A DNA stretch of 64,000 nucleotides, from assembly GCF_900109145.1 (NCBI RefSeq), contig NZ_FNYY01000003.1, positions 290,955 to 354,954 on the forward strand, written 5' to 3'. Positions 1 to 64,000 of the stretch are shown here, piece by piece. The notes below the pieces were generated by a model, which ran no database searches, had not been told where the DNA came from, and saw nothing but the letters and a program-made list of their open reading frames with translations. Source of the stretch: Marinovum algicola. GTDB taxonomy: Bacteria > Pseudomonadota > Alphaproteobacteria > Rhodobacterales > Rhodobacteraceae. Every line of letters starts with the position of its first letter. Position 1 is the stretch's first letter. Both the position numbers and the translations under genes were made by a program.

Positions 1-174
1 GATGACCTCGTGCTTGAAAGCAAAGGCGAAAAGGTTGTGGTAGACGCGGTGTCGCTGCCGTTTCTGACCGAGGCGGTCATCGATTTCAGCGAAGAGCTGA
101 TCGGCGCGCGTTTCGTGATCGAGAACCCCAATGCCACCAGCGCCTGCGGCTGCGGCACGTCATTTTCGATCTGA
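1..174 (+). CDS. HesB/IscA/ErpA-family iron-sulfur carrier, C-terminal part
   Basis: Only the last 57 codons are in the window; the gene starts before base 1. The tail SACGCGTSFSI is the C-terminal cysteine motif (CGCG) of A-type iron-sulfur carriers, which with an upstream cysteine holds a [2Fe-2S] or [4Fe-4S] cluster and passes it to apoproteins in the cytoplasm. The preceding VENPNA-like stretch (here IENPNATSA) is also typical. IscA, SufA and ErpA cannot be separated from this fragment. The stop codon lies at 172-174, and the gene converges on the EamA transporter with an 7-base gap. Confidence 0.85.
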   Translation, partial: DDLVLESKGEKVVVDAVSLPFLTEAVIDFSEELIGARFVIENPNATSACGCGTSFSI

Positions 175-181
175 GGTTGGA

Positions 182-1117
182 TCAGCCCCGTGCCAAGACG
201 GGCTTGCGAAAGCTGACCGGCATCGCATGGTCCGGCGCGGTTTCCGCCTGGGATTGATCGAATACCAGGTAAGCGCCTGAAACCATGACGATAATCGCGC
301 CGATCAGCGTGCTGGCCTGGGGCACTTCGTTGAACACGACCAGCCCGATCAGCACCATCCAGACGAATTGCAGATTCATCAGCGGTGTGACCGCATAGGC
401 GGTGAGATGGCGCAGCGCGATCACCAGAAGCAGCCGCGCCGAAAACAGCACCACCGCGCAGAGCACCGCCATCATCAGATCGAACAGCGGCATCGGCTGC
501 CAGCCCAGAGGCGCCAGAAGCAGCATCGACAGGAAGACCGCGAGCTGCGGATAGAAAACCTGGGCCAGCGGCGTGTTCTCGCGCCGCCCGATGTAGCGCG
601 ACAGCACGATCGAACCGGTGCCCGAGACCGCGCCGATGAAGGCCGCGATGTGGCCTGTGGTTATCGTCGACAGGCGAATCTCGACCATGCACAGCACCCC
701 GAGAAAGCCGCATCCCAGCGCGACCCAGGCAGCCGGGCGCACCCGTTCCCCAAGAATCGGCCCCGACATCAGCGCCGAAAGCAGCGGCACCAGCGCGACA
801 AAGAGAAAGACCTGCGCCAGCGCCAAAGTTGCCAGCGCATAAAAGAACATCACCGTCGCCACCACCGTCAGCGCGGCGCGCATCGCCATCACGCCGGGGA
901 AATTGGTGCGCAGGGTCACCTTTTCGCCGCGTACCCGGCTGCTGCCGAGCGACATCAGCGCGATCAGCAGCGCAATGATGCTCAGAAGCTGCGGCGCGCC
1001 ATAGGATTGCGCCAGGTATTTCGTGATCGCATCGGAAAAGGTGATCAGCAGCGTATAGATCAGCACCAGCCCGGTGCCGAAAGTCGTGATACTGATCCCT
1101 GCCGGCCCCACCCGCAT
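182..1117 (-). CDS. DMT superfamily (EamA) membrane transporter
   Basis: A 311-residue protein with about ten hydrophobic segments in two halves, the layout of EamA/DMT exporters in the inner membrane. Loop residues such as GPILGERVRPAAW after the first half and VFNEVPQASTLIGA near the end match the conserved half-domain ends of the family. The ATG at 1117 overlaps the stop of the upstream gene in an ATGA arrangement, so the two are translationally coupled. It is the last gene of a three-gene leftward cassette with a 57-residue peptide. The substrate is unknown; many relatives export amino acids or metabolites, and export of a peptide-derived product is only an inference from context. Confidence 0.85.
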   Translation of the reverse strand: MRVGPAGISITTFGTGLVLIYTLLITFSDAITKYLAQSYGAPQLLSIIALLIALMSLGSSRVRGEKVTLRTNFPGVMAMRAALTVVATVMFFYALATLALAQVFLFVALVPLLSALMSGPILGERVRPAAWVALGCGFLGVLCMVEIRLSTITTGHIAAFIGAVSGTGSIVLSRYIGRRENTPLAQVFYPQLAVFLSMLLLAPLGWQPMPLFDLMMAVLCAVVLFSARLLLVIALRHLTAYAVTPLMNLQFVWMVLIGLVVFNEVPQASTLIGAIIVMVSGAYLVFDQSQAETAPDHAMPVSFRKPVLARG

Positions 1118-2214
1118 CAGGCGCTAACCTTTTGTGCGCGGGCGAATTCTTCGAAAAACGCCTCGAAATGCCCGGTCGAGGCCTCGGCCTGGGCCAGTCG
1201 CGCGCGGGCGGTGTCGGTCAGGTTGGCGCCGATCTGGCTGCGCATCGCGGCCCAGGCGTCAGAGCGGTCGTCCATGCGGAACAGCTGAACCGAGATTTCG
1301 CGCAGCGCCGCCGATCCGGCGCGCGGCCGGTGAATGGCCAAGGCCCCCGACTGGCCCCTGCGGCGCAACGGCACTTCGCCAAAGGGCGTTTTTCCCTGAA
1401 CGCCGGCAAGCCAGGACGAGGTCAGATATTCGTGATAGACATCGGCCACGGGCCGCTGCCCCGGCTGGCCTGCATCCAATTCTGAAATCTCAAATTCGCT
1501 CATCTTGCAATTGATCCACTCTTCCCAAATCCCCGAGGGGTTGAAACCTGCATAGCGCATTGCCACGCAAATCTCAGCAAGAAGATCCAGGTTTCCGTCA
1601 AGAAAAGCCAAAAGCCCTGCATTCTCCAGCGACCGCAGCTCATTCGGCCCCAGATCCGGGTCTTTCCGCCCATACTCCGAGAGGTAGAATACGATGTGCG
1701 TCAGCTCGAAGGCAGCCTTTTTGTTGGGCAATGCAAAGCGTTCCGGACGCGCAATGAAGTCACGCAGACGCGCTTCAGCGGCACCCTGGTCGCCAAGTGG
1801 ATCCATTCCGCGCCGTTGCATCAGCCGAAAAGCCTCGGCACGTTGGATGTCAGAGGTCTCTCCGCCGACCAGATCCTGCCGCAGCGCCCAGGCGCACATC
1901 GATTCGGCATGATCACCCGGCATCCCGAGCGCCTCGAGATCGAGGGTCAGCGAGAGGATGAAGCGATAATATTGGGGAAAGAACGCCAGCTTTTCGCGGG
2001 CGTTGTCATAGAAGGCGCCATAAGGCTCCAGCAGCGTCGCCGGAACCTCCTGGCCGGTGCATTCGAGGATGTTCAGCAGCTCGGCGTTTTCCTTGAGCCA
2101 GAACACATCCTCGGGGCCGCGCCGATGCGCGGCGAATGAGCGGATGAGCGCGCCGGAACGCGCCGCTCGCCGCTCCCTGGGGCCGGGCACATTCAAATAG
2201 ACAACGTTCGACAT
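1117..2214 (-). CDS. Uncharacterised 365-residue protein (probably Pfam DUF6902)
   Basis: No catalytic motif that I can name. From memory it resembles a Rhodobacterales-restricted family called DUF6902; this needs a search. It is soluble and helix-rich. The best-conserved-looking block is about residues 160-185 (PNKKAAFELTHIVFYLSEYG), and the C-terminal third holds YHEYLTSSWL. Cysteines are scattered (near residues 53, 107, 215 and 236) and form no CxxC pair. The start at 2214 has a strong GGAGGA ribosome site. It sits 63 bases downstream of a 57-residue peptide gene and overlaps the EamA gene by ATGA, so the three genes form one operon. A role in modifying or binding the peptide is a hypothesis only. 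Confidence 0.8.
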   Translation of the reverse strand: MSNVVYLNVPGPRERRAARSGALIRSFAAHRRGPEDVFWLKENAELLNILECTGQEVPATLLEPYGAFYDNAREKLAFFPQYYRFILSLTLDLEALGMPGDHAESMCAWALRQDLVGGETSDIQRAEAFRLMQRRGMDPLGDQGAAEARLRDFIARPERFALPNKKAAFELTHIVFYLSEYGRKDPDLGPNELRSLENAGLLAFLDGNLDLLAEICVAMRYAGFNPSGIWEEWINCKMSEFEISELDAGQPGQRPVADVYHEYLTSSWLAGVQGKTPFGEVPLRRRGQSGALAIHRPRAGSAALREISVQLFRMDDRSDAWAAMRSQIGANLTDTARARLAQAEASTGHFEAFFEEFARAQKVSA

Positions 2215-2277
2215 GATTGGGTCCTCCGATGAATATCAAATGCGCCCGGTCCGAGCGTGTTCAGTCCTGCGCGCCGC

Positions 2278-2451
2278 TCAGGACACGCACATCATCGCCT
2301 GGACCTGGTCACCGTCGAACATGTCGGTGCCGGTTTCGATCGAGACGCACATCATCGTGTCGACGTGATCGCCGGCCGAGATCTCGGTGGTCTCGATGAC
2401 CAGTTCTTCGGTTTTGGTTTCGTTAAGGGTTTCTTGAACAAGTGCGAGCAT
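2278..2451 (-). CDS. 57-residue acidic peptide with duplicated MMCVS core
   Basis: A short gene read leftward, ATG at 2451, GGAG ribosome site 7 bases upstream, stop at 2278-2280. Residues 1-18 form a lead section. Residues 19-37 and 38-57 are two copies of one unit: both begin IET, contain a G-D-x-V step, and end MMCVS (residues 33-37 and 53-57). The second copy ends exactly at the C-terminus. Twelve Asp/Glu against one Lys make it strongly acidic. It has two cysteines, one per unit, and no signal peptide or membrane segment. The pattern of leader plus repeated short core resembles precursors of ribosomally made, modified peptides. Function is unknown; a metal- or thiol-binding peptide is an alternative. 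Confidence 0.75.
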   Translation of the reverse strand: MLALVQETLNETKTEELVIETTEISAGDHVDTMMCVSIETGTDMFDGDQVQAMMCVS

Positions 2452-2460
2452 CGTGTGTCT

Positions 2461-2484
2461 CCGTGTTGAATGTTTTCGACACGG
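2461..2484 (-). promoter_or_regulatory. Hairpin overlapping the peptide gene's ribosome binding site
   Basis: On the leftward transcript the arms CCGTGT and ACACGG (2479-2484 and 2461-2466) can pair around a 12-base loop. The Shine-Dalgarno bases GGAG (2459-2462) start inside the second arm, 7 bases before the ATG at 2451. Pairing would hide part of the ribosome site, so translation of the peptide could be controlled. The stem is only six base pairs, so this is suggestive only. Confidence 0.35.
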
Positions 2485-2528
2485 CCAGATTTCTCCACCC
2501 TTCCGAGCATTTCAAAACATTTTTCAAC

Positions 2529-2572
2529 TATACCTTGTGGATAAGTCTTTTATCCACACAAGATATGGTATA
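2529..2572. promoter_or_regulatory. Inverted pair of perfect DnaA boxes in an extended dyad
   Basis: TGTGGATAA (2536-2544) and TTATCCACA (2550-2558) are both exact copies of the strong DnaA-box consensus, facing each other with five bases between. Outside them TATACC (2529-2534) and GGTATA (2567-2572) extend the symmetry. The site lies about 80 bases upstream of the peptide start and 205 bases upstream of xthA. It could be a DnaA-controlled promoter or a DnaA-titrating site. It could also be an operator of another protein that uses a similar sequence. Confidence 0.5.
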
Positions 2573-2776
2573 CAGGCATTTGCCAATATTACATAAAACC
2601 TAAATCGCACAAATTTATAGCACGGCCGGAAAATCCCAGAAAATCGCGGGTTGCGGCAGTAAATTCCATCGAATCAACTATAGCTTATGCGCATTTCGTC
2701 GCTGGACCCGGCGCAATTTTGCGCTTGTCCCCTGACCCTATCGAAAGGATATTGGCCTCCGATCAAGGAGGCCGCG

Positions 2777-3559
2777 ATGAAGATTGCCACTTTCAACATT
2801 AATGGCATCAAGGCGCGAATCAATGCGCTGACCGATTGGCTTGGCGATGCCGCGCCGGATGTCGCCGTACTTCAGGAGATCAAGTCGGTCGACGAAGGCT
2901 TTCCCCGAGAACATTTCGAGGACATGGGGTACAATGTTGAAACCCATGGTCAAAAAGGCTTCAACGGGGTCGCCCTGCTTTCGCGCCTGCCGCTCGAGGA
3001 TGTGACCCGTGGCCTGCCCGGCGATGACAGTGACGAACAGGCGCGCTGGATCGAAGCCACTGTAATGGGATCGCAGCACGCAATCCGGATCTGCGGGCTT
3101 TACTTACCTAACGGCAACCCGGTCCCCGGCCCCAAGTACGATTATAAACTTGCCTGGATGGAACGGCTGAAAATCCGCGCCGAAACCTTAATGGCAGAAG
3201 AGCTCCCCACACTTATAACGGGAGATTTTAATATAATTCCTCAATCAGAAGATGCAGAAACGCCCGCGCAATGGAAAGACGACGCGCTTTTCCTTCCGGC
3301 GAGCCGCGCCGCTTTCCGTCGGATCGAGAATCTGGGCTATACCGAGGCCTTTCGCGCGCGGGTTCAGGGGCCCGGGCATTACACCTTCTGGGATTACCAG
3401 GCCGGCGCCTGGCAGCGCAACAACGGCATCCGGATCGATCACTTCCTGCTGTCGCCGGAATGCGCGGATCTAATGCAGGATTGCCAGATCGACGCCGCCG
3501 TGCGCGGCGGCGAAAAGCCTTCGGATCACGTGCCGGTCTGGGTCGATCTCGCCGCTTGA
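2777..3559 (+). CDS. xthA: Exodeoxyribonuclease III
   Basis: A 260-residue exonuclease/endonuclease/phosphatase-fold enzyme that cuts DNA at abasic sites and degrades 3' ends in base excision repair. The metal-binding Asn7 (FNING) and Glu34 (LQEIKS), the GDFNI block near residue 153 and the C-terminal SDHVPVWVDL with the catalytic His are all present. The length is normal for bacterial ExoIII. The start at 2777 is chosen because the protein family begins MKIATFNING and an AAGGAG ribosome site sits at 2765-2770; an in-frame ATG at 2687 would add an unrelated 30-residue tail. Confidence 0.95.
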   Translation: MKIATFNINGIKARINALTDWLGDAAPDVAVLQEIKSVDEGFPREHFEDMGYNVETHGQKGFNGVALLSRLPLEDVTRGLPGDDSDEQARWIEATVMGSQHAIRICGLYLPNGNPVPGPKYDYKLAWMERLKIRAETLMAEELPTLITGDFNIIPQSEDAETPAQWKDDALFLPASRAAFRRIENLGYTEAFRARVQGPGHYTFWDYQAGAWQRNNGIRIDHFLLSPECADLMQDCQIDAAVRGGEKPSDHVPVWVDLAA

Positions 3560-3566
3560 GACCGGC

Positions 3567-3611
3567 GGATGCGCGGTGGGTTGAGAACCCACTCTATAAA
3601 GCCGCGCATCC
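3567..3611 (+). repeat. Nested inverted repeat downstream of xthA
   Basis: An outer stem GGATGCGCGG (3567-3576) pairs with CCGCGCATCC (3602-3611). Inside it TGGGTT (3577-3582) pairs with AACCCA (3586-3591) around a three-base loop, leaving a ten-base A/T-rich bulge (3592-3601) on the 3' side. It lies between the convergent xthA and HupE-like genes and may work as a terminator or mRNA 3' end, although it lacks a T run. Confidence 0.5.
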
Positions 3612-3650
3612 CCTCATCGTGCCGTATCGTTCACCCGACAACGCCGCAGT

Positions 3651-4754
3651 TCAGATCACCCGTTCGACAAACCAATAGGCGCCGACCAGCGCGATCACCG
3701 CCGAGGCCGGCACCGCGATGGCGGGCCGATACCAGCTCTTGCGGCCAAACCAGAGCCCGACCGCAAGAAAGGCCATGGCAATCACGGTAAGCTGGCCCAG
3801 CTCGACCCCGACGTTGAACCCCAGAAGCGCCGGGATAAATTGCCCCTGCGGAAGACCGAATTCGCTCAGCACCGAGGCAAAACCCAGCCCGTGCAGCAGC
3901 CCGAAGCCAAAGACCACAAGCGGCCGCCATGCGTGCATCCGGGGCGAAAAGATGTTCTCGACCGCGACATAGACTATCGAGGCGGCAATGATCGGCTCGA
4001 CGATACTGCCGGGAATGGTGACGATGCCAAGCGCGCCAAGCGCCAGCGTCACCGTATGGGCGGCGGTGAACGCGGTGACCTGCCACAACAGCGGGCCAAG
4101 CCGCGTGCTGAGAAAGAACAGCCCCAACACAAACAGGATGTGATCCAGCCCCTTGGGCAGGATATGGTCAAAGCCGACCGGGATATATTCGGCAAAGACC
4201 GCAAACCCGGATTTCGGCGTCTGTCCGGTCGGCAGGATGCTGTCGCTCATGTCGCCGCCCTCGATTATGCCGGTATAGCCCGTCTCGAGCCCCAACTGCC
4301 GCAACACCAGGGTGCCGTAGCCGTCGGGCCAGTGCAGCACCAGCGGCGCGGTGCTGTTCGACAGATCCGCGCGCAGCGACAACGTGCTTTCGCGCGCAAA
4401 CGTCGGATTGCCGATTTCGCCCGGTGCAAAGCCGGTCACCGCCAGCGGCACCGCCGTCCCGCCGCTTTCCAGCCGGATCGCCTCGGCCATGGTGTCGGCC
4501 GTCGGTGCCATGCGCTCGGCCAGGTCTTCGGGCGGCAGCGCGCGCAGGGCGTCGTAGACATCGGAGCGGTCGGTGGTGTTGGTGTCTTCGAGCCCGTCAA
4601 GATCGATCCCGGCGATGAACGCCTCGGCATTCAGCCGCAGCTCGATCTGCGCCGCACCCTCGGTCACCGTGAGATCGCCAATCGTCGGCATCACCTCATG
4701 CGCCCCGGCCGCGCCCGCCCAAAGGCCCAATACACTCAACAAAATCCGCTTCAT
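3651..4754 (-). CDS. HupE/UreJ-family membrane protein with N-terminal exported domain
   Basis: About 367 residues. A signal peptide (MKRILLSVLGLWAGAAGA) is followed by an extracytoplasmic domain of roughly 180 residues and then a C-terminal HupE/UreJ_2 membrane domain with about six helices. Characteristic family pieces are GLDHILFVLGLFF, HTVTLALGAL, EPIIAASIVY and GLLHGLGFASVL, whose histidines suggest metal handling. HupE proteins transport or deliver nickel or related metals, but this large-N-domain subgroup has no settled substrate. ATG at 4754 is preferred to the GTG one codon earlier. It is divergent from psuK and has no hydrogenase or urease neighbour here. Confidence 0.8.
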   Translation of the reverse strand: MKRILLSVLGLWAGAAGAHEVMPTIGDLTVTEGAAQIELRLNAEAFIAGIDLDGLEDTNTTDRSDVYDALRALPPEDLAERMAPTADTMAEAIRLESGGTAVPLAVTGFAPGEIGNPTFARESTLSLRADLSNSTAPLVLHWPDGYGTLVLRQLGLETGYTGIIEGGDMSDSILPTGQTPKSGFAVFAEYIPVGFDHILPKGLDHILFVLGLFFLSTRLGPLLWQVTAFTAAHTVTLALGALGIVTIPGSIVEPIIAASIVYVAVENIFSPRMHAWRPLVVFGFGLLHGLGFASVLSEFGLPQGQFIPALLGFNVGVELGQLTVIAMAFLAVGLWFGRKSWYRPAIAVPASAVIALVGAYWFVERVI

Positions 4755-4861
4755 CACAATCTCACCCTGTTTGCCTGGCGGCAGAATGCCGCGATCCGTC
4801 CCAGCTGCAACCCCAAGCTACGGCTTGCGGCGAAAAAAGTTTCGCGCCATGAAGGGCTTCG

Positions 4862-5749
4862 ATGGGGAATGTTCTTTGCATAGGGTCCGTGCTCTGGGAC
4901 GTGATCGGCCGGTCGGCCTCGGTGATGCGCCAGGGCTCCGACGTGCCCGGCCGGATCACCCAGATCCCCGGCGGCGTGGCGCTCAATATCGCCATGACCC
5001 TGGTGCGTTTCGGCATGAAACCGGCGCTTCTGAGCGCGGTGGGCCGCGATGTGCTGGGCGATGTGCTGATCGCCGAATGCGAGGGCATGGGCCTGGATTG
5101 CACCTGGCTCTATCGCTCCGAGGATCTGCCGACCGATCGCTATATGGCGATCGAAGGCGCCAATGGTCTGATTGCCGCCATCGCCGATGCGCATTCGCTG
5201 GAAGCCGCCGATGACAAGATCCTGCGGCCGCTGAAAGACGGCCGGCTGGGCAGCGCCGAGGCGCCCTATGCCGGACTGATCGCGCTTGACGGCAACCTGA
5301 CCGAAACCTTGCTGTCGAAGATTTCCCGCGATCCGGCCTTTGCCGCCGCCGATCTGCGTGTCGCCCCCGCCTCGCCCGGCAAGGCCGAGCGGTTGCAGCC
5401 CTTTGTCACCCGCCCCGGCGCGGTGCTCTACGTGAACCGCGAAGAGGCCGGCATCCTGTGCCAGAGCGATTTTGCCGACGCCCCCGGCGCCGCCGCGGCG
5501 CTGGTTGCCCGTGGGGCGAAACGCGCGGTGGTGACCGATGGCGGCAACGCCTGTGCCGATGCCTCGGCCGAGGGTCTGGTGTCGGAACGCCCGCCCGAGG
5601 TGTTGGTGACACGGGTCACCGGCGCGGGCGATACCTTCATGGCGGCGCATATGGCCGCCGAAGCCGCCGGCCAGGACCGCGAGGCCGCACTCAGCCGCGC
5701 CCTGACCGCCGCCGCACGATATGTCTCCGGAGAAACACCCCATGATTGA
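4862..5749 (+). CDS. psuK: PfkB-family kinase, probable pseudouridine kinase
   Basis: A 295-residue ribokinase-like enzyme. The N-terminal GNVLCIGSVLWDVIGR and the C-terminal VTGAGDTFMAAHMAAEA (PfkB signature 2, with the catalytic Asp in GAGD) are clear. It would phosphorylate pseudouridine to the 5'-phosphate in the cytoplasm. The assignment to pseudouridine rests mainly on the neighbour: the pseudouridine-5'-phosphate glycosidase gene starts eight bases before this gene ends. Together they return pseudouridine from RNA turnover to uracil and ribose 5-phosphate. Confidence 0.85.
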   Translation: MGNVLCIGSVLWDVIGRSASVMRQGSDVPGRITQIPGGVALNIAMTLVRFGMKPALLSAVGRDVLGDVLIAECEGMGLDCTWLYRSEDLPTDRYMAIEGANGLIAAIADAHSLEAADDKILRPLKDGRLGSAEAPYAGLIALDGNLTETLLSKISRDPAFAAADLRVAPASPGKAERLQPFVTRPGAVLYVNREEAGILCQSDFADAPGAAAALVARGAKRAVVTDGGNACADASAEGLVSERPPEVLVTRVTGAGDTFMAAHMAAEAAGQDREAALSRALTAAARYVSGETPHD

Positions 5750-6656
5750 GATCCGCTATTCCGCCGAAGTGAACAAGGCCCGCGCCGAGAACATCCCGCT
5801 GGTCGCGCTGGAAAGCACGATCATCACCCATGGCATGCCCTGGCCCAAGAACCTCGAGATGGCGCGCGGGGTCGAACAGGTGATCCGCGACAATGGCGCC
5901 ATCCCGGCGACGATCGCGGTGATCGAGGGTCAGCTCTGCATCGGGCTCGACGATGCCCAGCTCGAAGGGCTGGCGCAGACCAAGGGCGCGGCCAAACTGT
6001 CGCGCGCCGACATGGCGGCCTGCATGGCCACCGGCGGCACCGGCGCCACCACCGTGGCGGCGACGATGATCGGCGCGGCGCAGGCCGGGATCGGCGTCTT
6101 TGCCACCGGTGGCATTGGCGGGGTGCATCGCGGCGCCGAACAGAGCTTTGACATCTCGGCCGACCTGCAAGAGCTGTCGCGCACCGCCGTCACCGTGGTG
6201 GCGGCCGGCGCCAAGGCGATCCTCGACCTGTCGAAGACGCTGGAGGTGCTGGAAACCCTGGGCGTGCCGGTGATCGCCTATGGCCAACAGGCCTTTCCGG
6301 CCTTCTGGTCGGCGACCTCGGCTTACCGTGCGCCGCTGAGAATGGACGATCCCGAAACCATCGCCCGCGCCCACCTGGCGCGCGGCGCGCTGGGCCTCTC
6401 GGGTGGCCAGTTGGTGGCCAATCCGATTCCGGCCGAGGCCGAAATCCCGCGCAGCGAGATCGACCCGGTGATCGCCCGCGCCCTGGCCGACGCCCAGACC
6501 CACAACATCGGCGGCAAGGATGTGACGCCCTACCTGCTGCAACGGATCTACGAGCTGACCGAAGGCCGGTCGCTCACCGCAAATATCGCGCTGGTCCGCA
6601 ACAATGCCCGCCTCGGGGCCGAGATCGCCTGCGCTTTGGGCAAAATCGTTACCTGA
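5742..6656 (+). CDS. psuG: Pseudouridine-5'-phosphate glycosidase
   Basis: A 304-residue enzyme that splits pseudouridine 5'-phosphate into uracil and ribose 5-phosphate, breaking a C-C glycosidic bond. Family landmarks are ALESTIITHGMPWP near residue 25, the glycine-rich GGTGATTVAATM and FATGGIGGVHRGAE, and AGAKAILDLSKTLE carrying the conserved lysine. The ATG at 5742 is used because it has GGAG at 5729-5732 and matches the family start; it overlaps the kinase stop by eight bases, indicating coupled translation. An in-frame ATG at 5721 adds seven residues. Confidence 0.93.
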   Translation: MIEIRYSAEVNKARAENIPLVALESTIITHGMPWPKNLEMARGVEQVIRDNGAIPATIAVIEGQLCIGLDDAQLEGLAQTKGAAKLSRADMAACMATGGTGATTVAATMIGAAQAGIGVFATGGIGGVHRGAEQSFDISADLQELSRTAVTVVAAGAKAILDLSKTLEVLETLGVPVIAYGQQAFPAFWSATSAYRAPLRMDDPETIARAHLARGALGLSGGQLVANPIPAEAEIPRSEIDPVIARALADAQTHNIGGKDVTPYLLQRIYELTEGRSLTANIALVRNNARLGAEIACALGKIVT

Positions 6657-6744
6657 ACAGGTTATTCACGTCCCAAGCCATTGAGGTTGGCATGCAAAAT
6701 GCATAGCTTGGCCGACGGGGATGACCACGGGATCACGGACCTGA

Positions 6745-7488
6745 ATGACCACGCCATTTGATGAAGATCCACTGCCGCGGCCGCGGTCGGGGTGGATGGC
6801 AAGCCGGATGGCCAGTCTGCGCGCCTCTTTCCTGACCGGGATCGTGGTGATTGCGCCCGTCGGCCTGACGGTCTGGCTGATCTGGACGGTAATCGGCTGG
6901 GTCGATGGCTTTGTATGGCCGTTCGTGCCGCAGGCCTATCAGCCCGAAGCCCTGCTCAACCGCTTTCTCGGCATCCGCGATGCCTCTGATCCCGATTGGA
7001 TCAGCGTCAACGTGCGCGGCGTCGGCGTCATCGTCTTTCTGCTCTTTACCCTGTTGGTCGGCTGGATCGCCAAGGGGCTGATCGGACGCTCGCTGGTGCG
7101 CTATGCCGAGAGCCTGGTCGAGCGGGTGCCGGTGGTGCGTTCGATCTATTCCGGGGTCAAGCAGATCGCCGAGACGGTGTTCAACCAGGAGGACCGGTCG
7201 TTCGAGAAAGCCTGCCTGATCCAGTATCCGCGCAAGGGGATCTGGGCGATCGGCTTCATCTCGACCACCGCCAAGGGCGAGATTTCGCGCCGCGCCGAAA
7301 CCGGCGGGCGGCTGATGTCGATCTTTGTGCCGACCACGCCGAACCCGACCTCGGGGTTTCTGCTGTTCTTTCCCGAGGAAGACGTGATCGAACTCGACAT
7401 GACCGTCGAACAGGCGGCCAAACTGGTGATCTCGGCCGGGCTGGTCTATCCCAACGGCGACGACCCGACCAAGCCGCCGCGAAAATGA
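6745..7488 (+). CDS. DUF502 family membrane protein
   Basis: A 247-residue protein with two N-terminal membrane segments (about residues 27-57 and 90-112) followed by a soluble domain. The blocks ERVPVVRSIYSGVKQIAETVF, IGFISTTAKGEI and FVPTTPNPTSGFLLFFPEEDV are characteristic of DUF502, a widespread family of unknown function in bacteria and plant plastids. It stands alone, 88 bases after psuG. Role unknown. Confidence 0.9.
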   Translation: MTTPFDEDPLPRPRSGWMASRMASLRASFLTGIVVIAPVGLTVWLIWTVIGWVDGFVWPFVPQAYQPEALLNRFLGIRDASDPDWISVNVRGVGVIVFLLFTLLVGWIAKGLIGRSLVRYAESLVERVPVVRSIYSGVKQIAETVFNQEDRSFEKACLIQYPRKGIWAIGFISTTAKGEISRRAETGGRLMSIFVPTTPNPTSGFLLFFPEEDVIELDMTVEQAAKLVISAGLVYPNGDDPTKPPRK

Positions 7489-7728
7489 TCCGGCGCCGGG
7501 TCGGCGCGCAGCAAGTCCATAAAAAAGGCACACGTCCCGGACGCGATCGGGGCCCCCGGGCTGCACCCCATGCCCCCGAGCAGCTCCGGGGCGGCGGACA
7601 TTGCGCCGCAGATGCGCGGTGATCTCCGGCGGGATATTGGCGATATGGTTGACCGCGGCGGCGGGTTCGAAAAACGCGAGCTCCGGCTTGGCGACGTCGC
7701 ATCCCATCTTGGCATGAGGTCGGGTCAT
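7446..7728 (-). pseudogene. Possible frameshifted small gene, function unknown
   Basis: On the minus strand, the frame from an ATG at 7728 reads MTRPHAKMGCDVAKPELAFF and has natural-looking codons as far as HLRRNV. From there a different frame carries the coding-like signal: it reads PELLGGMGCSPGAPIASGTC, then AFFMDLLRADPAPDHF, and stops at 7446. In this second part nearly every third codon position is G or C. The switch falls near 7600. This fits one small gene of about 90 residues broken by a single-base change or a sequencing error. Alternatively the second part is a separate 50-residue ORF beginning at an internal ATG. It overlaps the end of the DUF502 gene by about 43 bases. Confidence 0.35.
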
Positions 7729-8067
7729 GGGGCCTGATCCTGTGATGCAAAGTACGCGTGAACAGCCTCGCGCAACGGAGCAGCTTGCGGGCGTCGGGAC
7801 GGGATCACGGATAGCGTCCGTATGTGCCGGGCAATTGTCGCGCTCTCGACAGTGGTATCCCGGGTGGGCGTCGCGGTTGGGGCCGAGCCGGAGACGCCAG
7901 CCGGAAAAGCCGGCGCGTACCTGGAACTTTGTCACGCAGGTTTTGCAATGATCCGGCACAGTTGCCGACAGGTCTTTCGCCACATGATGCCCTGTACCGC
8001 CCGGCGCGGGAGGGCTATGACGAAGACCGTGATTGGCCCGGTTCCGGGCGGCAAAGACAGGCAAGGC
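7729..8067. other. Non-coding gap upstream of chrA
   Basis: Between the possible broken gene and chrA no frame on either strand shows convincing coding character. The plus strand stays open in the chrA frame from 7822, but that stretch does not resemble the family. Apart from a possible alternative chrA start at 8017, preceded by GGGAGGG, I see no defined signal. Confidence 0.4.
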
Positions 8068-9324
8068 ATGACCCCGACACCTTCCGAGATGCTCAGCGCC
8101 TTCGGGCGGATCGGGCTTTTGTCTTTTGGCGGCCCGGCGGCGCAGATCGCGGTGATGCACCGCGAGCTGGTCGACGACCGCAAGTGGATGACCGAGGCCC
8201 AGTTCCTGCGCGCGCTCAGTTTCTGCATGATGTTGCCCGGCCCCGAGGCGATGCAGCTTGCCACCTATGCCGGTTGGCGGTTGCGCGGCACCTTCGGCGG
8301 CGTGCTGGCCGGGCTGCTCTTTGTCCTGCCGGGGGCCGTGGTCATCACCGCGCTGGCCGCGATCTACATCAGCTATGGCGAAGTGCCGCTGGTGCAGACG
8401 CTGTTTCTGGGCGTCAAGGCAACGGTGATCGTCATCGTCGCCCAGGCGCTGGCGCGGCTATCGGGCAAGGCGCTGAAAGGCGCGGGCGACGTGGCGCTGG
8501 CGGTGGCGGCATTCGTGGCGCTCTTTGCCCTGCACCTGCCGTTTCCGCTGATCATCGCGCTGGCGGCGCTGATCGGCGCGCTGCGCGCGCCTGTGGTGCC
8601 GGACGAGGCCCTGCCGCCGCGCCGGGGCCGCGCACCCTGGCTGGCGGTTCCGGTCTGGGGCGGGCTCTGGCTGCTGCCGCTGGTGGTCCTCTGGACGCTC
8701 AACATGCCCTTCCTGCTCGATCTGGCGCTGTTCTTCGGCAAGCTGGCGCTGGTCACCTTCGGTGGCGCCTATGCGGTGCTGGCTTATATGACCCAGGAGG
8801 TGGTGCAGGCCCAGGGCTGGATCACCACCGCCGAGATGATCGACGCGCTGGGCCTGGCCGAGACCACCCCCGGCCCGCTGATCCTGGTGACACAATTCGT
8901 CGGCCACCTGGCCGGCTTCAACGAGACCGGCTGGGCCGGGTTTGCCCTGGCCGGGGCGCTGACCCTCTGGATGACCTTCACCCCCTGTTTCCTGTGGATC
9001 TTCGCCGGCGCGCCCTATCTCGAACAGATCACCGCCCGGCCGCGGATCGGCGCCGCGCTCTCGGCGGTGACGGCGGCGGTGGTCGGTGTGATCGCCAATC
9101 TCTCGGTCTGGTTCGCCATCGGCGTGCTGTTTGCCCAGAGCGTCACATGGGCGGTCGGGCCGGTCCGCCTCACCCTGCCCGCCCCGGCCAGCCTCGATCC
9201 GACGGCGCTGCTGCTCACCGCATTTGCCGGCGGTCTGATCTTTGTTCTGCGCCTCGCGGTGCCGCTGACGCTGCTCTGCACGGCCCTGGCGGCGGTGGTG
9301 CTGATGTGGATCACCGGAATGTGA
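8068..9324 (+). CDS. chrA: Chromate transporter, ChrA family (two-domain)
   Basis: A 418-residue inner-membrane protein of the CHR family with two homologous halves. The first half opens with FGRIGLLSFGGPAAQIAVMHREL and contains MMLPGPEAMQLATYAGW. The second half has FGKLALVTFGGAYAVLAYM and GLAETTPGPLILVTQFVGH. Both the FGG and PGP motifs appear in each half, as in full-length ChrA proteins that export chromate. The start at 8068 fits the usual N-terminus; 8017, with a better ribosome site, would add 17 residues. No ChrB regulator is adjacent, so chromate may not be the natural substrate. Confidence 0.88.
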   Translation: MTPTPSEMLSAFGRIGLLSFGGPAAQIAVMHRELVDDRKWMTEAQFLRALSFCMMLPGPEAMQLATYAGWRLRGTFGGVLAGLLFVLPGAVVITALAAIYISYGEVPLVQTLFLGVKATVIVIVAQALARLSGKALKGAGDVALAVAAFVALFALHLPFPLIIALAALIGALRAPVVPDEALPPRRGRAPWLAVPVWGGLWLLPLVVLWTLNMPFLLDLALFFGKLALVTFGGAYAVLAYMTQEVVQAQGWITTAEMIDALGLAETTPGPLILVTQFVGHLAGFNETGWAGFALAGALTLWMTFTPCFLWIFAGAPYLEQITARPRIGAALSAVTAAVVGVIANLSVWFAIGVLFAQSVTWAVGPVRLTLPAPASLDPTALLLTAFAGGLIFVLRLAVPLTLLCTALAAVVLMWITGM

Positions 9325-9398
9325 CAAACGGCGGCCTGAGCCCCTTTTGTTTCGGCTCGAATCCCGTATGATCCAAGGACGAATTCCGGGGACCCTCA

Positions 9399-9872
9399 AT
9401 GAAGACCAGTATCGACTACGGCAATCTCATGCACCGCGCCATGCGCGGGCTCATCCGCGAAGTGCTTGAGGATGTGGCAGAACACGGGTTGCCCGGCGAT
9501 CACCACTTCTTCATCACCTTCGACACCACCCACCCGGATGTCGAGCTCGCGCAGTGGCTGACCGACCGCTACCCCACCGACATGACAGTGGTGATGCAGC
9601 ATTGGTATGAAAACCTCGATGTCGGCGAAGACGGCTTCTCGGTGACGCTGAATTTCGGCGATGCGCCGGAGCCGCTCTACATCCCCTACGATGCGATCAA
9701 GACCTTCGTCGATCCCTCGGTGGAATTCGGCCTGCGGTTCGAGACCCAGGAAGAGGACGAGCAATCTCTCGCCGCGCTGCCGGACGAGGATGACACCCCC
9801 GACACCGAAGCCGACGGCGCCGAGGACAAGCACGACGCCGAGGTGGTGAGCCTCGACAGCTTCCGCAAGTGA
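9399..9872 (+). CDS. sspB: SspB-like ClpXP adaptor
   Basis: A 157-residue protein of the alphaproteobacterial SspB type. It tethers ssrA-tagged and other substrates to the ClpXP protease. The N-terminal SIDYGNLMHRAMRGLIREVLE and the following GDHHFFITFDTTHPDVEL match the substrate-binding domain, about 110 residues long. An acidic, disordered linker follows (about residues 115-140, rich in Asp and Glu). The short C-terminal tail VVSLDSFRK would be the ClpX-binding peptide. Lies upstream of fumC, an arrangement I recall from Rhodobacterales. Confidence 0.88.
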   Translation: MKTSIDYGNLMHRAMRGLIREVLEDVAEHGLPGDHHFFITFDTTHPDVELAQWLTDRYPTDMTVVMQHWYENLDVGEDGFSVTLNFGDAPEPLYIPYDAIKTFVDPSVEFGLRFETQEEDEQSLAALPDEDDTPDTEADGAEDKHDAEVVSLDSFRK

Positions 9873-9876
9873 TCCC

Positions 9877-9940
9877 GCCCCGGACCTGATCCGGGGTCTC
9901 CCCCACAGCTGGCCAAGAGGTCCCGGATCAGGTCCGGGGC
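9877..9940. repeat. Perfect 19-base inverted repeat between sspB and fumC
   Basis: The arm at 9877-9895 is the exact reverse complement of the arm at 9922-9940, with 26 bases between. The core reads GGACCTGATCC. Sequences of the CCGGACCTGATCCGGG kind recur in intergenic spaces of many alphaproteobacteria. A hairpin of 19 pairs could stop transcription or protect the sspB mRNA. No second copy was seen in this window. Confidence 0.7.
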
Positions 9941-10066
9941 GCGGCGCTCCCATCGCGGGGTCCGGCCCGCATGTTAACGCCGAAGGTCGCGGTATTCCGT
10001 CGTATACATCATTGATCTTGGCCGCGGTTCTTGTATTGAAGGGGCAAACCGTCAAGGAGTGTCCCG

Positions 10067-11458
10067 ATGACCGAAACCCGCACTGAAACCGACAGCTTCG
10101 GCCCGCTGGAAGTCCCTTCGGACAAGTATTGGGGCGCCCAGACCCAGCGTTCGATCCAGAACTTCCCGATCGGCTGGGAAAAGCAGCCGGTGGCCATCGT
10201 TCGCGCGCTCGGCGTGATCAAGAAGGCCTGTGCCATGGCCAACAAGGATCTGGGCAAGCTCGACGCGCCGATCGCCGATGCGATCATCCAGGCCGCCGGC
10301 GAGGTCTATGAGGGCAAGTTCGACGACAATTTCCCGCTGGTGGTCTGGCAGACCGGTTCGGGCACCCAGTCAAACATGAATTCCAACGAGGTGATCGGCA
10401 ACCGCGCCATCGAGATCCTCGGCGGCCAGCTCGGTTCCAAGGATCCGGTTCACCCCAACGATCACTGCAACATGGGGCAAAGCTCCAACGACACCTTCCC
10501 CACCGCCATGCATATCGCCACCGCGATGACCGCGCATGACGTGCTGCTGCCCGGACTGGAGAAGCTCCATGCCGCGATGCAGAAGAAAGTCGAGGAATTC
10601 GACGGCATCATCAAGATCGGCCGCACCCACACCCAGGATGCGACACCGCTGACGCTCTCCCAGGAATTCGGCGGCTATACCCATCAGATCGCCATGGGCA
10701 TCCAGCGGGTCAAGGATGGCCTCGGCCGGATCTACGAGCTGGCGCAGGGCGGCACCGCCGTCGGCACTGGCCTCAACACGCCGGAAGGCTGGGGCGAGAA
10801 GGTCGCCGCCAACATGGCCGAGATCACCGGCCTGCCCTTTGTCACCGCGCCCAACAAGTTCGAAGCGCTGGCCGCGCATGACGCCATGGTCGAGATCTCC
10901 GGCCAGCTCAAGGTGGTTGCCGCCTCGCTGTTCAAGATCGCCAATGACATCCGCCTGCTGGGCTCCGGCCCGCGCTGCGGTTTGGGCGAGCTGATCCTGC
11001 CGGAAAACGAGCCCGGCTCCTCGATCATGCCGGGCAAGGTCAATCCGACGCAATGCGAGGCGCTGACCCAGGTCTGCGCCCATGTCATGGGCAATGACGC
11101 GGCCGTCGGGTTTGCCGGTTCGCAGGGGCATTTCGAGCTCAATGTCTACAAGCCGATGATGGCCTATAACGTGCTTCAATCGATGCAACTTCTGGGCGAC
11201 GCCGCCTCGGCCTTCACCGACAATCTTGTGGTCGGCCTCCAGGCCGATCGCGACCGGATCGAAAAGCTGATGCGCGAGAGCCTGATGCTGGTGACCGCGC
11301 TGGCGCCGGAAATCGGCTATGACAATGCCACCACCGTCGCCAAGACCGCGCACAAGAACAAGACCACGTTGAAGGAAGAGGCCATAAAACTGGGCTTCGT
11401 CGACGAAGAGACCTTTGAACGGGTGGTCCGCCCGGAAGACATGGTCGGCCCCAGGTAA
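10067..11458 (+). CDS. fumC: Fumarate hydratase, class II
   Basis: A 463-residue TCA-cycle enzyme interconverting fumarate and malate; a homotetramer without iron-sulfur cluster. The fumarase/aspartase signature [15 protein letters not shown] is present near residue 320. Other landmarks are [26 protein letters not shown] and [14 protein letters not shown], whose His takes part in catalysis. Length and start are standard, with AAGGAG just before the ATG. A strong terminator follows at 11481. Confidence 0.97.
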
Positions 11459-11480
11459 GCCGGCCCTTCGAGCCCAGGAA

Positions 11481-11511
11481 ACGCCCGGCACGCGCTTGCC
11501 GGGCGTTTTTC
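11481..11511 (+). terminator. Rho-independent terminator of fumC
   Basis: Ten-base perfect stem ACGCCCGGCA (11481-11490) with TGCCGGGCGT (11497-11506), a six-base loop, then a run of T. It stands 23 bases after the fumC stop. Confidence 0.9.
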
Positions 11512-11562
11512 TTGACCTATGTCCATGCCTAGTTAAGGTTGTTTCGGCAGAACAGGCGAAGA

Positions 11563-11775
11563 ATGGCCAAGATCATCAATCTCAAGACCGCGCGCAAGCA
11601 GATAGCGCGCAAGAAAAAAGCCGCACAAGCTTCTGAAAACGCCGCGAAGTTTGGCCGGACATCCGGGCAGAAAGAGGCCGAGACCGCGGCTGCGGAGCGC
11701 CAGCGCCGCAGGTTGGATCAGGCCGAGATTGAATCGCCCCCTTCCGGTGCCAATGATGACACGAATTCGCCTTAA
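11563..11775 (+). CDS. DUF4169 family small protein
   Basis: A 70-residue, very basic protein beginning MAKIINLKTARKQIARKKKA and rich in Lys, Arg, Ala and Glu. The conserved start identifies DUF4169, a family found next to fumC and a ribbon-helix-helix gene in Rhodobacterales. It is probably mostly helical or disordered; function unknown. The ATG at 11563 fits the family; an in-frame ATG at 11539 has no matching sequence after it. Confidence 0.8.
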   Translation: MAKIINLKTARKQIARKKKAAQASENAAKFGRTSGQKEAETAAAERQRRRLDQAEIESPPSGANDDTNSP

Positions 11776-11947
11776 AGTTTTGTAGAACTCGAAAAAATTG
11801 CGTAGTCTGCGGGCCGCACCAGGTAAGGTTTCTGCCAGAACCTTCTGATAAGCCATGTTTTACAATCTCTGCCTGTACCGGTGGCGAAGCGTTCTGGCCA
11901 AAAGAGTCCGGTCCTGGGTGTGGCTTGCTGTTGTGGGGAAGCTTGTC

Positions 11948-12169
11948 ATGAACGGACGGCCCAAAAAACGATCACTGACGCTGCGGGGCCACCGCACGTC
12001 GGTCTCGCTCGAAGATGACTTCTGGCGTGCCTTTCGCGATATCGCCGATGAAAAAGGCCGGGCGATCAACGCCCTGGCCGCCGAGATCGACGAAGAGCGC
12101 GGCACCGATTGCGGGCTGGCCTCGGCCATCCGCCTGTTTGTGCTGCGCCACTATCGCAACGCCGCCTAA
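11948..12169 (+). CDS. Ribbon-helix-helix domain protein
   Basis: A 73-residue protein of the RHH_4 type. The strand RGHRTSVSLED is followed by two helices (FWRAFRDIADEKG and INALAAEIDEERG) and a C-terminal GLASAIRLFVLRHYR. Such proteins bind DNA as dimers through the paired strand; the target here is unknown. Paired with DUF4169 upstream. The ATG at 11948 gives the family-length protein. Its end overlaps the convergent methyltransferase gene by four bases. Confidence 0.82.
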   Translation: MNGRPKKRSLTLRGHRTSVSLEDDFWRAFRDIADEKGRAINALAAEIDEERGTDCGLASAIRLFVLRHYRNAA

Positions 12170-12729
12170 AAGCCCTCTTTCTGCGCCAGCGCCCAGGCGC
12201 AGATCGGAAAGTGCTCGTCATTGCTCAGGTCGTCATGGTCACGGTCCAGGACCGGCGGCCATCTGCCCACCAGGTTGCGCAGCCCCGCCGCCCGGTTGCC
12301 CCATTGGTCGGCGACCACGTTGTCCTCGGAAAACCCGGCCTCGATCAACAGGTTGGCCAGGCCCCGCGCCGACCAGCGCGAGCAATCCACCGGCGCCGCG
12401 TGATACGGCACGAAAAACGGCACGGCGAGCCAGAAATAGCCGCCCGGTCGCAGCATTTCGCGTACATGGCGAATGGCGGCATATGGCCGGTCGAGATGTT
12501 CCCAGACCTGATTGGCCAGCACGATATCGCAGGTGATCGCCGCCCCGTCCTCCTGCAACGGCCCCTGACAGATGTCATGCGCGGGATAAAAAAGCGACCG
12601 GTAAGTCCTGAAGCCCAGCGGCTTGCCCCAGGTGCCCGAAATCTCGACCGCATCGAGCCCCGCCGGCTCGAGCGTGCGGATCAGAATCCGGCTCTTCTTC
12701 TGCATGTAGACGCGGTTCAAGCTCGCCAC
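12166..12729 (-). CDS. Class I SAM-dependent methyltransferase
   Basis: A 187-residue protein of the Methyltransf_11/12 kind. LEPAGLDAVEISGT holds the beginning of the Rossmann fold, though the glycine-rich motif I is weak. DIVLANQVWEHLDRP corresponds to motif II/post-II, and REMLRPGGYFWLAVPFF to motif III with the typical LRPGG. The substrate cannot be deduced. The first 8 residues may be extra: an internal ATG (MQKKSRILIR) is a possible start. Confidence 0.75.
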   Translation of the reverse strand: MASLNRVYMQKKSRILIRTLEPAGLDAVEISGTWGKPLGFRTYRSLFYPAHDICQGPLQEDGAAITCDIVLANQVWEHLDRPYAAIRHVREMLRPGGYFWLAVPFFVPYHAAPVDCSRWSARGLANLLIEAGFSEDNVVADQWGNRAAGLRNLVGRWPPVLDRDHDDLSNDEHFPICAWALAQKEGF

Positions 12730-12876
12730 GAATGTCCCTCTGCTCCTGTCGTCCCGGCCCGGCCTGGCGGGCCTCGGGCGCCTCTCCGCCCGCCACTCGG
12801 CCGGATCAGGGCAGGGAAATACGGCATTTCTGTGGCGTCCCGGCCCTCCGCCCGGGGTCAGGCTGGCCAGCGGTGC

Positions 12877-13917
12877 TCAGGCAAACATCTGGCGCAGCGC
12901 CAAGGTCTGTCTTTGCCCCAGATCCGTGCCATGGGCGTCCAGGAATCCTTCGGCCGCCGCGGCCCCGGCGTCATGCAGCTGGCCGATCACCGTCGCGAGC
13001 GGCACCAGCTTGGTGGCAACGCTGAGATCGTTCATCAGCGCGTCATCGGCGATCATGTGAATGCGGGCGTTTTTCATGCTGCCGTCTTCGATCTTGCCCT
13101 GGCCGATCAGCCGCTGGACAAAATCGATGGCGCGCAGCTCGCGCAGAAGCGAGGAATTGAAGCTGATCTCGTTGATCCGGTTCTGGATATCCTGGGCGCT
13201 GCGCGGCACTGCGCGGCGTTCGATCGGATTGATGTTGATGATCACGATGTCATCGGGCAACGCGGGGTCGAACAGCGGAAACAGCGCCGGGTTGCCGGTA
13301 TAGCCGCCGTCCCAATAGGCCTCGGTGGTGCCGTCGGGCTGGGCGATCTCGACCGCCTGAAACAGCGTCGGCAGGCAGGCCGAGGCCAGGATCACGTCGG
13401 TGTTGATCTCGTCACCGGTAAAGACCTGCACCTTTCCGTCGCGCACCCGGGTGGCGCAGATGTGAAGATCCGGGCCCTGCCCCTCGTCACAGACCCGGCC
13501 ATAGTCGAAATGACCGACCACCTTGGCCAGCGGATTCTGGTAGAACGGCCCATAGGCATAAGGCGAGACCACCCGGCTCAGGGTGTCGACAAAGGCAAAG
13601 GCGGGCGAGGCCTCGATCGCACGCGCGACAAAATAGGGATCGGGAACAAAGTTCTCCATCCAGGCCGGGATGCGCATGTCGCCCAGCCCGCTGACCTCGT
13701 TCCAGAGCGCGCGCAGGCTCTCGCGGGCGCCCGCGCGGCCATTGGCAACCCAGCCGGATTTCAGCGCGGCGCCATTGAGCGCCCCCGCCGAGGTGCCCGA
13801 GATGCCGGCAATCTCGATCCACTCCTCTTCGAGCAGCCGGTCGAGCACCCCCCAGGTAAAGGCGCCATGCGCGCCGCCGCCCTGCAAGGCCAGATTGATC
13901 CGCACGGTCTCGGGCAA
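12877..13917 (-). CDS. Patatin-like phospholipase
   Basis: A 346-residue lipid acyl hydrolase. The oxyanion-hole loop QGGGAHG is at residues 12-18, the nucleophile elbow GTSAG at 41-45 with Ser43, and the catalytic DGG near residue 203 (YWDGGYTGNPAL), giving the Ser-Asp dyad. A C-terminal extension after residue 220 is typical of the bacterial DUF3734-containing branch. Located 100 bases upstream of nothing else and just after the 3-hydroxybutyrate dehydrogenase gene in the same direction. This pairing is seen in relatives and suggests a link to polyhydroxybutyrate or lipid turnover. Confidence 0.88.
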   Translation of the reverse strand: MPETVRINLALQGGGAHGAFTWGVLDRLLEEEWIEIAGISGTSAGALNGAALKSGWVANGRAGARESLRALWNEVSGLGDMRIPAWMENFVPDPYFVARAIEASPAFAFVDTLSRVVSPYAYGPFYQNPLAKVVGHFDYGRVCDEGQGPDLHICATRVRDGKVQVFTGDEINTDVILASACLPTLFQAVEIAQPDGTTEAYWDGGYTGNPALFPLFDPALPDDIVIININPIERRAVPRSAQDIQNRINEISFNSSLLRELRAIDFVQRLIGQGKIEDGSMKNARIHMIADDALMNDLSVATKLVPLATVIGQLHDAGAAAAEGFLDAHGTDLGQRQTLALRQMFA

Positions 13918-14021
13918 TCACCTATCCACTTCTTCTGTTTGGAAACCCCCTTGGGGGGCAGGCCGGAGGGCCCGGCAGGCCCGCCTTTCTGAACCTACGG
14001 GCAAGGCCCGCAGCCGCGCCC

Positions 14022-14795
14022 TCAGAGCGCGGTCCAGCCGCCGTCGACGCTGATCGTGGTGCCGGTGATCTGTGCCGCCGCGTCGGAACAAAGGAACACC
14101 GCGGTGCCGCCGATCTGTTCGGTGGTGGCAAATTCCTTCGAAGGCTGGCGCTCGAGGATGACCTTCTGCTTGGCCTCTTCCTCGGTCATGGCGTATTTCT
14201 TCGCGGTGTCGGGGATCTGGCTTTCGACCAGCGGCGTCAGCACATAGCCTGGGCAGATCGCATTGGCGGTGATCTCCTCACGTGCGCATTCCAGCGCCAC
14301 GGTCTTGGTCATGCCGACAACGCCGTGCTTGGCCGTCACATAGGCCGATTTGTACGGCGAGGCGGTCAGCCCATGGGCGCTGGCGATATTGATCACCCGG
14401 CCCCAGCCCGCCTTGCGCATCAACGGCAGCGCCACGGCGGTGGTGTGAAAGGCCGAGGACATGTTGATCGCGATGATCGCGTCCCATTTGTCCTGGGGGA
14501 ATTCATCGATCGGTGCCACATGCTGGATGCCGGCGTTGTTCACCAGGATGTCGCAGACCCCGGCCTGCTCGATCAGCGCGCGGCACTCCGCGCCCTTGGA
14601 CATGTCAGCTTTGATATACCTCGCGGTCACGCCGAACTCTTCGCCAAGCGCGCGCGCCAGGGCGTGATCTTCGTCGCGGTCGGTAAAGGAGTTGAGCACC
14701 ACATCGGCGCCGGCCCTGGCCAACTCGCGCGCCACGCCAAGCCCGATGCCAGAATTCGATCCCGTGATAACAGCCGTCTTGCCCTTGAGCGTCAT
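14022..14795 (-). CDS. bdhA: 3-hydroxybutyrate dehydrogenase
   Basis: A 257-residue short-chain dehydrogenase converting 3-hydroxybutyrate and NAD+ to acetoacetate. The cofactor motif TGSNSGIG is at residues 11-18, NNAGIQHVAPI follows near 90, and the active-site Tyr-x-x-x-Lys appears as YVTAKHG. ICPGYVLTPLVESQI and the ending ITGTTISVDGGWTAL are typical of BdhA. The ATG at 14795 is chosen because the family starts MTLKGKTAVITG; an upstream ATG would add 11 unrelated residues. Probably cotranscribed with the patatin gene 104 bases downstream. Confidence 0.92.
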   Translation of the reverse strand: MTLKGKTAVITGSNSGIGLGVARELARAGADVVLNSFTDRDEDHALARALGEEFGVTARYIKADMSKGAECRALIEQAGVCDILVNNAGIQHVAPIDEFPQDKWDAIIAINMSSAFHTTAVALPLMRKAGWGRVINIASAHGLTASPYKSAYVTAKHGVVGMTKTVALECAREEITANAICPGYVLTPLVESQIPDTAKKYAMTEEEAKQKVILERQPSKEFATTEQIGGTAVFLCSDAAAQITGTTISVDGGWTAL

Positions 14796-14917
14796 GATCC
14801 GCGTTCCCTTGATGCCGTGATTCTGCACCGCAGCCTAGTCGCTGCATTTGCAAAAGGCCAAGGGGTTGCGCCGGGCGCGCACATCGCTAAGAGGCAGATC
14901 TGCTTGGGTTTTGGGCA

Positions 14918-14946
14918 GAAAAAAACCCCGGCACGAAGCCGGGGTT
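14918..14946 (-). terminator. Terminator of the leftward small ORF/RNA
   Basis: Nine-base stem AACCCCGGC/GCCGGGGTT (14924-14932, 14938-14946) with five-base loop, followed on the minus strand by seven Ts (14918-14924). It therefore ends a transcript coming from about 14950-15090, not bdhA, which starts further left. Confidence 0.85.
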
Positions 14947-15049
14947 AAGTTATTGAGGCAGGTTTCATACAGGCAAGAAACCTATCGAGCAGTGCCCCCT
15001 TTATAAGCAATCTCGCGCCGGTATCCAAGCTAAAAGTTTGAAAAGGCAT
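14945..15049 (-). CDS. 34-residue ORF, possibly on a small RNA
   Basis: ATG at 15049, preceded by GGGGGA with a 4-base spacer, and a TAA that lies within the stem of the terminator at 14924-14946. The product MPFQTFSLDTG... is about half hydrophobic (GARLLIKGALLDRFLACMK could be an amphipathic helix). It is unlike anything I can name. The unit from about 15090 to 14918 looks like an independent short transcript, divergent from the solute-binding protein gene. It may be a small protein, or a regulatory RNA in which the ORF is incidental. Confidence 0.4.
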   Translation of the reverse strand: MPFQTFSLDTGARLLIKGALLDRFLACMKPASIT

Positions 15050-15108
15050 AAATCCCCCGTTAAGGTCCGAGGCCAATAATATAAGGCATGCGGGAGATTG
15101 TTGCCAAA

Positions 15109-16926
15109 ATGCGTCCAGTTTTTTTCCGTCACCTCGCCGCCGCGGGTGCCGCAGCGGCACTGATGTCCGTCGCCGGATTCGCCTGGGCCGCGCCTCAGCA
15201 TGGCATAGCTATGTACGGAGACCCGGCCCTTCCCCCAGATTTTGAGCATCTGCCCTATGCCAATCCCGATGCGCCCACCGGCGGGCGTATCGTCACCGGC
15301 GAGACCGGCGGCTTCGACAGCCTCAATCCGCATATCGCCAAGGGCTCGGTTCCCTGGCAGTTGCGGTTTCTGGCCTACGAGAGCCTGTTGGGCCGGAGCT
15401 GGGATGAACCCTTCTCGCTCTACGGGCTTTTGGCCGAATCGATAGAGGTCGGGCCGAATCGAGGCTGGGCGGAATTCACCCTGCGCGAAGAGGCGCGGTT
15501 CTCGGATGGCAGCCCGGTCACTGTCGAAGACGTGATGTGGTCTTACGAGACGCTCGGCACCGAGGGCCACCCGCGCTACCACGGGCTGTGGAACAAGATC
15601 GAGACCATGGAGCAGACCGGTCCGCGCAAGATCCGCTTTACCTTCGCTGAAGAGGACCGGGAACTGGCGCTGCTGGTCGGCATGCGGCCGATCCTGAAAA
15701 AGGCGCAGTGGCAGGACAAGGATTTCACCCGCTCCGGGCTCGACAATATCCCGGTCTCGACCGCGCCTTACGTGATCGAGGATTTCGAGGCTGGCCGCTT
15801 CGTCTCGCTCAAGCGCAACCCCGAGTATTGGGGCAAGGATCTGCCCTTCCGCCGCGGCACCAACGTGATCGACGAGATCCGCATGGAGTTCTACGGCGAC
15901 GGCTCGGTCGCCTTCGAGGCCTTCAAGGCCGGCGAGGTCACCACCAACCGCGAATTCAACGGCGGCAAATGGGAGACGCAGTATGATTTCCCGGCCTTCG
16001 AACGCGGCGATGTGATCAAATCGGTGATCCCGCATCAGCGGCCCTCGGGCATCACCGGTTTCGTGATGAACACCCGCCGCGAGATCTTTCAGGACTGGCG
16101 GGTCCGCGACGCGCTGATCCATGCCTTCAACTTCGAATACATCAACGAGACGCTCACCGGCGGCGAACAGCCGCGCATCACCTCGTATTACTCGAATTCG
16201 GTGCTGGCGATGCGGGACGGCCCGGCCGAGGGGCTGGTGGCCGAGTTTCTCGAGCCTTTCGAGGACGAGCTGCTGCCCGGCGCGCTCGAGGGATACGCCC
16301 TGCCCCAGGCCGATGGCTCGGCCCGCAACCGCAAGAACATCGCCAAGGCAATGGACTTGCTGGAACAGGCTGGCTGGACGGTGCAGGACGGCGTGATGAA
16401 GAACGCCGAAGGCCAGCCCTTCCGCTTCGAAATCCTGCTCAGCCAGGGCGCGAACGAAGAGCAATCGATGATCGACCTCTATACCCAGGCGCTCGAACGG
16501 CTGGGCATCAGCCCGACGGTCACGGTGGTCGACAGCGCGCAGTACAAGGACCGCACCAACGACTACGACTTCGACATGACCTATTACCGGGTCGGCGTTT
16601 CGCTCAGCCCGGGCAACGAGCAGCGCCTCTACTGGGGCAGCGAGGGCGTCGAGGCGCCGGGCACCAAGAACTGGATGGGGATGAATTCGCCGGCGGCCGA
16701 GGCGATGATCGACAAGCTGGTCAATTCCGAAAGCCGCGAGCAATTCCTCGCCTCGGTACGGGCGCTTGACCGGGTGCTGACCGCCGGGCGCTATGTGATC
16801 CCGATCTATCAGTTCAACATCAGCCGGATTGCACATGTAAAGGAACTCAAGTACCCCGCGCACATCCCGATGTACGGCGACTGGATCGGCTGGCAGCCTG
16901 ACGTCTGGTGGTATGAAGAGGACTGA
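15109..16926 (+). CDS. ABC transporter peptide-binding protein (SBP_bac_5)
   Basis: About 605 residues. A signal peptide (MRPVFFRHLAAAGAAAALMS to about residue 26) is followed by a full family-5 extracellular solute-binding domain. Landmarks are HIAKGSVPWQLRFLAYESLL, FTLREEARFSDGSPVTVEDV and SSITGFVMNTRR-like repeats near residue 310. Length and sequence resemble the YejA/microcin-C-type branch of periplasmic oligopeptide receptors. No permease or ATPase genes follow, so it must work with a transporter encoded elsewhere or these lie outside the window. An alternative ATG at 15088 has a poor ribosome site. Confidence 0.87.
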   Translation: MRPVFFRHLAAAGAAAALMSVAGFAWAAPQHGIAMYGDPALPPDFEHLPYANPDAPTGGRIVTGETGGFDSLNPHIAKGSVPWQLRFLAYESLLGRSWDEPFSLYGLLAESIEVGPNRGWAEFTLREEARFSDGSPVTVEDVMWSYETLGTEGHPRYHGLWNKIETMEQTGPRKIRFTFAEEDRELALLVGMRPILKKAQWQDKDFTRSGLDNIPVSTAPYVIEDFEAGRFVSLKRNPEYWGKDLPFRRGTNVIDEIRMEFYGDGSVAFEAFKAGEVTTNREFNGGKWETQYDFPAFERGDVIKSVIPHQRPSGITGFVMNTRREIFQDWRVRDALIHAFNFEYINETLTGGEQPRITSYYSNSVLAMRDGPAEGLVAEFLEPFEDELLPGALEGYALPQADGSARNRKNIAKAMDLLEQAGWTVQDGVMKNAEGQPFRFEILLSQGANEEQSMIDLYTQALERLGISPTVTVVDSAQYKDRTNDYDFDMTYYRVGVSLSPGNEQRLYWGSEGVEAPGTKNWMGMNSPAAEAMIDKLVNSESREQFLASVRALDRVLTAGRYVIPIYQFNISRIAHVKELKYPAHIPMYGDWIGWQPDVWWYEED

Positions 16927-16929
16927 TCA

Positions 16930-17046
16930 TTGCGTTGCATTCTCCTGATTGTCGCATGCGGCACGCTTGTCGCCTGCGGCCCGGTCAAGGCGGTCATCAA
17001 GGCGCCGGTCAACGCCGCCGACGCGGTGGTCGATACCCTGCTCTGA
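16930..17046 (+). CDS. Micro-lipoprotein, 38 residues, TTG start
   Basis: TTG at 16930 with GAGG nine bases upstream, three bases after the preceding stop. The product starts MRCILLIVACGTLVACGPVK: a short hydrophobic segment ending LVAC-G is a lipobox, so Cys16 would be the lipidated first residue of a mature peptide of about 23 residues. Entericidin-sized lipoproteins of this kind are common and usually missed. Probably in one operon with the solute-binding protein. Confidence 0.55.
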   Translation: MRCILLIVACGTLVACGPVKAVIKAPVNAADAVVDTLL

Positions 17047-17187
17047 CCTACGGAACCATGGCGGTGGCGCCACGCGCCGCCGCCCTTGCCGGTTTATATT
17101 CGAATTTTCCGATAATGACGCTTGAGGCGTTGCCGCGACATGCTAAGGTCCGTTCAGCGAGGGGCGATCTTGACATAGGGCGCCATT

Positions 17188-17421
17188 ATGGACTGGAACG
17201 ATATAAGCACGAACTGGACCGACAGCTTCAAACGGCTGAAGTCCCGCTTTCCGCGCATCGACGAACAGAAGCTCGGCGACGAGCCGGTGCGTCGTGACGT
17301 GCTTGCCGCGCATCTGGCGCATCAGCACGACCTGACCGAGCTTGAGGCCGAAGAGGAACTGCGCGACTGGGCCTATGTTCAAAGCCTCGCCCGCCAGGCC
17401 AGCGAGCTCGAGGCCGGCTGA
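17188..17421 (+). CDS. Conserved-looking small hypothetical protein
   Basis: A 77-residue, charged, soluble protein starting MDWNDISTNWTDSFKRLKSRFP and ending in a helix with ELEAEEELRDWAYVQSLARQ. It keeps Trp at residues 3 and 10 and an internal DW, and has no cysteine or membrane segment. The codon bias matches neighbouring genes. I do not recognise a family; it is somewhat like general stress small proteins, but this is not enough to name it. Confidence 0.65.
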   Translation: MDWNDISTNWTDSFKRLKSRFPRIDEQKLGDEPVRRDVLAAHLAHQHDLTELEAEEELRDWAYVQSLARQASELEAG

Positions 17422-17475
17422 GCCCGCGCTCTGACGGCCCGCTCCGGTCTCTGACCTTCCGCTCCGGCCAACCTG

Positions 17476-18102
17476 TCACGCCAGCGATGTCACCCAGAGG
17501 ATGGTGGCGTCATCCTGGCTGACGGAGATGACGTTGTGGCCCATGGTGGCATCGTAATAGGCGCTGTCGCCGCGGCGCATCTCAATCGGCTCGTAGAACT
17601 CGGTGTACAGCTTGATCGCCCCGGTCAGCACATACAGAAACTCTTCCCCGTCATGGCGCACCCAGCCGTCGAATTCCGCCAGGTCGCGGGCCCGGATGCG
17701 GGCGCGATACGGCAGCATCTGTTTCTTGGTCAGCCCTTCGGCCAGCAGCGCATGCTCATAGGTGGTCGTGGCATGTGCCGCACCCTCGCCCGAACGGGTG
17801 ACCGACATCCGGCCGTTGACCTTTTCGTTCTGCGGCTGGGTAAAGAGCTGCGGCACCGTGATGCCCAGCCCCTGCGCCAGCTTCTTGAGCGCGTCATAGG
17901 TGGGCGACATCTGGCCGTTTTCGATCTTGGACAGCGTCGACCGCGCCAGGCCCGCCTTCTTGGCGGCCTGTTCCAGCGTCCAGCCGTGGCCCTTGCGCAG
18001 CTCGCGCACACGCTCGCCCAGATCGAGCGGCTCGGTATGGATCGGCTCGCCGGTCTTGTCGCGGGCGACGCGGATCAACTGCGCATTGTCTTCTTTCGTC
18101 AT
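17476..18102 (-). CDS. XRE-family regulator with C-terminal cupin domain
   Basis: A 208-residue one-component regulator. Residues about 27-82 form the helix-turn-helix (LGERVRELRKGHGWTLEQAAKKAGLARSTLSKIENGQMSP). Residues about 130-205 form a cupin_2 sensor (DGEEFLYVLTGAIKLYTEFYEPIEMRRGDSAYYDATMGHNVI). This layout is that of PuuR/SutR-like regulators that sense small metabolites. It is divergent from the AMP-ligase gene 65 bases away, so that gene is a plausible target. Confidence 0.88.
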   Translation of the reverse strand: MTKEDNAQLIRVARDKTGEPIHTEPLDLGERVRELRKGHGWTLEQAAKKAGLARSTLSKIENGQMSPTYDALKKLAQGLGITVPQLFTQPQNEKVNGRMSVTRSGEGAAHATTTYEHALLAEGLTKKQMLPYRARIRARDLAEFDGWVRHDGEEFLYVLTGAIKLYTEFYEPIEMRRGDSAYYDATMGHNVISVSQDDATILWVTSLA

Positions 18103-18167
18103 GCAAATGCTATAGGCAGGCTTGGCCGCGCTTGCAACTCTGCCTGCGCTTACCTAGGCCTTGCGCC

Positions 18168-19688
18168 ATGATGACGCCCGATGCATCCAGCCTGTTCGAT
18201 CAGGGCCCGCCGCCGCCCTGCCCCGCGCCCTTCAACCTGGCCGGTTTCGTGCTGCGCCATGCCAGCGCCCAGCCCGACAAGATCGCGCTTGCCCTGCTCG
18301 GTCCGTCACGGGCCGAACGCTGGAGCTATGCCCGGCTCGAGGGTGCGGTGCGCGGCATCGCCACCGGGCTCTTGCAGCGCGGGCTGACCCCGGGCGACCG
18401 GGTGCTGATGCGGCTGGGCAATACCCCGGATTTCCCGCTGGCCTTCCTCGGCTGCATTGCCGCCGGGCTGATCCCGGTGCCGACCTCGGCCCAGCTCTCC
18501 GACCCCGAAACCGCGCGAATCATCGACATCCTTTCTCCGGCGCTCATCCTGCGTGACCCGGCAGTGGCCTGCGCCGAGACCGACGTGCCGCTGCTGCCCG
18601 CCGCCGCGCTGCACGAAATGGCCGCCCTGCCGCCGGCGGAATTCGCCCTGGGGGCCCCCGACCGCCCGGCCTATGTCGTCTTTTCCTCCGGCACCTCCGG
18701 CGTGCCGCGCGCGGTGGTGCACGCGCATCGCGCGGTCTGGGCGCGGCAGATGATGGTGGCGGGCTGGTACGATCTGCGCGCCAGCGACCGGCTCTGCCAC
18801 GCCGGTGCCTTCAACTGGACCTTCACCCTCGGCACCGGCCTGCTCGACCCCTGGGCCGCCGGGGCGACCGCGCTGATCCCGGCGCCCGGCACCGATCCGG
18901 CGATGCTGCCGCTCCTGCTGAAACGCCACGACGCCACGCTCTTTGCCGCGGCCCCCGGCATCTTCCGCAAGCTGCTTTCGCGCCCGCTGCCGCCGCTGCC
19001 CAGGCTGCGGCATGCGCTCTCGGCCGGTGAAAAGCTGCCCGAGACCCTGCGCGGCGCCTGGCGGGCCGAGACCGGGACCGAGATCTACGAGGCCTACGGC
19101 ATGTCGGAATGTTCGACCTTCATATCCTCCAGCCCGGCCACGCCCGCGCGCCGCGGGCTGCTGGGCAGGCCCCAGCCCGGCCGCCGCATCGCGCTTTGCG
19201 ACGGGGACGGCCCGGTGCCGCTGGGAGAACCGGGCGAGATCTGCATTGCCGACAGCGATCCCGGGCTGATGCTGGAATACCTCGGCGCCCCCGAGGCCAC
19301 CGCCGCCCGGCGTCATGGCGGCTGGTTCCATACCGGCGACCTCGGGCGGATGGAGACCGACGGCCAGATCGCCTATCTCGGCCGCGCCGACGACATGATG
19401 AACGCCGGCGGTTTCCGCGTCTCGCCGCAGGAGGTGGAACAGGCGCTGCACGATGTGCCCGGCCTGACCGGCCTCGCCGTCACCGATGTCGAGATCAAGG
19501 CCGACACCCGCGTCATCGCCGCCTTCTACACCGCCGAAACCGATCTGACCGAAGCGCTGACCCGCCGCGCCGAGGCGCAGCTTGCCCGCTACAAACAGCC
19601 CCGGCTGTTCCGTCGGCTGGACCGCCTGCCCACCGGCCCCAACGGCAAGCTGTCGCGCCGCGCACTGCGCCAGTGGTTCACCACCTGA
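18168..19688 (+). CDS. AMP-dependent acyl-CoA ligase, benzoate-CoA-ligase-like
   Basis: A 506-residue ANL-superfamily enzyme that activates a carboxylic acid with ATP and joins it to CoA. The P-loop-like motif VVFSSGTSGVPRAVVHAHRA is at about residue 165. EAYGMSECS is the A5 motif near residue 312, GWFHTGDLGRME is A7 and GRADDMMNAGGFRVSPQEVE is A8. The ending LPTGPNGKLSRRALR carries the catalytic Lys. The acid is unknown; similarity is closest to benzoate/acetate-type ligases. Divergent from an XRE-cupin regulator. Confidence 0.85.
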   Translation: MMTPDASSLFDQGPPPPCPAPFNLAGFVLRHASAQPDKIALALLGPSRAERWSYARLEGAVRGIATGLLQRGLTPGDRVLMRLGNTPDFPLAFLGCIAAGLIPVPTSAQLSDPETARIIDILSPALILRDPAVACAETDVPLLPAAALHEMAALPPAEFALGAPDRPAYVVFSSGTSGVPRAVVHAHRAVWARQMMVAGWYDLRASDRLCHAGAFNWTFTLGTGLLDPWAAGATALIPAPGTDPAMLPLLLKRHDATLFAAAPGIFRKLLSRPLPPLPRLRHALSAGEKLPETLRGAWRAETGTEIYEAYGMSECSTFISSSPATPARRGLLGRPQPGRRIALCDGDGPVPLGEPGEICIADSDPGLMLEYLGAPEATAARRHGGWFHTGDLGRMETDGQIAYLGRADDMMNAGGFRVSPQEVEQALHDVPGLTGLAVTDVEIKADTRVIAAFYTAETDLTEALTRRAEAQLARYKQPRLFRRLDRLPTGPNGKLSRRALRQWFTT

Positions 19689-19798
19689 CGGGGCCCCGGC
19701 GCGGCCCGCGTCCCGGCCCCCGCCGGGACCTCCCCCCTCGCCATTCCGGCAACATCCTGTTACATGCCCGGGAATTCCGCAACAAAGGTGCCTGTTCC

Positions 19799-20434
19799 AT
19801 GGTCAAGCTCGATATCCTCTCAGACCCGATCTGTCCGTGGTGCTACATCGGCAAATCCTACCTCGATCGCGCCCTGGCGGCGGCCCCCGATCACCCCTTT
19901 ACCATCGAATGGCACCCCTTCCAGCTCAACCCCGAGATGCCCGCCGACGGCATGGACCGCCGCGCCTATCTCGAAGGCAAGTTCGGCGGCAAGGAGGCCG
20001 CGATCCAGGCCTATCTGCCGGTGCATGAACATGCCGAGACCGCCGGGCTGGAACTCCATCTCGACAAGATCACCCGCACGCCCAATACGCTCGACGCGCA
20101 CCGGCTGATCCACTGGGCCGGCATCGAGGGCAAGCAGACCGCCGCGGTCTCGGCCCTGTTCAAGGCCTATTTCGTCGAGGGCCGCGACATCGGCGATCAT
20201 GACACCCTGGCCGATATCGCCGACGGGCTCGAGATCGACGCCTCGGTGATCCTGCGCCTGCTGCAAAGCGACAGCGACGCCCAGGACATCCGCGACCGCG
20301 ACGCCGCCGCCCGCGACATGGGCGTAACCAGCGTGCCGACCTTCATCGTCGATGGCAAACATGCGGTGCCCGGCGCGCAACCGCCCGAACTTTGGGCAAA
20401 GGTGATCGCGGAAATTCGCGAAAAGTCCGCCTGA
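19799..20434 (+). CDS. DsbA-family oxidoreductase, FrnE-like
   Basis: A 211-residue cytoplasmic DsbA-fold protein without signal peptide. The CPWC active site is in LSDPICPWCYIGK, near residue 12-15. The helical insert and the GVTSVPTFIVDGKHAVPGAQ block with the cis-proline (VP) close to residue 180 are typical of FrnE/2-hydroxychromene-2-carboxylate isomerase relatives. FrnE in other bacteria acts in disulfide chemistry under oxidative stress. The ATG at 19799 is the family start. Confidence 0.88.
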   Translation: MVKLDILSDPICPWCYIGKSYLDRALAAAPDHPFTIEWHPFQLNPEMPADGMDRRAYLEGKFGGKEAAIQAYLPVHEHAETAGLELHLDKITRTPNTLDAHRLIHWAGIEGKQTAAVSALFKAYFVEGRDIGDHDTLADIADGLEIDASVILRLLQSDSDAQDIRDRDAAARDMGVTSVPTFIVDGKHAVPGAQPPELWAKVIAEIREKSA

Positions 20435-20446
20435 GCGCCACAGTCG

Positions 20447-20462
20447 GTATACATTTGCATAC
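20447..20462. promoter_or_regulatory. Interrupted dyad upstream of icd
   Basis: The 16 bases GTATACATTTGCATAC read as a near-palindrome (GTAT-n-CA-nn-TG-n-ATAC), 75 bases before icd. Probably an operator. A related GTATACAT occurs upstream of fumC (10002-10009). Confidence 0.35.
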
Positions 20463-20536
20463 AGGGCTTCTTTTGAGACGCGGTTTGCTCTAGCACTATA
20501 TCCAGTGTTCGAACCGACCTATCAAAAGAGGCCCCG

Positions 20537-21751
20537 ATGACCCGGATCAAGGTAGACACCCCCATCGTCGAGCTCGATGGCGACGAGATGACCCGCATCA
20601 TGTGGGATTTCATCAAGAAAAAGCTGATCGAGCCCTATCTCGATATCGACCTGCTGTATTACGATCTCGGTATCGAGGAGCGCGACCGCACCGACGACAA
20701 GGTGACCTTCGACGCCGCCGAAAAGATCAAGGAGATCGGCGTCGGCGTCAAATGCGCCACCATCACGCCGGATGAAGCGCGGGTCGAGGAATTCGGCCTG
20801 AAACGCATGTACCCCTCGCCCAATGGCACCATCCGCAACATTCTGGGCGGCGTGGTGTTCCGGGCGCCGATCATCTGCCGCAACGTGCCGCGCCTGGTAC
20901 CGGGCTGGACCCAGCCGATCGTCGTCGGCCGCCACGCCTTCGGCGATCAGTACAAGGCCACCGATTTCCACTATCCCGGCCCCGGCAGGATTACCCTGAA
21001 ATACGAAGGCGCCGATGGCACGGTGATCGAAAAAGAGGTATTTGACGCCCCCGCCGCCGGCGTCGCCATGGGCATGTACAACCTCGACGCGTCGATCCGC
21101 GATTTCGCCCGCGCGTCATTGAATTACGGGCTCAACCTCGGCTGGCCGGTCTATCTCTCGACCAAGAACACCATCCTCAAGGTCTATGACGGCCGCTTCA
21201 AGGACATCTTCGAAGAGGTCTACGAGGATGAATTCGCCGCCAGGTTCAAGGCCGCCGGCATCTGGTACGAACACCGGCTGATCGACGACATGGTGGCCAG
21301 CGCGCTGAAATGGTCGGGCGGCTTCGTCTGGGCCTGCAAGAATTACGACGGCGACGTGCAATCCGACACCGTGGCCCAGGGCTTCGGCTCGCTGGGGCTG
21401 ATGACCTCGATCCTGATGACGCCCGATGGCAGGACGGTCGAGGCCGAGGCGGCCCATGGCACCGTCACCCGCCACTACCGCCAGCACCAGAAGGGCGAGG
21501 CCACCTCGACCAATTCCATCGCCTCGATCTACGCCTGGACCGGCGCGCTGAAACACCGCGCCAAGCTGGATGAAAACGTGGCCCTCCGGGCCTTTGCCGA
21601 AACGCTCGAGCGGGTGATCGTCGAAACCGTGGAATCCGGCCATATGACCAAGGATCTGGCACTGCTGGTCGGCCCCGATCAGAAGTGGCTCACCACCATG
21701 GGCTTCCTCGAAAAGATCGATCAGAACCTCGACCGCGCGCTCAAGGGGTAG
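20537..21751 (+). CDS. icd: Isocitrate dehydrogenase, NADP-dependent
   Basis: A 404-residue TCA-cycle enzyme of the eukaryote-like homodimeric subfamily (about 400 residues, as here), converting isocitrate to 2-oxoglutarate with NADPH formation. The start [20 protein letters not shown], the substrate segment [14 protein letters not shown] with the isocitrate-binding Ser, [13 protein letters not shown], and [12 protein letters not shown] are diagnostic. A 13-base terminator stem follows. Confidence 0.96.
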
Positions 21752-21763
21752 GCTCGGCGAATC

Positions 21764-21803
21764 GCCGCGCCCGATTTCCGCCGCAATCGGGCGCGGCATT
21801 GTT
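21764..21803 (+). terminator. Terminator of icd
   Basis: Thirteen-base perfect stem (21764-21776 with 21785-21797), core GCCGCGCCCGATT, eight-base loop, then ATTGTTT. Confidence 0.8.
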
Positions 21804-22070
21804 TCGCCGGAGCGCGCAATCCCCCAAGGCCGCGCAGAATGGTTCCGACCAGGCAAAAGAGCCGCTGCAATTTGCTGAAAATGCGTCGTTTTTCGAGATG
21901 GAAGTTGTCAAAACAGCGGCTTGGGCTTACTCATGTCCCCATCGAATGAAAGTGGAAGACGCCCCCGGCGCAGGCCCCCACCCGCGGCCGCCCAGAGCTG
22001 GAGACGGCGGCCTCTTCCCCCCGGATCACAATTCCGCTGGACGGCTGAGGCCCTCTCAAGCGTTTCGCCC
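21804..22070 (+). ncRNA. Gap before rlmE; candidate small RNA
   Basis: No frame here is convincingly coding. A possible promoter (TTGTCA at 21906-21911, 17-base spacer, weak TACTCA) would start a transcript near 21940 that ends at the hairpin at 22071-22107, about 170 bases. The stretch 21951-22020 is very C- and G-rich and could fold strongly. This could equally be the long leader of nothing or degenerate sequence; it is listed as a candidate only. Confidence 0.2.
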
Positions 22071-22107
22071 AAAGGCCGGCCCCGCTCTCACATCCGGGCC
22101 GGCCTTT
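22071..22107. terminator. Strong hairpin, possible bidirectional terminator
   Basis: Twelve-base perfect stem AAAGGCCGGCCC (22071-22082) with GGGCCGGCCTTT (22096-22107). It carries T-rich ends in both directions, as a shared terminator would. It stands 42 bases downstream of the rlmE stop. Confidence 0.65.
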
Positions 22108-22148
22108 CTCGTTCCCGTCTCGGTCCCGCACCACACGGGCGTCGGCCC

Positions 22149-22886
22149 TCACGCCTCCGGCGCGGCCCTGCCCCCCCGATAGCCCATCGCCACCACGAAT
22201 TTCTCCGAGGAATCCGATCGCGAGCTCGGCGGTTTGACATGCGCCACCTTGGTGAAATTCTGCTTCAACAGCTTCTGAAGATCGCCCTCGGCCCCGCCGG
22301 CCAGCACCTTGGCGACAAAGGTTCCGCCGTCTTCCAGCACGTCAAAGGCAAAATGCGCCGCCGTCTCGCAGAGCATCATGATCCGCAAGTGGTCGGTCTG
22401 CTTGTGCCCCGAGGAGGCCGCCGCCATGTCCGACATCACCACATCCGCCGCGCCGCCCAGCCAGGTCTTCACCTTCTCGTCAGCGTCATCCTCGAGGAAA
22501 TCGAGCTGATGGATCTCGGCCCCGGCAATCGGCTCGACCTCCTGGAGATCGATCCCCAGCACCGACCCCACCGCTTTGCCGCTTTTCTCGCCAAGCGCAT
22601 TGACCCGTTTTACCGCCACCTGGCACCAGCCGCCCGGTGCACAGCCCAGGTCCACCACCCGCGCCCCCGGCACCAGAAAGCGGAACTTCTCGTCCAGCTC
22701 GAGGATCTTGAAGGCCGCGCGGCCGCGATAGCCCTCGGCCTGGGCCCGTTTGACATAGGGATCGTTCAACTGCCGCTGCAACCACCGCGTCGAGGACAGC
22801 TTGCGCCCCCGCGCGGTCTTGACCTTGACCTTGAGGTCGCGCTGCCCGCGCCCGGAGGTGTTCTTGCCGCTCGGTGTCTTCGCCAT
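22149..22886 (-). CDS. rlmE: 23S rRNA (uridine-2'-O-)-methyltransferase
   Basis: A 245-residue RlmE/FtsJ enzyme that methylates U2552 of 23S rRNA during 50S assembly. SAM-binding motif I is [16 protein letters not shown] near residue 85. [13 protein letters not shown] gives the K-D-K-E tetrad Asp, and [13 protein letters not shown] the Lys. A basic N-terminal tail of about 30 residues ([22 protein letters not shown]) is usual in alphaproteobacteria. Lies downstream of ppx in the same direction, a conserved pair. Confidence 0.93.
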
Positions 22887-22999
22887 GGTCCAGCACTTCT
22901 TTTCTTCACAAATACCGCCGGGGGTTTGGGGGCAGAGCCCCCATTCCGGCCCGAAGGGCTCATTAAGCCTGCGCAGCAGCCATTGTCAAAGCGCCGGCC

Positions 23000-24112
23000 T
23001 CAGAACGGCCCGTCCTCGAGCACCCCGTCGGCCGACATCTGCGCATAAAGCAGTCCCTCGCGCAGCCCCCGGTCCGCCACCGAGAGCCGGTCGGTCGGCC
23101 AGCTCCGCAGCAGCGCCTGAAGGATCGCCGCGCCCGACATGATCAGCGCCTGCCGGTCCTGGCCGATCCGCGGATCGCGCCGCCGGCCCTCGGGGCCAAG
23201 CTCGAGATAGCGGTTGATCACCTTGTCGATCTGGTCGGAGGTCATCCGCAGCCCGTCCACCTTGGTCCGGTCATAGCGCTTCAGCCCGAGATGCGAGGCC
23301 GCCACCGTGGTCACGGTGCCGCTGGTGCCGACGATCTGGAACCCCTCGCGCGCCTGTTCGTCCTTGTAAGGCGCGAAATCGGCCAGGTTCTCCTCGAAGA
23401 ACCACGACATCAGCGCATACCGCGCGGCATCGTCCTGCACGTCGTTGAACTGGTCGCGCAGCGTCGCCACGCCGAGCGGCACCGAGATCCAGTCCACCAC
23501 CCGGGCCACCGGAAACGGGCTGTCGGCATTGTGAAAGCCGGCGTGCAGCCGCATGATCGCCCGCGGCCGGTCATGGTTGGGCACGGTCGAGAGATCGATC
23601 CAGACCAGCTCGGTCGAGCCGCCGCCGATATCCACCACGAGCAATTGCTCGGTTTTGGTCGAGACCAGGGGCGCGCAGGAGATCACCGCCAGCCGCGCCT
23701 CTTCCTCCGGCTCGATGATGTCGAGTTGCAGCCCGGTCTCGCGGCGGACGAATTTCACCAGGTCGCGGGCGTTCTTGGCCCGCCGACAGGCCTCCGTCGC
23801 CACCAGCCGCATGCGCGTCACCTTGTGGCGGCGCAGCTTCTGGCCGCAGATTCGCATCGCCTGAACCGTGCGCCCCATCGAGGCGCGGCTCAGCCGCCCG
23901 GAGCGTTCCAGCCCCGATCCCAGCTGCACCGACTTGGAGAAGCTGTCCACCACATGAAACTGACTGCCCTTGGGTTGGGCAATCAGCATGCGGCAGCTAT
24001 TCGTGCCCAGATCCAGGGCGGCATAAAGCTCGTCCGGATTGGGCGGTTTCGGCGCGGGGCTCTCGACCGGTTTCGGGAATGCGCCCGCACCCTTGGGACG
24101 CCTGGGCGCCAT
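23000..24112 (-). CDS. Ppx/GppA family phosphatase
   Basis: A 370-residue actin-fold enzyme acting on polyphosphate or (p)ppGpp. After a Pro/Lys-rich tail, ALDLGTNSCRMLIA (near residue 34) is phosphate motif 1. VVDIGGGSTELVWID is phosphate motif 2 and IVGTSGTVTTVAA the adenosine-type motif. It is shorter than E. coli Ppx, lacking the C-terminal HD-like half, as usual in alphaproteobacteria. ATG at 24112 (MAPRRPKG) is preferred; an ORF opening 22 codons further up lacks a good ribosome site. Upstream of rlmE. Confidence 0.88.
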   Translation of the reverse strand: MAPRRPKGAGAFPKPVESPAPKPPNPDELYAALDLGTNSCRMLIAQPKGSQFHVVDSFSKSVQLGSGLERSGRLSRASMGRTVQAMRICGQKLRRHKVTRMRLVATEACRRAKNARDLVKFVRRETGLQLDIIEPEEEARLAVISCAPLVSTKTEQLLVVDIGGGSTELVWIDLSTVPNHDRPRAIMRLHAGFHNADSPFPVARVVDWISVPLGVATLRDQFNDVQDDAARYALMSWFFEENLADFAPYKDEQAREGFQIVGTSGTVTTVAASHLGLKRYDRTKVDGLRMTSDQIDKVINRYLELGPEGRRRDPRIGQDRQALIMSGAAILQALLRSWPTDRLSVADRGLREGLLYAQMSADGVLEDGPF

Positions 24113-24411
24113 CTTAACGCCCTCCGAGTATCGTGTTGCTTCCGAGGATAGGCGCGCGCCCGGCTTCGCGCAAGCCACCCTGTCATGCGATCGTCAACAA
24201 GGCGGCCTCTCGCCCGGGAAATCGGCATTGAGCCCGGCTCATCATCTGCATGAGTATTATGAGCGGGCTTCAGGGTTTCCCTTGGCGCCTCCTGCCTTTA
24301 TCCAGAGTTCGGGCGCATCCGGCGTCGCTCGGACGCGGTCAATTGTCGAAATTGAGACGTGGCACCCGGCCCCCCTGATCTATTCAGGGTCCATCGGAGA
24401 AGGGGAATCGC

Positions 24412-24717
24412 ATGGTTGATGTGACAGTGGTCTATTGGCGGGATATTCCGGCGCAGGTCATCGTCGGCAAGGGTCGCCGGGCTGCCAAGGTCCAGCTGCC
24501 GGAGCGGTTCGAACAAGCCATCGACAGGGCTGCAATGAAGGTTGGCGCCGACGGCACGGATGATTATCTGGCCGAATGGCGCAAGGCCGCCCCCTATCCG
24601 GTTGAGGGCGATGCCTCGGAGGTGGCCGCGCAGGAAGCGGCGCGGCTCGAGGCGGAGTATGATCGTGACAGGATCAAGGCTCTCATTGCCAACGACGGAT
24701 GGGCAACTGCCGGCTAA
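24412..24717 (+). CDS. Virulence-factor-domain small protein of the one-carbon operon
   Basis: A 101-residue protein, MVDVTVVYWRDIPAQVIVGKG, matching the family labelled virulence factor (Pfam PF13769 by memory). Despite the label, members usually sit next to folate one-carbon genes, as here: methylenetetrahydrofolate reductase starts 44 bases further on. Visible features are a WRDIPAQV strand, an acidic C-terminal helix and no cysteine. Function unknown; a helper of the downstream methyl-transfer proteins is an inference. Confidence 0.8.
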   Translation: MVDVTVVYWRDIPAQVIVGKGRRAAKVQLPERFEQAIDRAAMKVGADGTDDYLAEWRKAAPYPVEGDASEVAAQEAARLEAEYDRDRIKALIANDGWATAG

Positions 24718-24761
24718 GGCGGCCCGACCCGATGACGCCACACAAGCTATGGGAGGCCGCG

Positions 24762-25691
24762 ATGGCCCTGCTCAGTTTCAAGAAGCGCGACACAGCGCCA
24801 GATCGTCCGGCCGCCGCCGAGGTCGAGGCCTTTCTGCAAGGCTATTCCATCGAGGTGATGCCCCGCACCGCCGAAAAGGTCGAGAGCTTTCGCGACCTGC
24901 TGGCACCGGGCACCCGGGTCTATATCGCCCATATCGACGGCACCCTGATCGAGGACATGGTTGCCACCGCCCGCCGGCTGGCCGACGAGGGCTATCCGGT
25001 GATGCCGCATTTCCCGGCGCGCATCATCAAGGACCGCGCCACGCTGGAAAACTGGCTGGCCATGTACCGCGGCGAGGCCGGCGTCGACCAGGCGCTGCTG
25101 CTGGCCGGGGGCGTCACGACGCCGGTCGGTGACTTCGACAGCTCGATCCAGCTCTTGGAAACCGGTCTCTTCGACAAGGCGGGCTTCAAGCGTCTGCATG
25201 TCGCCGGCCACCCCGAGGGCAACCGCGACATCGATCCCGACGGCGGCTCGGCCAATGTCGATGCGGCGCTGCGCTGGAAGAACAAGTTCAACGAGACCAC
25301 CGACGCCGAAATGGCGCTCGCCACCCAGTTCGCCTTCGAGGCCGGGCCGATCATCGCCTGGGCCGACGCGCTGCGCGAGGCCGGCATCACCCTGCCGATC
25401 CACATCGGCATCGCCGGCCCGGCCAAGCTGCAAACCCTGATCAAGTTCGCCATCGCCTGCGGTGTCGGCCCGTCGCTGAAAGTGCTGCAAAAGCGGGCGA
25501 TGGATGTCTCCAAGCTGCTGCTGCCATATGAGCCCACCGACGTCGTCACCGAGCTGGCGCTGCACAAGGCCCGCCACCCCGAATTCAACATCGAACAGGT
25601 GCATTTCTTCCCGCTGGGCGGGATCAAGGCCAATGCCACCTGGGCCATCGACCACGGCGGCGCGGCCACCCGCCCCGCCAGCCAGACCTGA
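24762..25691 (+). CDS. Methylenetetrahydrofolate reductase-like protein
   Basis: About 309 residues, a MetF-type TIM barrel. EVMPRTAEKVESFRDL near the N-terminus, HFPARIIKD, LLLAGG(V)TTPVGDF and AGHPEGNRDIDPDGG (the E/H/P region around the flavin) are conserved. It would reduce 5,10-methylene-THF to 5-methyl-THF using FAD. The N-terminal T-P-x-R-G motif of classical MetF is absent, placing it in a divergent branch seen beside corrinoid methyltransferases. Start at 24762 has GGGAGG seven bases upstream. Confidence 0.85.
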   Translation: MALLSFKKRDTAPDRPAAAEVEAFLQGYSIEVMPRTAEKVESFRDLLAPGTRVYIAHIDGTLIEDMVATARRLADEGYPVMPHFPARIIKDRATLENWLAMYRGEAGVDQALLLAGGVTTPVGDFDSSIQLLETGLFDKAGFKRLHVAGHPEGNRDIDPDGGSANVDAALRWKNKFNETTDAEMALATQFAFEAGPIIAWADALREAGITLPIHIGIAGPAKLQTLIKFAIACGVGPSLKVLQKRAMDVSKLLLPYEPTDVVTELALHKARHPEFNIEQVHFFPLGGIKANATWAIDHGGAATRPASQT

Positions 25692-25699
25692 GGACAGAC

Positions 25700-26359
25700 A
25701 TGCCCGCGCTGCTTTTCGATCTCGACGGAACGATGCTCAATTCGGATCCGATCCATCTTCAGGTCTACAAGGAGATGTGGGCAGCGCGTGGCATGGAGCT
25801 GGCGGACGCGGAATACATGACCCATATGCACGGCCGCCTGAACGTCGATATCTATGCCGATTTCCTGCCCGACGAGCCTGACCACCAGGGCCTGTCGGAC
25901 TGGAAGGAAGCGCAGTTCCGCGCGCGCCTGCCGCGGCCCTATCCGGCCATGCCGGGGGTCGGGGCGCTGGTGGCGCAGGCGGTGGCCGAGGATTGGCCGC
26001 GCGCCATCGTCACCAATGCCATGCGGCTCAATGCCGAAGCGATGCTGGACGCGATCGGGCTGCGCCAGCATTTCGAGGTGATCGTGATCGGCGAGGAATG
26101 CCCCAGGGGCAAACCCGATCCCTATCCCTATCAGGAGGCCATGCGCCAGCTGGGCGTCACCCCCGATCAGGCGGTGGCCTTCGAAGACAGCCCCTCGGGC
26201 ACCCGCGCGGCGCGCAGTTCGGGGGCCTATACCGTGGGCATCCGTTCGGGTCTGGACGACCACAGCCTGCGCCAGGCCGGGGCGCATGTCACCCTGCAAG
26301 ATTTCACCGATCCCGCGCTGTCAGATGTCCTGAAGCGCTTCAAAGGAGTAGCCGCATGA
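25700..26359 (+). CDS. HAD-family hydrolase
   Basis: A 219-residue phosphoglycolate-phosphatase-type HAD protein. Motif I DLDGTML (Asp nucleophile at residue 7), motif II AIVTNAMR, motif III with the Lys of CPRGKPDPYPY, and motif IV AFEDSPSGTRAA are all present with a helical cap between motifs I and II. Substrate unknown. It is in the folate operon, overlapping the next gene by ATGA, so it may clean up a phosphorylated by-product or be a repair enzyme. Confidence 0.87.
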   Translation: MPALLFDLDGTMLNSDPIHLQVYKEMWAARGMELADAEYMTHMHGRLNVDIYADFLPDEPDHQGLSDWKEAQFRARLPRPYPAMPGVGALVAQAVAEDWPRAIVTNAMRLNAEAMLDAIGLRQHFEVIVIGEECPRGKPDPYPYQEAMRQLGVTPDQAVAFEDSPSGTRAARSSGAYTVGIRSGLDDHSLRQAGAHVTLQDFTDPALSDVLKRFKGVAA

Positions 26360-27417
26360 CGCGCACCATCGTCGAGTCGAAAACCAAAACCGCCGTCTTG
26401 GGCTTTGACGAGCCGTTCTGCGTCATTGGCGAACGGATCAACCCCACCGGCCGCAAGAAGCTGGCCGCCGAGCTGGAGGCCGGCGATTTCTCGACCGTCG
26501 AGACCGACGCGCTGGCGCAGGTCGCCGCCGGGGCCAATATCCTCGATATCAACGCCGGGGTGGTCTACAACTCCAACCCCAACCCGAACGAGACCGAGCC
26601 GCCGCTGATGACCAAGATCATCGAGCTGGTGCAGGGCCTTGTCGACGTGCCGCTCTGCATCGACAGCTCGGTGCCGGGCGCGCTCGAGGCCGGCCTGGCC
26701 GCCGCCGAAGGTCGGCCGCTGCTGAACTCGGTCACCGGCGAGGAGGAGCGGCTGGAGCTGGTGCTGCCGCTGGTCAAGAAATACAACGTGCCGGTGGTGG
26801 CGATCTCGAACGACGACACCGGCATTTCCGAGGATCCCGACGTGCGCTTTGCGGTCGCCAGGAAGATCGTCGAACGCGCCGCAGATTTCGGCATTCCGGC
26901 GCATGACATCGTGGTCGACCCGCTGGTGATGCCGATCGGCGCCATGGCGACGGCGGGCAAGCAGGTCTTTACCCTGGTGCGCCGGTTGCGCGACGAACTG
27001 GGGGTCAACACCACCTGCGGCGCCTCGAACATCTCCTTCGGCCTGCCCAACCGGCATGGCATCAACAACGCCTTCCTGCCGATGGCCATGGGCGCCGGCA
27101 TGACCAGCGCCATCATGAACCCGGTCCAGATGCCGGTAACCCAGGCCAGGATCGCCGAAAAGAAGGCGGAAGTGGCTGCCGCCGGACTCGTTCTGCCCGA
27201 GGGGATGGACGACGAGACCTTCGTGACGCTCTTTGGCCTCGGCTCGACCAAGGTGCGCCCCGGCAAGGAGATGGAGGCCATTCGCGCCGCCAACCTGCTG
27301 ACCGACAACGACGCCCATGGCGGCGCCTGGATCGCGTTCAACAAGGTGGCGCCGAAAGCCGGCCAGGAAGGCCGCGGCCGGGCCGGCCGCAGCGGCGGCC
27401 GCCGGCGCCGGGCCTGA
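26356..27417 (+). CDS. Methyltetrahydrofolate:corrinoid methyltransferase (pterin-binding)
   Basis: A 353-residue DHPS-like TIM barrel that moves the methyl group of 5-methyl-THF to a corrinoid protein. CVIGERINPTGRKKLAAELE, GANILDINAGV, CIDSSVPGALEAGL and TTCGASNISFGLPNR match the AcsE/MetH pterin domain. There is no B12 or homocysteine domain, so it is one part of a split system. Split methionine synthases of this kind have been reported in Roseobacters; a demethylation pathway is the alternative. A basic Gly/Arg-rich tail (GRGRAGRSGGRRRRA) is unusual. Confidence 0.85.
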   Translation: MTRTIVESKTKTAVLGFDEPFCVIGERINPTGRKKLAAELEAGDFSTVETDALAQVAAGANILDINAGVVYNSNPNPNETEPPLMTKIIELVQGLVDVPLCIDSSVPGALEAGLAAAEGRPLLNSVTGEEERLELVLPLVKKYNVPVVAISNDDTGISEDPDVRFAVARKIVERAADFGIPAHDIVVDPLVMPIGAMATAGKQVFTLVRRLRDELGVNTTCGASNISFGLPNRHGINNAFLPMAMGAGMTSAIMNPVQMPVTQARIAEKKAEVAAAGLVLPEGMDDETFVTLFGLGSTKVRPGKEMEAIRAANLLTDNDAHGGAWIAFNKVAPKAGQEGRGRAGRSGGRRRRA

Positions 27418-27421
27418 GGGC

Positions 27422-27506
27422 GGAGCGAGGGGCCAGCCCCTCGCGCTCCCCGAGGTATTTCGAGCAAGAGGAAATCAGGGGCGCTGGCCGAGGTCGGCGC
27501 CCCTTT
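27422..27506. terminator. Pair of hairpins between the folate operon and paaG-like gene
   Basis: A first hairpin pairs GGAGCGAGGGG (27422-27432) with CCCCTCGCGCTCC. A second pairs GGGGCGC (27479-27485) with GCGCCCC (about 27497-27503) and is followed by TTT. The genes on either side converge, so these are likely a shared terminator region. Confidence 0.6.
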
Positions 27507-27519
27507 CGGGTTCGGGCGG

Positions 27520-28296
27520 TCAGCGGCCTTCGTATTGCGCCGGGCGCTTTTCCATGAAGGCCAGAACACCCTCCTTGAAGTCGCGGGTCTGGCCGCATTT
27601 GCCTTGCAGCCGGGCCTCGAGCAGGAGCTGGTCGTCGAGCGGATTGTCGAACGAGCTGCGGATCGCGGTCTTGACGTGCCGGTAGGCTTCGGTCGGGCCC
27701 TTGGCGAGATGGGCGGCGCGGGCTTTCCAATGGGCGGCAAAGGCGTCATCCTCGACCGCTTCCCAGATCATGCCCCAATCGCTGGCCTGCTGCGCGCTGA
27801 TCCGGTCGGCGAACAGCGCCGCGCCCATCGCCTTGGCGGCGCCCATCTGACGCGGCAGCCAATAGGTGCCGCCGGCGTCGGGGATCAGGCCGATGCGGGT
27901 GAAGGCCTGGAGGAAAAAGGCGCTCTCGGTGGCAATAACCACATCCGCCGCCAGCGCGAGATTGGCGCCGGCCCCGGCGGCCGGGCCGTTGACGGCGCAG
28001 ATCGTCGGGATCGGGCAATCGAAGATCGCGCGCAGCATCGGCACATATTCATCGCGCAGCACCCGCTCCAGATCGAGCTTGGCGGCAGAGCTGGCATCGC
28101 CCAGATCCTGGCCGGAGCAGAAGGAGGGCCCGGCCCCGGTCATCACCAGCACGCGGGCCGTTTCGCCCGCCGCCCGCACGGCATCGGTGATCTCGGCGCG
28201 CATCTGGGTGTTGAGCGCGTTCATCACATCGGCGCGGTTCAGCGTGAGTACGGCGATGTCGTCGGAAATCTCGAGGGTGATGGCTTCGTAGTTCAT
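27520..28296 (-). CDS. Enoyl-CoA hydratase/isomerase, PaaG-like
   Basis: A 258-residue crotonase. The oxyanion hole is formed by MTGAGPSFCSGQDLGD (near residue 66) and NGPAAGAGANLALAADV (near 108). IGLIPDAGGTYWLPRQMG and the WGMIWEAV step are close to PaaG, the ring-epoxide isomerase of phenylacetate breakdown. No other paa genes are next to it, so a general short-chain enoyl-CoA isomerase or hydratase remains possible. Confidence 0.82.
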   Translation of the reverse strand: MNYEAITLEISDDIAVLTLNRADVMNALNTQMRAEITDAVRAAGETARVLVMTGAGPSFCSGQDLGDASSAAKLDLERVLRDEYVPMLRAIFDCPIPTICAVNGPAAGAGANLALAADVVIATESAFFLQAFTRIGLIPDAGGTYWLPRQMGAAKAMGAALFADRISAQQASDWGMIWEAVEDDAFAAHWKARAAHLAKGPTEAYRHVKTAIRSSFDNPLDDQLLLEARLQGKCGQTRDFKEGVLAFMEKRPAQYEGR

Positions 28297-28371
28297 GTCT
28301 CGCGGCCCTGGTGTTTGCTGTCGGCGCGAGACTGGCGCAATGGCAGGTCCGAGGCCAGAGCAAACGCGGCG

Positions 28372-28914
28372 TCACGCCGCCTCTCGGCGCCAGGCCTCAA
28401 GCGCCGGGTTGTCACCGGCGCCCGCAGAGGGGTCGGGCGCATCCGGCGCCTGCATGTCGTCAAGCCGGCGCAGATTGTCGACCACCTGCGGCACCTGCGC
28501 GACGGTCTGCGCCAGCTCGCGCCGGAACGCCTGGCCCTTGGCCTGGTGGCGGGCGCCGAAATAGAAGCTGACGATGGCCCCGAGCAGCCACCACAAAGGC
28601 TCTGGCACCAGGGCGATGCCCTGCATCCGGGCCGCGAACCAGATCGGATCGGCCATCGCCGCCACGAAGAGGCCCAGCGTGCCCATCGCCATCGCCGGCC
28701 GCGGCAGCCGGTTCACCGCATCCATCAGCCGGTCGAACCAGCCGCGCCGGTCGCGGCGGAACTCCTTGCCGAATTGCGCCAGCGTCGCCTGGTGCAGCGT
28801 CACCTCGCGCGCGGCGCCCTTTTCGGCATTCTCGCGAAACACCTCGACCGTTTCGGCCAGGGCATTGCGGCCGCCGCCAAAGACAAGCGACAGGGCCCGT
28901 TCGATCAGCCCCAT
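28372..28914 (-). CDS. Gene-transfer-agent-type 3TM holin
   Basis: A 180-residue protein with membrane segments around residues 74-93 and 103-120 (AMAMGTLGLFVAAMADPIWF and ALVPEPLWWLLGAIVSFYFG), an N-terminal amphipathic part and a charged C-terminal tail. This matches the GTA_holin_3TM family. Holins let the endolysin pass the inner membrane. The ATG at 28914 overlaps the endolysin stop by ten bases. In Rhodobacter capsulatus a comparable holin-endolysin pair releases the gene transfer agent. Confidence 0.82.
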   Translation of the reverse strand: MGLIERALSLVFGGGRNALAETVEVFRENAEKGAAREVTLHQATLAQFGKEFRRDRRGWFDRLMDAVNRLPRPAMAMGTLGLFVAAMADPIWFAARMQGIALVPEPLWWLLGAIVSFYFGARHQAKGQAFRRELAQTVAQVPQVVDNLRRLDDMQAPDAPDPSAGAGDNPALEAWRREAA

Positions 28915-29522
28915 GCCGCCACCCTCCGGCCGAATTCCGCATCTGTCAGGTGATAGCGCGGCGAGATGAAATCCTCGGCCCGCCGGATCCAGCCTCCCTT
29001 GCCGCCGGCCCGCGTGCGGGCATATTTGCGGCTGGCCGGGCGCCGGTCGGCGAGACGGAAATAGTAGTTGCGCCGGGCAATGCCATAGGCGTCGGCGAAA
29101 TGGCGCGGGCCGGCCCGTTCGGCCCGGGCGGCGGCGGCGGCGGTCTGCGGGCCGATCACGCCGTCGACGGCGATCTTCTGGCCCATGTCGCACAGCAGCC
29201 GCTGGAGGATCTTGACCGCATTGGCGCCGGCGTTGACATACATGTCAAAGGCGCTGGCCTGAATGCTTTCGGGCAGTTTCGCGATGCCGGGCCGAATGAA
29301 GTAATGGCGGATGAAGATATCCACCGCCTGCTCCTGGGTCAGCCGGCGGACATCGGCCGTTGTCACCGCGCCGTCACCGTCGAGATCGAGCCCGAGCCGG
29401 CGCAGGGTGTGAATGGTGACACCGTGCTTGGTAGCGCCGCCGGGATCGTCGGGGTCGTTCACATAGCCGCCCTCGCGGGCGATGATCTCATCGGCAATCT
29501 GCCGGACCGAATGTTGCAGCAT
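28905..29522 (-). CDS. GTA-type endolysin, GH108 muramidase
   Basis: A 205-residue peptidoglycan hydrolase. REGGYVNDPDDPGGATKHGVT near residue 16 carries the catalytic Glu of the EGGY motif in the glycoside hydrolase 108 family. VDGVIGPQTAAAAA at about 120 is a peptidoglycan-binding type 3 domain. No signal peptide, so export depends on the holin downstream. An internal segment (GDGAVTTADVRRLTQEQAVD) looks like an EF-hand-like insert. No other GTA structural genes are near. Confidence 0.86.
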   Translation of the reverse strand: MLQHSVRQIADEIIAREGGYVNDPDDPGGATKHGVTIHTLRRLGLDLDGDGAVTTADVRRLTQEQAVDIFIRHYFIRPGIAKLPESIQASAFDMYVNAGANAVKILQRLLCDMGQKIAVDGVIGPQTAAAAARAERAGPRHFADAYGIARRNYYFRLADRRPASRKYARTRAGGKGGWIRRAEDFISPRYHLTDAEFGRRVAAWG

Positions 29523-29645
29523 CTCTGCCTCGCTTGCGCTGTTGACGCGACAAGTCTGGGCAGGACGGGGTTAACGCAGGCTCATGCCAGCGTGCGGTGC
29601 AACATCCGGCGGCCGCACACCACGCCGGATGCCGGCGCGGGCAAA

Positions 29646-30089
29646 TCAGCCCTCCGGCTCTTGGTAGACACCTTGCTCCTTGAGCGCGTCCACCACCTCT
29701 CGCGGCATGTAGGTCTCATCGTGTTTGGCAAGGATTTCAGAGGCCTCAAAGGTTCCGTTGATGTATTTCCCGGTGCCCACCATGCCCTGATTCTCGGCAA
29801 AGAGGTCGGGCAGGATGCCCTGATAGCTGACCGGCACGACGGCGTTGCCATCGGTCACCTTGAAATCGATCCGGTTGTCCTGCCCCTGTTGCAGCGAGCC
29901 GGCTTCGACCAGCCCGCCGATGCGGAACACCTCGGTTTCGCGCGGCGGATCGGCAACCACTTGCGACGGCGAGCGGAAGAAGTTGATCCCGTCGCGCATG
30001 GCATAGCCGATCAGCCCGGTGGCCAGCACAAGCGCCACCGCTGCCACGGCGATCACCTGAATACGGCGTTGTTTTTTCAGGTTTCTCAT
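29646..30089 (-). CDS. ccmE: Cytochrome c maturation protein CcmE
   Basis: A 147-residue heme chaperone of the Ccm system I. One N-terminal membrane anchor (about residues 11-29) is followed by an OB-fold domain in the periplasm. The heme-binding His is in LAKHDETYMP, near residue 125, and the IGGLVEAGSL and GILPDLFAENQG blocks are conserved. Located away from ccmFH, and followed on the same strand by nothing related; argC is upstream with an 11-base gap. Confidence 0.95.
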   Translation of the reverse strand: MRNLKKQRRIQVIAVAAVALVLATGLIGYAMRDGINFFRSPSQVVADPPRETEVFRIGGLVEAGSLQQGQDNRIDFKVTDGNAVVPVSYQGILPDLFAENQGMVGTGKYINGTFEASEILAKHDETYMPREVVDALKEQGVYQEPEG

Positions 30090-30100
30090 CAGCGACCTCC

Positions 30101-31129
30101 CTATGGAAACAGCGGCGCCATCATCAGCCCGGCGGTTTCTTCCAGCCCAAGCATAAGATTGGCATTCTGAAGCGCTTGTCCAGAGGAGCCCTTGGTCAAA
30201 TTGTCCAGTGCGACAATAAGGATCGCCCGCCCCGCGATGCGGTCGCCGGTGACACCGACATGCACGAAGTTCGAGCCGCGCACGTGATGGGTGCTCGGGG
30301 TCTGGCCAAACGGCAGCACCTCGACAAAGGGCTCATCGGCATAGGCCTTGGCAAAGGTCTCATGCACCTGCGCCGCATCGCCGCTGACATAACCGGTGGC
30401 CAGGATGCCGCGATTGGCCGGGATCAGGTGCGGGGTGAACTGAACCTTGACCTCGCGGCCGGCAAGTGCCGCGAATTCCTGATCGAATTCGCCCAGGTGC
30501 CGGTGTGTGCCGCCGACCGCATAGGCATTGTACCCCTCGGACAGCTCGGCATGGAGCAGATTTTCCTTGAGACTGCGCCCGGCGCCCGAAACGGCACATT
30601 TCATGTCGAGGATGATGTCGTCCAGCCCGATCACCCCGGCGGAAATCAACGGCCGCAGGGCAAACTGGCCGGTCGCGGCATTGCAGCCGGTGCCGGCCAC
30701 CAGCCGCGCGGCGCGGATGTCGTTGCGGTAGAACTCGGTAAGGCCATAGACCGCCTCGCCCTGCATCTCGACCGCGGCATGGGCGTTGCCGTACCATTTT
30801 TCATAGGCCGCCGGATCACGCAGCCGGAAATCGGCGGACAGATCGACGATCTTGAGGTCGCGCGGCAGATCGCGGATCACCTCCTGGCTGGTCTTGTGCG
30901 GCAGGGCGCAGAAACACAGGTCGATGCCGGCGAAGTCGATCTCGTCGATCCTGACCAGATCGGGCAGATCGAGATGGCGCAGATGCGGGAAGACATCGGC
31001 CATCTTCAGGCCGGCCTTGCGCTCGGCCGCAAGCGCGGCGATTTCCATGTCGGGATGGGTGGCGATCAGCCGGACCAGCTCTGCACCGGTATACCCCGAC
31101 GCGCCGAGGATTGCGATTTTCTTTGTCAT
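30101..31129 (-). CDS. argC: N-acetyl-gamma-glutamyl-phosphate reductase
   Basis: A 342-residue arginine-biosynthesis enzyme reducing N-acetylglutamyl phosphate with [20 protein letters not shown] near residue 6 is the NADP site. [18 protein letters not shown] contains the catalytic Cys (near residue 150), and VSGAGRS follows. ATG at 31129 gives the standard start MTKKIAILG; upstream in-frame codons lack a family match. Confidence 0.95.
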
Positions 31130-31210
31130 ATCAAGGTCTCCCACAAGGGTATGAATGTGTCGCGCGAGGCCTGCGGTCAGGGCCGTCGCCGCGCGTGCAT
31201 TGGATCACGG

Positions 31211-32023
31211 TCAGGCTTTGACGAAGTCGATCTTTCGTCGCAGAAACCGCGTGGCGCCATCGCTCACCCGGCGCGGATCGCCGGTGGTCAGAAAACGGGT
31301 TTCTCCTGCACTGCCAACCATTTGCGGATGGCGATGCAGGTAATCCGCGAGGCTCTCGGCGACGATATCGGCCTGGCTGAACACCTTGACATCGGGGCCC
31401 AGGGACTGCTGAAAAATCTCGGCCAGAAGCGGATAATGGGTGCATCCCAACACCGCCGCCTGCGGCCCCGGCATCTTGCGCCTGAGCGCCTCGACATGGC
31501 TGCGCACCAGCGCTTCGGCAAGGATCAGATCGCCTTCTTCGATGGCATCGACCACGCCGCCGCAAGCCTGAGCTTCGACGTCTACCCCTATGGCGCGAAA
31601 GGCCAATTCGCGCTGAAAAGCACGGCTCGATACGGTGGCCGGCGTGGCAAAGAGCGCCACGTGCTTGATCGCGACCTCGCGCGGCGGCGACTGGTCGCCC
31701 CAGTTTCGCTCGGTCATGGCCTCGATCAGCGGCACAAAGACGCCGAGCACCCGCTTGCCCTGCGGCACGCCGGCCTCTTGCATCCGGCGCAGCGCGGCGG
31801 CGCTGGCGGTGTTGCAGGCGAGGATCACCAGATCGCAGCCCTCATCCCAGAGACGGGTCACGCCGGCGCGCGTGAGATCGTGGATGTCATCCACGGTGCG
31901 CACGCCATAAGGCGCATGCGCCGAATCCGCATAATAGACAAAGGGCACCTCCGGCAGCCGCCTCGCCACCGCGTCCCAGACCGTCAGCCCCCCGAGGCCG
32001 CTATCGAAAATTCCAACTGCCAT
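31211..32023 (-). CDS. murI: Glutamate racemase
   Basis: A 270-residue enzyme making D-glutamate for peptidoglycan. [16 protein letters not shown] at the N-terminus supplies Asp and Ser. The two catalytic cysteines are in LACNTASAA (near residue 75) and LGCTHYPLL (near 190). Length is normal. Seven bases downstream of the acyltransferase gene in the same direction. Confidence 0.95.
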
Positions 32024-32029
32024 CAGCGC

Positions 32030-32908
32030 TTACGACCTGTGCCGCTCCTCGAACTCGAACCCGTAATCATAGGATTCCAAAGGTGTCGGAGACAGCTCAT
32101 ACGTGGCTTTGCGCAGGAAATCCATCATTGCCCGCCCATCCTTGGCGCGGGCCTGCAACTCCGCACGCGGGATCGGCTCGCCGATCGCCACCCGCACCGG
32201 GGTGTTGACCCGCCGCCGAAACTCCTGGATCAGCAGCCCCATGCGCAGGGTGTTGTGCAGATGGCTGGCCAGCTGGAACAGCCGCGAGGTGTGGCCATCG
32301 AAATAGATCGGCACCACCGCCGCATCGGATTTCGCGATCATCCGCGCGGTAAAGGTGCGCCACCCCGGATCCATCGGCCGCCTGAACGGTTTGACCGCGG
32401 TCGAAACCGTACCGCCGGGAAAGATGCCGATGGCGCCGCCCTCGGCCAGATAGGCCAGCGAGGCCTTGCGGGTCTCGATATTGGTGCGCATCGCCTCCTT
32501 GGATTCCGAGAAATCGACCGGCAGGATGATCCGGTCGAGCTCGGAGGCCTTGCGGAAAATCTTATGCGCCATGATGCGGAAATCGCCCCGCACCACCGAC
32601 AGGATATGCCCCAGCATCAGCCCGTCGAGGATGCCGTAGGGATGATTGGCAATGACGATCAGCGGGCCGTCCCTGGGGATATTGTCCAGCGCGCCGCGCG
32701 TCACCTCCAGCCCCAGACCGTAACGTTCGACCATGACCTGCCAGAAATCCTCGCCATCGGCGACGGCCAGCTCATAGCCATCGGCCCGCTTGATCAGGCC
32801 AAGCCGGCCGGTGGCATTTTCCATCAGCCGGATCATGGCGCGGCCGCCACGGGTCTCGGCGGAATAGGCATAAGAGATGTCTCTGGCGACCTGCCGCTTG
32901 CTCTGCAT
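32030..32908 (-). CDS. Lysophospholipid acyltransferase family protein
   Basis: A 292-residue glycerophospholipid/ornithine-lipid type acyltransferase (COG3176-like). The acyl-CoA/ACP motif is NHPYGILDG near residue 89: His and Asp are five residues apart instead of four, which is normal for this branch. GAIGIFPGGTVS supplies the third block, FPxG. There is no signal peptide, and a hydrophobic patch suggests a membrane-surface enzyme. It may be an OlsA-like enzyme, but no olsB partner is adjacent. Confidence 0.82.
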   Translation of the reverse strand: MQSKRQVARDISYAYSAETRGGRAMIRLMENATGRLGLIKRADGYELAVADGEDFWQVMVERYGLGLEVTRGALDNIPRDGPLIVIANHPYGILDGLMLGHILSVVRGDFRIMAHKIFRKASELDRIILPVDFSESKEAMRTNIETRKASLAYLAEGGAIGIFPGGTVSTAVKPFRRPMDPGWRTFTARMIAKSDAAVVPIYFDGHTSRLFQLASHLHNTLRMGLLIQEFRRRVNTPVRVAIGEPIPRAELQARAKDGRAMMDFLRKATYELSPTPLESYDYGFEFEERHRS

Positions 32909-32983
32909 GGCAAGACCTTTGTCAGGGGTTTTCGGCCTGTTTACATCCCTTTCCTGCCCGCTTCAAAGCAAAACCGCGTGGGC

Positions 32984-35900
32984 TCATTCGGCTGCCTTGA
33001 GCAGTTCGGGCCCGCCCGCGCGGATCACCGCCAGAAGCTCTTCGCGGCGCTTGGCCGCCTTGGCTTCATTGGCCGCCTTGACCGGACCAAAGCCGCGGAT
33101 ATCGAGCGGCAGCCGCGCCAGCGCGATGATGGCGTCGCGGGTATTGGCCGTCAGACCGGGCAGAACCTCGTCCAGGTCGCGCTCGTATTGCGTGATCAGG
33201 GCGCGTTCCAAGCGGCGATCCTCTGAATAGCCAAAGACATCCAGCGGCGTGCCCCGCAACCCTTTGAGCTTGGCGAGGATCTTCATCGGCCCAAGCAGCC
33301 ATTCGCCGAACTCGCGCTTTTTCGGGCGGCCGTCAGGGCCCGCCTTGCTCAGGATCGGCGGCGCCATGTGCAGGCGCATCTTGAACTCCCCCTCAAAGGT
33401 GCCTTTGGCCTTTTCCCGGCTGTCGATCAGCAGTCGCGCCACTTCATATTCGTCCTTGTAGGCCAGCAGCTTGTGATAGCCGAGCGCCACCGCCTCACGC
33501 AGCGCCTCGTCCTCGATTGCATCGACGCGGCCGCGATAGCGCTTGGCCAGCCGCTTGCCCTGATACCGGGTCAGATGATCGGCGCGGAAGGCGATGCGCT
33601 CTTCCAGAGATTTGGGCAGCTCGACCACCCTGGGTTTGGCCATCTCGTCGGCCTCTTGCGGGTGCAGCGCAGCCCAGCGCCCGATTTCGAAAGCGCGCTG
33701 GTTGCGCTCGACCGCCTGGCCGTTCATCTCGACCGCCTGAAGGATGGACGCATGGCTGAGCGGCACGAGGCCTTTCTGCCAGGCGGCACCAAACAGGATC
33801 ATGTTGGAATAGATCGAGTCGCCCATCACCGCGCGGGCCAGTTCCGACGCGTCGAACATCGTCAGCCGATCTTTGAGCCGCGCCTCAAGAGCGAGCTGCA
33901 ACCTGTCGGACGGAATGGAAAATTCCGTATTTCTGGTAAAGTCGCCGGTGATGATTTCATGGCTGTTGACCACGCCGCCGGTGCGCCCGCTGCGCATCAG
34001 GCCGATGGTCTTGGCCCCGGCCGAGACCACCAGATCACCGCCGATCAGCGCATCCATCTCGCCGGTTGCGACACGGATTGCGCTGATATCAGATGGTTTT
34101 TCCGCCAGCCGACAATGGATCGCCACGGCGCCGCCCTTCTGCGCAAGGCCGGCCATTTCCATCATGCCGGCGCCCTTGCCGTCAAGCTGCGCGGCCTGGG
34201 CCATCACCGCGCCGATTGTCACTACGCCGGTGCCGCCGACGCCGGTGATCACCACGTTGTGGGTGCCGTTGATCGCCGGCAATTCGGGTTGCGGCAGGTC
34301 CGGCAGGTCAAGCTCGCGCGTGGCACCCTTTTTCACCTTGGCCCCTTCCAACGTGAGGAACGACGGGCAAAACCCTTTCAGACAAGTGAAATCCTTGTTG
34401 CAGGCCGATTGGTCGATGGCCCGTTTGCGGCCAAGTTCGGTCTCTTCCGGCACGATGGCGACGCAGTTCGACTGCACGCCGCAATCGCCGCACCCCTCGC
34501 AGACGTCGGTGTTGATGAACACCCGCCTGTCGGGATCGGGGAACTTGCCGCGCTTGCGCCGGCGGCGCTTCTCGGCAGCACAGGTCTGGATATAGACGAT
34601 GGCCGACACGCCTTCGATCTCGCGGCACCGGGTCTGGACGTTCTCCATCTCGTCGCGCTCCTGAATTTCCACGCCCTTGGGAAATTTCTCGAGATCGACG
34701 TCTTCTTTCTGGTCGTAAACCACGAAAACCTTGTTCACGCCCATCGCCTGCAATTCGCGCACGATGCGATAGGGGCTGAGGTCGCCCTCGTTGGGCTGGC
34801 CGCCGGTCATGGCGACGGCGTCATTGTATAGGATCTTGTAGGTGATATTCGTCCCTGCCGCCAACGCGGCGCGGATCGCCAGCGACCCGGAGTGGTTGTA
34901 GGTGCCGTCGCCGAGGTTCTGGAACACGTGGTTGGTGTTGGAAAACGGCGCCTCGCCGATCCAGTTCGCGCCCTCGGCCCCCATATGCGTAAAGCCAGTG
35001 GTCTGGCGGTCCATCCATTGCACCATGTAGTGACAGCCGATGCCGGCATAGGCCCGGCTGCCGTCGGGCACCTTGGTCGAGGTGTTGTGCGGACAGCCGG
35101 CGCAGTAATAGGGCAGCCGCGCCGCGATCTCCTGGGCGTTGTCGCCGGCGCGGGCCTGGCGCAGCGCGTCGAGCCCGGCGCGGATGCCATCGGTGCCGCG
35201 CCCTTCTTCGATCAGGATGTCGCCCAGTTTTTCGGCAATCCAGATCGGATCGAGCGCGCCACGGGTCGGGAAAAGCTCGTCGCGGTGCATGCCGCCGGCC
35301 CCGCCCTTGTACCAGCCATAGACGCGGCGGCCCCGCCGGTCGTCGAAGATTGCTTCCTTGACCTGCACCTCGATCAACTTGCGCTTTTCCTCGACGATGA
35401 CGATCAGGTCGAGCCCCTCGGCCCAGTCGTGGAAGGAATGCATGTCGAGCGGGAAGGTCTGGCCCACCTTGTAGGTGGTGATACCCAGCCGGTCGGCCTC
35501 ACCCTCGTGGATGTTGAGCAGGCTCATTGCATGTTGCAGATCGAGCCAGTTCTTGCCCGCGGCGACAAAGCCGATCTTGGCGCCGGGCTTGCCCCAGACG
35601 CGCTTGTCCATCCGGTTGGCGCGGGAAAAGGCCTCGGCGGCAAACCGCTTGTAATCGATCATCCGCGCTTCCTGGGCATGCGGCGTGTCGCCTAGCCGGA
35701 TGTTGAGACCGCCTTCGGGCATGTCGAAGTCAGGCAAGCGGAAGCTCAGACGGTGCGGGTCGCCATTGACCACGGCGGTGGTCTCGATGGTGTCCTTCAT
35801 CGTCTTGAGGCCGACCCAGAGCCCGGCAAACCGCGACAGGGCAAAGCCGTAGAGGCCGTAATCAAGGATCTCCTGCACCCCGGCCGGCGAAACCACCGGC

Positions 35901-36403
35901 ATATAGGCATCGACAAGCGCCCATTCCGACTGGTGCAGCACGGTCGAGCTTTCGCCGGTGTGGTCGTCGCCCATCGCCATCAGCACGCCCCCCAGCGCCG
36001 AGGTGCCCGCCATATTGGCATGGCGCATCACGTCGCCGGAGCGGTCCACCCCCGGCCCCTTGCCGTACCAGAGGCCGAAGACGCCGTCATATTTGCCCTC
36101 GCCGCGCAGCTCGGCCTGTTGCGAGCCCCAGAGCGCGGTGGCGGCCAGGTCTTCGTTCAGCCCGGGATTGAAGGTGACATCGGAGGCCCGCAGCAGCTTT
36201 TCCGCCTTGCTCATCTGAAGATCGACCGCGCCCAGAGGCGAACCGCGATAGCCGGTGACATAGCCTGCGGTATTGTGCCCGGCCGCTGCATCGCGCGCCT
36301 TTTGCGCCAGCATCAGCCGGACAAGCGCCTGGGTGCCGTTCAACAGGACAGGCGATTTCGTCAGATCGAACCGGTCGTTCAGGGAAATTTTCTGCTGGCT
36401 CAT
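32984..36403 (-). CDS. Indolepyruvate ferredoxin oxidoreductase, fused alpha-beta
   Basis: A 1139-residue single-chain enzyme oxidising indolepyruvate and other aryl- or branched 2-oxoacids to acyl-CoA. The N-terminal part is the pyrimidine-binding half. YYCAGCPHNTSTKV and GIGCHYMVQWM near residues 430-460 belong to the TPP-binding core. CEGCGDCGVQSNC near 640 binds iron-sulfur clusters. VVITGVGGTGVVTIGAVMAQAA near 720 starts the gamma-type domain. Archaeal enzymes split this into iorA and iorB; the fused form is typical of alphaproteobacteria. Divergent from a LysR gene. Confidence 0.92.
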   Translation of the reverse strand: MSQQKISLNDRFDLTKSPVLLNGTQALVRLMLAQKARDAAAGHNTAGYVTGYRGSPLGAVDLQMSKAEKLLRASDVTFNPGLNEDLAATALWGSQQAELRGEGKYDGVFGLWYGKGPGVDRSGDVMRHANMAGTSALGGVLMAMGDDHTGESSTVLHQSEWALVDAYMPVVSPAGVQEILDYGLYGFALSRFAGLWVGLKTMKDTIETTAVVNGDPHRLSFRLPDFDMPEGGLNIRLGDTPHAQEARMIDYKRFAAEAFSRANRMDKRVWGKPGAKIGFVAAGKNWLDLQHAMSLLNIHEGEADRLGITTYKVGQTFPLDMHSFHDWAEGLDLIVIVEEKRKLIEVQVKEAIFDDRRGRRVYGWYKGGAGGMHRDELFPTRGALDPIWIAEKLGDILIEEGRGTDGIRAGLDALRQARAGDNAQEIAARLPYYCAGCPHNTSTKVPDGSRAYAGIGCHYMVQWMDRQTTGFTHMGAEGANWIGEAPFSNTNHVFQNLGDGTYNHSGSLAIRAALAAGTNITYKILYNDAVAMTGGQPNEGDLSPYRIVRELQAMGVNKVFVVYDQKEDVDLEKFPKGVEIQERDEMENVQTRCREIEGVSAIVYIQTCAAEKRRRRKRGKFPDPDRRVFINTDVCEGCGDCGVQSNCVAIVPEETELGRKRAIDQSACNKDFTCLKGFCPSFLTLEGAKVKKGATRELDLPDLPQPELPAINGTHNVVITGVGGTGVVTIGAVMAQAAQLDGKGAGMMEMAGLAQKGGAVAIHCRLAEKPSDISAIRVATGEMDALIGGDLVVSAGAKTIGLMRSGRTGGVVNSHEIITGDFTRNTEFSIPSDRLQLALEARLKDRLTMFDASELARAVMGDSIYSNMILFGAAWQKGLVPLSHASILQAVEMNGQAVERNQRAFEIGRWAALHPQEADEMAKPRVVELPKSLEERIAFRADHLTRYQGKRLAKRYRGRVDAIEDEALREAVALGYHKLLAYKDEYEVARLLIDSREKAKGTFEGEFKMRLHMAPPILSKAGPDGRPKKREFGEWLLGPMKILAKLKGLRGTPLDVFGYSEDRRLERALITQYERDLDEVLPGLTANTRDAIIALARLPLDIRGFGPVKAANEAKAAKRREELLAVIRAGGPELLKAAE

Positions 36404-36570
36404 GGACCCCTCCCAAGGTGCTGCGCGTGCTAGAGTATAGCGCCATATTAGGTCATAATTGCTGACCTTACGAGGAAAATTTTTCGTGACATTGCCATGT
36501 TAGCGTTATCTAGGCGTCATAAAGGTTTTTCTTGCAAAATCAGGCGACAGGCATCACGAAAGAAACGACT
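36404..36570. promoter_or_regulatory. Divergent promoter region with CceR-like site
   Basis: The 167 bases between the ior gene and the LysR gene hold TGTTAGCGTTATCT at 36498-36511, matching 12 of 14 positions of the TGTTA-N-CG-N-TAACA operator recalled for the LacI-type regulator CceR. Regions such as 36450-36480 are A/T-rich and suit promoters. Confidence 0.4.
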
Positions 36571-37470
36571 ATGGATTGGGATAAACTCAGAATATTTCAT
36601 GCGGTTGCCGACGCCGGCAGCCTGACGCATGCGGGCGATGTGCTTCACCTGTCGCAATCGGCGGTGAGCCGGCAGATCCGTGCGCTCGAAGAAAGCCTGA
36701 ACACGACGCTGTTTCACCGCCACGCGCGGGGGCTGATTCTCACCGAACAAGGCGAGCTGCTGTTCGACGCCACCTCGTCGATGAACAAACGGCTCGAAGC
36801 GGCCGCCGCGCGCATCCGTGACAGCGAGGAAGAGGTCTTTGGCAGCCTGCGGGTGACCACCACCACCGGCTTCGGCTCGCTCTGGCTGGCGCCACGTCTG
36901 GCCAAGCTTTATGAAAAATACCCCGACCTCAACATCGACCTGATGCTCGAGGAGCGCGTGCTCGACCTGCCGATGCGCGAGGCCGACGTCGCCATCCGCA
37001 TGAAAGAGCCGAGCCAGGCTGATCTCGTGCGCAAGCGGCTGATGTCGGTCTGGATGCGGCTCTATGCGTCGCCGGAATATCTCGAACAGCATGGCACCCC
37101 CCAATCGCTGGATGATCTGGAAAACCACAGGTTGATCTGTCAAAGGACCGATTCTACCCAGGTAGGTGCCGGTCAAGTCTTTGTTCAGCGTTTGCTGACC
37201 TATGACGTGAAATCGACGCTCAACGTGAACAACTATTTCGGTGTGCTTCAGGCGGTGATCAACAATCTCGGCATCGGCGTTCTGCCGCATTACGTGATCG
37301 AGGATTTCCCCCGGGCCGTGCGGGTTCTGCCCGATGAAGAGAGCGGCGAAATCCCTGTTTTCCTTGCCTATCCCGAAGAGTTGCGGCAATCTCGCCGTAT
37401 CGCTGCTTTCAGGGATTTCGTTCAGGAGGAAATCATCGCGCATCGCCGCCAGCTGCGTGAGAACGTCTGA
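36571..37470 (+). CDS. LysR-family transcriptional regulator
   Basis: A 299-residue regulator. The winged helix-turn-helix spans about residues 1-60 (MDWDKLRIFHAVADAGSLTHAG, LSQSAVSRQIRALEES), and the type-2 periplasmic-binding-like effector domain follows from about 90. Start at 36571 fits the usual MDWDKLRIF opening. Divergent from the ior gene, hence its likely target; the effector is unknown. Confidence 0.9.
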   Translation: MDWDKLRIFHAVADAGSLTHAGDVLHLSQSAVSRQIRALEESLNTTLFHRHARGLILTEQGELLFDATSSMNKRLEAAAARIRDSEEEVFGSLRVTTTTGFGSLWLAPRLAKLYEKYPDLNIDLMLEERVLDLPMREADVAIRMKEPSQADLVRKRLMSVWMRLYASPEYLEQHGTPQSLDDLENHRLICQRTDSTQVGAGQVFVQRLLTYDVKSTLNVNNYFGVLQAVINNLGIGVLPHYVIEDFPRAVRVLPDEESGEIPVFLAYPEELRQSRRIAAFRDFVQEEIIAHRRQLRENV

Positions 37471-37526
37471 GCCACAGCCAACAACCCGCCCCGACGCCCA
37501 CGAATTGATCACTCGCGAGGTGAGGT

Positions 37527-37613
37527 ATGCCTGCAACGCATACCCACTATGCTGCACATGCGGCATTAATTCCCTTGATCGACTCAGCCCTGCGACTTAT
37601 TTCAGCTTCATGA
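37527..37613 (+). CDS. 28-residue ORF upstream of purL
   Basis: Product MPATHTHYAAHAALIPLIDS plus eight residues, His-, Ala- and Leu-rich, ending in a TGA at 37611-37613. The ribosome site is strong. It resembles no family I can name; the opening recalls DUF1127-like short proteins. A regulatory RNA or a leader peptide are the alternatives. Confidence 0.3.
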   Translation: MPATHTHYAAHAALIPLIDSALRLISAS

Positions 37614-37661
37614 AGTTTGATTGCGCATCGCGCCAGACTTCATACCTCCCTGTTGGACTTC

Positions 37662-37690
37662 GGCCGAGCTTAGTGCTCGGCCTTTTTTTT
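37662..37690 (+). terminator. Rho-independent terminator 120 bases before purL
   Basis: Perfect eight-base stem GGCCGAGC (37662-37669) with GCTCGGCC (37675-37682), then eight Ts (37683-37690). Very strong by eye. Confidence 0.9.
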
Positions 37691-37809
37691 GGCTGCCCGG
37701 AGTTTGAGCATCCGGCGCAACAGGTTTGAGCGCGCGCGAAACCCGGATTGTACCCGTCACGCCCATGTCGTAAACGGAGCCCAAACCGGAGCCTGGGGAT
37801 TTTACGGAT

Positions 37810-39969
<2,160 letters not shown>

Positions 39970-39973
39970 GCCG

Positions 39974-40843
39974 ATGCGGCGCCGGCTGACCTTTCTGATC
40001 GGCGCGCACAAGACCGCCTCGACCCATTTGCAACGCGCGCTGGTGGCGCAGCGCGCGGCGCTGGCCCCGGCCGGCGTCGGCGTGATCGGCCCGATGCCGA
40101 TCGGCGGCACCTTGCTGCCGCTGTCCGAACTGCTGCGCGGCCGGGCCGAGCCCGACCTGCTGGCGCTGGCCTCGGAGGGGTTTCTGCACAAACATGCGGG
40201 AGACGCCGAAACCGTGGTGCTGATGAACGAGAACATCCTCAGCGCCTCTCTGGCCCCCGACATGGCCTTCAAGGACGGCCAGCTCTACAAATTCGGGCCG
40301 CAGCGGGTGAAACGGGTGCTCGACCTCTTTCCCGGCCATGACATTCAGGTCGGCATGGCCGTGCGCAACCCGGCCGGCTTTCTGGTCTCGTCCTGGCAGG
40401 AACACATGAAAGGCCATGCCTTCCGCCCCTTCCGCGATTACCTCGGCACCGCCGAGGGGGCGGAAATCGGCTGGCTCAAACTGGTCAGGCGCTTGCGCCA
40501 AGCCCTTGGCGACACGTCGATTTTCCTCTGGCGCTACGAGGATTACCCCACCATCGCATCCAAGGTTCTGCTTCAGTGCATGGGCGAGGCCAGCGCCCGC
40601 ATCACCTTGCCCGAGAGCGCCGCCAATCCCGGCTTTTCGGCCCGGGCGCTCGACTATCTGGCCGAGGTGGGCCAGGTCACGCCGGAGACCACCGCCGAAG
40701 CGCTGCGCCGCTTTCCCAAGGGGCCGGAGTATCCCGCCTTTCAGCCCTGGACGCAGAGGGAAAAGACGGCAATGTCAGAGCGTTACGACCAGGATTTGCA
40801 GCGCATCGCCAGCCGCGGGCTGGCCCGGGTGCTGCATCCCTGA
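39974..40843 (+). CDS. Sulfotransferase-like P-loop protein
   Basis: A 289-residue protein. FLIGAHKTASTHLQRAL at residues 7-23 is a PAPS 5'-phosphate-binding loop, and VGMAVRNPAGFLVSSWQEHMKGH near 130 carries the R and S of the 3'-phosphate motif. Members of this family transfer sulfate to sugars or cell-surface molecules, but several are of unknown role. It sits between purL and bolA, where relatives usually have no gene, so it may be inserted. Confidence 0.7.
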   Translation: MRRRLTFLIGAHKTASTHLQRALVAQRAALAPAGVGVIGPMPIGGTLLPLSELLRGRAEPDLLALASEGFLHKHAGDAETVVLMNENILSASLAPDMAFKDGQLYKFGPQRVKRVLDLFPGHDIQVGMAVRNPAGFLVSSWQEHMKGHAFRPFRDYLGTAEGAEIGWLKLVRRLRQALGDTSIFLWRYEDYPTIASKVLLQCMGEASARITLPESAANPGFSARALDYLAEVGQVTPETTAEALRRFPKGPEYPAFQPWTQREKTAMSERYDQDLQRIASRGLARVLHP

Positions 40844-40913
40844 TGCTGCGGCGGCCACTTGCCATCCCAACGCGCCACACTTACCTTTCGACCAAAGGAC
40901 CAAAGGACACTCA

Positions 40914-41144
40914 ATGCCGATCAATGCCACCGAAATCGAACAGCTGATCCGCCAGAGCTTTCCCGACGCCCAGATCATCGTTCAGGGCGATGACGGCCAG
41001 CATTTTGCGGCCGAAGTGGTGGACGAGAGCTTTCGCGGCATGAACCGCGTGCAGCAGCAACGCGCGGTCAACGCCGCCATCCGTGCCAAGCTCGACAGTG
41101 GCGAGCTGCATGCGCTGGCACTGACCACCCGCGCCCCGGACTAG
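40914..41144 (+). CDS. BolA-family protein
   Basis: A 76-residue BolA: IEQLIRQSFPDAQIIVQGDDGQHFAAEVVDESFRGMNRVQQQRAV. The conserved His in DGQHF and the RVQQQR segment are present. BolA proteins bind CGFS glutaredoxins through a shared [2Fe-2S] cluster and affect iron homeostasis and cell shape; the matching glutaredoxin gene is 240 bases downstream. Confidence 0.93.
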   Translation: MPINATEIEQLIRQSFPDAQIIVQGDDGQHFAAEVVDESFRGMNRVQQQRAVNAAIRAKLDSGELHALALTTRAPD

Positions 41145-41147
41145 GGG

Positions 41148-41390
41148 ATGGATCTCCTCGGCATCATCGTGCTGGTTCTGGCCATCATCGGAGTGACCCT
41201 CCTGCTGGCCCGGCGCGCGATCCGCGAGGACAAGAAACAGACCGGCCGCGGCTCCGAGCCCGGCAGCGGATACCACACCCTGCATTCGCATTATTCCTCG
41301 GGCCTGGGCGGGCAAGATAGCTCTTACAAGGTGCCGCGCGATCCGCAGGAATACGCCAAACGCTTCATTCCGAAGGGAAAAGACAAATGA
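41148..41390 (+). CDS. Small single-span membrane protein
   Basis: An 80-residue protein with one N-terminal membrane helix (about residues 3-21, [19 protein letters not shown]) and a hydrophilic, Ser/Gly/Tyr-rich tail ending in a basic KGKDK. It overlaps grxD by ATGA and lies four bases after bolA, so it is in that operon. Unknown function. Confidence 0.75.
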
Positions 41391-41749
41391 CTGAAGTCAA
41401 AGAGAACATCCAGCAAACCGTGACCGAAAACGACGTCGTGCTGTTCATGAAGGGCACCAAGGAAATGCCGCAATGCGGCTTTTCCAGCCGGGTCGCCGGT
41501 GTGCTGAACTACATGGGCGTCAACTTCAAGGACGTGAACGTCCTGGCCGACGACGGGCTGCGTCAGGGCATCAAGGAGTTTTCCGACTGGCCGACCATCC
41601 CGCAGCTCTACGTCAAGGGCGAGTTTGTCGGCGGCTGCGACATCATCACCGAGATGACGCTGTCGGGCGAACTTGACACCATGTTCGAGCAGAACGGCGT
41701 CGCCTTCGACAAGGACGCCGCCGAGAAGATCCGCGAAGCCAACGGCTAA
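41387..41749 (+). CDS. grxD: Monothiol CGFS glutaredoxin
   Basis: A 120-residue Grx4-type protein with the active site PQCGFSSR (Cys30). [36 protein letters not shown] contains the cis-Pro TIPQ and the GSH-binding GGCD. It carries and transfers [2Fe-2S] clusters and partners with BolA. Confidence 0.95.
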
Positions 41750-41825
41750 GCGCCGCCCGCCCTGGCCCCGCGCCGGGGCCTCCGGGCCAGCGAAAGCCCC
41801 CGGCAGGGCAAGGAGCAAGGGAGAG

Positions 41826-41846
41826 GTCCCGGCGCAAGGCCGGGAC
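41826..41846. repeat. Hairpin between grxD and zapA
   Basis: GTCCCGGC (41826-41833) pairs with GCCGGGAC (41839-41846) around a five-base loop, without a T run. It lies between convergent genes; other C/G-rich inverted bases (41760-41805) are nearby. Confidence 0.4.
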
Positions 41847-41873
41847 GCGTGGCTTGCCGACCGCCCTGTCCCG

Positions 41874-42290
41874 CTAGCCCGACTGACCGGCCGCGTCCGA
41901 CCGGCCTTTGGCCTCGACCTGCTCGGCCACGGCCTCGGCTCGCGCGGCCAGTTCAGCCAGGGTGTCGACAACCGCGCCGGGCACCACCGGCACCTCGATG
42001 CGCTCGGGCTCCGGCGCTGGCTTGTTGCGCAGGCCCTCGGCCTCGGCCCCCAGATCGGTGATCTTGTCCTCGAGCTCGCGCACCTTGTCCTCGAGGCCGG
42101 CGGTCTTGTCGGCCAGCATCAGCCCGGCCATCAACAGCATCCGCGATTCCGGCAGGCGGCCGATCTGATCCGACAGTACCCGCGCCTCGCCGTCGAGCAT
42201 ACCGGCGGCGGCATGCAGGAAATGCTCTTCGCCGGGCTGGCAAGCGACGTCGAAACTGCGGCCGCCGATGGTGATCGTGACTTCGGGCAT
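41874..42290 (-). CDS. zapA: Cell division protein ZapA
   Basis: A 138-residue FtsZ-ring stabiliser. The N-terminal domain (VTITIGGRSFDVACQPGEEHFLHAAAGMLD) and the following helix (RMLLMAGLMLADKTAGLEDK) match ZapA. A longer coiled-coil and acidic/Ala-rich tail are usual in alphaproteobacteria. Overlaps the upstream coiled-coil gene by ATGA. Confidence 0.85.
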   Translation of the reverse strand: MPEVTITIGGRSFDVACQPGEEHFLHAAAGMLDGEARVLSDQIGRLPESRMLLMAGLMLADKTAGLEDKVRELEDKITDLGAEAEGLRNKPAPEPERIEVPVVPGAVVDTLAELAARAEAVAEQVEAKGRSDAAGQSG

Positions 42291-42805
42291 CAGGCGTCCT
42301 CCCTTGGGGAATCGTCGGGCAACAGCTGTTTGAAGGCCGCGGCGATCGCCTCAGCCTCGGCGGTTTCGGCCGAACGGGCGGCATTGAGCGCCTCGAGCTC
42401 GGCAATCATGCCGGTGTTGATCAGATGCGGATCGGCCAGCCCGGCCTTGTTGGCCTCGCGCAGGGCCTTGTTGTTGGCGCGCAGCTGCTCATTGGCCTTG
42501 CGCAGCCTTTGCAATTCGAGATCGACCTGTGCCGTGGCCTCGGATTGCGCGTCCATCCGCGCCTTCATCGTGGCTTGGGCATCTTCGAGCTTGGCATGCA
42601 GCGTCTTGATCCGTTCCTCGCGCTGCTGCCCGGCGATGCGCTCTTCCTCCAGCGCCGCCTCGGACGCGCCGAGCCTGGCCTGCAAATCCTCGATATCCAC
42701 CGGATCCTCGGGCGGTTCGCTGGCCGCGTCCAGCCGCTCCACCCCTTTTCCGATCCGGTCGATCGCAGCCGTCAATCTGCGCTGCAACTCCTCGATGTCG
42801 GCCAT
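42290..42805 (-). CDS. Coiled-coil protein upstream of zapA
   Basis: About 171 residues with heptad patterns from residue 5 on and a central stretch rich in Glu, Ala and Lys (about residues 45-150). Start at 42805 (MADIEELQRRLTAAIDRIGKG) has AAGG a few bases upstream. It has no other recognisable domain. Translational coupling with zapA suggests a divisome or envelope role. It could be an Rz-like or ZapB-like helper. Confidence 0.7.
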   Translation of the reverse strand: MADIEELQRRLTAAIDRIGKGVERLDAASEPPEDPVDIEDLQARLGASEAALEEERIAGQQREERIKTLHAKLEDAQATMKARMDAQSEATAQVDLELQRLRKANEQLRANNKALREANKAGLADPHLINTGMIAELEALNAARSAETAEAEAIAAAFKQLLPDDSPREDA

Positions 42806-43044
42806 ACCGCCTGCCTTTCCTTTCTGCCACAACCGTATCGCGGTTTGCGTATCACCTGTGGCGCCTGTTGCCGGCCCCGCAGCGAATCATCGCGCAGGGT
42901 CTTTCCGGGCGAGTTTAGCCAACCCTGTGGAAAATTGCGCCCCGATTGACATCAAGCACTTACACGACACTGTTCACGCCGCCTTGAACTCTGCGGCCCG
43001 ACTGCTATTCAGCTGGCAACCACAGCTCAAGAAGGAACGCTCCC

Positions 43045-45066
43045 TTGGACATCGACGCGCTGAAATCTGCCCATCCCGACCATTGGAAGAAAGCGGCAGC
43101 GATCCGTGCCCTGACGCTCGACGCGGTACATGCGGCCAATTCCGGGCATTCCGGCATGCCGATGGGCATGGCCGACGTGGCCACCGTGCTGTTTGAAAAG
43201 CACCTGAAATTCGACGCCGCCAACCCCGAGTGGCCCGACCGCGACCGCTTTATCCTTTCGGCCGGCCATGGTTCGATGCTGCTCTATTCGCTGCTCTACC
43301 TGACCGGCGATGCGGAAATCACCCTCGACCAGATCAAGAACTTCCGCCAGCTGGGCGCCAAGACCGCCGGCCACCCCGAGAACTTCCTCGCCAAGGCGAT
43401 CGAGACCACAACCGGCCCGCTGGGTCAGGGCATCGCCAATTCCGTCGGCTTCGCCATGGCCGAAGAGATCCAGCGTGCCCGTTTCGGCGCCAAGCTGGTT
43501 GACCACCACACCTATGTCATCGCCGGCGACGGCTGCCTGATGGAAGGCGTCAGCCACGAGGCCATCGGCCTTGCCGGGCGGCAGAAGCTGTCCAAGCTCA
43601 CCGTTTTCTGGGATGACAACAACATCACCATCGACGGCAAGGTCGCGCTGTCGGACCGCACCGATCAGAAAGCGCGCTTCGAGGCCGCCGGCTGGCATGT
43701 GCAGGAAATCGACGGCCACAACCCCGAGGAAATCGACGCCGCCATCACCGCCGCGAAGAAATCCGATCTGCCGTCGATGATCGCCTGCAAGACCCATATC
43801 GCCCTGGGCCATGCCGCGCAGGACACCTCCAAGGGCCATGGCGCGCTGACCGATCCCGAGCAGTTGACGGCCGCCAAGGAGGCCTATGACTGGCCTTACG
43901 GCCCCTTCGAAGTGCCGGCCGAGATCAAATCCGCCTGGGAAGCGATCGGCCAGCGCGGCGCGGCGGCGCGTGGCGACTGGGAGACGCGGTTCAGCGCGGC
44001 CTCCGGCGCCAAGCAGAAAGAGTTTGAGCGCCAGCAAAACGGCGAGGCGCCCAAGAAGCTCTCGGCCACGATCAAGGCGCTGAAGAAACAGGTCAGCGAA
44101 GAAAAGCCCAAGGCGGCGACCCGCAAGAGCTCGGAAATGGTGCTCGAGGTGATCAACCCGATCATGCCCGAGACCCTTGGCGGCTCGGCCGACCTGACCG
44201 GTTCGAACAACACCAAGACCGGCGATCTCGGGGTTTTCGACGTGGACAACCGCGCCGGGCGCTATGTCTATTTCGGCATCCGCGAACACGGCATGGCCTC
44301 GGCGATGAACGGCATGGCGCTGCATGGCGGCGTGCGGCCCTATGGCGGCACCTTCATGTGCTTTACCGATTACGCCCGCCCCGCCATGCGTCTCTCGGCG
44401 CTGATGCAGCAACCGGTGGTCTATGTCATGACCCATGACAGCATCGGCCTCGGCGAAGACGGCCCGACGCACCAGCCGGTCGAGCATCTGGCGATTTCGC
44501 GCGCCACCCCCAACACGCTGGTGTTTCGCCCGGCCGACACGGTGGAAACCGCCGAGGCCTGGGAAATCGCGCTGACCCAGCAGAAGACACCGTCGGTGCT
44601 GTCGCTGACCCGCCAGGGCCTGCCCACCGTGCGCACCGAGCACAAGACCAAGAACATGGTCGCGCAGGGCGGCTATGTGCTGGCCGATGCCGAGGGCAAG
44701 CGCGAGGTCATCCTGATCGCCACCGGTTCCGAGGTCGAGATCGCCATGCAGGCGCGCGAAACCCTTCAGGCTGAGGGGATCGGCGTGCGCGTGGTGTCGA
44801 TGCCCTGCATGGAGCTTTTCGCCCAGCAGGACGACGCCTATCGCAAACGTGTCCTGCCCGGCGGCCCGGTGCGTGTCGGCATCGAGGCCGGCATGCGGGC
44901 CGGCGGCTGGGATCGCTGGCTTCTGGGCGAGCGCGGCCGCGAGGCCAAGGCCGGGTTCATCGGCATGGACAGCTTTGGCGCCTCGGCCCCGGCCGGCGAG
45001 CTTTTCGAGCATTTCGGCATCACCGCCGAGGCGGTTGTCGCCAAGGTCAAGGATCTGCTGGGCTGA
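43045..45066 (+). CDS. tkt: Transketolase
   Basis: A 673-residue TPP enzyme of the pentose phosphate pathway. The start is TTG at 43045 with AAGGAA upstream. [51 protein letters not shown] and the C-terminal [18 protein letters not shown] are diagnostic, and the His residues of the active site are in these blocks. A -35-like TTGACA lies at 42946. Confidence 0.96.
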
Positions 45067-45220
45067 TCGCCCGCACCTCCTCCGGCCCGCGACCCGGGCC
45101 GGTACATCTTTTGACGGGCCGGGCGCGCAGGGAACTGCCTGCGCATCCGGCCCGTTCCTTTTCCGACGGCGGCCCCGCCCGCCCGGAGCCCGCCCCGGCG
45201 CGTAACACGAGGATCGACCG

Positions 45221-46483
45221 ATGAGCGACAGTGCCTTTTTCGGCCTCGATGGCTATCATTTTCTGCTGACCGCGCTTGGCGGTGTGATCATCCTCGCCCA
45301 TTGGCTGCCCCGCTGGGTGAGCCGGCGCGAGCCGGCGGCGCCGGGGCTGATGATCCTGCTGGGGATGCTGGCCTATGCGGTGGTGCCGGGCCTGCCCGCA
45401 CTGCCCGATCCGCGCATCCAGCCCCAGCCTTGGGAAATTGTCGCCGAGCTGACGGTGATCATTGCGCTCTTTGCCACCGGCATCCGGATCGACAACCTGT
45501 CGTCGTTCCGCCGCTGGGCGCCGACGATCCGCCTGCTGGCGCTGGCGATGCCTCTGACCATTCTTGCCGTGGTGGTGATGGGCCATGTCTTTGCCGGCAT
45601 GACGGTCGCCGCCGCGATCCTGCTGGGCGCGGTGCTGGCGCCCACCGATCCGGTGCTGGCCGGCGGCGTCCAGGTCGGCCCGCCGCTCGAGGGCGGCGAG
45701 CATCCGGTGCGCTTTGCGCTGACCACCGAGGCGGCGATGAACGACGGGCTGGCCTTTCCCTTTGTCTATCTCGGACTGGCGGTGGCGGCACAGGGCACGC
45801 TGTTTGGCGACTGGGGGCCGCAATGGCTGGCTCAGGACGTGGCCTGGCGGATTGCGGCCGGGGTGGCCATGGGCACCGCCGGCGGCTGGGCACTGGGACA
45901 GGTGCTTTTCGTGCTGCCCCGCGGCGCGACGCTGGCCGACACCGCGTCGGGTGTCGTGGCGCTGGCCGGGGTACTCTTGTGTTACGGCAGCACCGAGCTG
46001 GTCGAGGGCTACGGCTTTATCGCCGTCGCCGTCATGGGGCTGACCCTGCGGCGGATCGAGGCCGAGCACGAGTTTCACCGCCGGCTGCACAATTTCACCC
46101 AGGCGCTGGAACATGCGCTGACGGCGGTGCTGCTGGTGGCGCTGGGGGCGGTTTTGCCGGCGCTGCTCCAGGGGCTGAGCTGGACCGATGCCGGCATCGC
46201 CCTGGCGCTGATCCTTCTGGTACGGCCGATTGCAGGCTGGCTGTCGCTGATCGGCACCGATGTGCGCGGTCGCGACCGGTGGGTGGTGGCGATCTATGGT
46301 GTCCGCGGTATCGGCTCGATCTATTACCTCGCCTATGCCGCCGGCAAGATCGAGTTTCTCAACGAAGACCGGCTTTGGGCGCTGGTCGGTTTCACCATCC
46401 TGATTTCCACCCTGCTGCACGGCTTCACCTCGGCCATGGCGATCGAGGATCTGTCGCAGGAAGCCGAAGGCCCCGAGGCCTGA
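45221..46483 (+). CDS. Cation:proton antiporter, CPA1 (NhaP-like)
   Basis: A 420-residue membrane protein with about 12 helices. GAVLAPTDPVLAGGVQVGPP near residue 139 and FALTTEAAMNDGLAFPFVYLGL near 166 match the Na+/H+ antiporter core with the Asp of the TDP and ND motifs. The YGVRGIGSIYYLAYA block near the end is also conserved. Presumably exchanges Na+ or K+ for H+; no tail domain is present. Confidence 0.9.
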   Translation: MSDSAFFGLDGYHFLLTALGGVIILAHWLPRWVSRREPAAPGLMILLGMLAYAVVPGLPALPDPRIQPQPWEIVAELTVIIALFATGIRIDNLSSFRRWAPTIRLLALAMPLTILAVVVMGHVFAGMTVAAAILLGAVLAPTDPVLAGGVQVGPPLEGGEHPVRFALTTEAAMNDGLAFPFVYLGLAVAAQGTLFGDWGPQWLAQDVAWRIAAGVAMGTAGGWALGQVLFVLPRGATLADTASGVVALAGVLLCYGSTELVEGYGFIAVAVMGLTLRRIEAEHEFHRRLHNFTQALEHALTAVLLVALGAVLPALLQGLSWTDAGIALALILLVRPIAGWLSLIGTDVRGRDRWVVAIYGVRGIGSIYYLAYAAGKIEFLNEDRLWALVGFTILISTLLHGFTSAMAIEDLSQEAEGPEA

Positions 46484-46486
46484 GCC

Positions 46487-47452
46487 TCAGCCTCGGGCAA
46501 AGACCCGCGCCCAGAGCGGCGCGATCAGCCTGGTGCCGATCGGGATCAGCACGATCCCCAGCGCCAGCCCCAACAGCCCGTCAATCGCCGCCTTGCCGGT
46601 CCATTCCAGCGCGCCGCGCCAGCTTTCCGCACCAAGATCGGCGACGGCCACGGCGTAGTGCTTGATCGCCTCTTCCGGCCCGTGCCAGCCCATCTCGGCC
46701 AGCCCGTGCACAATGATCGACCCGCCGACCCAGAGCATCGCGGCGGTGCCGACCACCATCAGAAGCTTCATGAAGCCGGGCATGGCGGTCACGATCCCCC
46801 GGCCCAGCGCCCGGGTCAGGCCCAGCCGGCCCTTCGCCGCCATCCACAGCCCGAGGTCGTCGGCCTTCACGATCAGCGCCACCGCGCCATAGACCGCGAG
46901 CGTGATGCCCACCGCCACGGTCGCCAGCGTCGCCGCCTCGAGCCAGAAGGTGCTGGCCGGAATGGCCGCCAGGGCAATGGTCATGATCTCGGCCGACAGG
47001 ATGAAATCGGTCTTGATCGCGCCCTTGATTTTCTCTTCTTCGAGATGCGCCGGATCCCGGTTGAGATGGCTGCCGTCCGGCCCGCCGTGATGGGCGCCAA
47101 AACCCAGCGCATGGGCCACCTTCTCGGCGCCCTCGAAACAGAGGTAGGCGCCGCCCAGCATCAACAGCGGCGCGATCAGCCAGGGCGCGAAGGCCGAAAG
47201 CGCCAGCCCCGCCGGCAGCAGGAACACCAGCTTGTTGATCAGCGAGCCCCGGGCGATGCGCCAGACGATGGGCAGTTCGCGCGCCGGCTCGAAACCGGTA
47301 AGATACTTCGGCGTCACCGCCGCATCGTCGATCACCGCGCCGGCCGCCTTGGCGCCCGCCTTGGCCGCCTGGCCGGCAATATCGTCGACCGACGCCGCCG
47401 CCACCTTGGCAATCCCCGCCACATCGTCCAGCAGCGCCAGCAAACCGCTCAT
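46487..47452 (-). CDS. DUF808 family membrane protein
   Basis: A 321-residue protein of the YedI/DUF808 type. SGLLALLDDVAGIAKVAAASVDDIAGQAAKAGAKAAGAVIDDAAVTP opens the family, followed by several membrane helices (GSLINKLVFLLPAGLAL, MKLLMVVGTAAMLWVGG). ATG at 47452 (MSGLL) is preferred to an upstream in-frame start. Function unknown. Last residues overlap no gene; it converges on the antiporter. Confidence 0.88.
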   Translation of the reverse strand: MSGLLALLDDVAGIAKVAAASVDDIAGQAAKAGAKAAGAVIDDAAVTPKYLTGFEPARELPIVWRIARGSLINKLVFLLPAGLALSAFAPWLIAPLLMLGGAYLCFEGAEKVAHALGFGAHHGGPDGSHLNRDPAHLEEEKIKGAIKTDFILSAEIMTIALAAIPASTFWLEAATLATVAVGITLAVYGAVALIVKADDLGLWMAAKGRLGLTRALGRGIVTAMPGFMKLLMVVGTAAMLWVGGSIIVHGLAEMGWHGPEEAIKHYAVAVADLGAESWRGALEWTGKAAIDGLLGLALGIVLIPIGTRLIAPLWARVFARG

Positions 47453-47489
47453 GTCATTCTCCCCAGGCTGTCCGTGGGCAATGTAGAGG

Positions 47490-47870
47490 TCAGCTCTCCG
47501 GCTGCAAGGCCCATCGCCCCGGTCCATGCGCGGCCAGGACCAGGCACCCACCGGCAATCGCCCAGTTCTTGACAAAGATCGTCATCTGCCAGGGATCGTC
47601 GGGCAGGAAATGGAACACCGAGGTCACGCCGCAATAGAGCGCCAGCAGGACCGCCACCGCCCGCACCTGCACCCCGAACACCAACGCAAGGCCGGCCAGG
47701 GCGTTGAACCCGAACGCCGGCCAGATCAGCCAAAGCGGAAGCTGCCAATCGGCCAGCAGGCCGGTCGTGCCGCCGGGGCTCAGCGCTTTCTGCACCGCAC
47801 CACCGAGGAAGAGGGCGGCAATCAGAAGGCGGCCGGTGAATACCGCGAGATCATCAAGTCGAGTCTTCAT
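47490..47870 (-). CDS. DoxX-family membrane protein
   Basis: A 126-residue protein with four membrane helices, starting MKTRLDDLAVFTGRLLIAALF. The family-typical N-terminal helix with FTGRLLIAALFLGGAVQKAL and the Gly/Leu-rich middle identify DoxX. The function of this branch is not defined; some members help under oxidative stress. It is divergent from gap1, whose operator repeats lie between. Confidence 0.85.
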   Translation of the reverse strand: MKTRLDDLAVFTGRLLIAALFLGGAVQKALSPGGTTGLLADWQLPLWLIWPAFGFNALAGLALVFGVQVRAVAVLLALYCGVTSVFHFLPDDPWQMTIFVKNWAIAGGCLVLAAHGPGRWALQPES

Positions 47871-47913
47871 CGACGTCTACCTAGCGCGCCCGGCGCAAAG
47901 TCCCGCCGCCGCC

Positions 47914-47988
47914 GTTAACGCCACCATGCGAGGATAGCGCAAACAGGTTAGCGCCACCATGCGCTCCCGCGCCACGGTTAACGCTATC
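47914..47988. promoter_or_regulatory. Three phased operator-like repeats upstream of gap1
   Basis: GTTAACGCCACC (47914-47925), GTTAGCGCCACC (47947-47958) and GTTAACGCTATC (47977-47988) share the pattern GTTARCGCYAYC and are spaced 33 and 30 bases apart, about three helical turns each. They resemble the TGTTA-N-CG-N-TAACA operator of CceR. The sites lie between the divergent doxX and gap1. Confidence 0.5.
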
Positions 47989-48072
47989 ACATTGGAAAAC
48001 AAGGCATTTCCCTTTGACATGCTGCGCCTGCTCGGTATCACCACGGCCAAGGAAACGCGCAGGAGAAATCGG

Positions 48073-49077
48073 ATGACTGTCACTGTCGGGATCAACGGAT
48101 TTGGCCGGATCGGCCGCTGCACGCTGGCGCATATCGCCGAGGCGGCGCGCAACGATGTGCAGGTGGTCAAGATCAACGCCACCGGCCCGCTCGAGACCTC
48201 GGCGCATCTCCTGCGCTATGACAGCGTACATGGCCGCTTTCCCGGCGAGGTCAAAGTCGCCAATGGCACCATGGATCTCGGACGCGGCCCGATGGAGATG
48301 TTCTCGACCTACGATCCGTCAGAGCTCGACTGGTCGGGCTGCGACGTCGTGCTGGAATGCACCGGCCAGTTCAACGACGGCAAGAAGGCCGGCGTACACC
48401 TGGAACGTGGCGCCAAATCGGTGCTGATCTCGGCGCCGGCCAAGAACGTGCAGAAAACCGTGGTCTACGGTGTCAACCACCGCGATCTGATCCCCGGCGA
48501 CACGATGATCTCGAACGGATCCTGCACCACCAACTGCCTGGCGCCGCTGGCCAAGGTGCTGGACGAGGCGATCGGCATCGAACGCGGCATCATGACAACG
48601 ATCCACAGCTACACCGGCGATCAGCCGACGCTGGACCGCCGCCACAACGACCTCTATCGCGCCCGCGCCGCCGCCATGGCGATGATCCCCACCTCCACCG
48701 GTGCCGCCAAGGCGCTCGGCGAAGTGCTGCCCAACCTCAAGGGCAAGCTCGACGGCACCGCGATGCGGGTGCCGACGCCGAATGTCTCGGCCGTCGATCT
48801 GACCTTCGAAGCGGGCAAGGATGTCACCGTCGAGGACGTCAACGAGATCGTGCGCGAAGCCGCCGCCGGCCACATGGGCGCGGTGCTGGGCTATGACCCC
48901 GAACCCAAGGTGAGCATCGATTTCAACCACACGCCGCAAAGCTCGATCTTTGCCCCGGACCAGACCAAGGTCGTCGGCGGCCGCACCGTGCGGGTGCTCG
49001 CCTGGTACGACAACGAATGGGGCTTTTCGGTGCGTATGGCCGATGTCGCCGCCGCCATGGGCCGGCTGCTCCACTGA
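48073..49077 (+). CDS. gap: Glyceraldehyde-3-phosphate dehydrogenase (first copy)
   Basis: A 334-residue NAD(P)-dependent GAPDH. The NAD motif [11 protein letters not shown] starts at residue 6, the catalytic Cys is in SNGSCTTNCLAP near residue 153, and VPTPNVSAVDLTFE is conserved. ATG at 48073 has GGAG upstream. It differs at many positions from the second copy at 52517, so it is not a recent duplicate. Ends in a strong terminator. Confidence 0.94.
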   Translation: MTVTVGINGFGRIGRCTLAHIAEAARNDVQVVKINATGPLETSAHLLRYDSVHGRFPGEVKVANGTMDLGRGPMEMFSTYDPSELDWSGCDVVLECTGQFNDGKKAGVHLERGAKSVLISAPAKNVQKTVVYGVNHRDLIPGDTMISNGSCTTNCLAPLAKVLDEAIGIERGIMTTIHSYTGDQPTLDRRHNDLYRARAAAMAMIPTSTGAAKALGEVLPNLKGKLDGTAMRVPTPNVSAVDLTFEAGKDVTVEDVNEIVREAAAGHMGAVLGYDPEPKVSIDFNHTPQSSIFAPDQTKVVGGRTVRVLAWYDNEWGFSVRMADVAAAMGRLLH

Positions 49078-49102
49078 ACCTTTCCGCAGCCCCACGATCC
49101 AG

Positions 49103-49130
49103 GCCCGCCGGTGTTCCGGCGGGCTTTTTT
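49103..49130 (+). terminator. Terminator of the first gap gene
   Basis: Stem GCCCGCCGG (49103-49111) with CCGGCGGGC (49116-49124), four-base loop TGTT, six Ts. Confidence 0.9.
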
Positions 49131-49268
49131 GCGGCGGCCGCCTGGGGATTGGCGCTGAACCAAAGTTATAGGCGGCAATTTTGCCTCTTTGGTGGATATC
49201 TCATGAAACTGTCACAGGCCAATGTCAGGGCAGACCCATGGATATCGGCCTTGTCAGAGGAAGCCCCC

Positions 49269-49925
49269 ATGACCCACAGCCCAGGTTCGGCCTGCCCCTC
49301 CGTCACCGCCGTCCGCTGCTGCGATCCGGTGCAGCTTGGCCTGCGCTGGGCCCTGGCAGTCAGCTATCTCACCGCCATCGTGACGCCAGAGGGGGGCGCG
49401 GCCCATGTCTGGGCCGGCGCGATGCTTGGCCTCTGTCTTGTCCTGCGGCTGCTCTGGGGTGTGATCGGCCCGCAGAGCGCGGCGCTTGGCGCGCTCTGGC
49501 CGGGCCGGGCCGAGATCGCATTGCAGCTGTCCGATCTGGCGCGGGGCGAGCAACGCTTCGATCTCGGGCCATCACCCCTCGGCGCGGTGCTCTCGCTTGT
49601 CCTGCTGGCCATGCTGGCGCTGGTGGTGCTCAGTGGCGCCGCGCTGGCGCTTGGCGGCGCGCGCGGCGGGACGGAGGCGATCCACGAGGCGCTGGCCCTG
49701 GGCTTTCACGTGGCGCTGGCGGCCTATCTGGCCGGCGTGGTCTGGGCCAGCCTGCACTACCGGGCCAATCTGGTTCTGACCTTGCTCACCGGTGTCAAAC
49801 CCCTGCCCGATGACCTATACTGGCACAATGGCCCCGACCACGACGCAGCAACCGCGCACCCTCGCGCTGGCAATCCTGGCGCAACTCCTGAGCGCCGGGT
49901 ATTTCGTCGGCGACGTCATATATGA
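49269..49925 (+). CDS. Cytochrome b561-type membrane protein
   Basis: A 218-residue protein with four or five membrane helices. LGLRWALAVSYLTAIVTPEGG, VWAGAMLGLCLVLRLLWG and LALGFHVALAAYLAGVVWASLHY resemble Ni-hydrogenase-type cytochrome b, with several His that could hold heme. The last 30 residues (after HNGPDHD) look non-coding and overlap the next gene by 98 bases, so the natural stop may have been lost. ATG at 49269 has GAGGAAG at a good distance; 49203 is an alternative. An electron-transfer role beside a membrane LuxR regulator is likely. Confidence 0.65.
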   Translation: MTHSPGSACPSVTAVRCCDPVQLGLRWALAVSYLTAIVTPEGGAAHVWAGAMLGLCLVLRLLWGVIGPQSAALGALWPGRAEIALQLSDLARGEQRFDLGPSPLGAVLSLVLLAMLALVVLSGAALALGGARGGTEAIHEALALGFHVALAAYLAGVVWASLHYRANLVLTLLTGVKPLPDDLYWHNGPDHDAATAHPRAGNPGATPERRVFRRRRHI

Positions 49926-50427
49926 TCTTCTGACCGAAGAATGGACGGCCCCCGAAGAGGCCGACCTGATCCCCGAAGCGCTGATCACGCTGACGCTGGT
50001 GTTGGCGATCTTCTTTCAGGTGCGCTATCTGCGGATGCTCTTGCAGCGCAAGACCGCGCTGGAGCGGCAGGTCAGCATCGCGGCGGGCGAGCTGCATCAG
50101 GTGATGCAGCGGCATTTCGAGGCCTGGGCCCTGACGCCGGCCGAAAGCGACGTCGCGCTCTTTACCCTCAAGGGGCTGACCATCCCCGAGATTGCCGGCC
50201 ATCGCGGCTCGGCCGAGGGGACGGTCAAATCCCAGCTCAATGCGATCTATCGCAAGGCGGGGGTGTCCGGGCGCGGCGCGCTGCTCAGCCTTCTGATCGA
50301 GGATCTGATGCGCGCACCGCTGTTGACCGGAACCGGAGCTATTGCCCCAGTGCAATCCCTTCCCGGCGCGGATCGGCCCCTCCCATCAGAGCCTCACCCA
50401 GCGAAATCGCATGCAGGCCTGACGTAA
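49828..50427 (+). CDS. Membrane-anchored LuxR-type regulator
   Basis: About 199 residues. Two N-terminal membrane helices (LALAILAQLLSAGYFVGDVIYDLL and LIPEALITLTLVLAIFFQVRYL) and a GerE-type helix-turn-helix near residues 105-165 (LTPAESDVALFTLKGLTIPEIAGHRGSAEGTVKSQLNAIYRKAGV). The last 30 residues overlap ggt on the other strand. It is probably a sensor regulator that responds to a membrane signal, perhaps the adjacent cytochrome. Starts at 49792 or 49810 are also open; ATG at 49828 is the first with a downstream helix in phase. Confidence 0.75.
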   Translation: MAPTTTQQPRTLALAILAQLLSAGYFVGDVIYDLLTEEWTAPEEADLIPEALITLTLVLAIFFQVRYLRMLLQRKTALERQVSIAAGELHQVMQRHFEAWALTPAESDVALFTLKGLTIPEIAGHRGSAEGTVKSQLNAIYRKAGVSGRGALLSLLIEDLMRAPLLTGTGAIAPVQSLPGADRPLPSEPHPAKSHAGLT

Positions 50428-52132
50428 GCCCGCGCGCATTGACCTCGAACCCCATGTCCGCAAGCGCGGTGGTCAGATCGGCGGCCGAGGTGCTCTCTTC
50501 GACGTCATAGGTGCCGAAGCGGTTGACCAGATGCGGCATGGCGACGGCCTGCTGCACATCCATGCCCCAATCGAGCACGGCGATGATCGATTGCGCCACA
50601 TAGCCGATGATCCGGCTGCCGCCCGGGCTGCCGGTAACCAGCACCGGCGCCCCGTCCCGGAGCACGATGGTCGGCGCCATCGAAGAGCGCGGTCGCTTGC
50701 CGGGCTCGACCCGGTTGGCGATGGGCATGCCGTCGGAATGGGTGCGGAAGGAGAAATCGGTCAGCTCGTTGTTGAGCAGGAAGCCGCGCACGAAGAGCCG
50801 CGAACCGAAGCCGTTTTCGATTGTCGTAGTCATCGACAGCGCATTGCCCTCGGCATCGACGATCGAGATATGCGAGGTCGAAGGCAGTTCGATGCTCTCG
50901 TCATCGGACCAGAGGAAGGCGTGGTCATATTCCGGGGTGCCGGGGCTGACCTCGGGCAGCGCGTCATCGCCCGACAGCAGTTGCGACCGCTCCTCGAGAT
51001 ATGGCGCGGCAACCAGCCCCTGAACCGGCACCGGAACGAAATCGCTGTCGGCCATGTAGCGGCCCCGGTCGGCGAAGGCGAGCCGCGAGGCATCGCCGAT
51101 CAGCCGCCAGGCCTCTGGCGACGCCGCTCCAAGGGTGGCAAGATCGTAGTGGTCGAGCATGCCGAGGATCTGCCCCACGGTCAGCGCCCCCGACGACGGC
51201 GGCCCCATGCCGCAGACCTCATGCGCGCGATAGGGCACGCAGACCGCCGGGCGCTCCTTGACCTGGTAAAGCGCCAGATCGACCGAAGACAGCACGCCGG
51301 GATTGCCCTCGGCGCCGCGCACGGTGGCGACGATATCCTCGGCCACCGGCCCGCTGTAGAATGCCTCGCTGCCGCCCTCGGCCATCAGTCGCAGCACCTC
51401 GGCATACTCCGGGTTGGTCAGGCTGTCGCCTTCGGCAATCGCCTCGCCGTCGGGAAAGAAATAGCGGGCGGTGGCGGGAAAGCGCTGGAGCCGCTCGGCA
51501 TCGTCGCGCACCAGCCCGGCCAGACGCGGCGAGACGACAAAGCCGTCTTCTGCCAGCTGCATGGCCCGGTCGAACAGCCCGGCCCAGTTGGACCGGCCCC
51601 AGCGGCGATGCGCCTCTTCCATCAGCCGGGGTGTGCCCGGCGTGCCCACCGAAAGCCCGCCGACAACCGCGTCGAAAAATTGCAGCGGTTCGCCGGTCTC
51701 GTCCTGAAACAATCGCGGTGTCGCCGCGAGCGGCGCGGTTTCGCGGCCGTCGAGCGTGGTGACTTCGCCGCTCTCGGCGTCGTACCAGACCAGAAAGGCG
51801 CCACCGCCCAGCCCCGAGGATTGCGGCTCGACCAGCCCCAGCACGCTCTGCACGGCGACCATGGCGTCGGCGGCGCTGCCGCCGGCGGCCAGCACCTCGG
51901 CCCCGGCCTCGACCGCCAGCGGGTTGGCAGCGACCACCATCCACTCCTGCGCCGTGACCGGCATGCCGGCGGCCTTGGCATCCATCGCCGCCTGCGCCTG
52001 ATCTGACAGCGCCTCGAAGGCGGCGGGCCGGCCGATCTCGGCCTCGGGGGCGACATCGTCGGCGGCCTGCTGCGCCAGCGCCGGCCAGGCGACCAGCGCG
52101 GCCAGCGTCATCGTGCCGGAAAAATATCTCAT
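50339..52132 (-). CDS. ggt: Gamma-glutamyltransferase
   Basis: A 597-residue Ntn hydrolase that removes gamma-glutamyl groups from glutathione and peptides in the periplasm. A signal peptide ends near residue 20 (MTLAALVAWPALAQQ). The self-processing Thr is in LPSTSHISIVDAEGNALSMTTTIE near residue 420, and SGNTTHL-like GGSRIIGYVA and GSPGGSR blocks follow. Length is typical. Single gene. Confidence 0.93.
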   Translation of the reverse strand: MRYFSGTMTLAALVAWPALAQQAADDVAPEAEIGRPAAFEALSDQAQAAMDAKAAGMPVTAQEWMVVAANPLAVEAGAEVLAAGGSAADAMVAVQSVLGLVEPQSSGLGGGAFLVWYDAESGEVTTLDGRETAPLAATPRLFQDETGEPLQFFDAVVGGLSVGTPGTPRLMEEAHRRWGRSNWAGLFDRAMQLAEDGFVVSPRLAGLVRDDAERLQRFPATARYFFPDGEAIAEGDSLTNPEYAEVLRLMAEGGSEAFYSGPVAEDIVATVRGAEGNPGVLSSVDLALYQVKERPAVCVPYRAHEVCGMGPPSSGALTVGQILGMLDHYDLATLGAASPEAWRLIGDASRLAFADRGRYMADSDFVPVPVQGLVAAPYLEERSQLLSGDDALPEVSPGTPEYDHAFLWSDDESIELPSTSHISIVDAEGNALSMTTTIENGFGSRLFVRGFLLNNELTDFSFRTHSDGMPIANRVEPGKRPRSSMAPTIVLRDGAPVLVTGSPGGSRIIGYVAQSIIAVLDWGMDVQQAVAMPHLVNRFGTYDVEESTSAADLTTALADMGFEVNARGLTSGLHAISLGEALMGGADPRREGIALGQ

Positions 52133-52262
52133 GACGGTATCCTCTCCTCCTGAAATCTACCTCGGAGGGTGCCACCGATCCGGCATCAGGCAAAGCGCCA
52201 ATTTGCCGGTTGCCCCTTGGGTCACTCTGCGGCAGGCTGACAGCAAACCGGAGCCAGCCGTC

Positions 52263-52406
52263 ATGACGAACCGCATCGCCGTTTACCTGGGACTGGCCAT
52301 TCTGGCCGCAATCACCGCAGTTTACGTCCTCTCCGGCACCGAGAACTTCCTGTTTCTGGCCAAGAAATTCCTGGAACTCCTGGAGTGGGTCGCCTTCTGG
52401 CGCTGA
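52263..52406 (+). CDS. Small membrane protein, 47 residues
   Basis: One helix (about residues 5-22, IAVYLGLAILAAITAVYVL) and a C-terminal part rich in Phe, Trp and Leu with a second possible amphipathic helix. I recall close relatives of this kind, ending in LLEWVAFWR-like sequence, in other Rhodobacterales. Function unknown. It is divergent from ggt and 110 bases before gap2. Confidence 0.7.
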   Translation: MTNRIAVYLGLAILAAITAVYVLSGTENFLFLAKKFLELLEWVAFWR

Positions 52407-52415
52407 GGCCGGCGA

Positions 52416-52452
52416 TTGACTCTCGGGATCAAATGAGTTTGTTAGCGATAAC
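52416..52452 (+). promoter_or_regulatory. gap2 promoter with overlapping CceR-like operator
   Basis: TTGACT (52416-52421), a 17-base spacer and TTGTTA (52439-52444) look like a sigma-70-type promoter with a weak -10. GTTAGCGATAAC (52441-52452) lies over the -10 and matches 13 of 14 positions of TGTTA-N-CG-N-TAACA when flanked by T and G. Occupancy would block RNA polymerase. Confidence 0.55.
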
Positions 52453-52516
52453 GGAAATCGGAATCGCCGGGCGGCTCTGGCTGCCCAGTCACTCTGCGCG
52501 AAGCTAGGAGAAGATC

Positions 52517-53518
52517 ATGGCTGTTAAAGTTGCCATCAACGGATTTGGACGCATTGGCCGCAACGTTCTGCGCGCCATCATCGAAAGCGACCGCAAGGAC
52601 ATCGACGTCATTGCGATCAACGATCTGGGTCCGGTCGAAACCAATGCGCATCTGCTGCAATTCGACTCTGTGCACGGCCGCTTTCCCGCCGAAGTGACCA
52701 CCGGCGACGACTGGATCGATGTCGGCCGTGGCAAGATCCGCGTCACCGCCGAGCGCAATCCCGCCGACCTGCCCTGGAAAGACGTCGATGTCGTGCTGGA
52801 ATGCACCGGCATCTTCACCTCGAAAGAGGCATGCCAGGCGCATCTCGAGAACGGCTCGTCCCGCGTGCTGATCTCGGCCCCGGGCAAGGACGCCGACAAG
52901 ACCATCGTCTATGGCGTCAACCATGACACGCTGACCGCCGAAGACCTGATCGTTTCGAACGCGTCCTGCACCACCAACTGCCTGTCGCCGGTGGCCAAGG
53001 TGCTGAACGACGAGATCGGCATCGCCAAGGGCTTCATGACCACGATCCACAGCTACACCGGCGACCAGCCGACGCTGGACACGATGCACAAGGATCTCTA
53101 TCGCGCCCGCGCCGCGGCGCTGTCGATGATCCCTACCTCGACCGGTGCCGCCAAGGCCGTGGGTCTGGTGCTGCCCGAGCTGAACGGCAAGCTCGACGGT
53201 GTTGCGATCCGCGTCCCCACCCCGAATGTTTCGGTTGTCGATCTGACCTTCGAAGCCGCGCGCGAAACCACGGTCGAGGAGATCAACAACGCGATCCGCG
53301 CCGCGGCCGACGGCCCGCTCAAAGGCATCCTCGGCTATACCGACCGTCAGCTGGTGTCCTCGGATTTCAACCACGACCCGCATTCCTCGGTGTTCCACTG
53401 CGACCAGACCAAGGTCATGGAGGGCACCATGGTGCGCATCCTGAGCTGGTACGACAATGAATGGGGCTTCTCCAACCGCATGGCCGACACCGCCGTCGCC
53501 ATGGGCAAGCTGATCTGA
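52517..53518 (+). CDS. gap: Glyceraldehyde-3-phosphate dehydrogenase (second copy)
   Basis: A 333-residue [25 protein letters not shown], catalytic Cys in [13 protein letters not shown] near residue 153, and [15 protein letters not shown]. The copy has the classical SNASCTTNC where the first has SNGSCTTNC. Most likely the main glycolytic or gluconeogenic enzyme of the pair. A terminator follows at 53547. Confidence 0.96.
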
Positions 53519-53546
53519 GCCCACGCCCGTCGAATTTGAACGAGAG

Positions 53547-53580
53547 CGCCCCCGCAGACCTGCGGGGGCGTTTCTTTTTG
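53547..53580 (+). terminator. Terminator of the second gap gene
   Basis: Ten-base stem CGCCCCCGCA (53547-53556) with TGCGGGGGCG (53561-53570), four-base loop, T-rich tail. Confidence 0.9.
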
Positions 53581-53741
53581 TGGGTCACTGCGGGGAAAGC
53601 CCGTGTTTTCAGCGCTTTCAGCTGCACGCCTCATGCATGGCGGCTTTGTCGCGCCGGACGTTGTCCGGCCGCCAAACGGGCCCATATCGCTGCTGTAACC
53701 GGCGCGAAAGCGTCAGAACAAAGATCGGGAAAGGACAAACC

Positions 53742-53906
53742 ATGACCCATGCAATGACCACCTTGCGCGACCGCCTGCAAAAACACGTTGCCTATCGCCG
53801 CACCGCGAAAGAGCTGCGCAGCCTGCCGCATGGCACGGCCCTGGACCTGGGCATCCGTCAGGGCGATGCCGACAAGATCGCGGCGCGGGCGGTCTATGGC
53901 GCCTGA
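53742..53906 (+). CDS. DUF1127-like small protein
   Basis: A 54-residue basic protein starting MTHAMTTLRDRLQKHVAYRRTA, with a conserved ELRSLPHGTALDLGIRQGDADKIAARAVYG. This fits the DUF1127 (YjiS) pattern of an arginine-rich short helix with L-R-x-L-x-DLGI. Members in Rhodobacter and Agrobacterium affect stress response and RNA turnover. ATG at 53742 has GGAAAGGA upstream. A terminator follows. Confidence 0.75.
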   Translation: MTHAMTTLRDRLQKHVAYRRTAKELRSLPHGTALDLGIRQGDADKIAARAVYGA

Positions 53907-53937
53907 TGCGCCAGCCCGCACCGCCTGAGAGACCCCG

Positions 53938-53966
53938 CGCCCCGGCCATCCCGGGGCGTTTTTATT
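53938..53966 (+). terminator. Terminator after the DUF1127-like gene
   Basis: Stem CGCCCCGG (53938-53945) with CCGGGGCG (53951-53958), five-base loop, then GTTTTTATTT. It overlaps the end of the convergent coaD gene. Confidence 0.85.
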
Positions 53967-54456
53967 TGCTGAACTTCTCGGTCAGCGCCTTATGCACCGC
54001 CGGCGTGACGAATTTGCTGACATCGCCGCCGAGACGGGCGATTTCCTTGACCAGCTTCGACGCGATCGCCTGATGCCGGGCCTCGGCCATCAGAAAGACG
54101 GTCTCGATGGAATCGTCGAGCGCCCGGTTCATGCCAACCATCTGGAATTCATATTCGAAATCCGCCACCGCGCGCAGGCCACGCACGATCACCCCGGCGC
54201 CGACGTCGCGGGCACAGTCGATCAGCAGGTTCTCGAAAGGATGCGCGACGATTTCGGTGCCGGTCTGCTCGGCCAGATGGCCGCATTCCCGCTCGATCAT
54301 CGCCACCCGTTCCTCGAGCGTGAACAACGGGCCCTTGTCGCGGTTGATCGCGACGCCGATGACCAGCCTGTCGACCAGGACGGTCGCCCGGCGGATGATA
54401 TCGATATGACCTTCGGTGATCGGGTCGAAGGTGCCGGGATAGAGGCCGATGCGCAT
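53962..54456 (-). CDS. coaD: Phosphopantetheine adenylyltransferase
   Basis: A 164-residue enzyme of CoA biosynthesis. GTFDPITEGHIDIIRRA at residues 8-24 carries the nucleotidyltransferase T/H-x-G-H motif. VRGLRAVADFEYEFQMVGMNR and VFLMAEARHQAIASKLVKEIARLGGDV are conserved. ATG at 54456 (MRIGLYPG) is preferred; an ATG two codons upstream is also possible. Confidence 0.95.
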   Translation of the reverse strand: MRIGLYPGTFDPITEGHIDIIRRATVLVDRLVIGVAINRDKGPLFTLEERVAMIERECGHLAEQTGTEIVAHPFENLLIDCARDVGAGVIVRGLRAVADFEYEFQMVGMNRALDDSIETVFLMAEARHQAIASKLVKEIARLGGDVSKFVTPAVHKALTEKFSK

Positions 54457-54555
54457 GAGCAAGTCCGCTTTCGGGTCGTGTCACTTGGCGGATGAATGCC
54501 GCGTTGCAGGATGCAGTGTCAAGCGCATCGTCAGAAGTTGCGTGCGATCAGGGCG

Positions 54556-54993
54556 TTAATGGCCCATGATCATCCCTTCAAGCGCGTCCTTTTCCATCGC
54601 CAGTTCTGAGAGGCGCGCCTTGACCACATCCCCCAGGGTGATCAGCCCGACAAGCTCGCCGCCCTCGATCACCGGCATGTGGCGAAAGCGCCCTTCGGTC
54701 ATCCGCGCCAGTATGGTATCGGCCTTTTCGTCGCGGGTCGCGGTTTCCAGATCGCTGGTCATATAGGCCTCGACCTTTTCAGAGAGGCAGGCGCCGCCGG
54801 TCTTGGCGAGTTCCCGAACGATGTCGCGTTCCGACAGGATCCCCATGGCCGTCTTGCCACCATCGGCCGAGACGATCACCGTCCCGATGCGCTTTTCGGC
54901 CAGGATTTCCGCCGCTTCCGAGACCAGAGTGCCGGGGGGCACGGTAAAGACAGTTGCATCTGCCTTGGACTTGAGAATCTGCTGGACCAGCAT
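54556..54993 (-). CDS. CBS-domain protein
   Basis: A 145-residue protein of two CBS repeats: VFTVPPGTLVSEAAEILAEKRIGTVIVS...GILSERDIVREL and VEAYMTSDLETATRDEKADTILARMTEGRFRHMPVIEGGELVGLITLGDVVK. CBS pairs bind adenine nucleotides. It has no catalytic domain, so it is probably a stand-alone regulator. Start at 54993 (MLVQQILKSK) lies in the usual place. Confidence 0.88.
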   Translation of the reverse strand: MLVQQILKSKADATVFTVPPGTLVSEAAEILAEKRIGTVIVSADGGKTAMGILSERDIVRELAKTGGACLSEKVEAYMTSDLETATRDEKADTILARMTEGRFRHMPVIEGGELVGLITLGDVVKARLSELAMEKDALEGMIMGH

Positions 54994-55066
54994 CGCGTGC
55001 TCCTTGCCTTGCTTCTTGCGTTCAGCTTTCCCGCAAGTCCTTCGCCTGTCAACCAATCCTAAAGAC

Positions 55067-55963
55067 TTATTCCGCCAAGTGTTCGAGACGGGCCACTTCA
55101 TCGCGCATTTCCGCCACAAGCGCCGCGGCAAAGCGGTTCATGCGGTCGAGACGCCGGTCATCGGCATGCCGCACCAGATAAAAGGCCCGGGTCAGAGAGA
55201 TCTCCTGCGCCAGCACCTTGCGCAACTCTGGCGCGAAGGGCAGCGCAAAATCATGCACGATGCCGATCCCCCCGCCCTGGCGCAGCCAGTTGAGCTGGAC
55301 CGAGACCGAGTTCGACGCCAGGTGCACCTGGTCGAGGCCCAGTTCCGAGAGGTAGTCGAGCTCGCGGTCGAAGATCATGTCGGAGATGTAGCCGACGACT
55401 CGGTGCCCCCTGAGATCGCCCGGGGCGGCGATCGGCGATCTCGACGCCAGATAGGCCTCGGCTGCGGCGATGTGCAGGTGATAATCGGCGATCTTCTGCA
55501 CGCTGAGCCGCCCGGCGGTGGGCGGACTGACCGAGATCGCCAGATCGGCCTCGCGCTTCGACAGGTTGACGACACGCGGCTGACTGAGGATCTGGATTTC
55601 CAGCTCGGGATTGTCGCGCGACAACGCCGCGCAGACCCGGGGCAGCAGGAAGTTGGCGCAGCCGTCCGGCGCCCCGATGCGGATCTGTCCGGTCAGCCCC
55701 TCGGTCGCCCCTGCCAGCGCCTCCACGGCCCCCTGGGTGGCCTGTTCGGCCTGTTCCGCATGCGGCAACAACCGCTGGCCCGCATCGGTCAGCGCATAGC
55801 CTTGCGGCGATTTGGCAAACAGCGGCTGGCCCAGCCGCTGTTCAAGCCGCGCCACGCGCCGCCCCACCGTCGCCGGATCGATCCGCAGTGCACGGCCTGC
55901 CGCTGACAGGCTTTCCTGCCGTGCCACGGCAAGAAAGACACGGAAATCATCCCAAGGGTCCAT
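55067..55963 (-). CDS. LysR-family transcriptional regulator beside mmsA
   Basis: A 298-residue regulator. Helix-turn-helix around residues 1-60: MDPWDDFRVFLAVARQESLS, ALRIDPATVGRRVARLEQRLG. The effector domain follows. Divergent from mmsA with a dyad of LysR type (55974-55989) between; a likely regulator of valine catabolism. Start at 55963 is the family-standard; an upstream ATG adds 18 residues. Confidence 0.88.
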   Translation of the reverse strand: MDPWDDFRVFLAVARQESLSAAGRALRIDPATVGRRVARLEQRLGQPLFAKSPQGYALTDAGQRLLPHAEQAEQATQGAVEALAGATEGLTGQIRIGAPDGCANFLLPRVCAALSRDNPELEIQILSQPRVVNLSKREADLAISVSPPTAGRLSVQKIADYHLHIAAAEAYLASRSPIAAPGDLRGHRVVGYISDMIFDRELDYLSELGLDQVHLASNSVSVQLNWLRQGGGIGIVHDFALPFAPELRKVLAQEISLTRAFYLVRHADDRRLDRMNRFAAALVAEMRDEVARLEHLAE

Positions 55964-55973
55964 ACGGGCATCC

Positions 55974-55989
55974 TTTGCAATAATGCAAA
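55974..55989. promoter_or_regulatory. Operator dyad between LysR gene and mmsA
   Basis: TTTGCA (55974-55979), four bases, TGCAAA (55984-55989): a perfect inverted repeat 11 bases before the LysR start and about 80 before mmsA. A related TTGCA half-site occurs near 56025. LysR proteins often bind T-N11-A dyads of this size. Confidence 0.5.
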
Positions 55990-56066
55990 ACCTCTTTGGC
56001 ACATTGCGCCTACCCATGGCGAAATTGCAAGACTAAGCTCTGCGCAAAGAACCCCAGGAGGATCCC

Positions 56067-57566
56067 ATGGACGTGATCAAGAATTACATCGACGGCCAGA
56101 TGGTCGAGAGCAGCTCAAGCCGCACCGCCGACGTGATGAACCCGGCCACCGGCGAAGTTCAGGCGCAGGTCAGGCTCTCCAGCAAGGACGAGCTTGACGC
56201 CGCCGTCGCCAAGGCGGCCGAAGCGCAAAAGGCCTGGGGCGCGACCAACCCGCAGCGCCGCGCCCGGGTGATGATGAAATTCGGCCAGCTGATCAACCAG
56301 CACATGGACGAGCTGGCCGAGCTGGTCAGCCGCGAACACGGCAAGACCCTGCCCGACGCCAGGGGCGACGTGCAGCGCGGGCTCGAGGTGATCGAGGTCT
56401 GCATGGGCGCGCCGCATCTGCTCAAGGGCGAGCACACCAATGACGGCGGCCCCGGCATCGACCTCTATTCCATGCGCCAGCCGCTCGGTGTCGTGGCCGG
56501 TATCACGCCCTTCAACTTCCCGGCGATGATCCCGCTGTGGAAGATGGGCCCTGCCCTCGCCTCCGGCAACGCGATGATCCTGAAACCCTCCGAGCGGGTG
56601 CCCTCGACCTCGCTGCGCCTCGCCGAGCTGCTGCAAGAGGCCGGCCTGCCCGATGGTGTGCTTCAGGTGGTCAACGGCGACAAGGAGGTCGTCGACGCGA
56701 TCCTCGACAATGACACCATTGCCGCTGTGGGGTTTGTCGGCTCGACCCCGATCGCGCAATACATCTATGGCCGTGCCTGCTCCAACGGCAAACGCGCCCA
56801 GTGCTTTGGCGGCGCCAAGAACCACATGATCATCATGCCCGACGCCGATCTCGACAAGGCGGCCGATGCGCTGGTGGGCGCGGGCTACGGCGCGGCGGGC
56901 GAACGCTGCATGGCGATCTCGGTCGCGGTGCCGGTGGGCGCGGAGACCGCCGACCGTCTGGTCGAGAAACTCGTGCCGCGCGTCGAAAAGCTGAAAGTCG
57001 GGCCTTATACCGCCGGCGATGACGTCGATTTCGGCCCGGTCATCACCGCCCAGGCCAAGGCACGGATCAACGGGCTGATCGACAGCGGTGTCGAGCAAGG
57101 CGCCAAGCTGGTGGTCGACGGCCGTGGCTTTCAATTGCAGGGCTATGAGAACGGCTTCTTCTGCGGGCCGTCGCTGTTTGACAATGTCACCCCCGAAATG
57201 GACATCTACCGCGAAGAGATCTTCGGTCCGGTGCTGAGCCAGGTGCGGATGGACAGCTATGAAGACGCGCTGAACCTGATCATCGACAACGACTACGGCA
57301 ATGGCACCGCGATCTATACCGCCGATGGCGACACCGCGCGCGACTTTGCCCATCGGGTCAATGTCGGCATGGTCGGAATCAACTTTCCGATCCCGGTGCC
57401 GCTGTCGTATCACACCTTTGGCGGCTGGAAAAAATCGGCCTTCGGCGACCTCAACCAATACGGCCCCGATGCCTTCCGGTTTTACACCAAGACCAAGACC
57501 GTTACCGCGCGCTGGTTTTCGGGAATCAAGGAAGGCGGCGAATTCAACTTCAAGGCGATGGATTAA
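56067..57566 (+). CDS. mmsA: CoA-acylating methylmalonate-semialdehyde dehydrogenase
   Basis: A 499-residue aldehyde dehydrogenase. GVVAGITPFNFPAMIPLWKMGPAL near 140, FVGSTPIAQYIYGRACSNGKRAQCFGGAKNHMIIMPDAD near 225-260 and the catalytic Cys in AAGERCMAISVAV near 283 define it. It turns methylmalonate semialdehyde into propionyl-CoA in valine and myo-inositol breakdown. A perfect AGGAGGAT ribosome site precedes ATG 56067. Confidence 0.96.
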   Translation: MDVIKNYIDGQMVESSSSRTADVMNPATGEVQAQVRLSSKDELDAAVAKAAEAQKAWGATNPQRRARVMMKFGQLINQHMDELAELVSREHGKTLPDARGDVQRGLEVIEVCMGAPHLLKGEHTNDGGPGIDLYSMRQPLGVVAGITPFNFPAMIPLWKMGPALASGNAMILKPSERVPSTSLRLAELLQEAGLPDGVLQVVNGDKEVVDAILDNDTIAAVGFVGSTPIAQYIYGRACSNGKRAQCFGGAKNHMIIMPDADLDKAADALVGAGYGAAGERCMAISVAVPVGAETADRLVEKLVPRVEKLKVGPYTAGDDVDFGPVITAQAKARINGLIDSGVEQGAKLVVDGRGFQLQGYENGFFCGPSLFDNVTPEMDIYREEIFGPVLSQVRMDSYEDALNLIIDNDYGNGTAIYTADGDTARDFAHRVNVGMVGINFPIPVPLSYHTFGGWKKSAFGDLNQYGPDAFRFYTKTKTVTARWFSGIKEGGEFNFKAMD

Positions 57567-57586
57567 TCGCTCAGAGTGATAATTCC

Positions 57587-57616
57587 AAAAGGGTGGCCTT
57601 GCGGTCGCCCTTTTTT
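57587..57616 (+). terminator. Terminator of mmsA
   Basis: Stem AAAAGGGTGGCC (57587-57598) with GGTCGCCCTTTT (57603-57614), two wobble pairs, four-base loop, T run. Confidence 0.8.
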
Positions 57617-57841
57617 GCATCAAGCGCTTTGGCGGGTCATTGTCCGCCCGGTTAATTTACGCAAATCGGATACATCATCACAAGACCGTGACGATGGCGT
57701 CAAATACCCCTTGCAACCACTCGTTTTTATGGAGTTTCCCGACATGTGCCGTCATGGTGATGGCAAGCTGACCCGCTTTTTCCCCTGATGTTCCTTGGAA
57801 CACGAAGCTTAATGGCGGCACCGCAAGGTCGGGAGAGGTAA

Positions 57842-58243
57842 ATGCGTTACAAGTTCGATGTCGATCACGACCGGGGTTTATTTTTGCTGCGACTGGACGG
57901 GCGGATCGGCGCACAGGACATGGCTGATTTGTTCCAGGAACTCGCGGCCAGTCCCGATCGAAAGCCGGATCAGAATGTCTTTTGCGACCTGACCGGATTG
58001 GAACGTGCCGATCTCAGCTTTACCCAGGTGATGAGCCTGACGCGTTCGCGCACCGGCTTCTATGAGCAGGCCAAAGAGGTTCGGGTGGCCATCCTGGCCC
58101 CGAACGACATCGGCTTCGGCACCGCGCGGATGTATCTGGCGCTCATGCAGGGCTTTGACGGGATCACGGCGGATGTGTTCCGCGACCGCGCCGAAGCGGC
58201 AAGATTTCTCGCCGTGGCGCCCGAAACGCTGCGGGTTCCCTGA
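57842..58243 (+). CDS. STAS/SpoIIAA-like small protein
   Basis: A 133-residue protein with a beta-rich start ([27 protein letters not shown]) and an alternating alpha-beta pattern typical of SpoIIAA-like or anti-sigma-antagonist folds. No phosphorylatable Ser in a DxSG motif was seen. It could be a structural protein with an unknown partner. Confidence in the fold is moderate. Confidence 0.6.
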
Positions 58244-58331
58244 CGGCGCCGGATGCTTAATATTGCGCGCCGCCAGCAGGTTATGGCAGGCTCGTCGCAA
58301 TGCGCAGCAGCCGGGCGAAGGGACCGACGCA

Positions 58332-59459
58332 ATGGCCACACCCGAGTTCACCATCGGCATCGAAGAGGAATACCTGCTGGTCGACCGCGACAACCTCGCC
58401 CTGGTCGAGGTGCCCGACGACATGATGGCCGATTGCAAGCAGGCGCTGGCCGATCAGGTGAGCCCGGAGTACATGCAGTGCCAGATCGAGATCGGCACCG
58501 GCGTCTGCGAGGACGTCGGCCAGGCCCGCGATGACCTGCGTCACCTGCGCCGGACGATTGCCGATTGCGCCGCCAGGCACAACGCCGCGCCGATTGCCGC
58601 CTCATGCCACCCCTTCGCCGACTGGAAAAACCAGCACCACACCGACAAGGAACGCTACAACCGGATCCGCCAGGATCTGGGCGGAGTGATGCGACGGATG
58701 CTGATCTGCGGGATGCATGTGCATGTCGGCCTGAACGACGACCCGCTGCGGGCCGACCTGCTGCGTCAGCTCAGCTATTTTCTGCCGCATCTCCTGGCGC
58801 TGTCCACCTCTTCGCCGTTCTGGCAGGGCGAAGACACCGGATTGAGCTCTTACCGGCTGTCGGTTTTCGACAATCTTCCGCGCACCGGCCTGCCGCCGCA
58901 GCTTAGCTCCTGGGACGAATACGAACGTTCCGTCAAGGCGCTGGTCGATCTTGGGCTGATCGAGGACAGCACCAAGATCTGGTGGGATCTGCGCCCCAGC
59001 CACAGCTTTCCCACGCTCGAGACGCGGATTTGTGATGTCTGCCCGCGGATGGAAGACACGCTGGCGGTGGCGGCGGTGATCCAATGCCTGCACCGCATGT
59101 TGTGGCGCCTGCGCACCCGCAACCAGCGCTGGCGGATCTACGACCGCTTCCTGATCTCGGAAAACCGCTGGCGGGCCCAGCGCTATGGTATCGAGGAAGG
59201 ATTGATCGATTTCGGCCGGGGCGAGATCGTACCGATGGATGAGCTGACCAACGAGTTGATCGGCCTGTTGCACGAGGACGCCGAGGCGCTGAACTGTGTC
59301 GAAGAGCTGATGCACCTGCGCACCATCCTCGACCGCGGCACCTCTGCAATGCGCCAGCGCGCGGTTCGTGTCGCGGCCGAGGCCGCCGGCGCTGATCATG
59401 ACACCCAGATGCGCGCGGTGGTCAGCCATCTGATCGAGGATTTTCAGGCCGACCTGTGA
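58332..59459 (+). CDS. Carboxylate-amine ligase, YbdK/GCS2 family
   Basis: A 375-residue ATP-grasp-like protein of the glutamate-cysteine ligase 2 type. [16 protein letters not shown] at the N-terminus and [14 protein letters not shown] near 128 are metal/ATP sites; [22 protein letters not shown] near 220 is typical of YbdK. Such enzymes make gamma-glutamyl or related amides, often with weak GCS activity. Its stop overlaps the GTG start of the following DUF2161 gene. Confidence 0.88.
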
Positions 59460-60127
59460 AAGAAACCGATCTCTACCCCCATGTGAAGGCGCTGCTTGTG
59501 GCGCAGGGCTATGACGTGAAAGCCGAGATCGGCGCCGCCGACGTCGTGGCCCTGCGCCCCGGCGAGGACGAGCCGGTGATCGTCGAGCTGAAGACCGGCT
59601 TTGCGCTGACCCTGTTTCACCAGGCCGTGGCGCGGCAGGCGATGACGGATTTTGTCTATGTCGCGGTGCCGCGCCTGCCCGGCAAGCGATTCCTGCGGGC
59701 GCTCAAGGACAACAAGACCCTGTGCCGCCGGCTCGGGCTCGGGCTGATCACCGTGCGGCTGAGCGATGGCCATACCGAGATCCACCTCGACCCCGCGCCT
59801 TATGCGCCGCGCAAGGTCAAGGCGCGCAAGTCCCGGCTGTTGCGCGAATTTGCCCGCCGCGAGGGCGACCCCAATCTCGGCGGTGCCGCGCGCAGTGGCC
59901 CGCTGGTCACCGCCTATCGGCAGGACGCGGTCAAGATCGCCCTGCATCTGCGGCGCCATGGCGCCTCGAAATGTGCCGAGATCCGCGCGGTCACCGGCGT
60001 CACCACCGCCACCCGCATCATGGCCGACGACCATTATGGCTGGTTCGAGCGGGTCACGCGCGGCGTCTATCAGCTTACCCCGCGCGGGACCGAGGCGATG
60101 GGCAACGGCGAAGACACCGAGCTGTGA
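59456..60127 (+). CDS. DUF2161 nuclease-fold protein
   Basis: A 223-residue protein of the DUF2161 (putative PD-(D/E)XK phosphodiesterase) family. The GTG start at 59456 overlaps the preceding stop. [39 protein letters not shown] around residues 22-60 has the D and the ExK of the PD-(D/E)XK core (ADVV, VELKTG). A winged-helix-like C-terminus follows. The target is unknown. Confidence 0.8.
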
Positions 60128-60293
60128 CGTATTGGCCTGCTTGGGCCGCGCCACCACGCCCGCCCTGCCATCTTTTTGACCTGTTCCCTGACCTGTCCGG
60201 CCCCGACTGGCCAAAAAGTTTCTTGCAAACTGCCCCTCATCTCCGCGATAATTGAACAGGCATTCAATTCACGGCAAGGGGGAGCGCCGCGAC

Positions 60294-61436
60294 ATGGACT
60301 TTGCACTCACCGAGGAACAGACCGCCATTTTCGACATGGCACATGCGTTCGGGCAGGAGCATATCGCGCCCCATGCCCGGCAATGGGAGGCCGAGGGCTC
60401 GATTCCCAAGGATCTCTGGCCGCGGATCGGCGAGCTGGGCCTTGGCGGGCTCTACGTCTCCGAAGAGAGCGGCGGCTCCGGCCTGTCGCGGCTCGACGCG
60501 ACGCTGGTCTTCGAGGCGCTGAGCATGGCCTGCCCCTCGGTGGCGGCCTTCCTGTCGATCCACAACATGTGCGCCAAGATGATCGACAGCTTTGGCTCCG
60601 ACGATCTCAAGGCCCGGGTGCTGCCCAAGGCAGTGTCGATGGAGACGGTGTTCTCTTACTGTCTGACCGAGCCGGGCTCGGGCTCTGACGCCGCCGGGCT
60701 CAAGACCCGCGCCGCCAAGACCAACGAAGGCTATCGCCTGACCGGCACCAAGGCCTTCATCTCGGGCGGCGGCTATTCCGACGCCTATATCGTGATGTGC
60801 CGCACCGGCGATGACAGCCCGCGCGGCATCTCGGCGATGATCGTCGAAGACGGCACAGAGGGGCTGAGCTTTGGCGGGCTCGAAGACAAGATGGGCTGGA
60901 AGAGCCAGCCGACCCGCCAGGTGCAGCTCGACGATTGTCTGGTGCCGGCCGAGAACCTGCTGGGCGCGGAAGGCAGTGGCTTCAAATACGCCATGGCCGG
61001 GCTCGACGGCGGGCGGCTCAATATCTCGGCCTGTTCGCTGGGCGCGGCGCAGAGCGGGCTGAACCTGACGCTGGACTACATGGGCGAGCGCAAGGCCTTT
61101 GGCCAGCCGATCGACCAGTTCCAGGCGTTGCAGTTCCGCCTGGCAGACATGGAGATCAACCTACAGGCCGCCCGTGTCTTTCTGCGGCAGGCAGCCTGGA
61201 AACTGGATTCCGGCGCGCCTGATGCCACCCCGGCCTGCGCCATGGCGAAAAAATTTGTGACCGAGACCGGAAGCCAGGTTGTGGATCAGTGCCTTCAGCT
61301 GCACGGTGGCTATGGCTATCTCGCCGATTACGGGATCGAAAAACTGGTACGCGATCTGCGCGTGCATCAGATCCTCGAAGGCACAAATGAAATCATGCGC
61401 GTGATCGTCGCGCGCCACCTGCTGAAGAACAGATGA
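60294..61436 (+). CDS. Acyl-CoA dehydrogenase, probably isobutyryl-CoA dehydrogenase
   Basis: A 380-residue FAD enzyme. MDFALTEEQTAIFDMAHAFGQEHIAPHA opens the family, CLTEPGSGSDAAGLKTRA near residue 125 is the FAD loop, and the catalytic Glu is in QILEGTNEIMRVIVARHLL near 364. It leads a three-gene operon with 3-hydroxyisobutyryl-CoA hydrolase and mmsB, so oxidation of isobutyryl-CoA in valine breakdown is most likely. Start at 60294 has GGGGGAG upstream. Confidence 0.9.
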   Translation: MDFALTEEQTAIFDMAHAFGQEHIAPHARQWEAEGSIPKDLWPRIGELGLGGLYVSEESGGSGLSRLDATLVFEALSMACPSVAAFLSIHNMCAKMIDSFGSDDLKARVLPKAVSMETVFSYCLTEPGSGSDAAGLKTRAAKTNEGYRLTGTKAFISGGGYSDAYIVMCRTGDDSPRGISAMIVEDGTEGLSFGGLEDKMGWKSQPTRQVQLDDCLVPAENLLGAEGSGFKYAMAGLDGGRLNISACSLGAAQSGLNLTLDYMGERKAFGQPIDQFQALQFRLADMEINLQAARVFLRQAAWKLDSGAPDATPACAMAKKFVTETGSQVVDQCLQLHGGYGYLADYGIEKLVRDLRVHQILEGTNEIMRVIVARHLLKNR

Positions 61437-62479
61437 CCGATATCTCGATACGCAAGACCGGCCGCGCCGGCCGCGTCACCCTCAGCCGCCCCGAGGCGCT
61501 CAACGCGCTGACGCATGACATGTGCCTGGCGATCGACGCCGCGCTCCGGGAGTGGGCCGCCGACACCGATGTCGCAATGCTGATCATCGATGCCGAGGGC
61601 GAAAAGGCGTTCTGCGCCGGTGGCGATATCGCCGAAATGTATGCCAGTGGGTTGCGCGGCGATTATGAATATGGCCGGCGGTTCTGGCGCGACGAATACC
61701 GGATGAATGCCCGGCTGTTCCAGTTTCCCAAGCCTGTGGCGAGCTTCATGCAGGGCTTCACCATGGGCGGCGGCGTCGGCGTATCCTGTCACGGCTCGCA
61801 CCGGATCGTGGCGGAAAGCTCGCGCATCGCCATGCCGGAATGCGGCATCGGTCTGGTGCCGGACGTGGGCGGCAGCCTGCTGCTGGCGCAGGCGCCGGGG
61901 CGGCTTGGGGAATACCTCGGTCTCACCGGCGCACGCATGGGCCCCGGCGATGCGATCCACGCCGGATTTGCCGATTGCTACATTCCCGAGGCCGACTGGC
62001 CGGCGCTGATCGAGGTGCTGGAACGCACCGGCGAATGGACCATGATCGACCGCTCCTGTGTGACCCCGCCGGAAAGCCGGCTGGCCGCGCTCCAGCCCGA
62101 GATCGACGCCACCTTCGGCGGCGAAACCCTGCTGGACGTGGTCAATGCGCTGGATCACCACGACAGCGCATTTGCCACCGAGACGCTGAAGATGCTCGAA
62201 CGCAACTGCCCGCTTTCGATGGGCGCGACGCTCGAGATGGTGCACCGGCTGCGCGGCCCCGGTGGCGACATCCGCCGCGCGCTCGAGACCGAATACCGCT
62301 TTTCCGCCCGTGCGATGGAACATGGCGACTTTCTCGAAGGCATTCGCGCGGCGATCATCGACAAGGACAAGAGCCCGAAGTGGAGCGACGATCTGCGCGG
62401 GCTGAAACCGCCGCGGGTCACGCAGATGCTGCAACCGCTGGGCAAGGACGGGCTGACATTCGGGGAGGATGCAAAATGA
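61433..62479 (+). CDS. 3-hydroxyisobutyryl-CoA hydrolase
   Basis: A 348-residue crotonase-fold hydrolase. FCAGGDIAEMYASGLRGDYEYGRRFWRDEY and the GGGVGVSCHGSHRIVAESSRIAMPECGIGLVPDVGGS block are typical of the HIBCH subgroup, and the C-terminal helix contains KDKSPKW (kSPxW is usual in HIBCH). It releases 3-hydroxyisobutyrate for mmsB. Overlaps both neighbours by ATGA. Confidence 0.9.
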   Translation: MTDISIRKTGRAGRVTLSRPEALNALTHDMCLAIDAALREWAADTDVAMLIIDAEGEKAFCAGGDIAEMYASGLRGDYEYGRRFWRDEYRMNARLFQFPKPVASFMQGFTMGGGVGVSCHGSHRIVAESSRIAMPECGIGLVPDVGGSLLLAQAPGRLGEYLGLTGARMGPGDAIHAGFADCYIPEADWPALIEVLERTGEWTMIDRSCVTPPESRLAALQPEIDATFGGETLLDVVNALDHHDSAFATETLKMLERNCPLSMGATLEMVHRLRGPGGDIRRALETEYRFSARAMEHGDFLEGIRAAIIDKDKSPKWSDDLRGLKPPRVTQMLQPLGKDGLTFGEDAK

Positions 62480-63348
62480 AGATCGGGTTTATCGGATTGG
62501 GCAACATGGGCGGGCCAATGGCCGCCAATCTGGCCAAGGCCGGCCATGAGGTCACGGGCTTCGACACTGCCGACGTCGAGATCGAGGGCGTGGCGAAGGC
62601 CGGCTCTGCCACCGAGGTGGCAAGCGGCGCGCAGGTGGTCATCACCATGCTGCCCAATGGCGCGATCCTGCGCGCCGTCGCCGATGAAATCATTCCGGCG
62701 ATGGAAAAAGGCGCGGTCTTCCTCGATTGCTCGACCGTCGATGTGGAAAGCGCCCGCGTCGTGGCCGAACAGGCCCAGGCCGCCGGGCTCGAGCCGCTCG
62801 ACGCGCCGGTTTCCGGCGGAGTCACCGGGGCGGCGGCGGGCACGCTGACCTTCATGGTGGGCGGCTCCGACATGGGCTTTGCCGCCGTGAAAGAGCTGTT
62901 TGACGTGATGGGCCAGAAAGCAGTGCTCTGCGGCCCCTCGGGCAATGGTCAGGCGGCCAAGATCTGCAACAACATGATCCTCGGTGTCACCATGATCGCC
63001 ACCTGCGAGGCCTTTGCCCTGGCCGACAAGCTGGGCCTCGACCGGCAGGCGATGTTCGACGTGGTCTCGACCTCATCGGGGTACAGCTGGTCGATGAACG
63101 CCTATTGCCCGGCCCCCGGCATCGGCCCGAAAAGCCCCGCCGACAACGGCTATCAGCCCGGCTTCGCGGCCGAATTGATGCTGAAGGATCTGCGACTGGC
63201 CCAGCAGGCGGCGGAAGCCGCGGATGCGGACACGCCCATGGGTCAGGCAGCGCGCGATCTCTATGCGCAATTCGTCGAAAACGAGGACGGGTCGGGCCGA
63301 GATTTCTCGGCCATGTTGCCCCGGTTCGAAACCCGGAGCCGTGGCTGA
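62476..63348 (+). CDS. mmsB: 3-hydroxyisobutyrate dehydrogenase
   Basis: A 290-residue NAD enzyme turning 3-hydroxyisobutyrate into methylmalonate semialdehyde. IGFIGLGNMGGPMAANL at the N-terminus is the nucleotide motif, PVSGGVTGAAAGTLTFMVGG near 118 the substrate loop, and NGQAAKICNNMILG carries the catalytic Lys. Its product is the substrate of MmsA, encoded about 5 kb upstream. Confidence 0.95.
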   Translation: MKIGFIGLGNMGGPMAANLAKAGHEVTGFDTADVEIEGVAKAGSATEVASGAQVVITMLPNGAILRAVADEIIPAMEKGAVFLDCSTVDVESARVVAEQAQAAGLEPLDAPVSGGVTGAAAGTLTFMVGGSDMGFAAVKELFDVMGQKAVLCGPSGNGQAAKICNNMILGVTMIATCEAFALADKLGLDRQAMFDVVSTSSGYSWSMNAYCPAPGIGPKSPADNGYQPGFAAELMLKDLRLAQQAAEAADADTPMGQAARDLYAQFVENEDGSGRDFSAMLPRFETRSRG

Positions 63349-63404
63349 GGAACCGGGCGCAAAGCTGGCGCGTTGACGTTGCAGTTCATACTGCGAGGAA
63401 CGCC

Positions 63405-63734
63405 ATGACCCGCTTCATCTCTCCGTTCGCCCTTGCCGCCGCGCTTTCGCTGCCCTTCGCCGCCGAGGCGGCCCCGACCCAGATGCCCCGGCCGGATGTT
63501 CAGGCCAATGCCGTGGCGGGTGCCGACCTGTTGCTCGTCAAGGACAAAGACAAGAAGAAGGGCAAGAAAAAGGCCAAGCTGAAAAAGAAGAAGAAAAAGG
63601 ACAAGTCGAAAGACAAGGGCAAGGTCAAAGCCAAGATCGACATCAAGGACGACAAGGCCAAGATCGAGATCAAGGATGGCAAGGACACAGATGAGATTGA
63701 ACAGCCCCATTTTTCGATTTTGTGCTATTCTTGA
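63405..63734 (+). CDS. Secreted lysine-rich protein
   Basis: A 109-residue protein. A signal peptide ends near residue 23 (PLPFAAEA), then a run of Lys, Asp and Glu with DKDKKKGKKKAKLKKKKKKDK near residues 47-70. The last 16 residues (DTDEIEQPHFSILCYS) have different composition and codon use, as if the 3' end had been replaced. The neighbouring bases carry a tRNA-like fragment. I name no function. Confidence 0.55.
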   Translation: MTRFISPFALAAALSLPFAAEAAPTQMPRPDVQANAVAGADLLLVKDKDKKKGKKKAKLKKKKKKDKSKDKGKVKAKIDIKDDKAKIEIKDGKDTDEIEQPHFSILCYS

Positions 63735-63796
63735 GGCGCGGGTGACCACGTGGCGAAGGACGGGACGTGAGGTTCAAGTCCCGTCACGCAGCCTTG

Positions 63797-63991
63797 TCAT
63801 AGTCGTTCCTCGGGTGTGGCGCCCGCACCCTTCCGCGGCTTCTTCTTTCGCCAGCCCTCCATCATGCGGCGATAGGCGATTTCTGACAGTTCGGCGCCTG
63901 CGCGGTCGGCACGCCGGCGATGTGGCAGATTGTAGTCTGCCGTGGCGCCCTTTTTTCCGCGTTCAGAAGGCATCCCGGCAGCGAGTTCCAT
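63797..63991 (-). CDS. Short hypothetical ORF, incomplete upstream
   Basis: A minus-strand frame, open from the right edge, reading from an ATG at 63991 MELAAGMPSERGKKGATADY and ending TPEERL at 63797; it is highly basic. The frame continues beyond position 64000, so a longer gene may be cut by the window edge. The function cannot be given. Confidence 0.35.
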   Translation of the reverse strand: MELAAGMPSERGKKGATADYNLPHRRRADRAGAELSEIAYRRMMEGWRKKKPRKGAGATPEERL

Positions 63992-64000
63992 GGACCGGCG

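Follow-up and report, generated by a model that had tools for sequence, protein, structure and literature searches.

A multicore RiPP-like cassette with a predicted DUF6902 peptide epimerase in Marinovum algicola and related bacteria

What is made by a locus in which a short acidic peptide with a repeated tail, a larger protein and a transporter are encoded side by side? Such a locus lies at one end of the window, by which we mean the whole stretch of Marinovum algicola DNA that was analysed (64,000 nucleotides; contig NZ_FNYY01000003.1, positions 290,955 to 354,954). The first-pass annotation had proposed a small precursor, a partner that modifies or binds it and an exporter. All three genes are present as it claimed (57 aa, 365 aa and, for EamA, 311 aa), and its two copies of a unit ending MMCVS are two 11-residue units, GDHVDTMMCVS and GDQVQAMMCVS, repeated in the DNA with a step of 60 nt. 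The features are as follows.

1..174, + strand: end of erpA, a conserved flank outside the system (partial match to NF010147; found at 56 of 61 loci)
182..1117, - strand: EamA (DMT) transporter, 311 aa, a likely exporter and optional member (PF00892; 47 of 61 loci)
1117..2214, - strand: DUF6902 protein, 365 aa, a predicted peptide epimerase (matches to PF21843 and PF21836; hhalign; model)
2278..2451, - strand: acidic precursor-like peptide, 57 aa (open reading frame; a peptide of the same plan lies upstream of DUF6902 at 61 of 61 loci)
2281..2313, - strand: unit 2, GDQVQAMMCVS, peptide residues 47-57, reaching the C-terminus (sequence and DNA repeat)
2341..2373, - strand: unit 1, GDHVDTMMCVS, peptide residues 27-37 (sequence and DNA repeat)
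2536..2544, - strand: exact DnaA box TTATCCACA
2550..2558, + strand: exact DnaA box TTATCCACA, inverted, 5 bases from the first
2777..3559, + strand: xthA (exodeoxyribonuclease III), a conserved flank outside the system (TIGR00195, 241 bits; adjoins the cassette at 60 of 61 loci)

Of the operon gaps first given as 63 and -3 bases, the first is indeed 63 bases, whereas the second junction is a 1-base overlap within TGATG. A search for promoter- and terminator-like sites gave one and two, respectively, little above chance (0.7 in shuffled sequence for each), and Rfam returned no match at its gathering score over positions 1-3600 of the window.

The 365-aa protein had been regarded as unrelated to any enzyme, a view that does not survive comparison with protein families. 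It belongs to Pfam DUF6902 (PF21843; 456 bits against a cut-off of 27, residues 1-360) and also matches DUF6895 (PF21836; 73 bits against a cut-off of 23.8, residues 28-219), and the two families align by hhalign at E 2.7e-7. Models suggest that both may be alpha/alpha toroids, and the two families have His, Asp and Glu motifs in common. DUF6895 is a family with a published peptide epimerase, which according to its title acts on a ribosomal peptide, a lasso peptide (Shi et al., ACS Catal. 2026, cited in PMC13352647). DUF6902 is a Pfam family separate from DUF6895, with an extra C-terminal part, and its epimerase function is predicted. The best named relatives of the 365-aa protein include Marinovum proteins of 85-87% identity. 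Neither this protein nor the peptide matched an NCBIfam model up to E 1, the DUF6902 profile matched no solved structure by sequence up to E 10, and Foldseek gave no match below E 0.001. Sugar 2-epimerases and other alpha/alpha toroid enzymes differ in acting on sugar or terpene substrates and are about 10% identical or less, and a fold in common would say nothing of function.

Some DUF6895 genes have small-peptide neighbours of their own. In two other genomes, at L100 and L101, such genes come directly after small peptides, paired or repeated, whose cores resemble GxLVGxWxV and which perhaps form another precursor family:

L100, 8104-8304: small peptide before a DUF6895 gene
L100, 8446-8703: small peptide before a DUF6895 gene
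L101, 8937-9368: small peptide before a DUF6895 gene

Is the pairing of peptide and DUF6902 protein peculiar to the window? We collected 61 loci of close to moderate relatives (39-79% identity) with DUF6902 as the sole query, the peptide forming no part of it. At every one, two or more units with the plan of the window's peptide lie in one frame just upstream of DUF6902, whereas a control of 1220 random stretches taken from these loci gave 1; a short precursor gene thus stands beside a candidate modifying enzyme in 61 of 61 cases, and the lack of co-occurrence that was to count against the original proposal was not seen. A second set of 30 loci (L062-L091), which overlaps the first in species (L063 with L003, for example), has the unit peptide in 29, the exception being L072, and so do 18 of 20 divergent loci hand-picked among weaker DUF6902 matches, the exceptions being L122 and L141. 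Conversely, 20 xthA-erpA intervals from genomes with no DUF6902 match, hand-chosen from 100 sampled genomes mostly for their wide gaps, were devoid of unit pairs, DUF6902 and EamA alike. DUF6902 was matched in 82 of 295 sampled genomes of the family. In a sample of 101 genomes from the order, 25 had a match above the cut-off, as against none among 14 controls. Since phmmer with one precursor gave just eight relatives, the precursor counts rest on genomic context; likewise, a regular expression for MMC-type tails alone gave few matches, and it was a wider listing that revealed the family.

Some records in these sets are irregular. The DUF6902 frames of L018 and L058 are cut short, L049 has an interrupted precursor and L027 a short one, which points to sequencing error or occasional decay. 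Two records titled as actinobacteria (L053 and L061; Enemella and Nocardioides) carry a Roseobacter-type cassette in the xthA-erpA setting, and for this reason the titles are probably wrong.

The chromosomal site is as constant as the pairing. Neighbour genes were counted by tblastn: xthA lies upstream of the cassette in divergent orientation at 60 of 61 loci, the single miss being a contig end, and erpA lies downstream in convergent orientation at 56. EamA follows DUF6902 at 47 loci, and at the other 14 erpA is reached within 119 bases. The exporter of the original proposal is therefore a real EamA protein (PF00892, 60.4 bits against a cut-off of 28.2, in two stretches) but an optional one, absent from 14 of 61 loci; EamA is a dispensable member of the cassette.

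The 58 intact precursors are 55-222 aa long, with net charges of -29 to -4, and contain 377 units, 2 to 10 in each (L005, at a contig end, L027, short, and L049, with an internal stop, are left out of the unit counts); L067, of the second set, has about 15. Common starts are MTAQRK (19 of 58) and MTAQLK (7 of 58), linkers mostly open, by eye, with a small residue and Pro, and in 51 of 58 precursors the C-terminus falls exactly on a core. The units follow the plan GDxVEMFxSxx, more fully G-[DE]-x-[VT]-x-[ML]-F-[TS]-S-x-x, which no Pfam or NCBIfam model matched; eight precursors searched against Pfam belonged to no family, and seven to eight searched against NCBIfam gave nothing above cut-off. 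Tails include SSGS, TSGS, TSSL, TSSM, TSGA, TSWS, CSWS, STSM, TTSA, TSAS and MSGS, with MCVS in the window and MCAS and MCCS in its relatives. As the Cys of MMCVS is a feature of the window's own small group, and Cys occurs in few other cores, the suggestion of a metallophore-like system is weak.

Position 9 of the unit is Ser in 343 cases, Thr in 27, Cys in 6 and Phe in 1, in a pattern that admitted just these four residues; the letters were restricted at positions 1 and 7-11, so that those columns are partly fixed by the pattern. A recount with positions 8-11 left free gave 405 matches, 36 of them off the majority tail, which on reading comprised 28 out-of-register overlaps, three chance matches in linkers and five true one-residue variants (L006, L018, L022, L043 and L058). 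The only in-register unit departing from Ser, Thr or Cys at position 9 was again the Phe of L018, and the picture was unchanged. Outside the counted set, L123 has the tail YIAGL, with Ala at position 9. A divergent DUF6902 locus, L125, has a different plan, in which about eight ALSPSC-type repeats replace the Fx[STC]xx tail.

Within a peptide the tails are nearly invariant. Among 1179 unit pairs, agreement is 99-100% at positions 8-11 and 93% at position 7, compared with 35-52% at positions 2-6, and the linkers between units diverge while the tails stay alike. Identical core residues were encoded by different codons in 2851 of 5570 comparisons (51%; Met and Trp excluded). The tails are thus the same over diverged codons, and therefore many copies are old and have been held identical as protein. 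From one genome to another, agreement at positions 8, 10 and 11 is just 39-40%. On a quick DUF6902 tree (85 rows, 84 of them tail-labelled; 24 of 82 inner branches well supported), the five-residue tail changed at least 34 times, with 1, 18, 7, 14 and 17 changes at positions 7, 8, 9, 10 and 11, respectively; the tree omits 6 of 91 DUF6902 rows, two cut short and the rest identical to others, and L088 was labelled by hand with its own commonest tail. At least 34 changes between lineages, together with one tail per genome, mean that all copies change together, repeatedly. Such concerted tails would be expected of a set of identical products or of a single strict reader. Several identical copies of one core within a precursor, here 377 units in all, and one tail per genome across copies are the pattern of a multicore precursor. 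Two DUF6902 residues, V217 and I339, had seemed to track the tail, being present in all 6 rows that have Thr at position 9 and in 19 of the 73 that have Ser; because a test on independent pairs cannot reach significance, they are not used as evidence.

The recurrence of the repeat peptide with DUF6902, and the identity of the tail within each peptide, strongly support the proposal of a precursor and its partner. Most likely, the cassette pairs a RiPP-like precursor with an epimerase, DUF6902, and has an exporter as an optional addition; the chemistry is predicted. In the model that we favour, and to which we give roughly an even chance, the N-terminal part of the two-unit peptide is a putative leader and the GDxVEM stretch would be read by DUF6902, a predicted peptide epimerase whose likely action is to invert a single tail residue per unit. 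H173 and H261, with D210 and E214, would be the acid/base residues in the toroid cavity. Position 9 is a first guess for the modified site because almost every unit has Ser, Thr or Cys there, with the reservation that one divergent lineage has Ala. The tails would then be cut out of the precursor and likely exported by EamA where it is present.

A multicore RiPP in which DUF6902 performs some other change, such as cyclisation, isomerisation or a change to Ser, Thr or Cys side chains, is a possible though doubtful alternative. Side-chain chemistry would fit the residues at position 9 in 376 of 377 units, and terpene cyclases are toroids too, as is the cyclase portion of a lanthipeptide synthetase; against this, the one published relative is named an epimerase, and in the loci examined the xthA-erpA interval has no further enzyme gene beyond EamA. 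We consider it rather less likely again that the peptide is unprocessed and multivalent, its identical tails docking DUF6902 or another partner, with DUF6902 merely binding. A single strict reader would keep the tails of a peptide identical, and helical toroids, C3d-like folds among them, can serve purely for binding, but the invariant His, Asp and Glu motifs common to DUF6902 and DUF6895 look catalytic, 51 of 58 precursors terminate exactly on a core, and DUF6895 has a published enzyme, as known from its title.

That an ordinary repeat frame simply lies beside an unrelated DUF gene, with no functional link, is very improbable. The interrupted or short precursors of L049 and L027 and the cut-short DUF6902 frames of L018 and L058 are what might be said for it, whereas the 61 of 61 loci against 1 of 1220 control stretches, the tail identity held over diverged codons and the 20 cassette-free sites with no unit pair all speak against it. 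As a genetic system, then, the multicore RiPP-like cassette and its likely epimerase have strong support; the chemistry is predicted.

Multicore RiPP precursors, such as those of cyanobactins and orbitides, have one leader-like start followed by several short copies of the core. The window peptide resembles them in both respects, but enzymes of the cyanobactin or orbitide type are absent from its operon. The DUF6895 epimerase, from a related family with common motifs, acts by its title on a lasso precursor, whereas DUF6902 is paired with a multicore repeat precursor. Among the eight coding genes from erpA to position 9324, the peptide excepted, Pfam revealed no lasso cyclase or leader peptidase, and we do not file the cassette as a lasso system. 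MslH, the epimerase of the lasso peptide MS-271, flips the handedness of a residue at the C-terminus with no other change in mass (PMC10406935); this handedness change in a ribosomal peptide resembles the role proposed for DUF6902, although MslH is by title metal-dependent and acts on a single core, compared with the core array here. Within the literature and databases searched, no description was found of the precursor family, the enzyme subclass or the promoter arrangement; in the open-licence literature, which does not stand for print in general, DUF6902 was unmentioned and nothing was found on the peptide family.

How might such a cassette be controlled? An exact DnaA box, TTATNCACA, lies between xthA and the peptide gene at 42 of 60 loci and is missing from 18 (L005, at a contig end, was left out), with frequent positions about -110 and -186 from the start codon. 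These xthA-peptide intervals, 21.4 kb in all, hold 59 of the 61 boxes present in the 770 kb of all 61 loci. In the second, partly overlapping set, 22 of 30 loci have a box, and 38 of 40 boxes lie between xthA and the peptide gene; in the divergent set just 5 of 20 loci have one. The 20 cassette-free xthA-erpA intervals contain no exact box in 31.8 kb, and therefore the boxes go with the cassette and not with xthA. The bases flanking the 9-mer are less conserved than the 9-mer, which is itself fixed by site selection. The two boxes upstream of the window's peptide gene are the only ones in the window, and the 5.4 Mb genome has 14 exact copies of TTATCCACA, compared with 27 of the reversed control pattern, so the box is not common genome-wide; the cassette pair is the only close pair. 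In E. coli, DnaA favours a spacing of 2-3 bp between boxes (PMC11317965), whereas the window's pair is 5 bases apart. Judged from these sites, the arrangement suggests that the replication initiator DnaA may control the cassette, and through the boxes a connection between the control of replication and a small-peptide operon can be put to the test.

A bolder reading, which we regard as a long shot, is that the cassette makes a lineage-specific D-amino-acid peptide signal of the Roseobacter group, in which each precursor would give many copies of a single short peptide, DUF6902 would flip a residue in each copy, the tail would change in concert as in pheromones and DnaA would switch the operon. 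If this were true, a peptide signal would be tied to chromosome replication. The host family is abundant in the sea, and with DUF6902 in 82 of its 295 sampled genomes this would be a common precursor family that has no name as yet, accompanied by an enzyme subclass still to be characterised. The array further serves as a natural experiment, in which the copies of the tail change together while the linkers drift, so that enzyme specificity and concerted evolution may be read from the array sequences.
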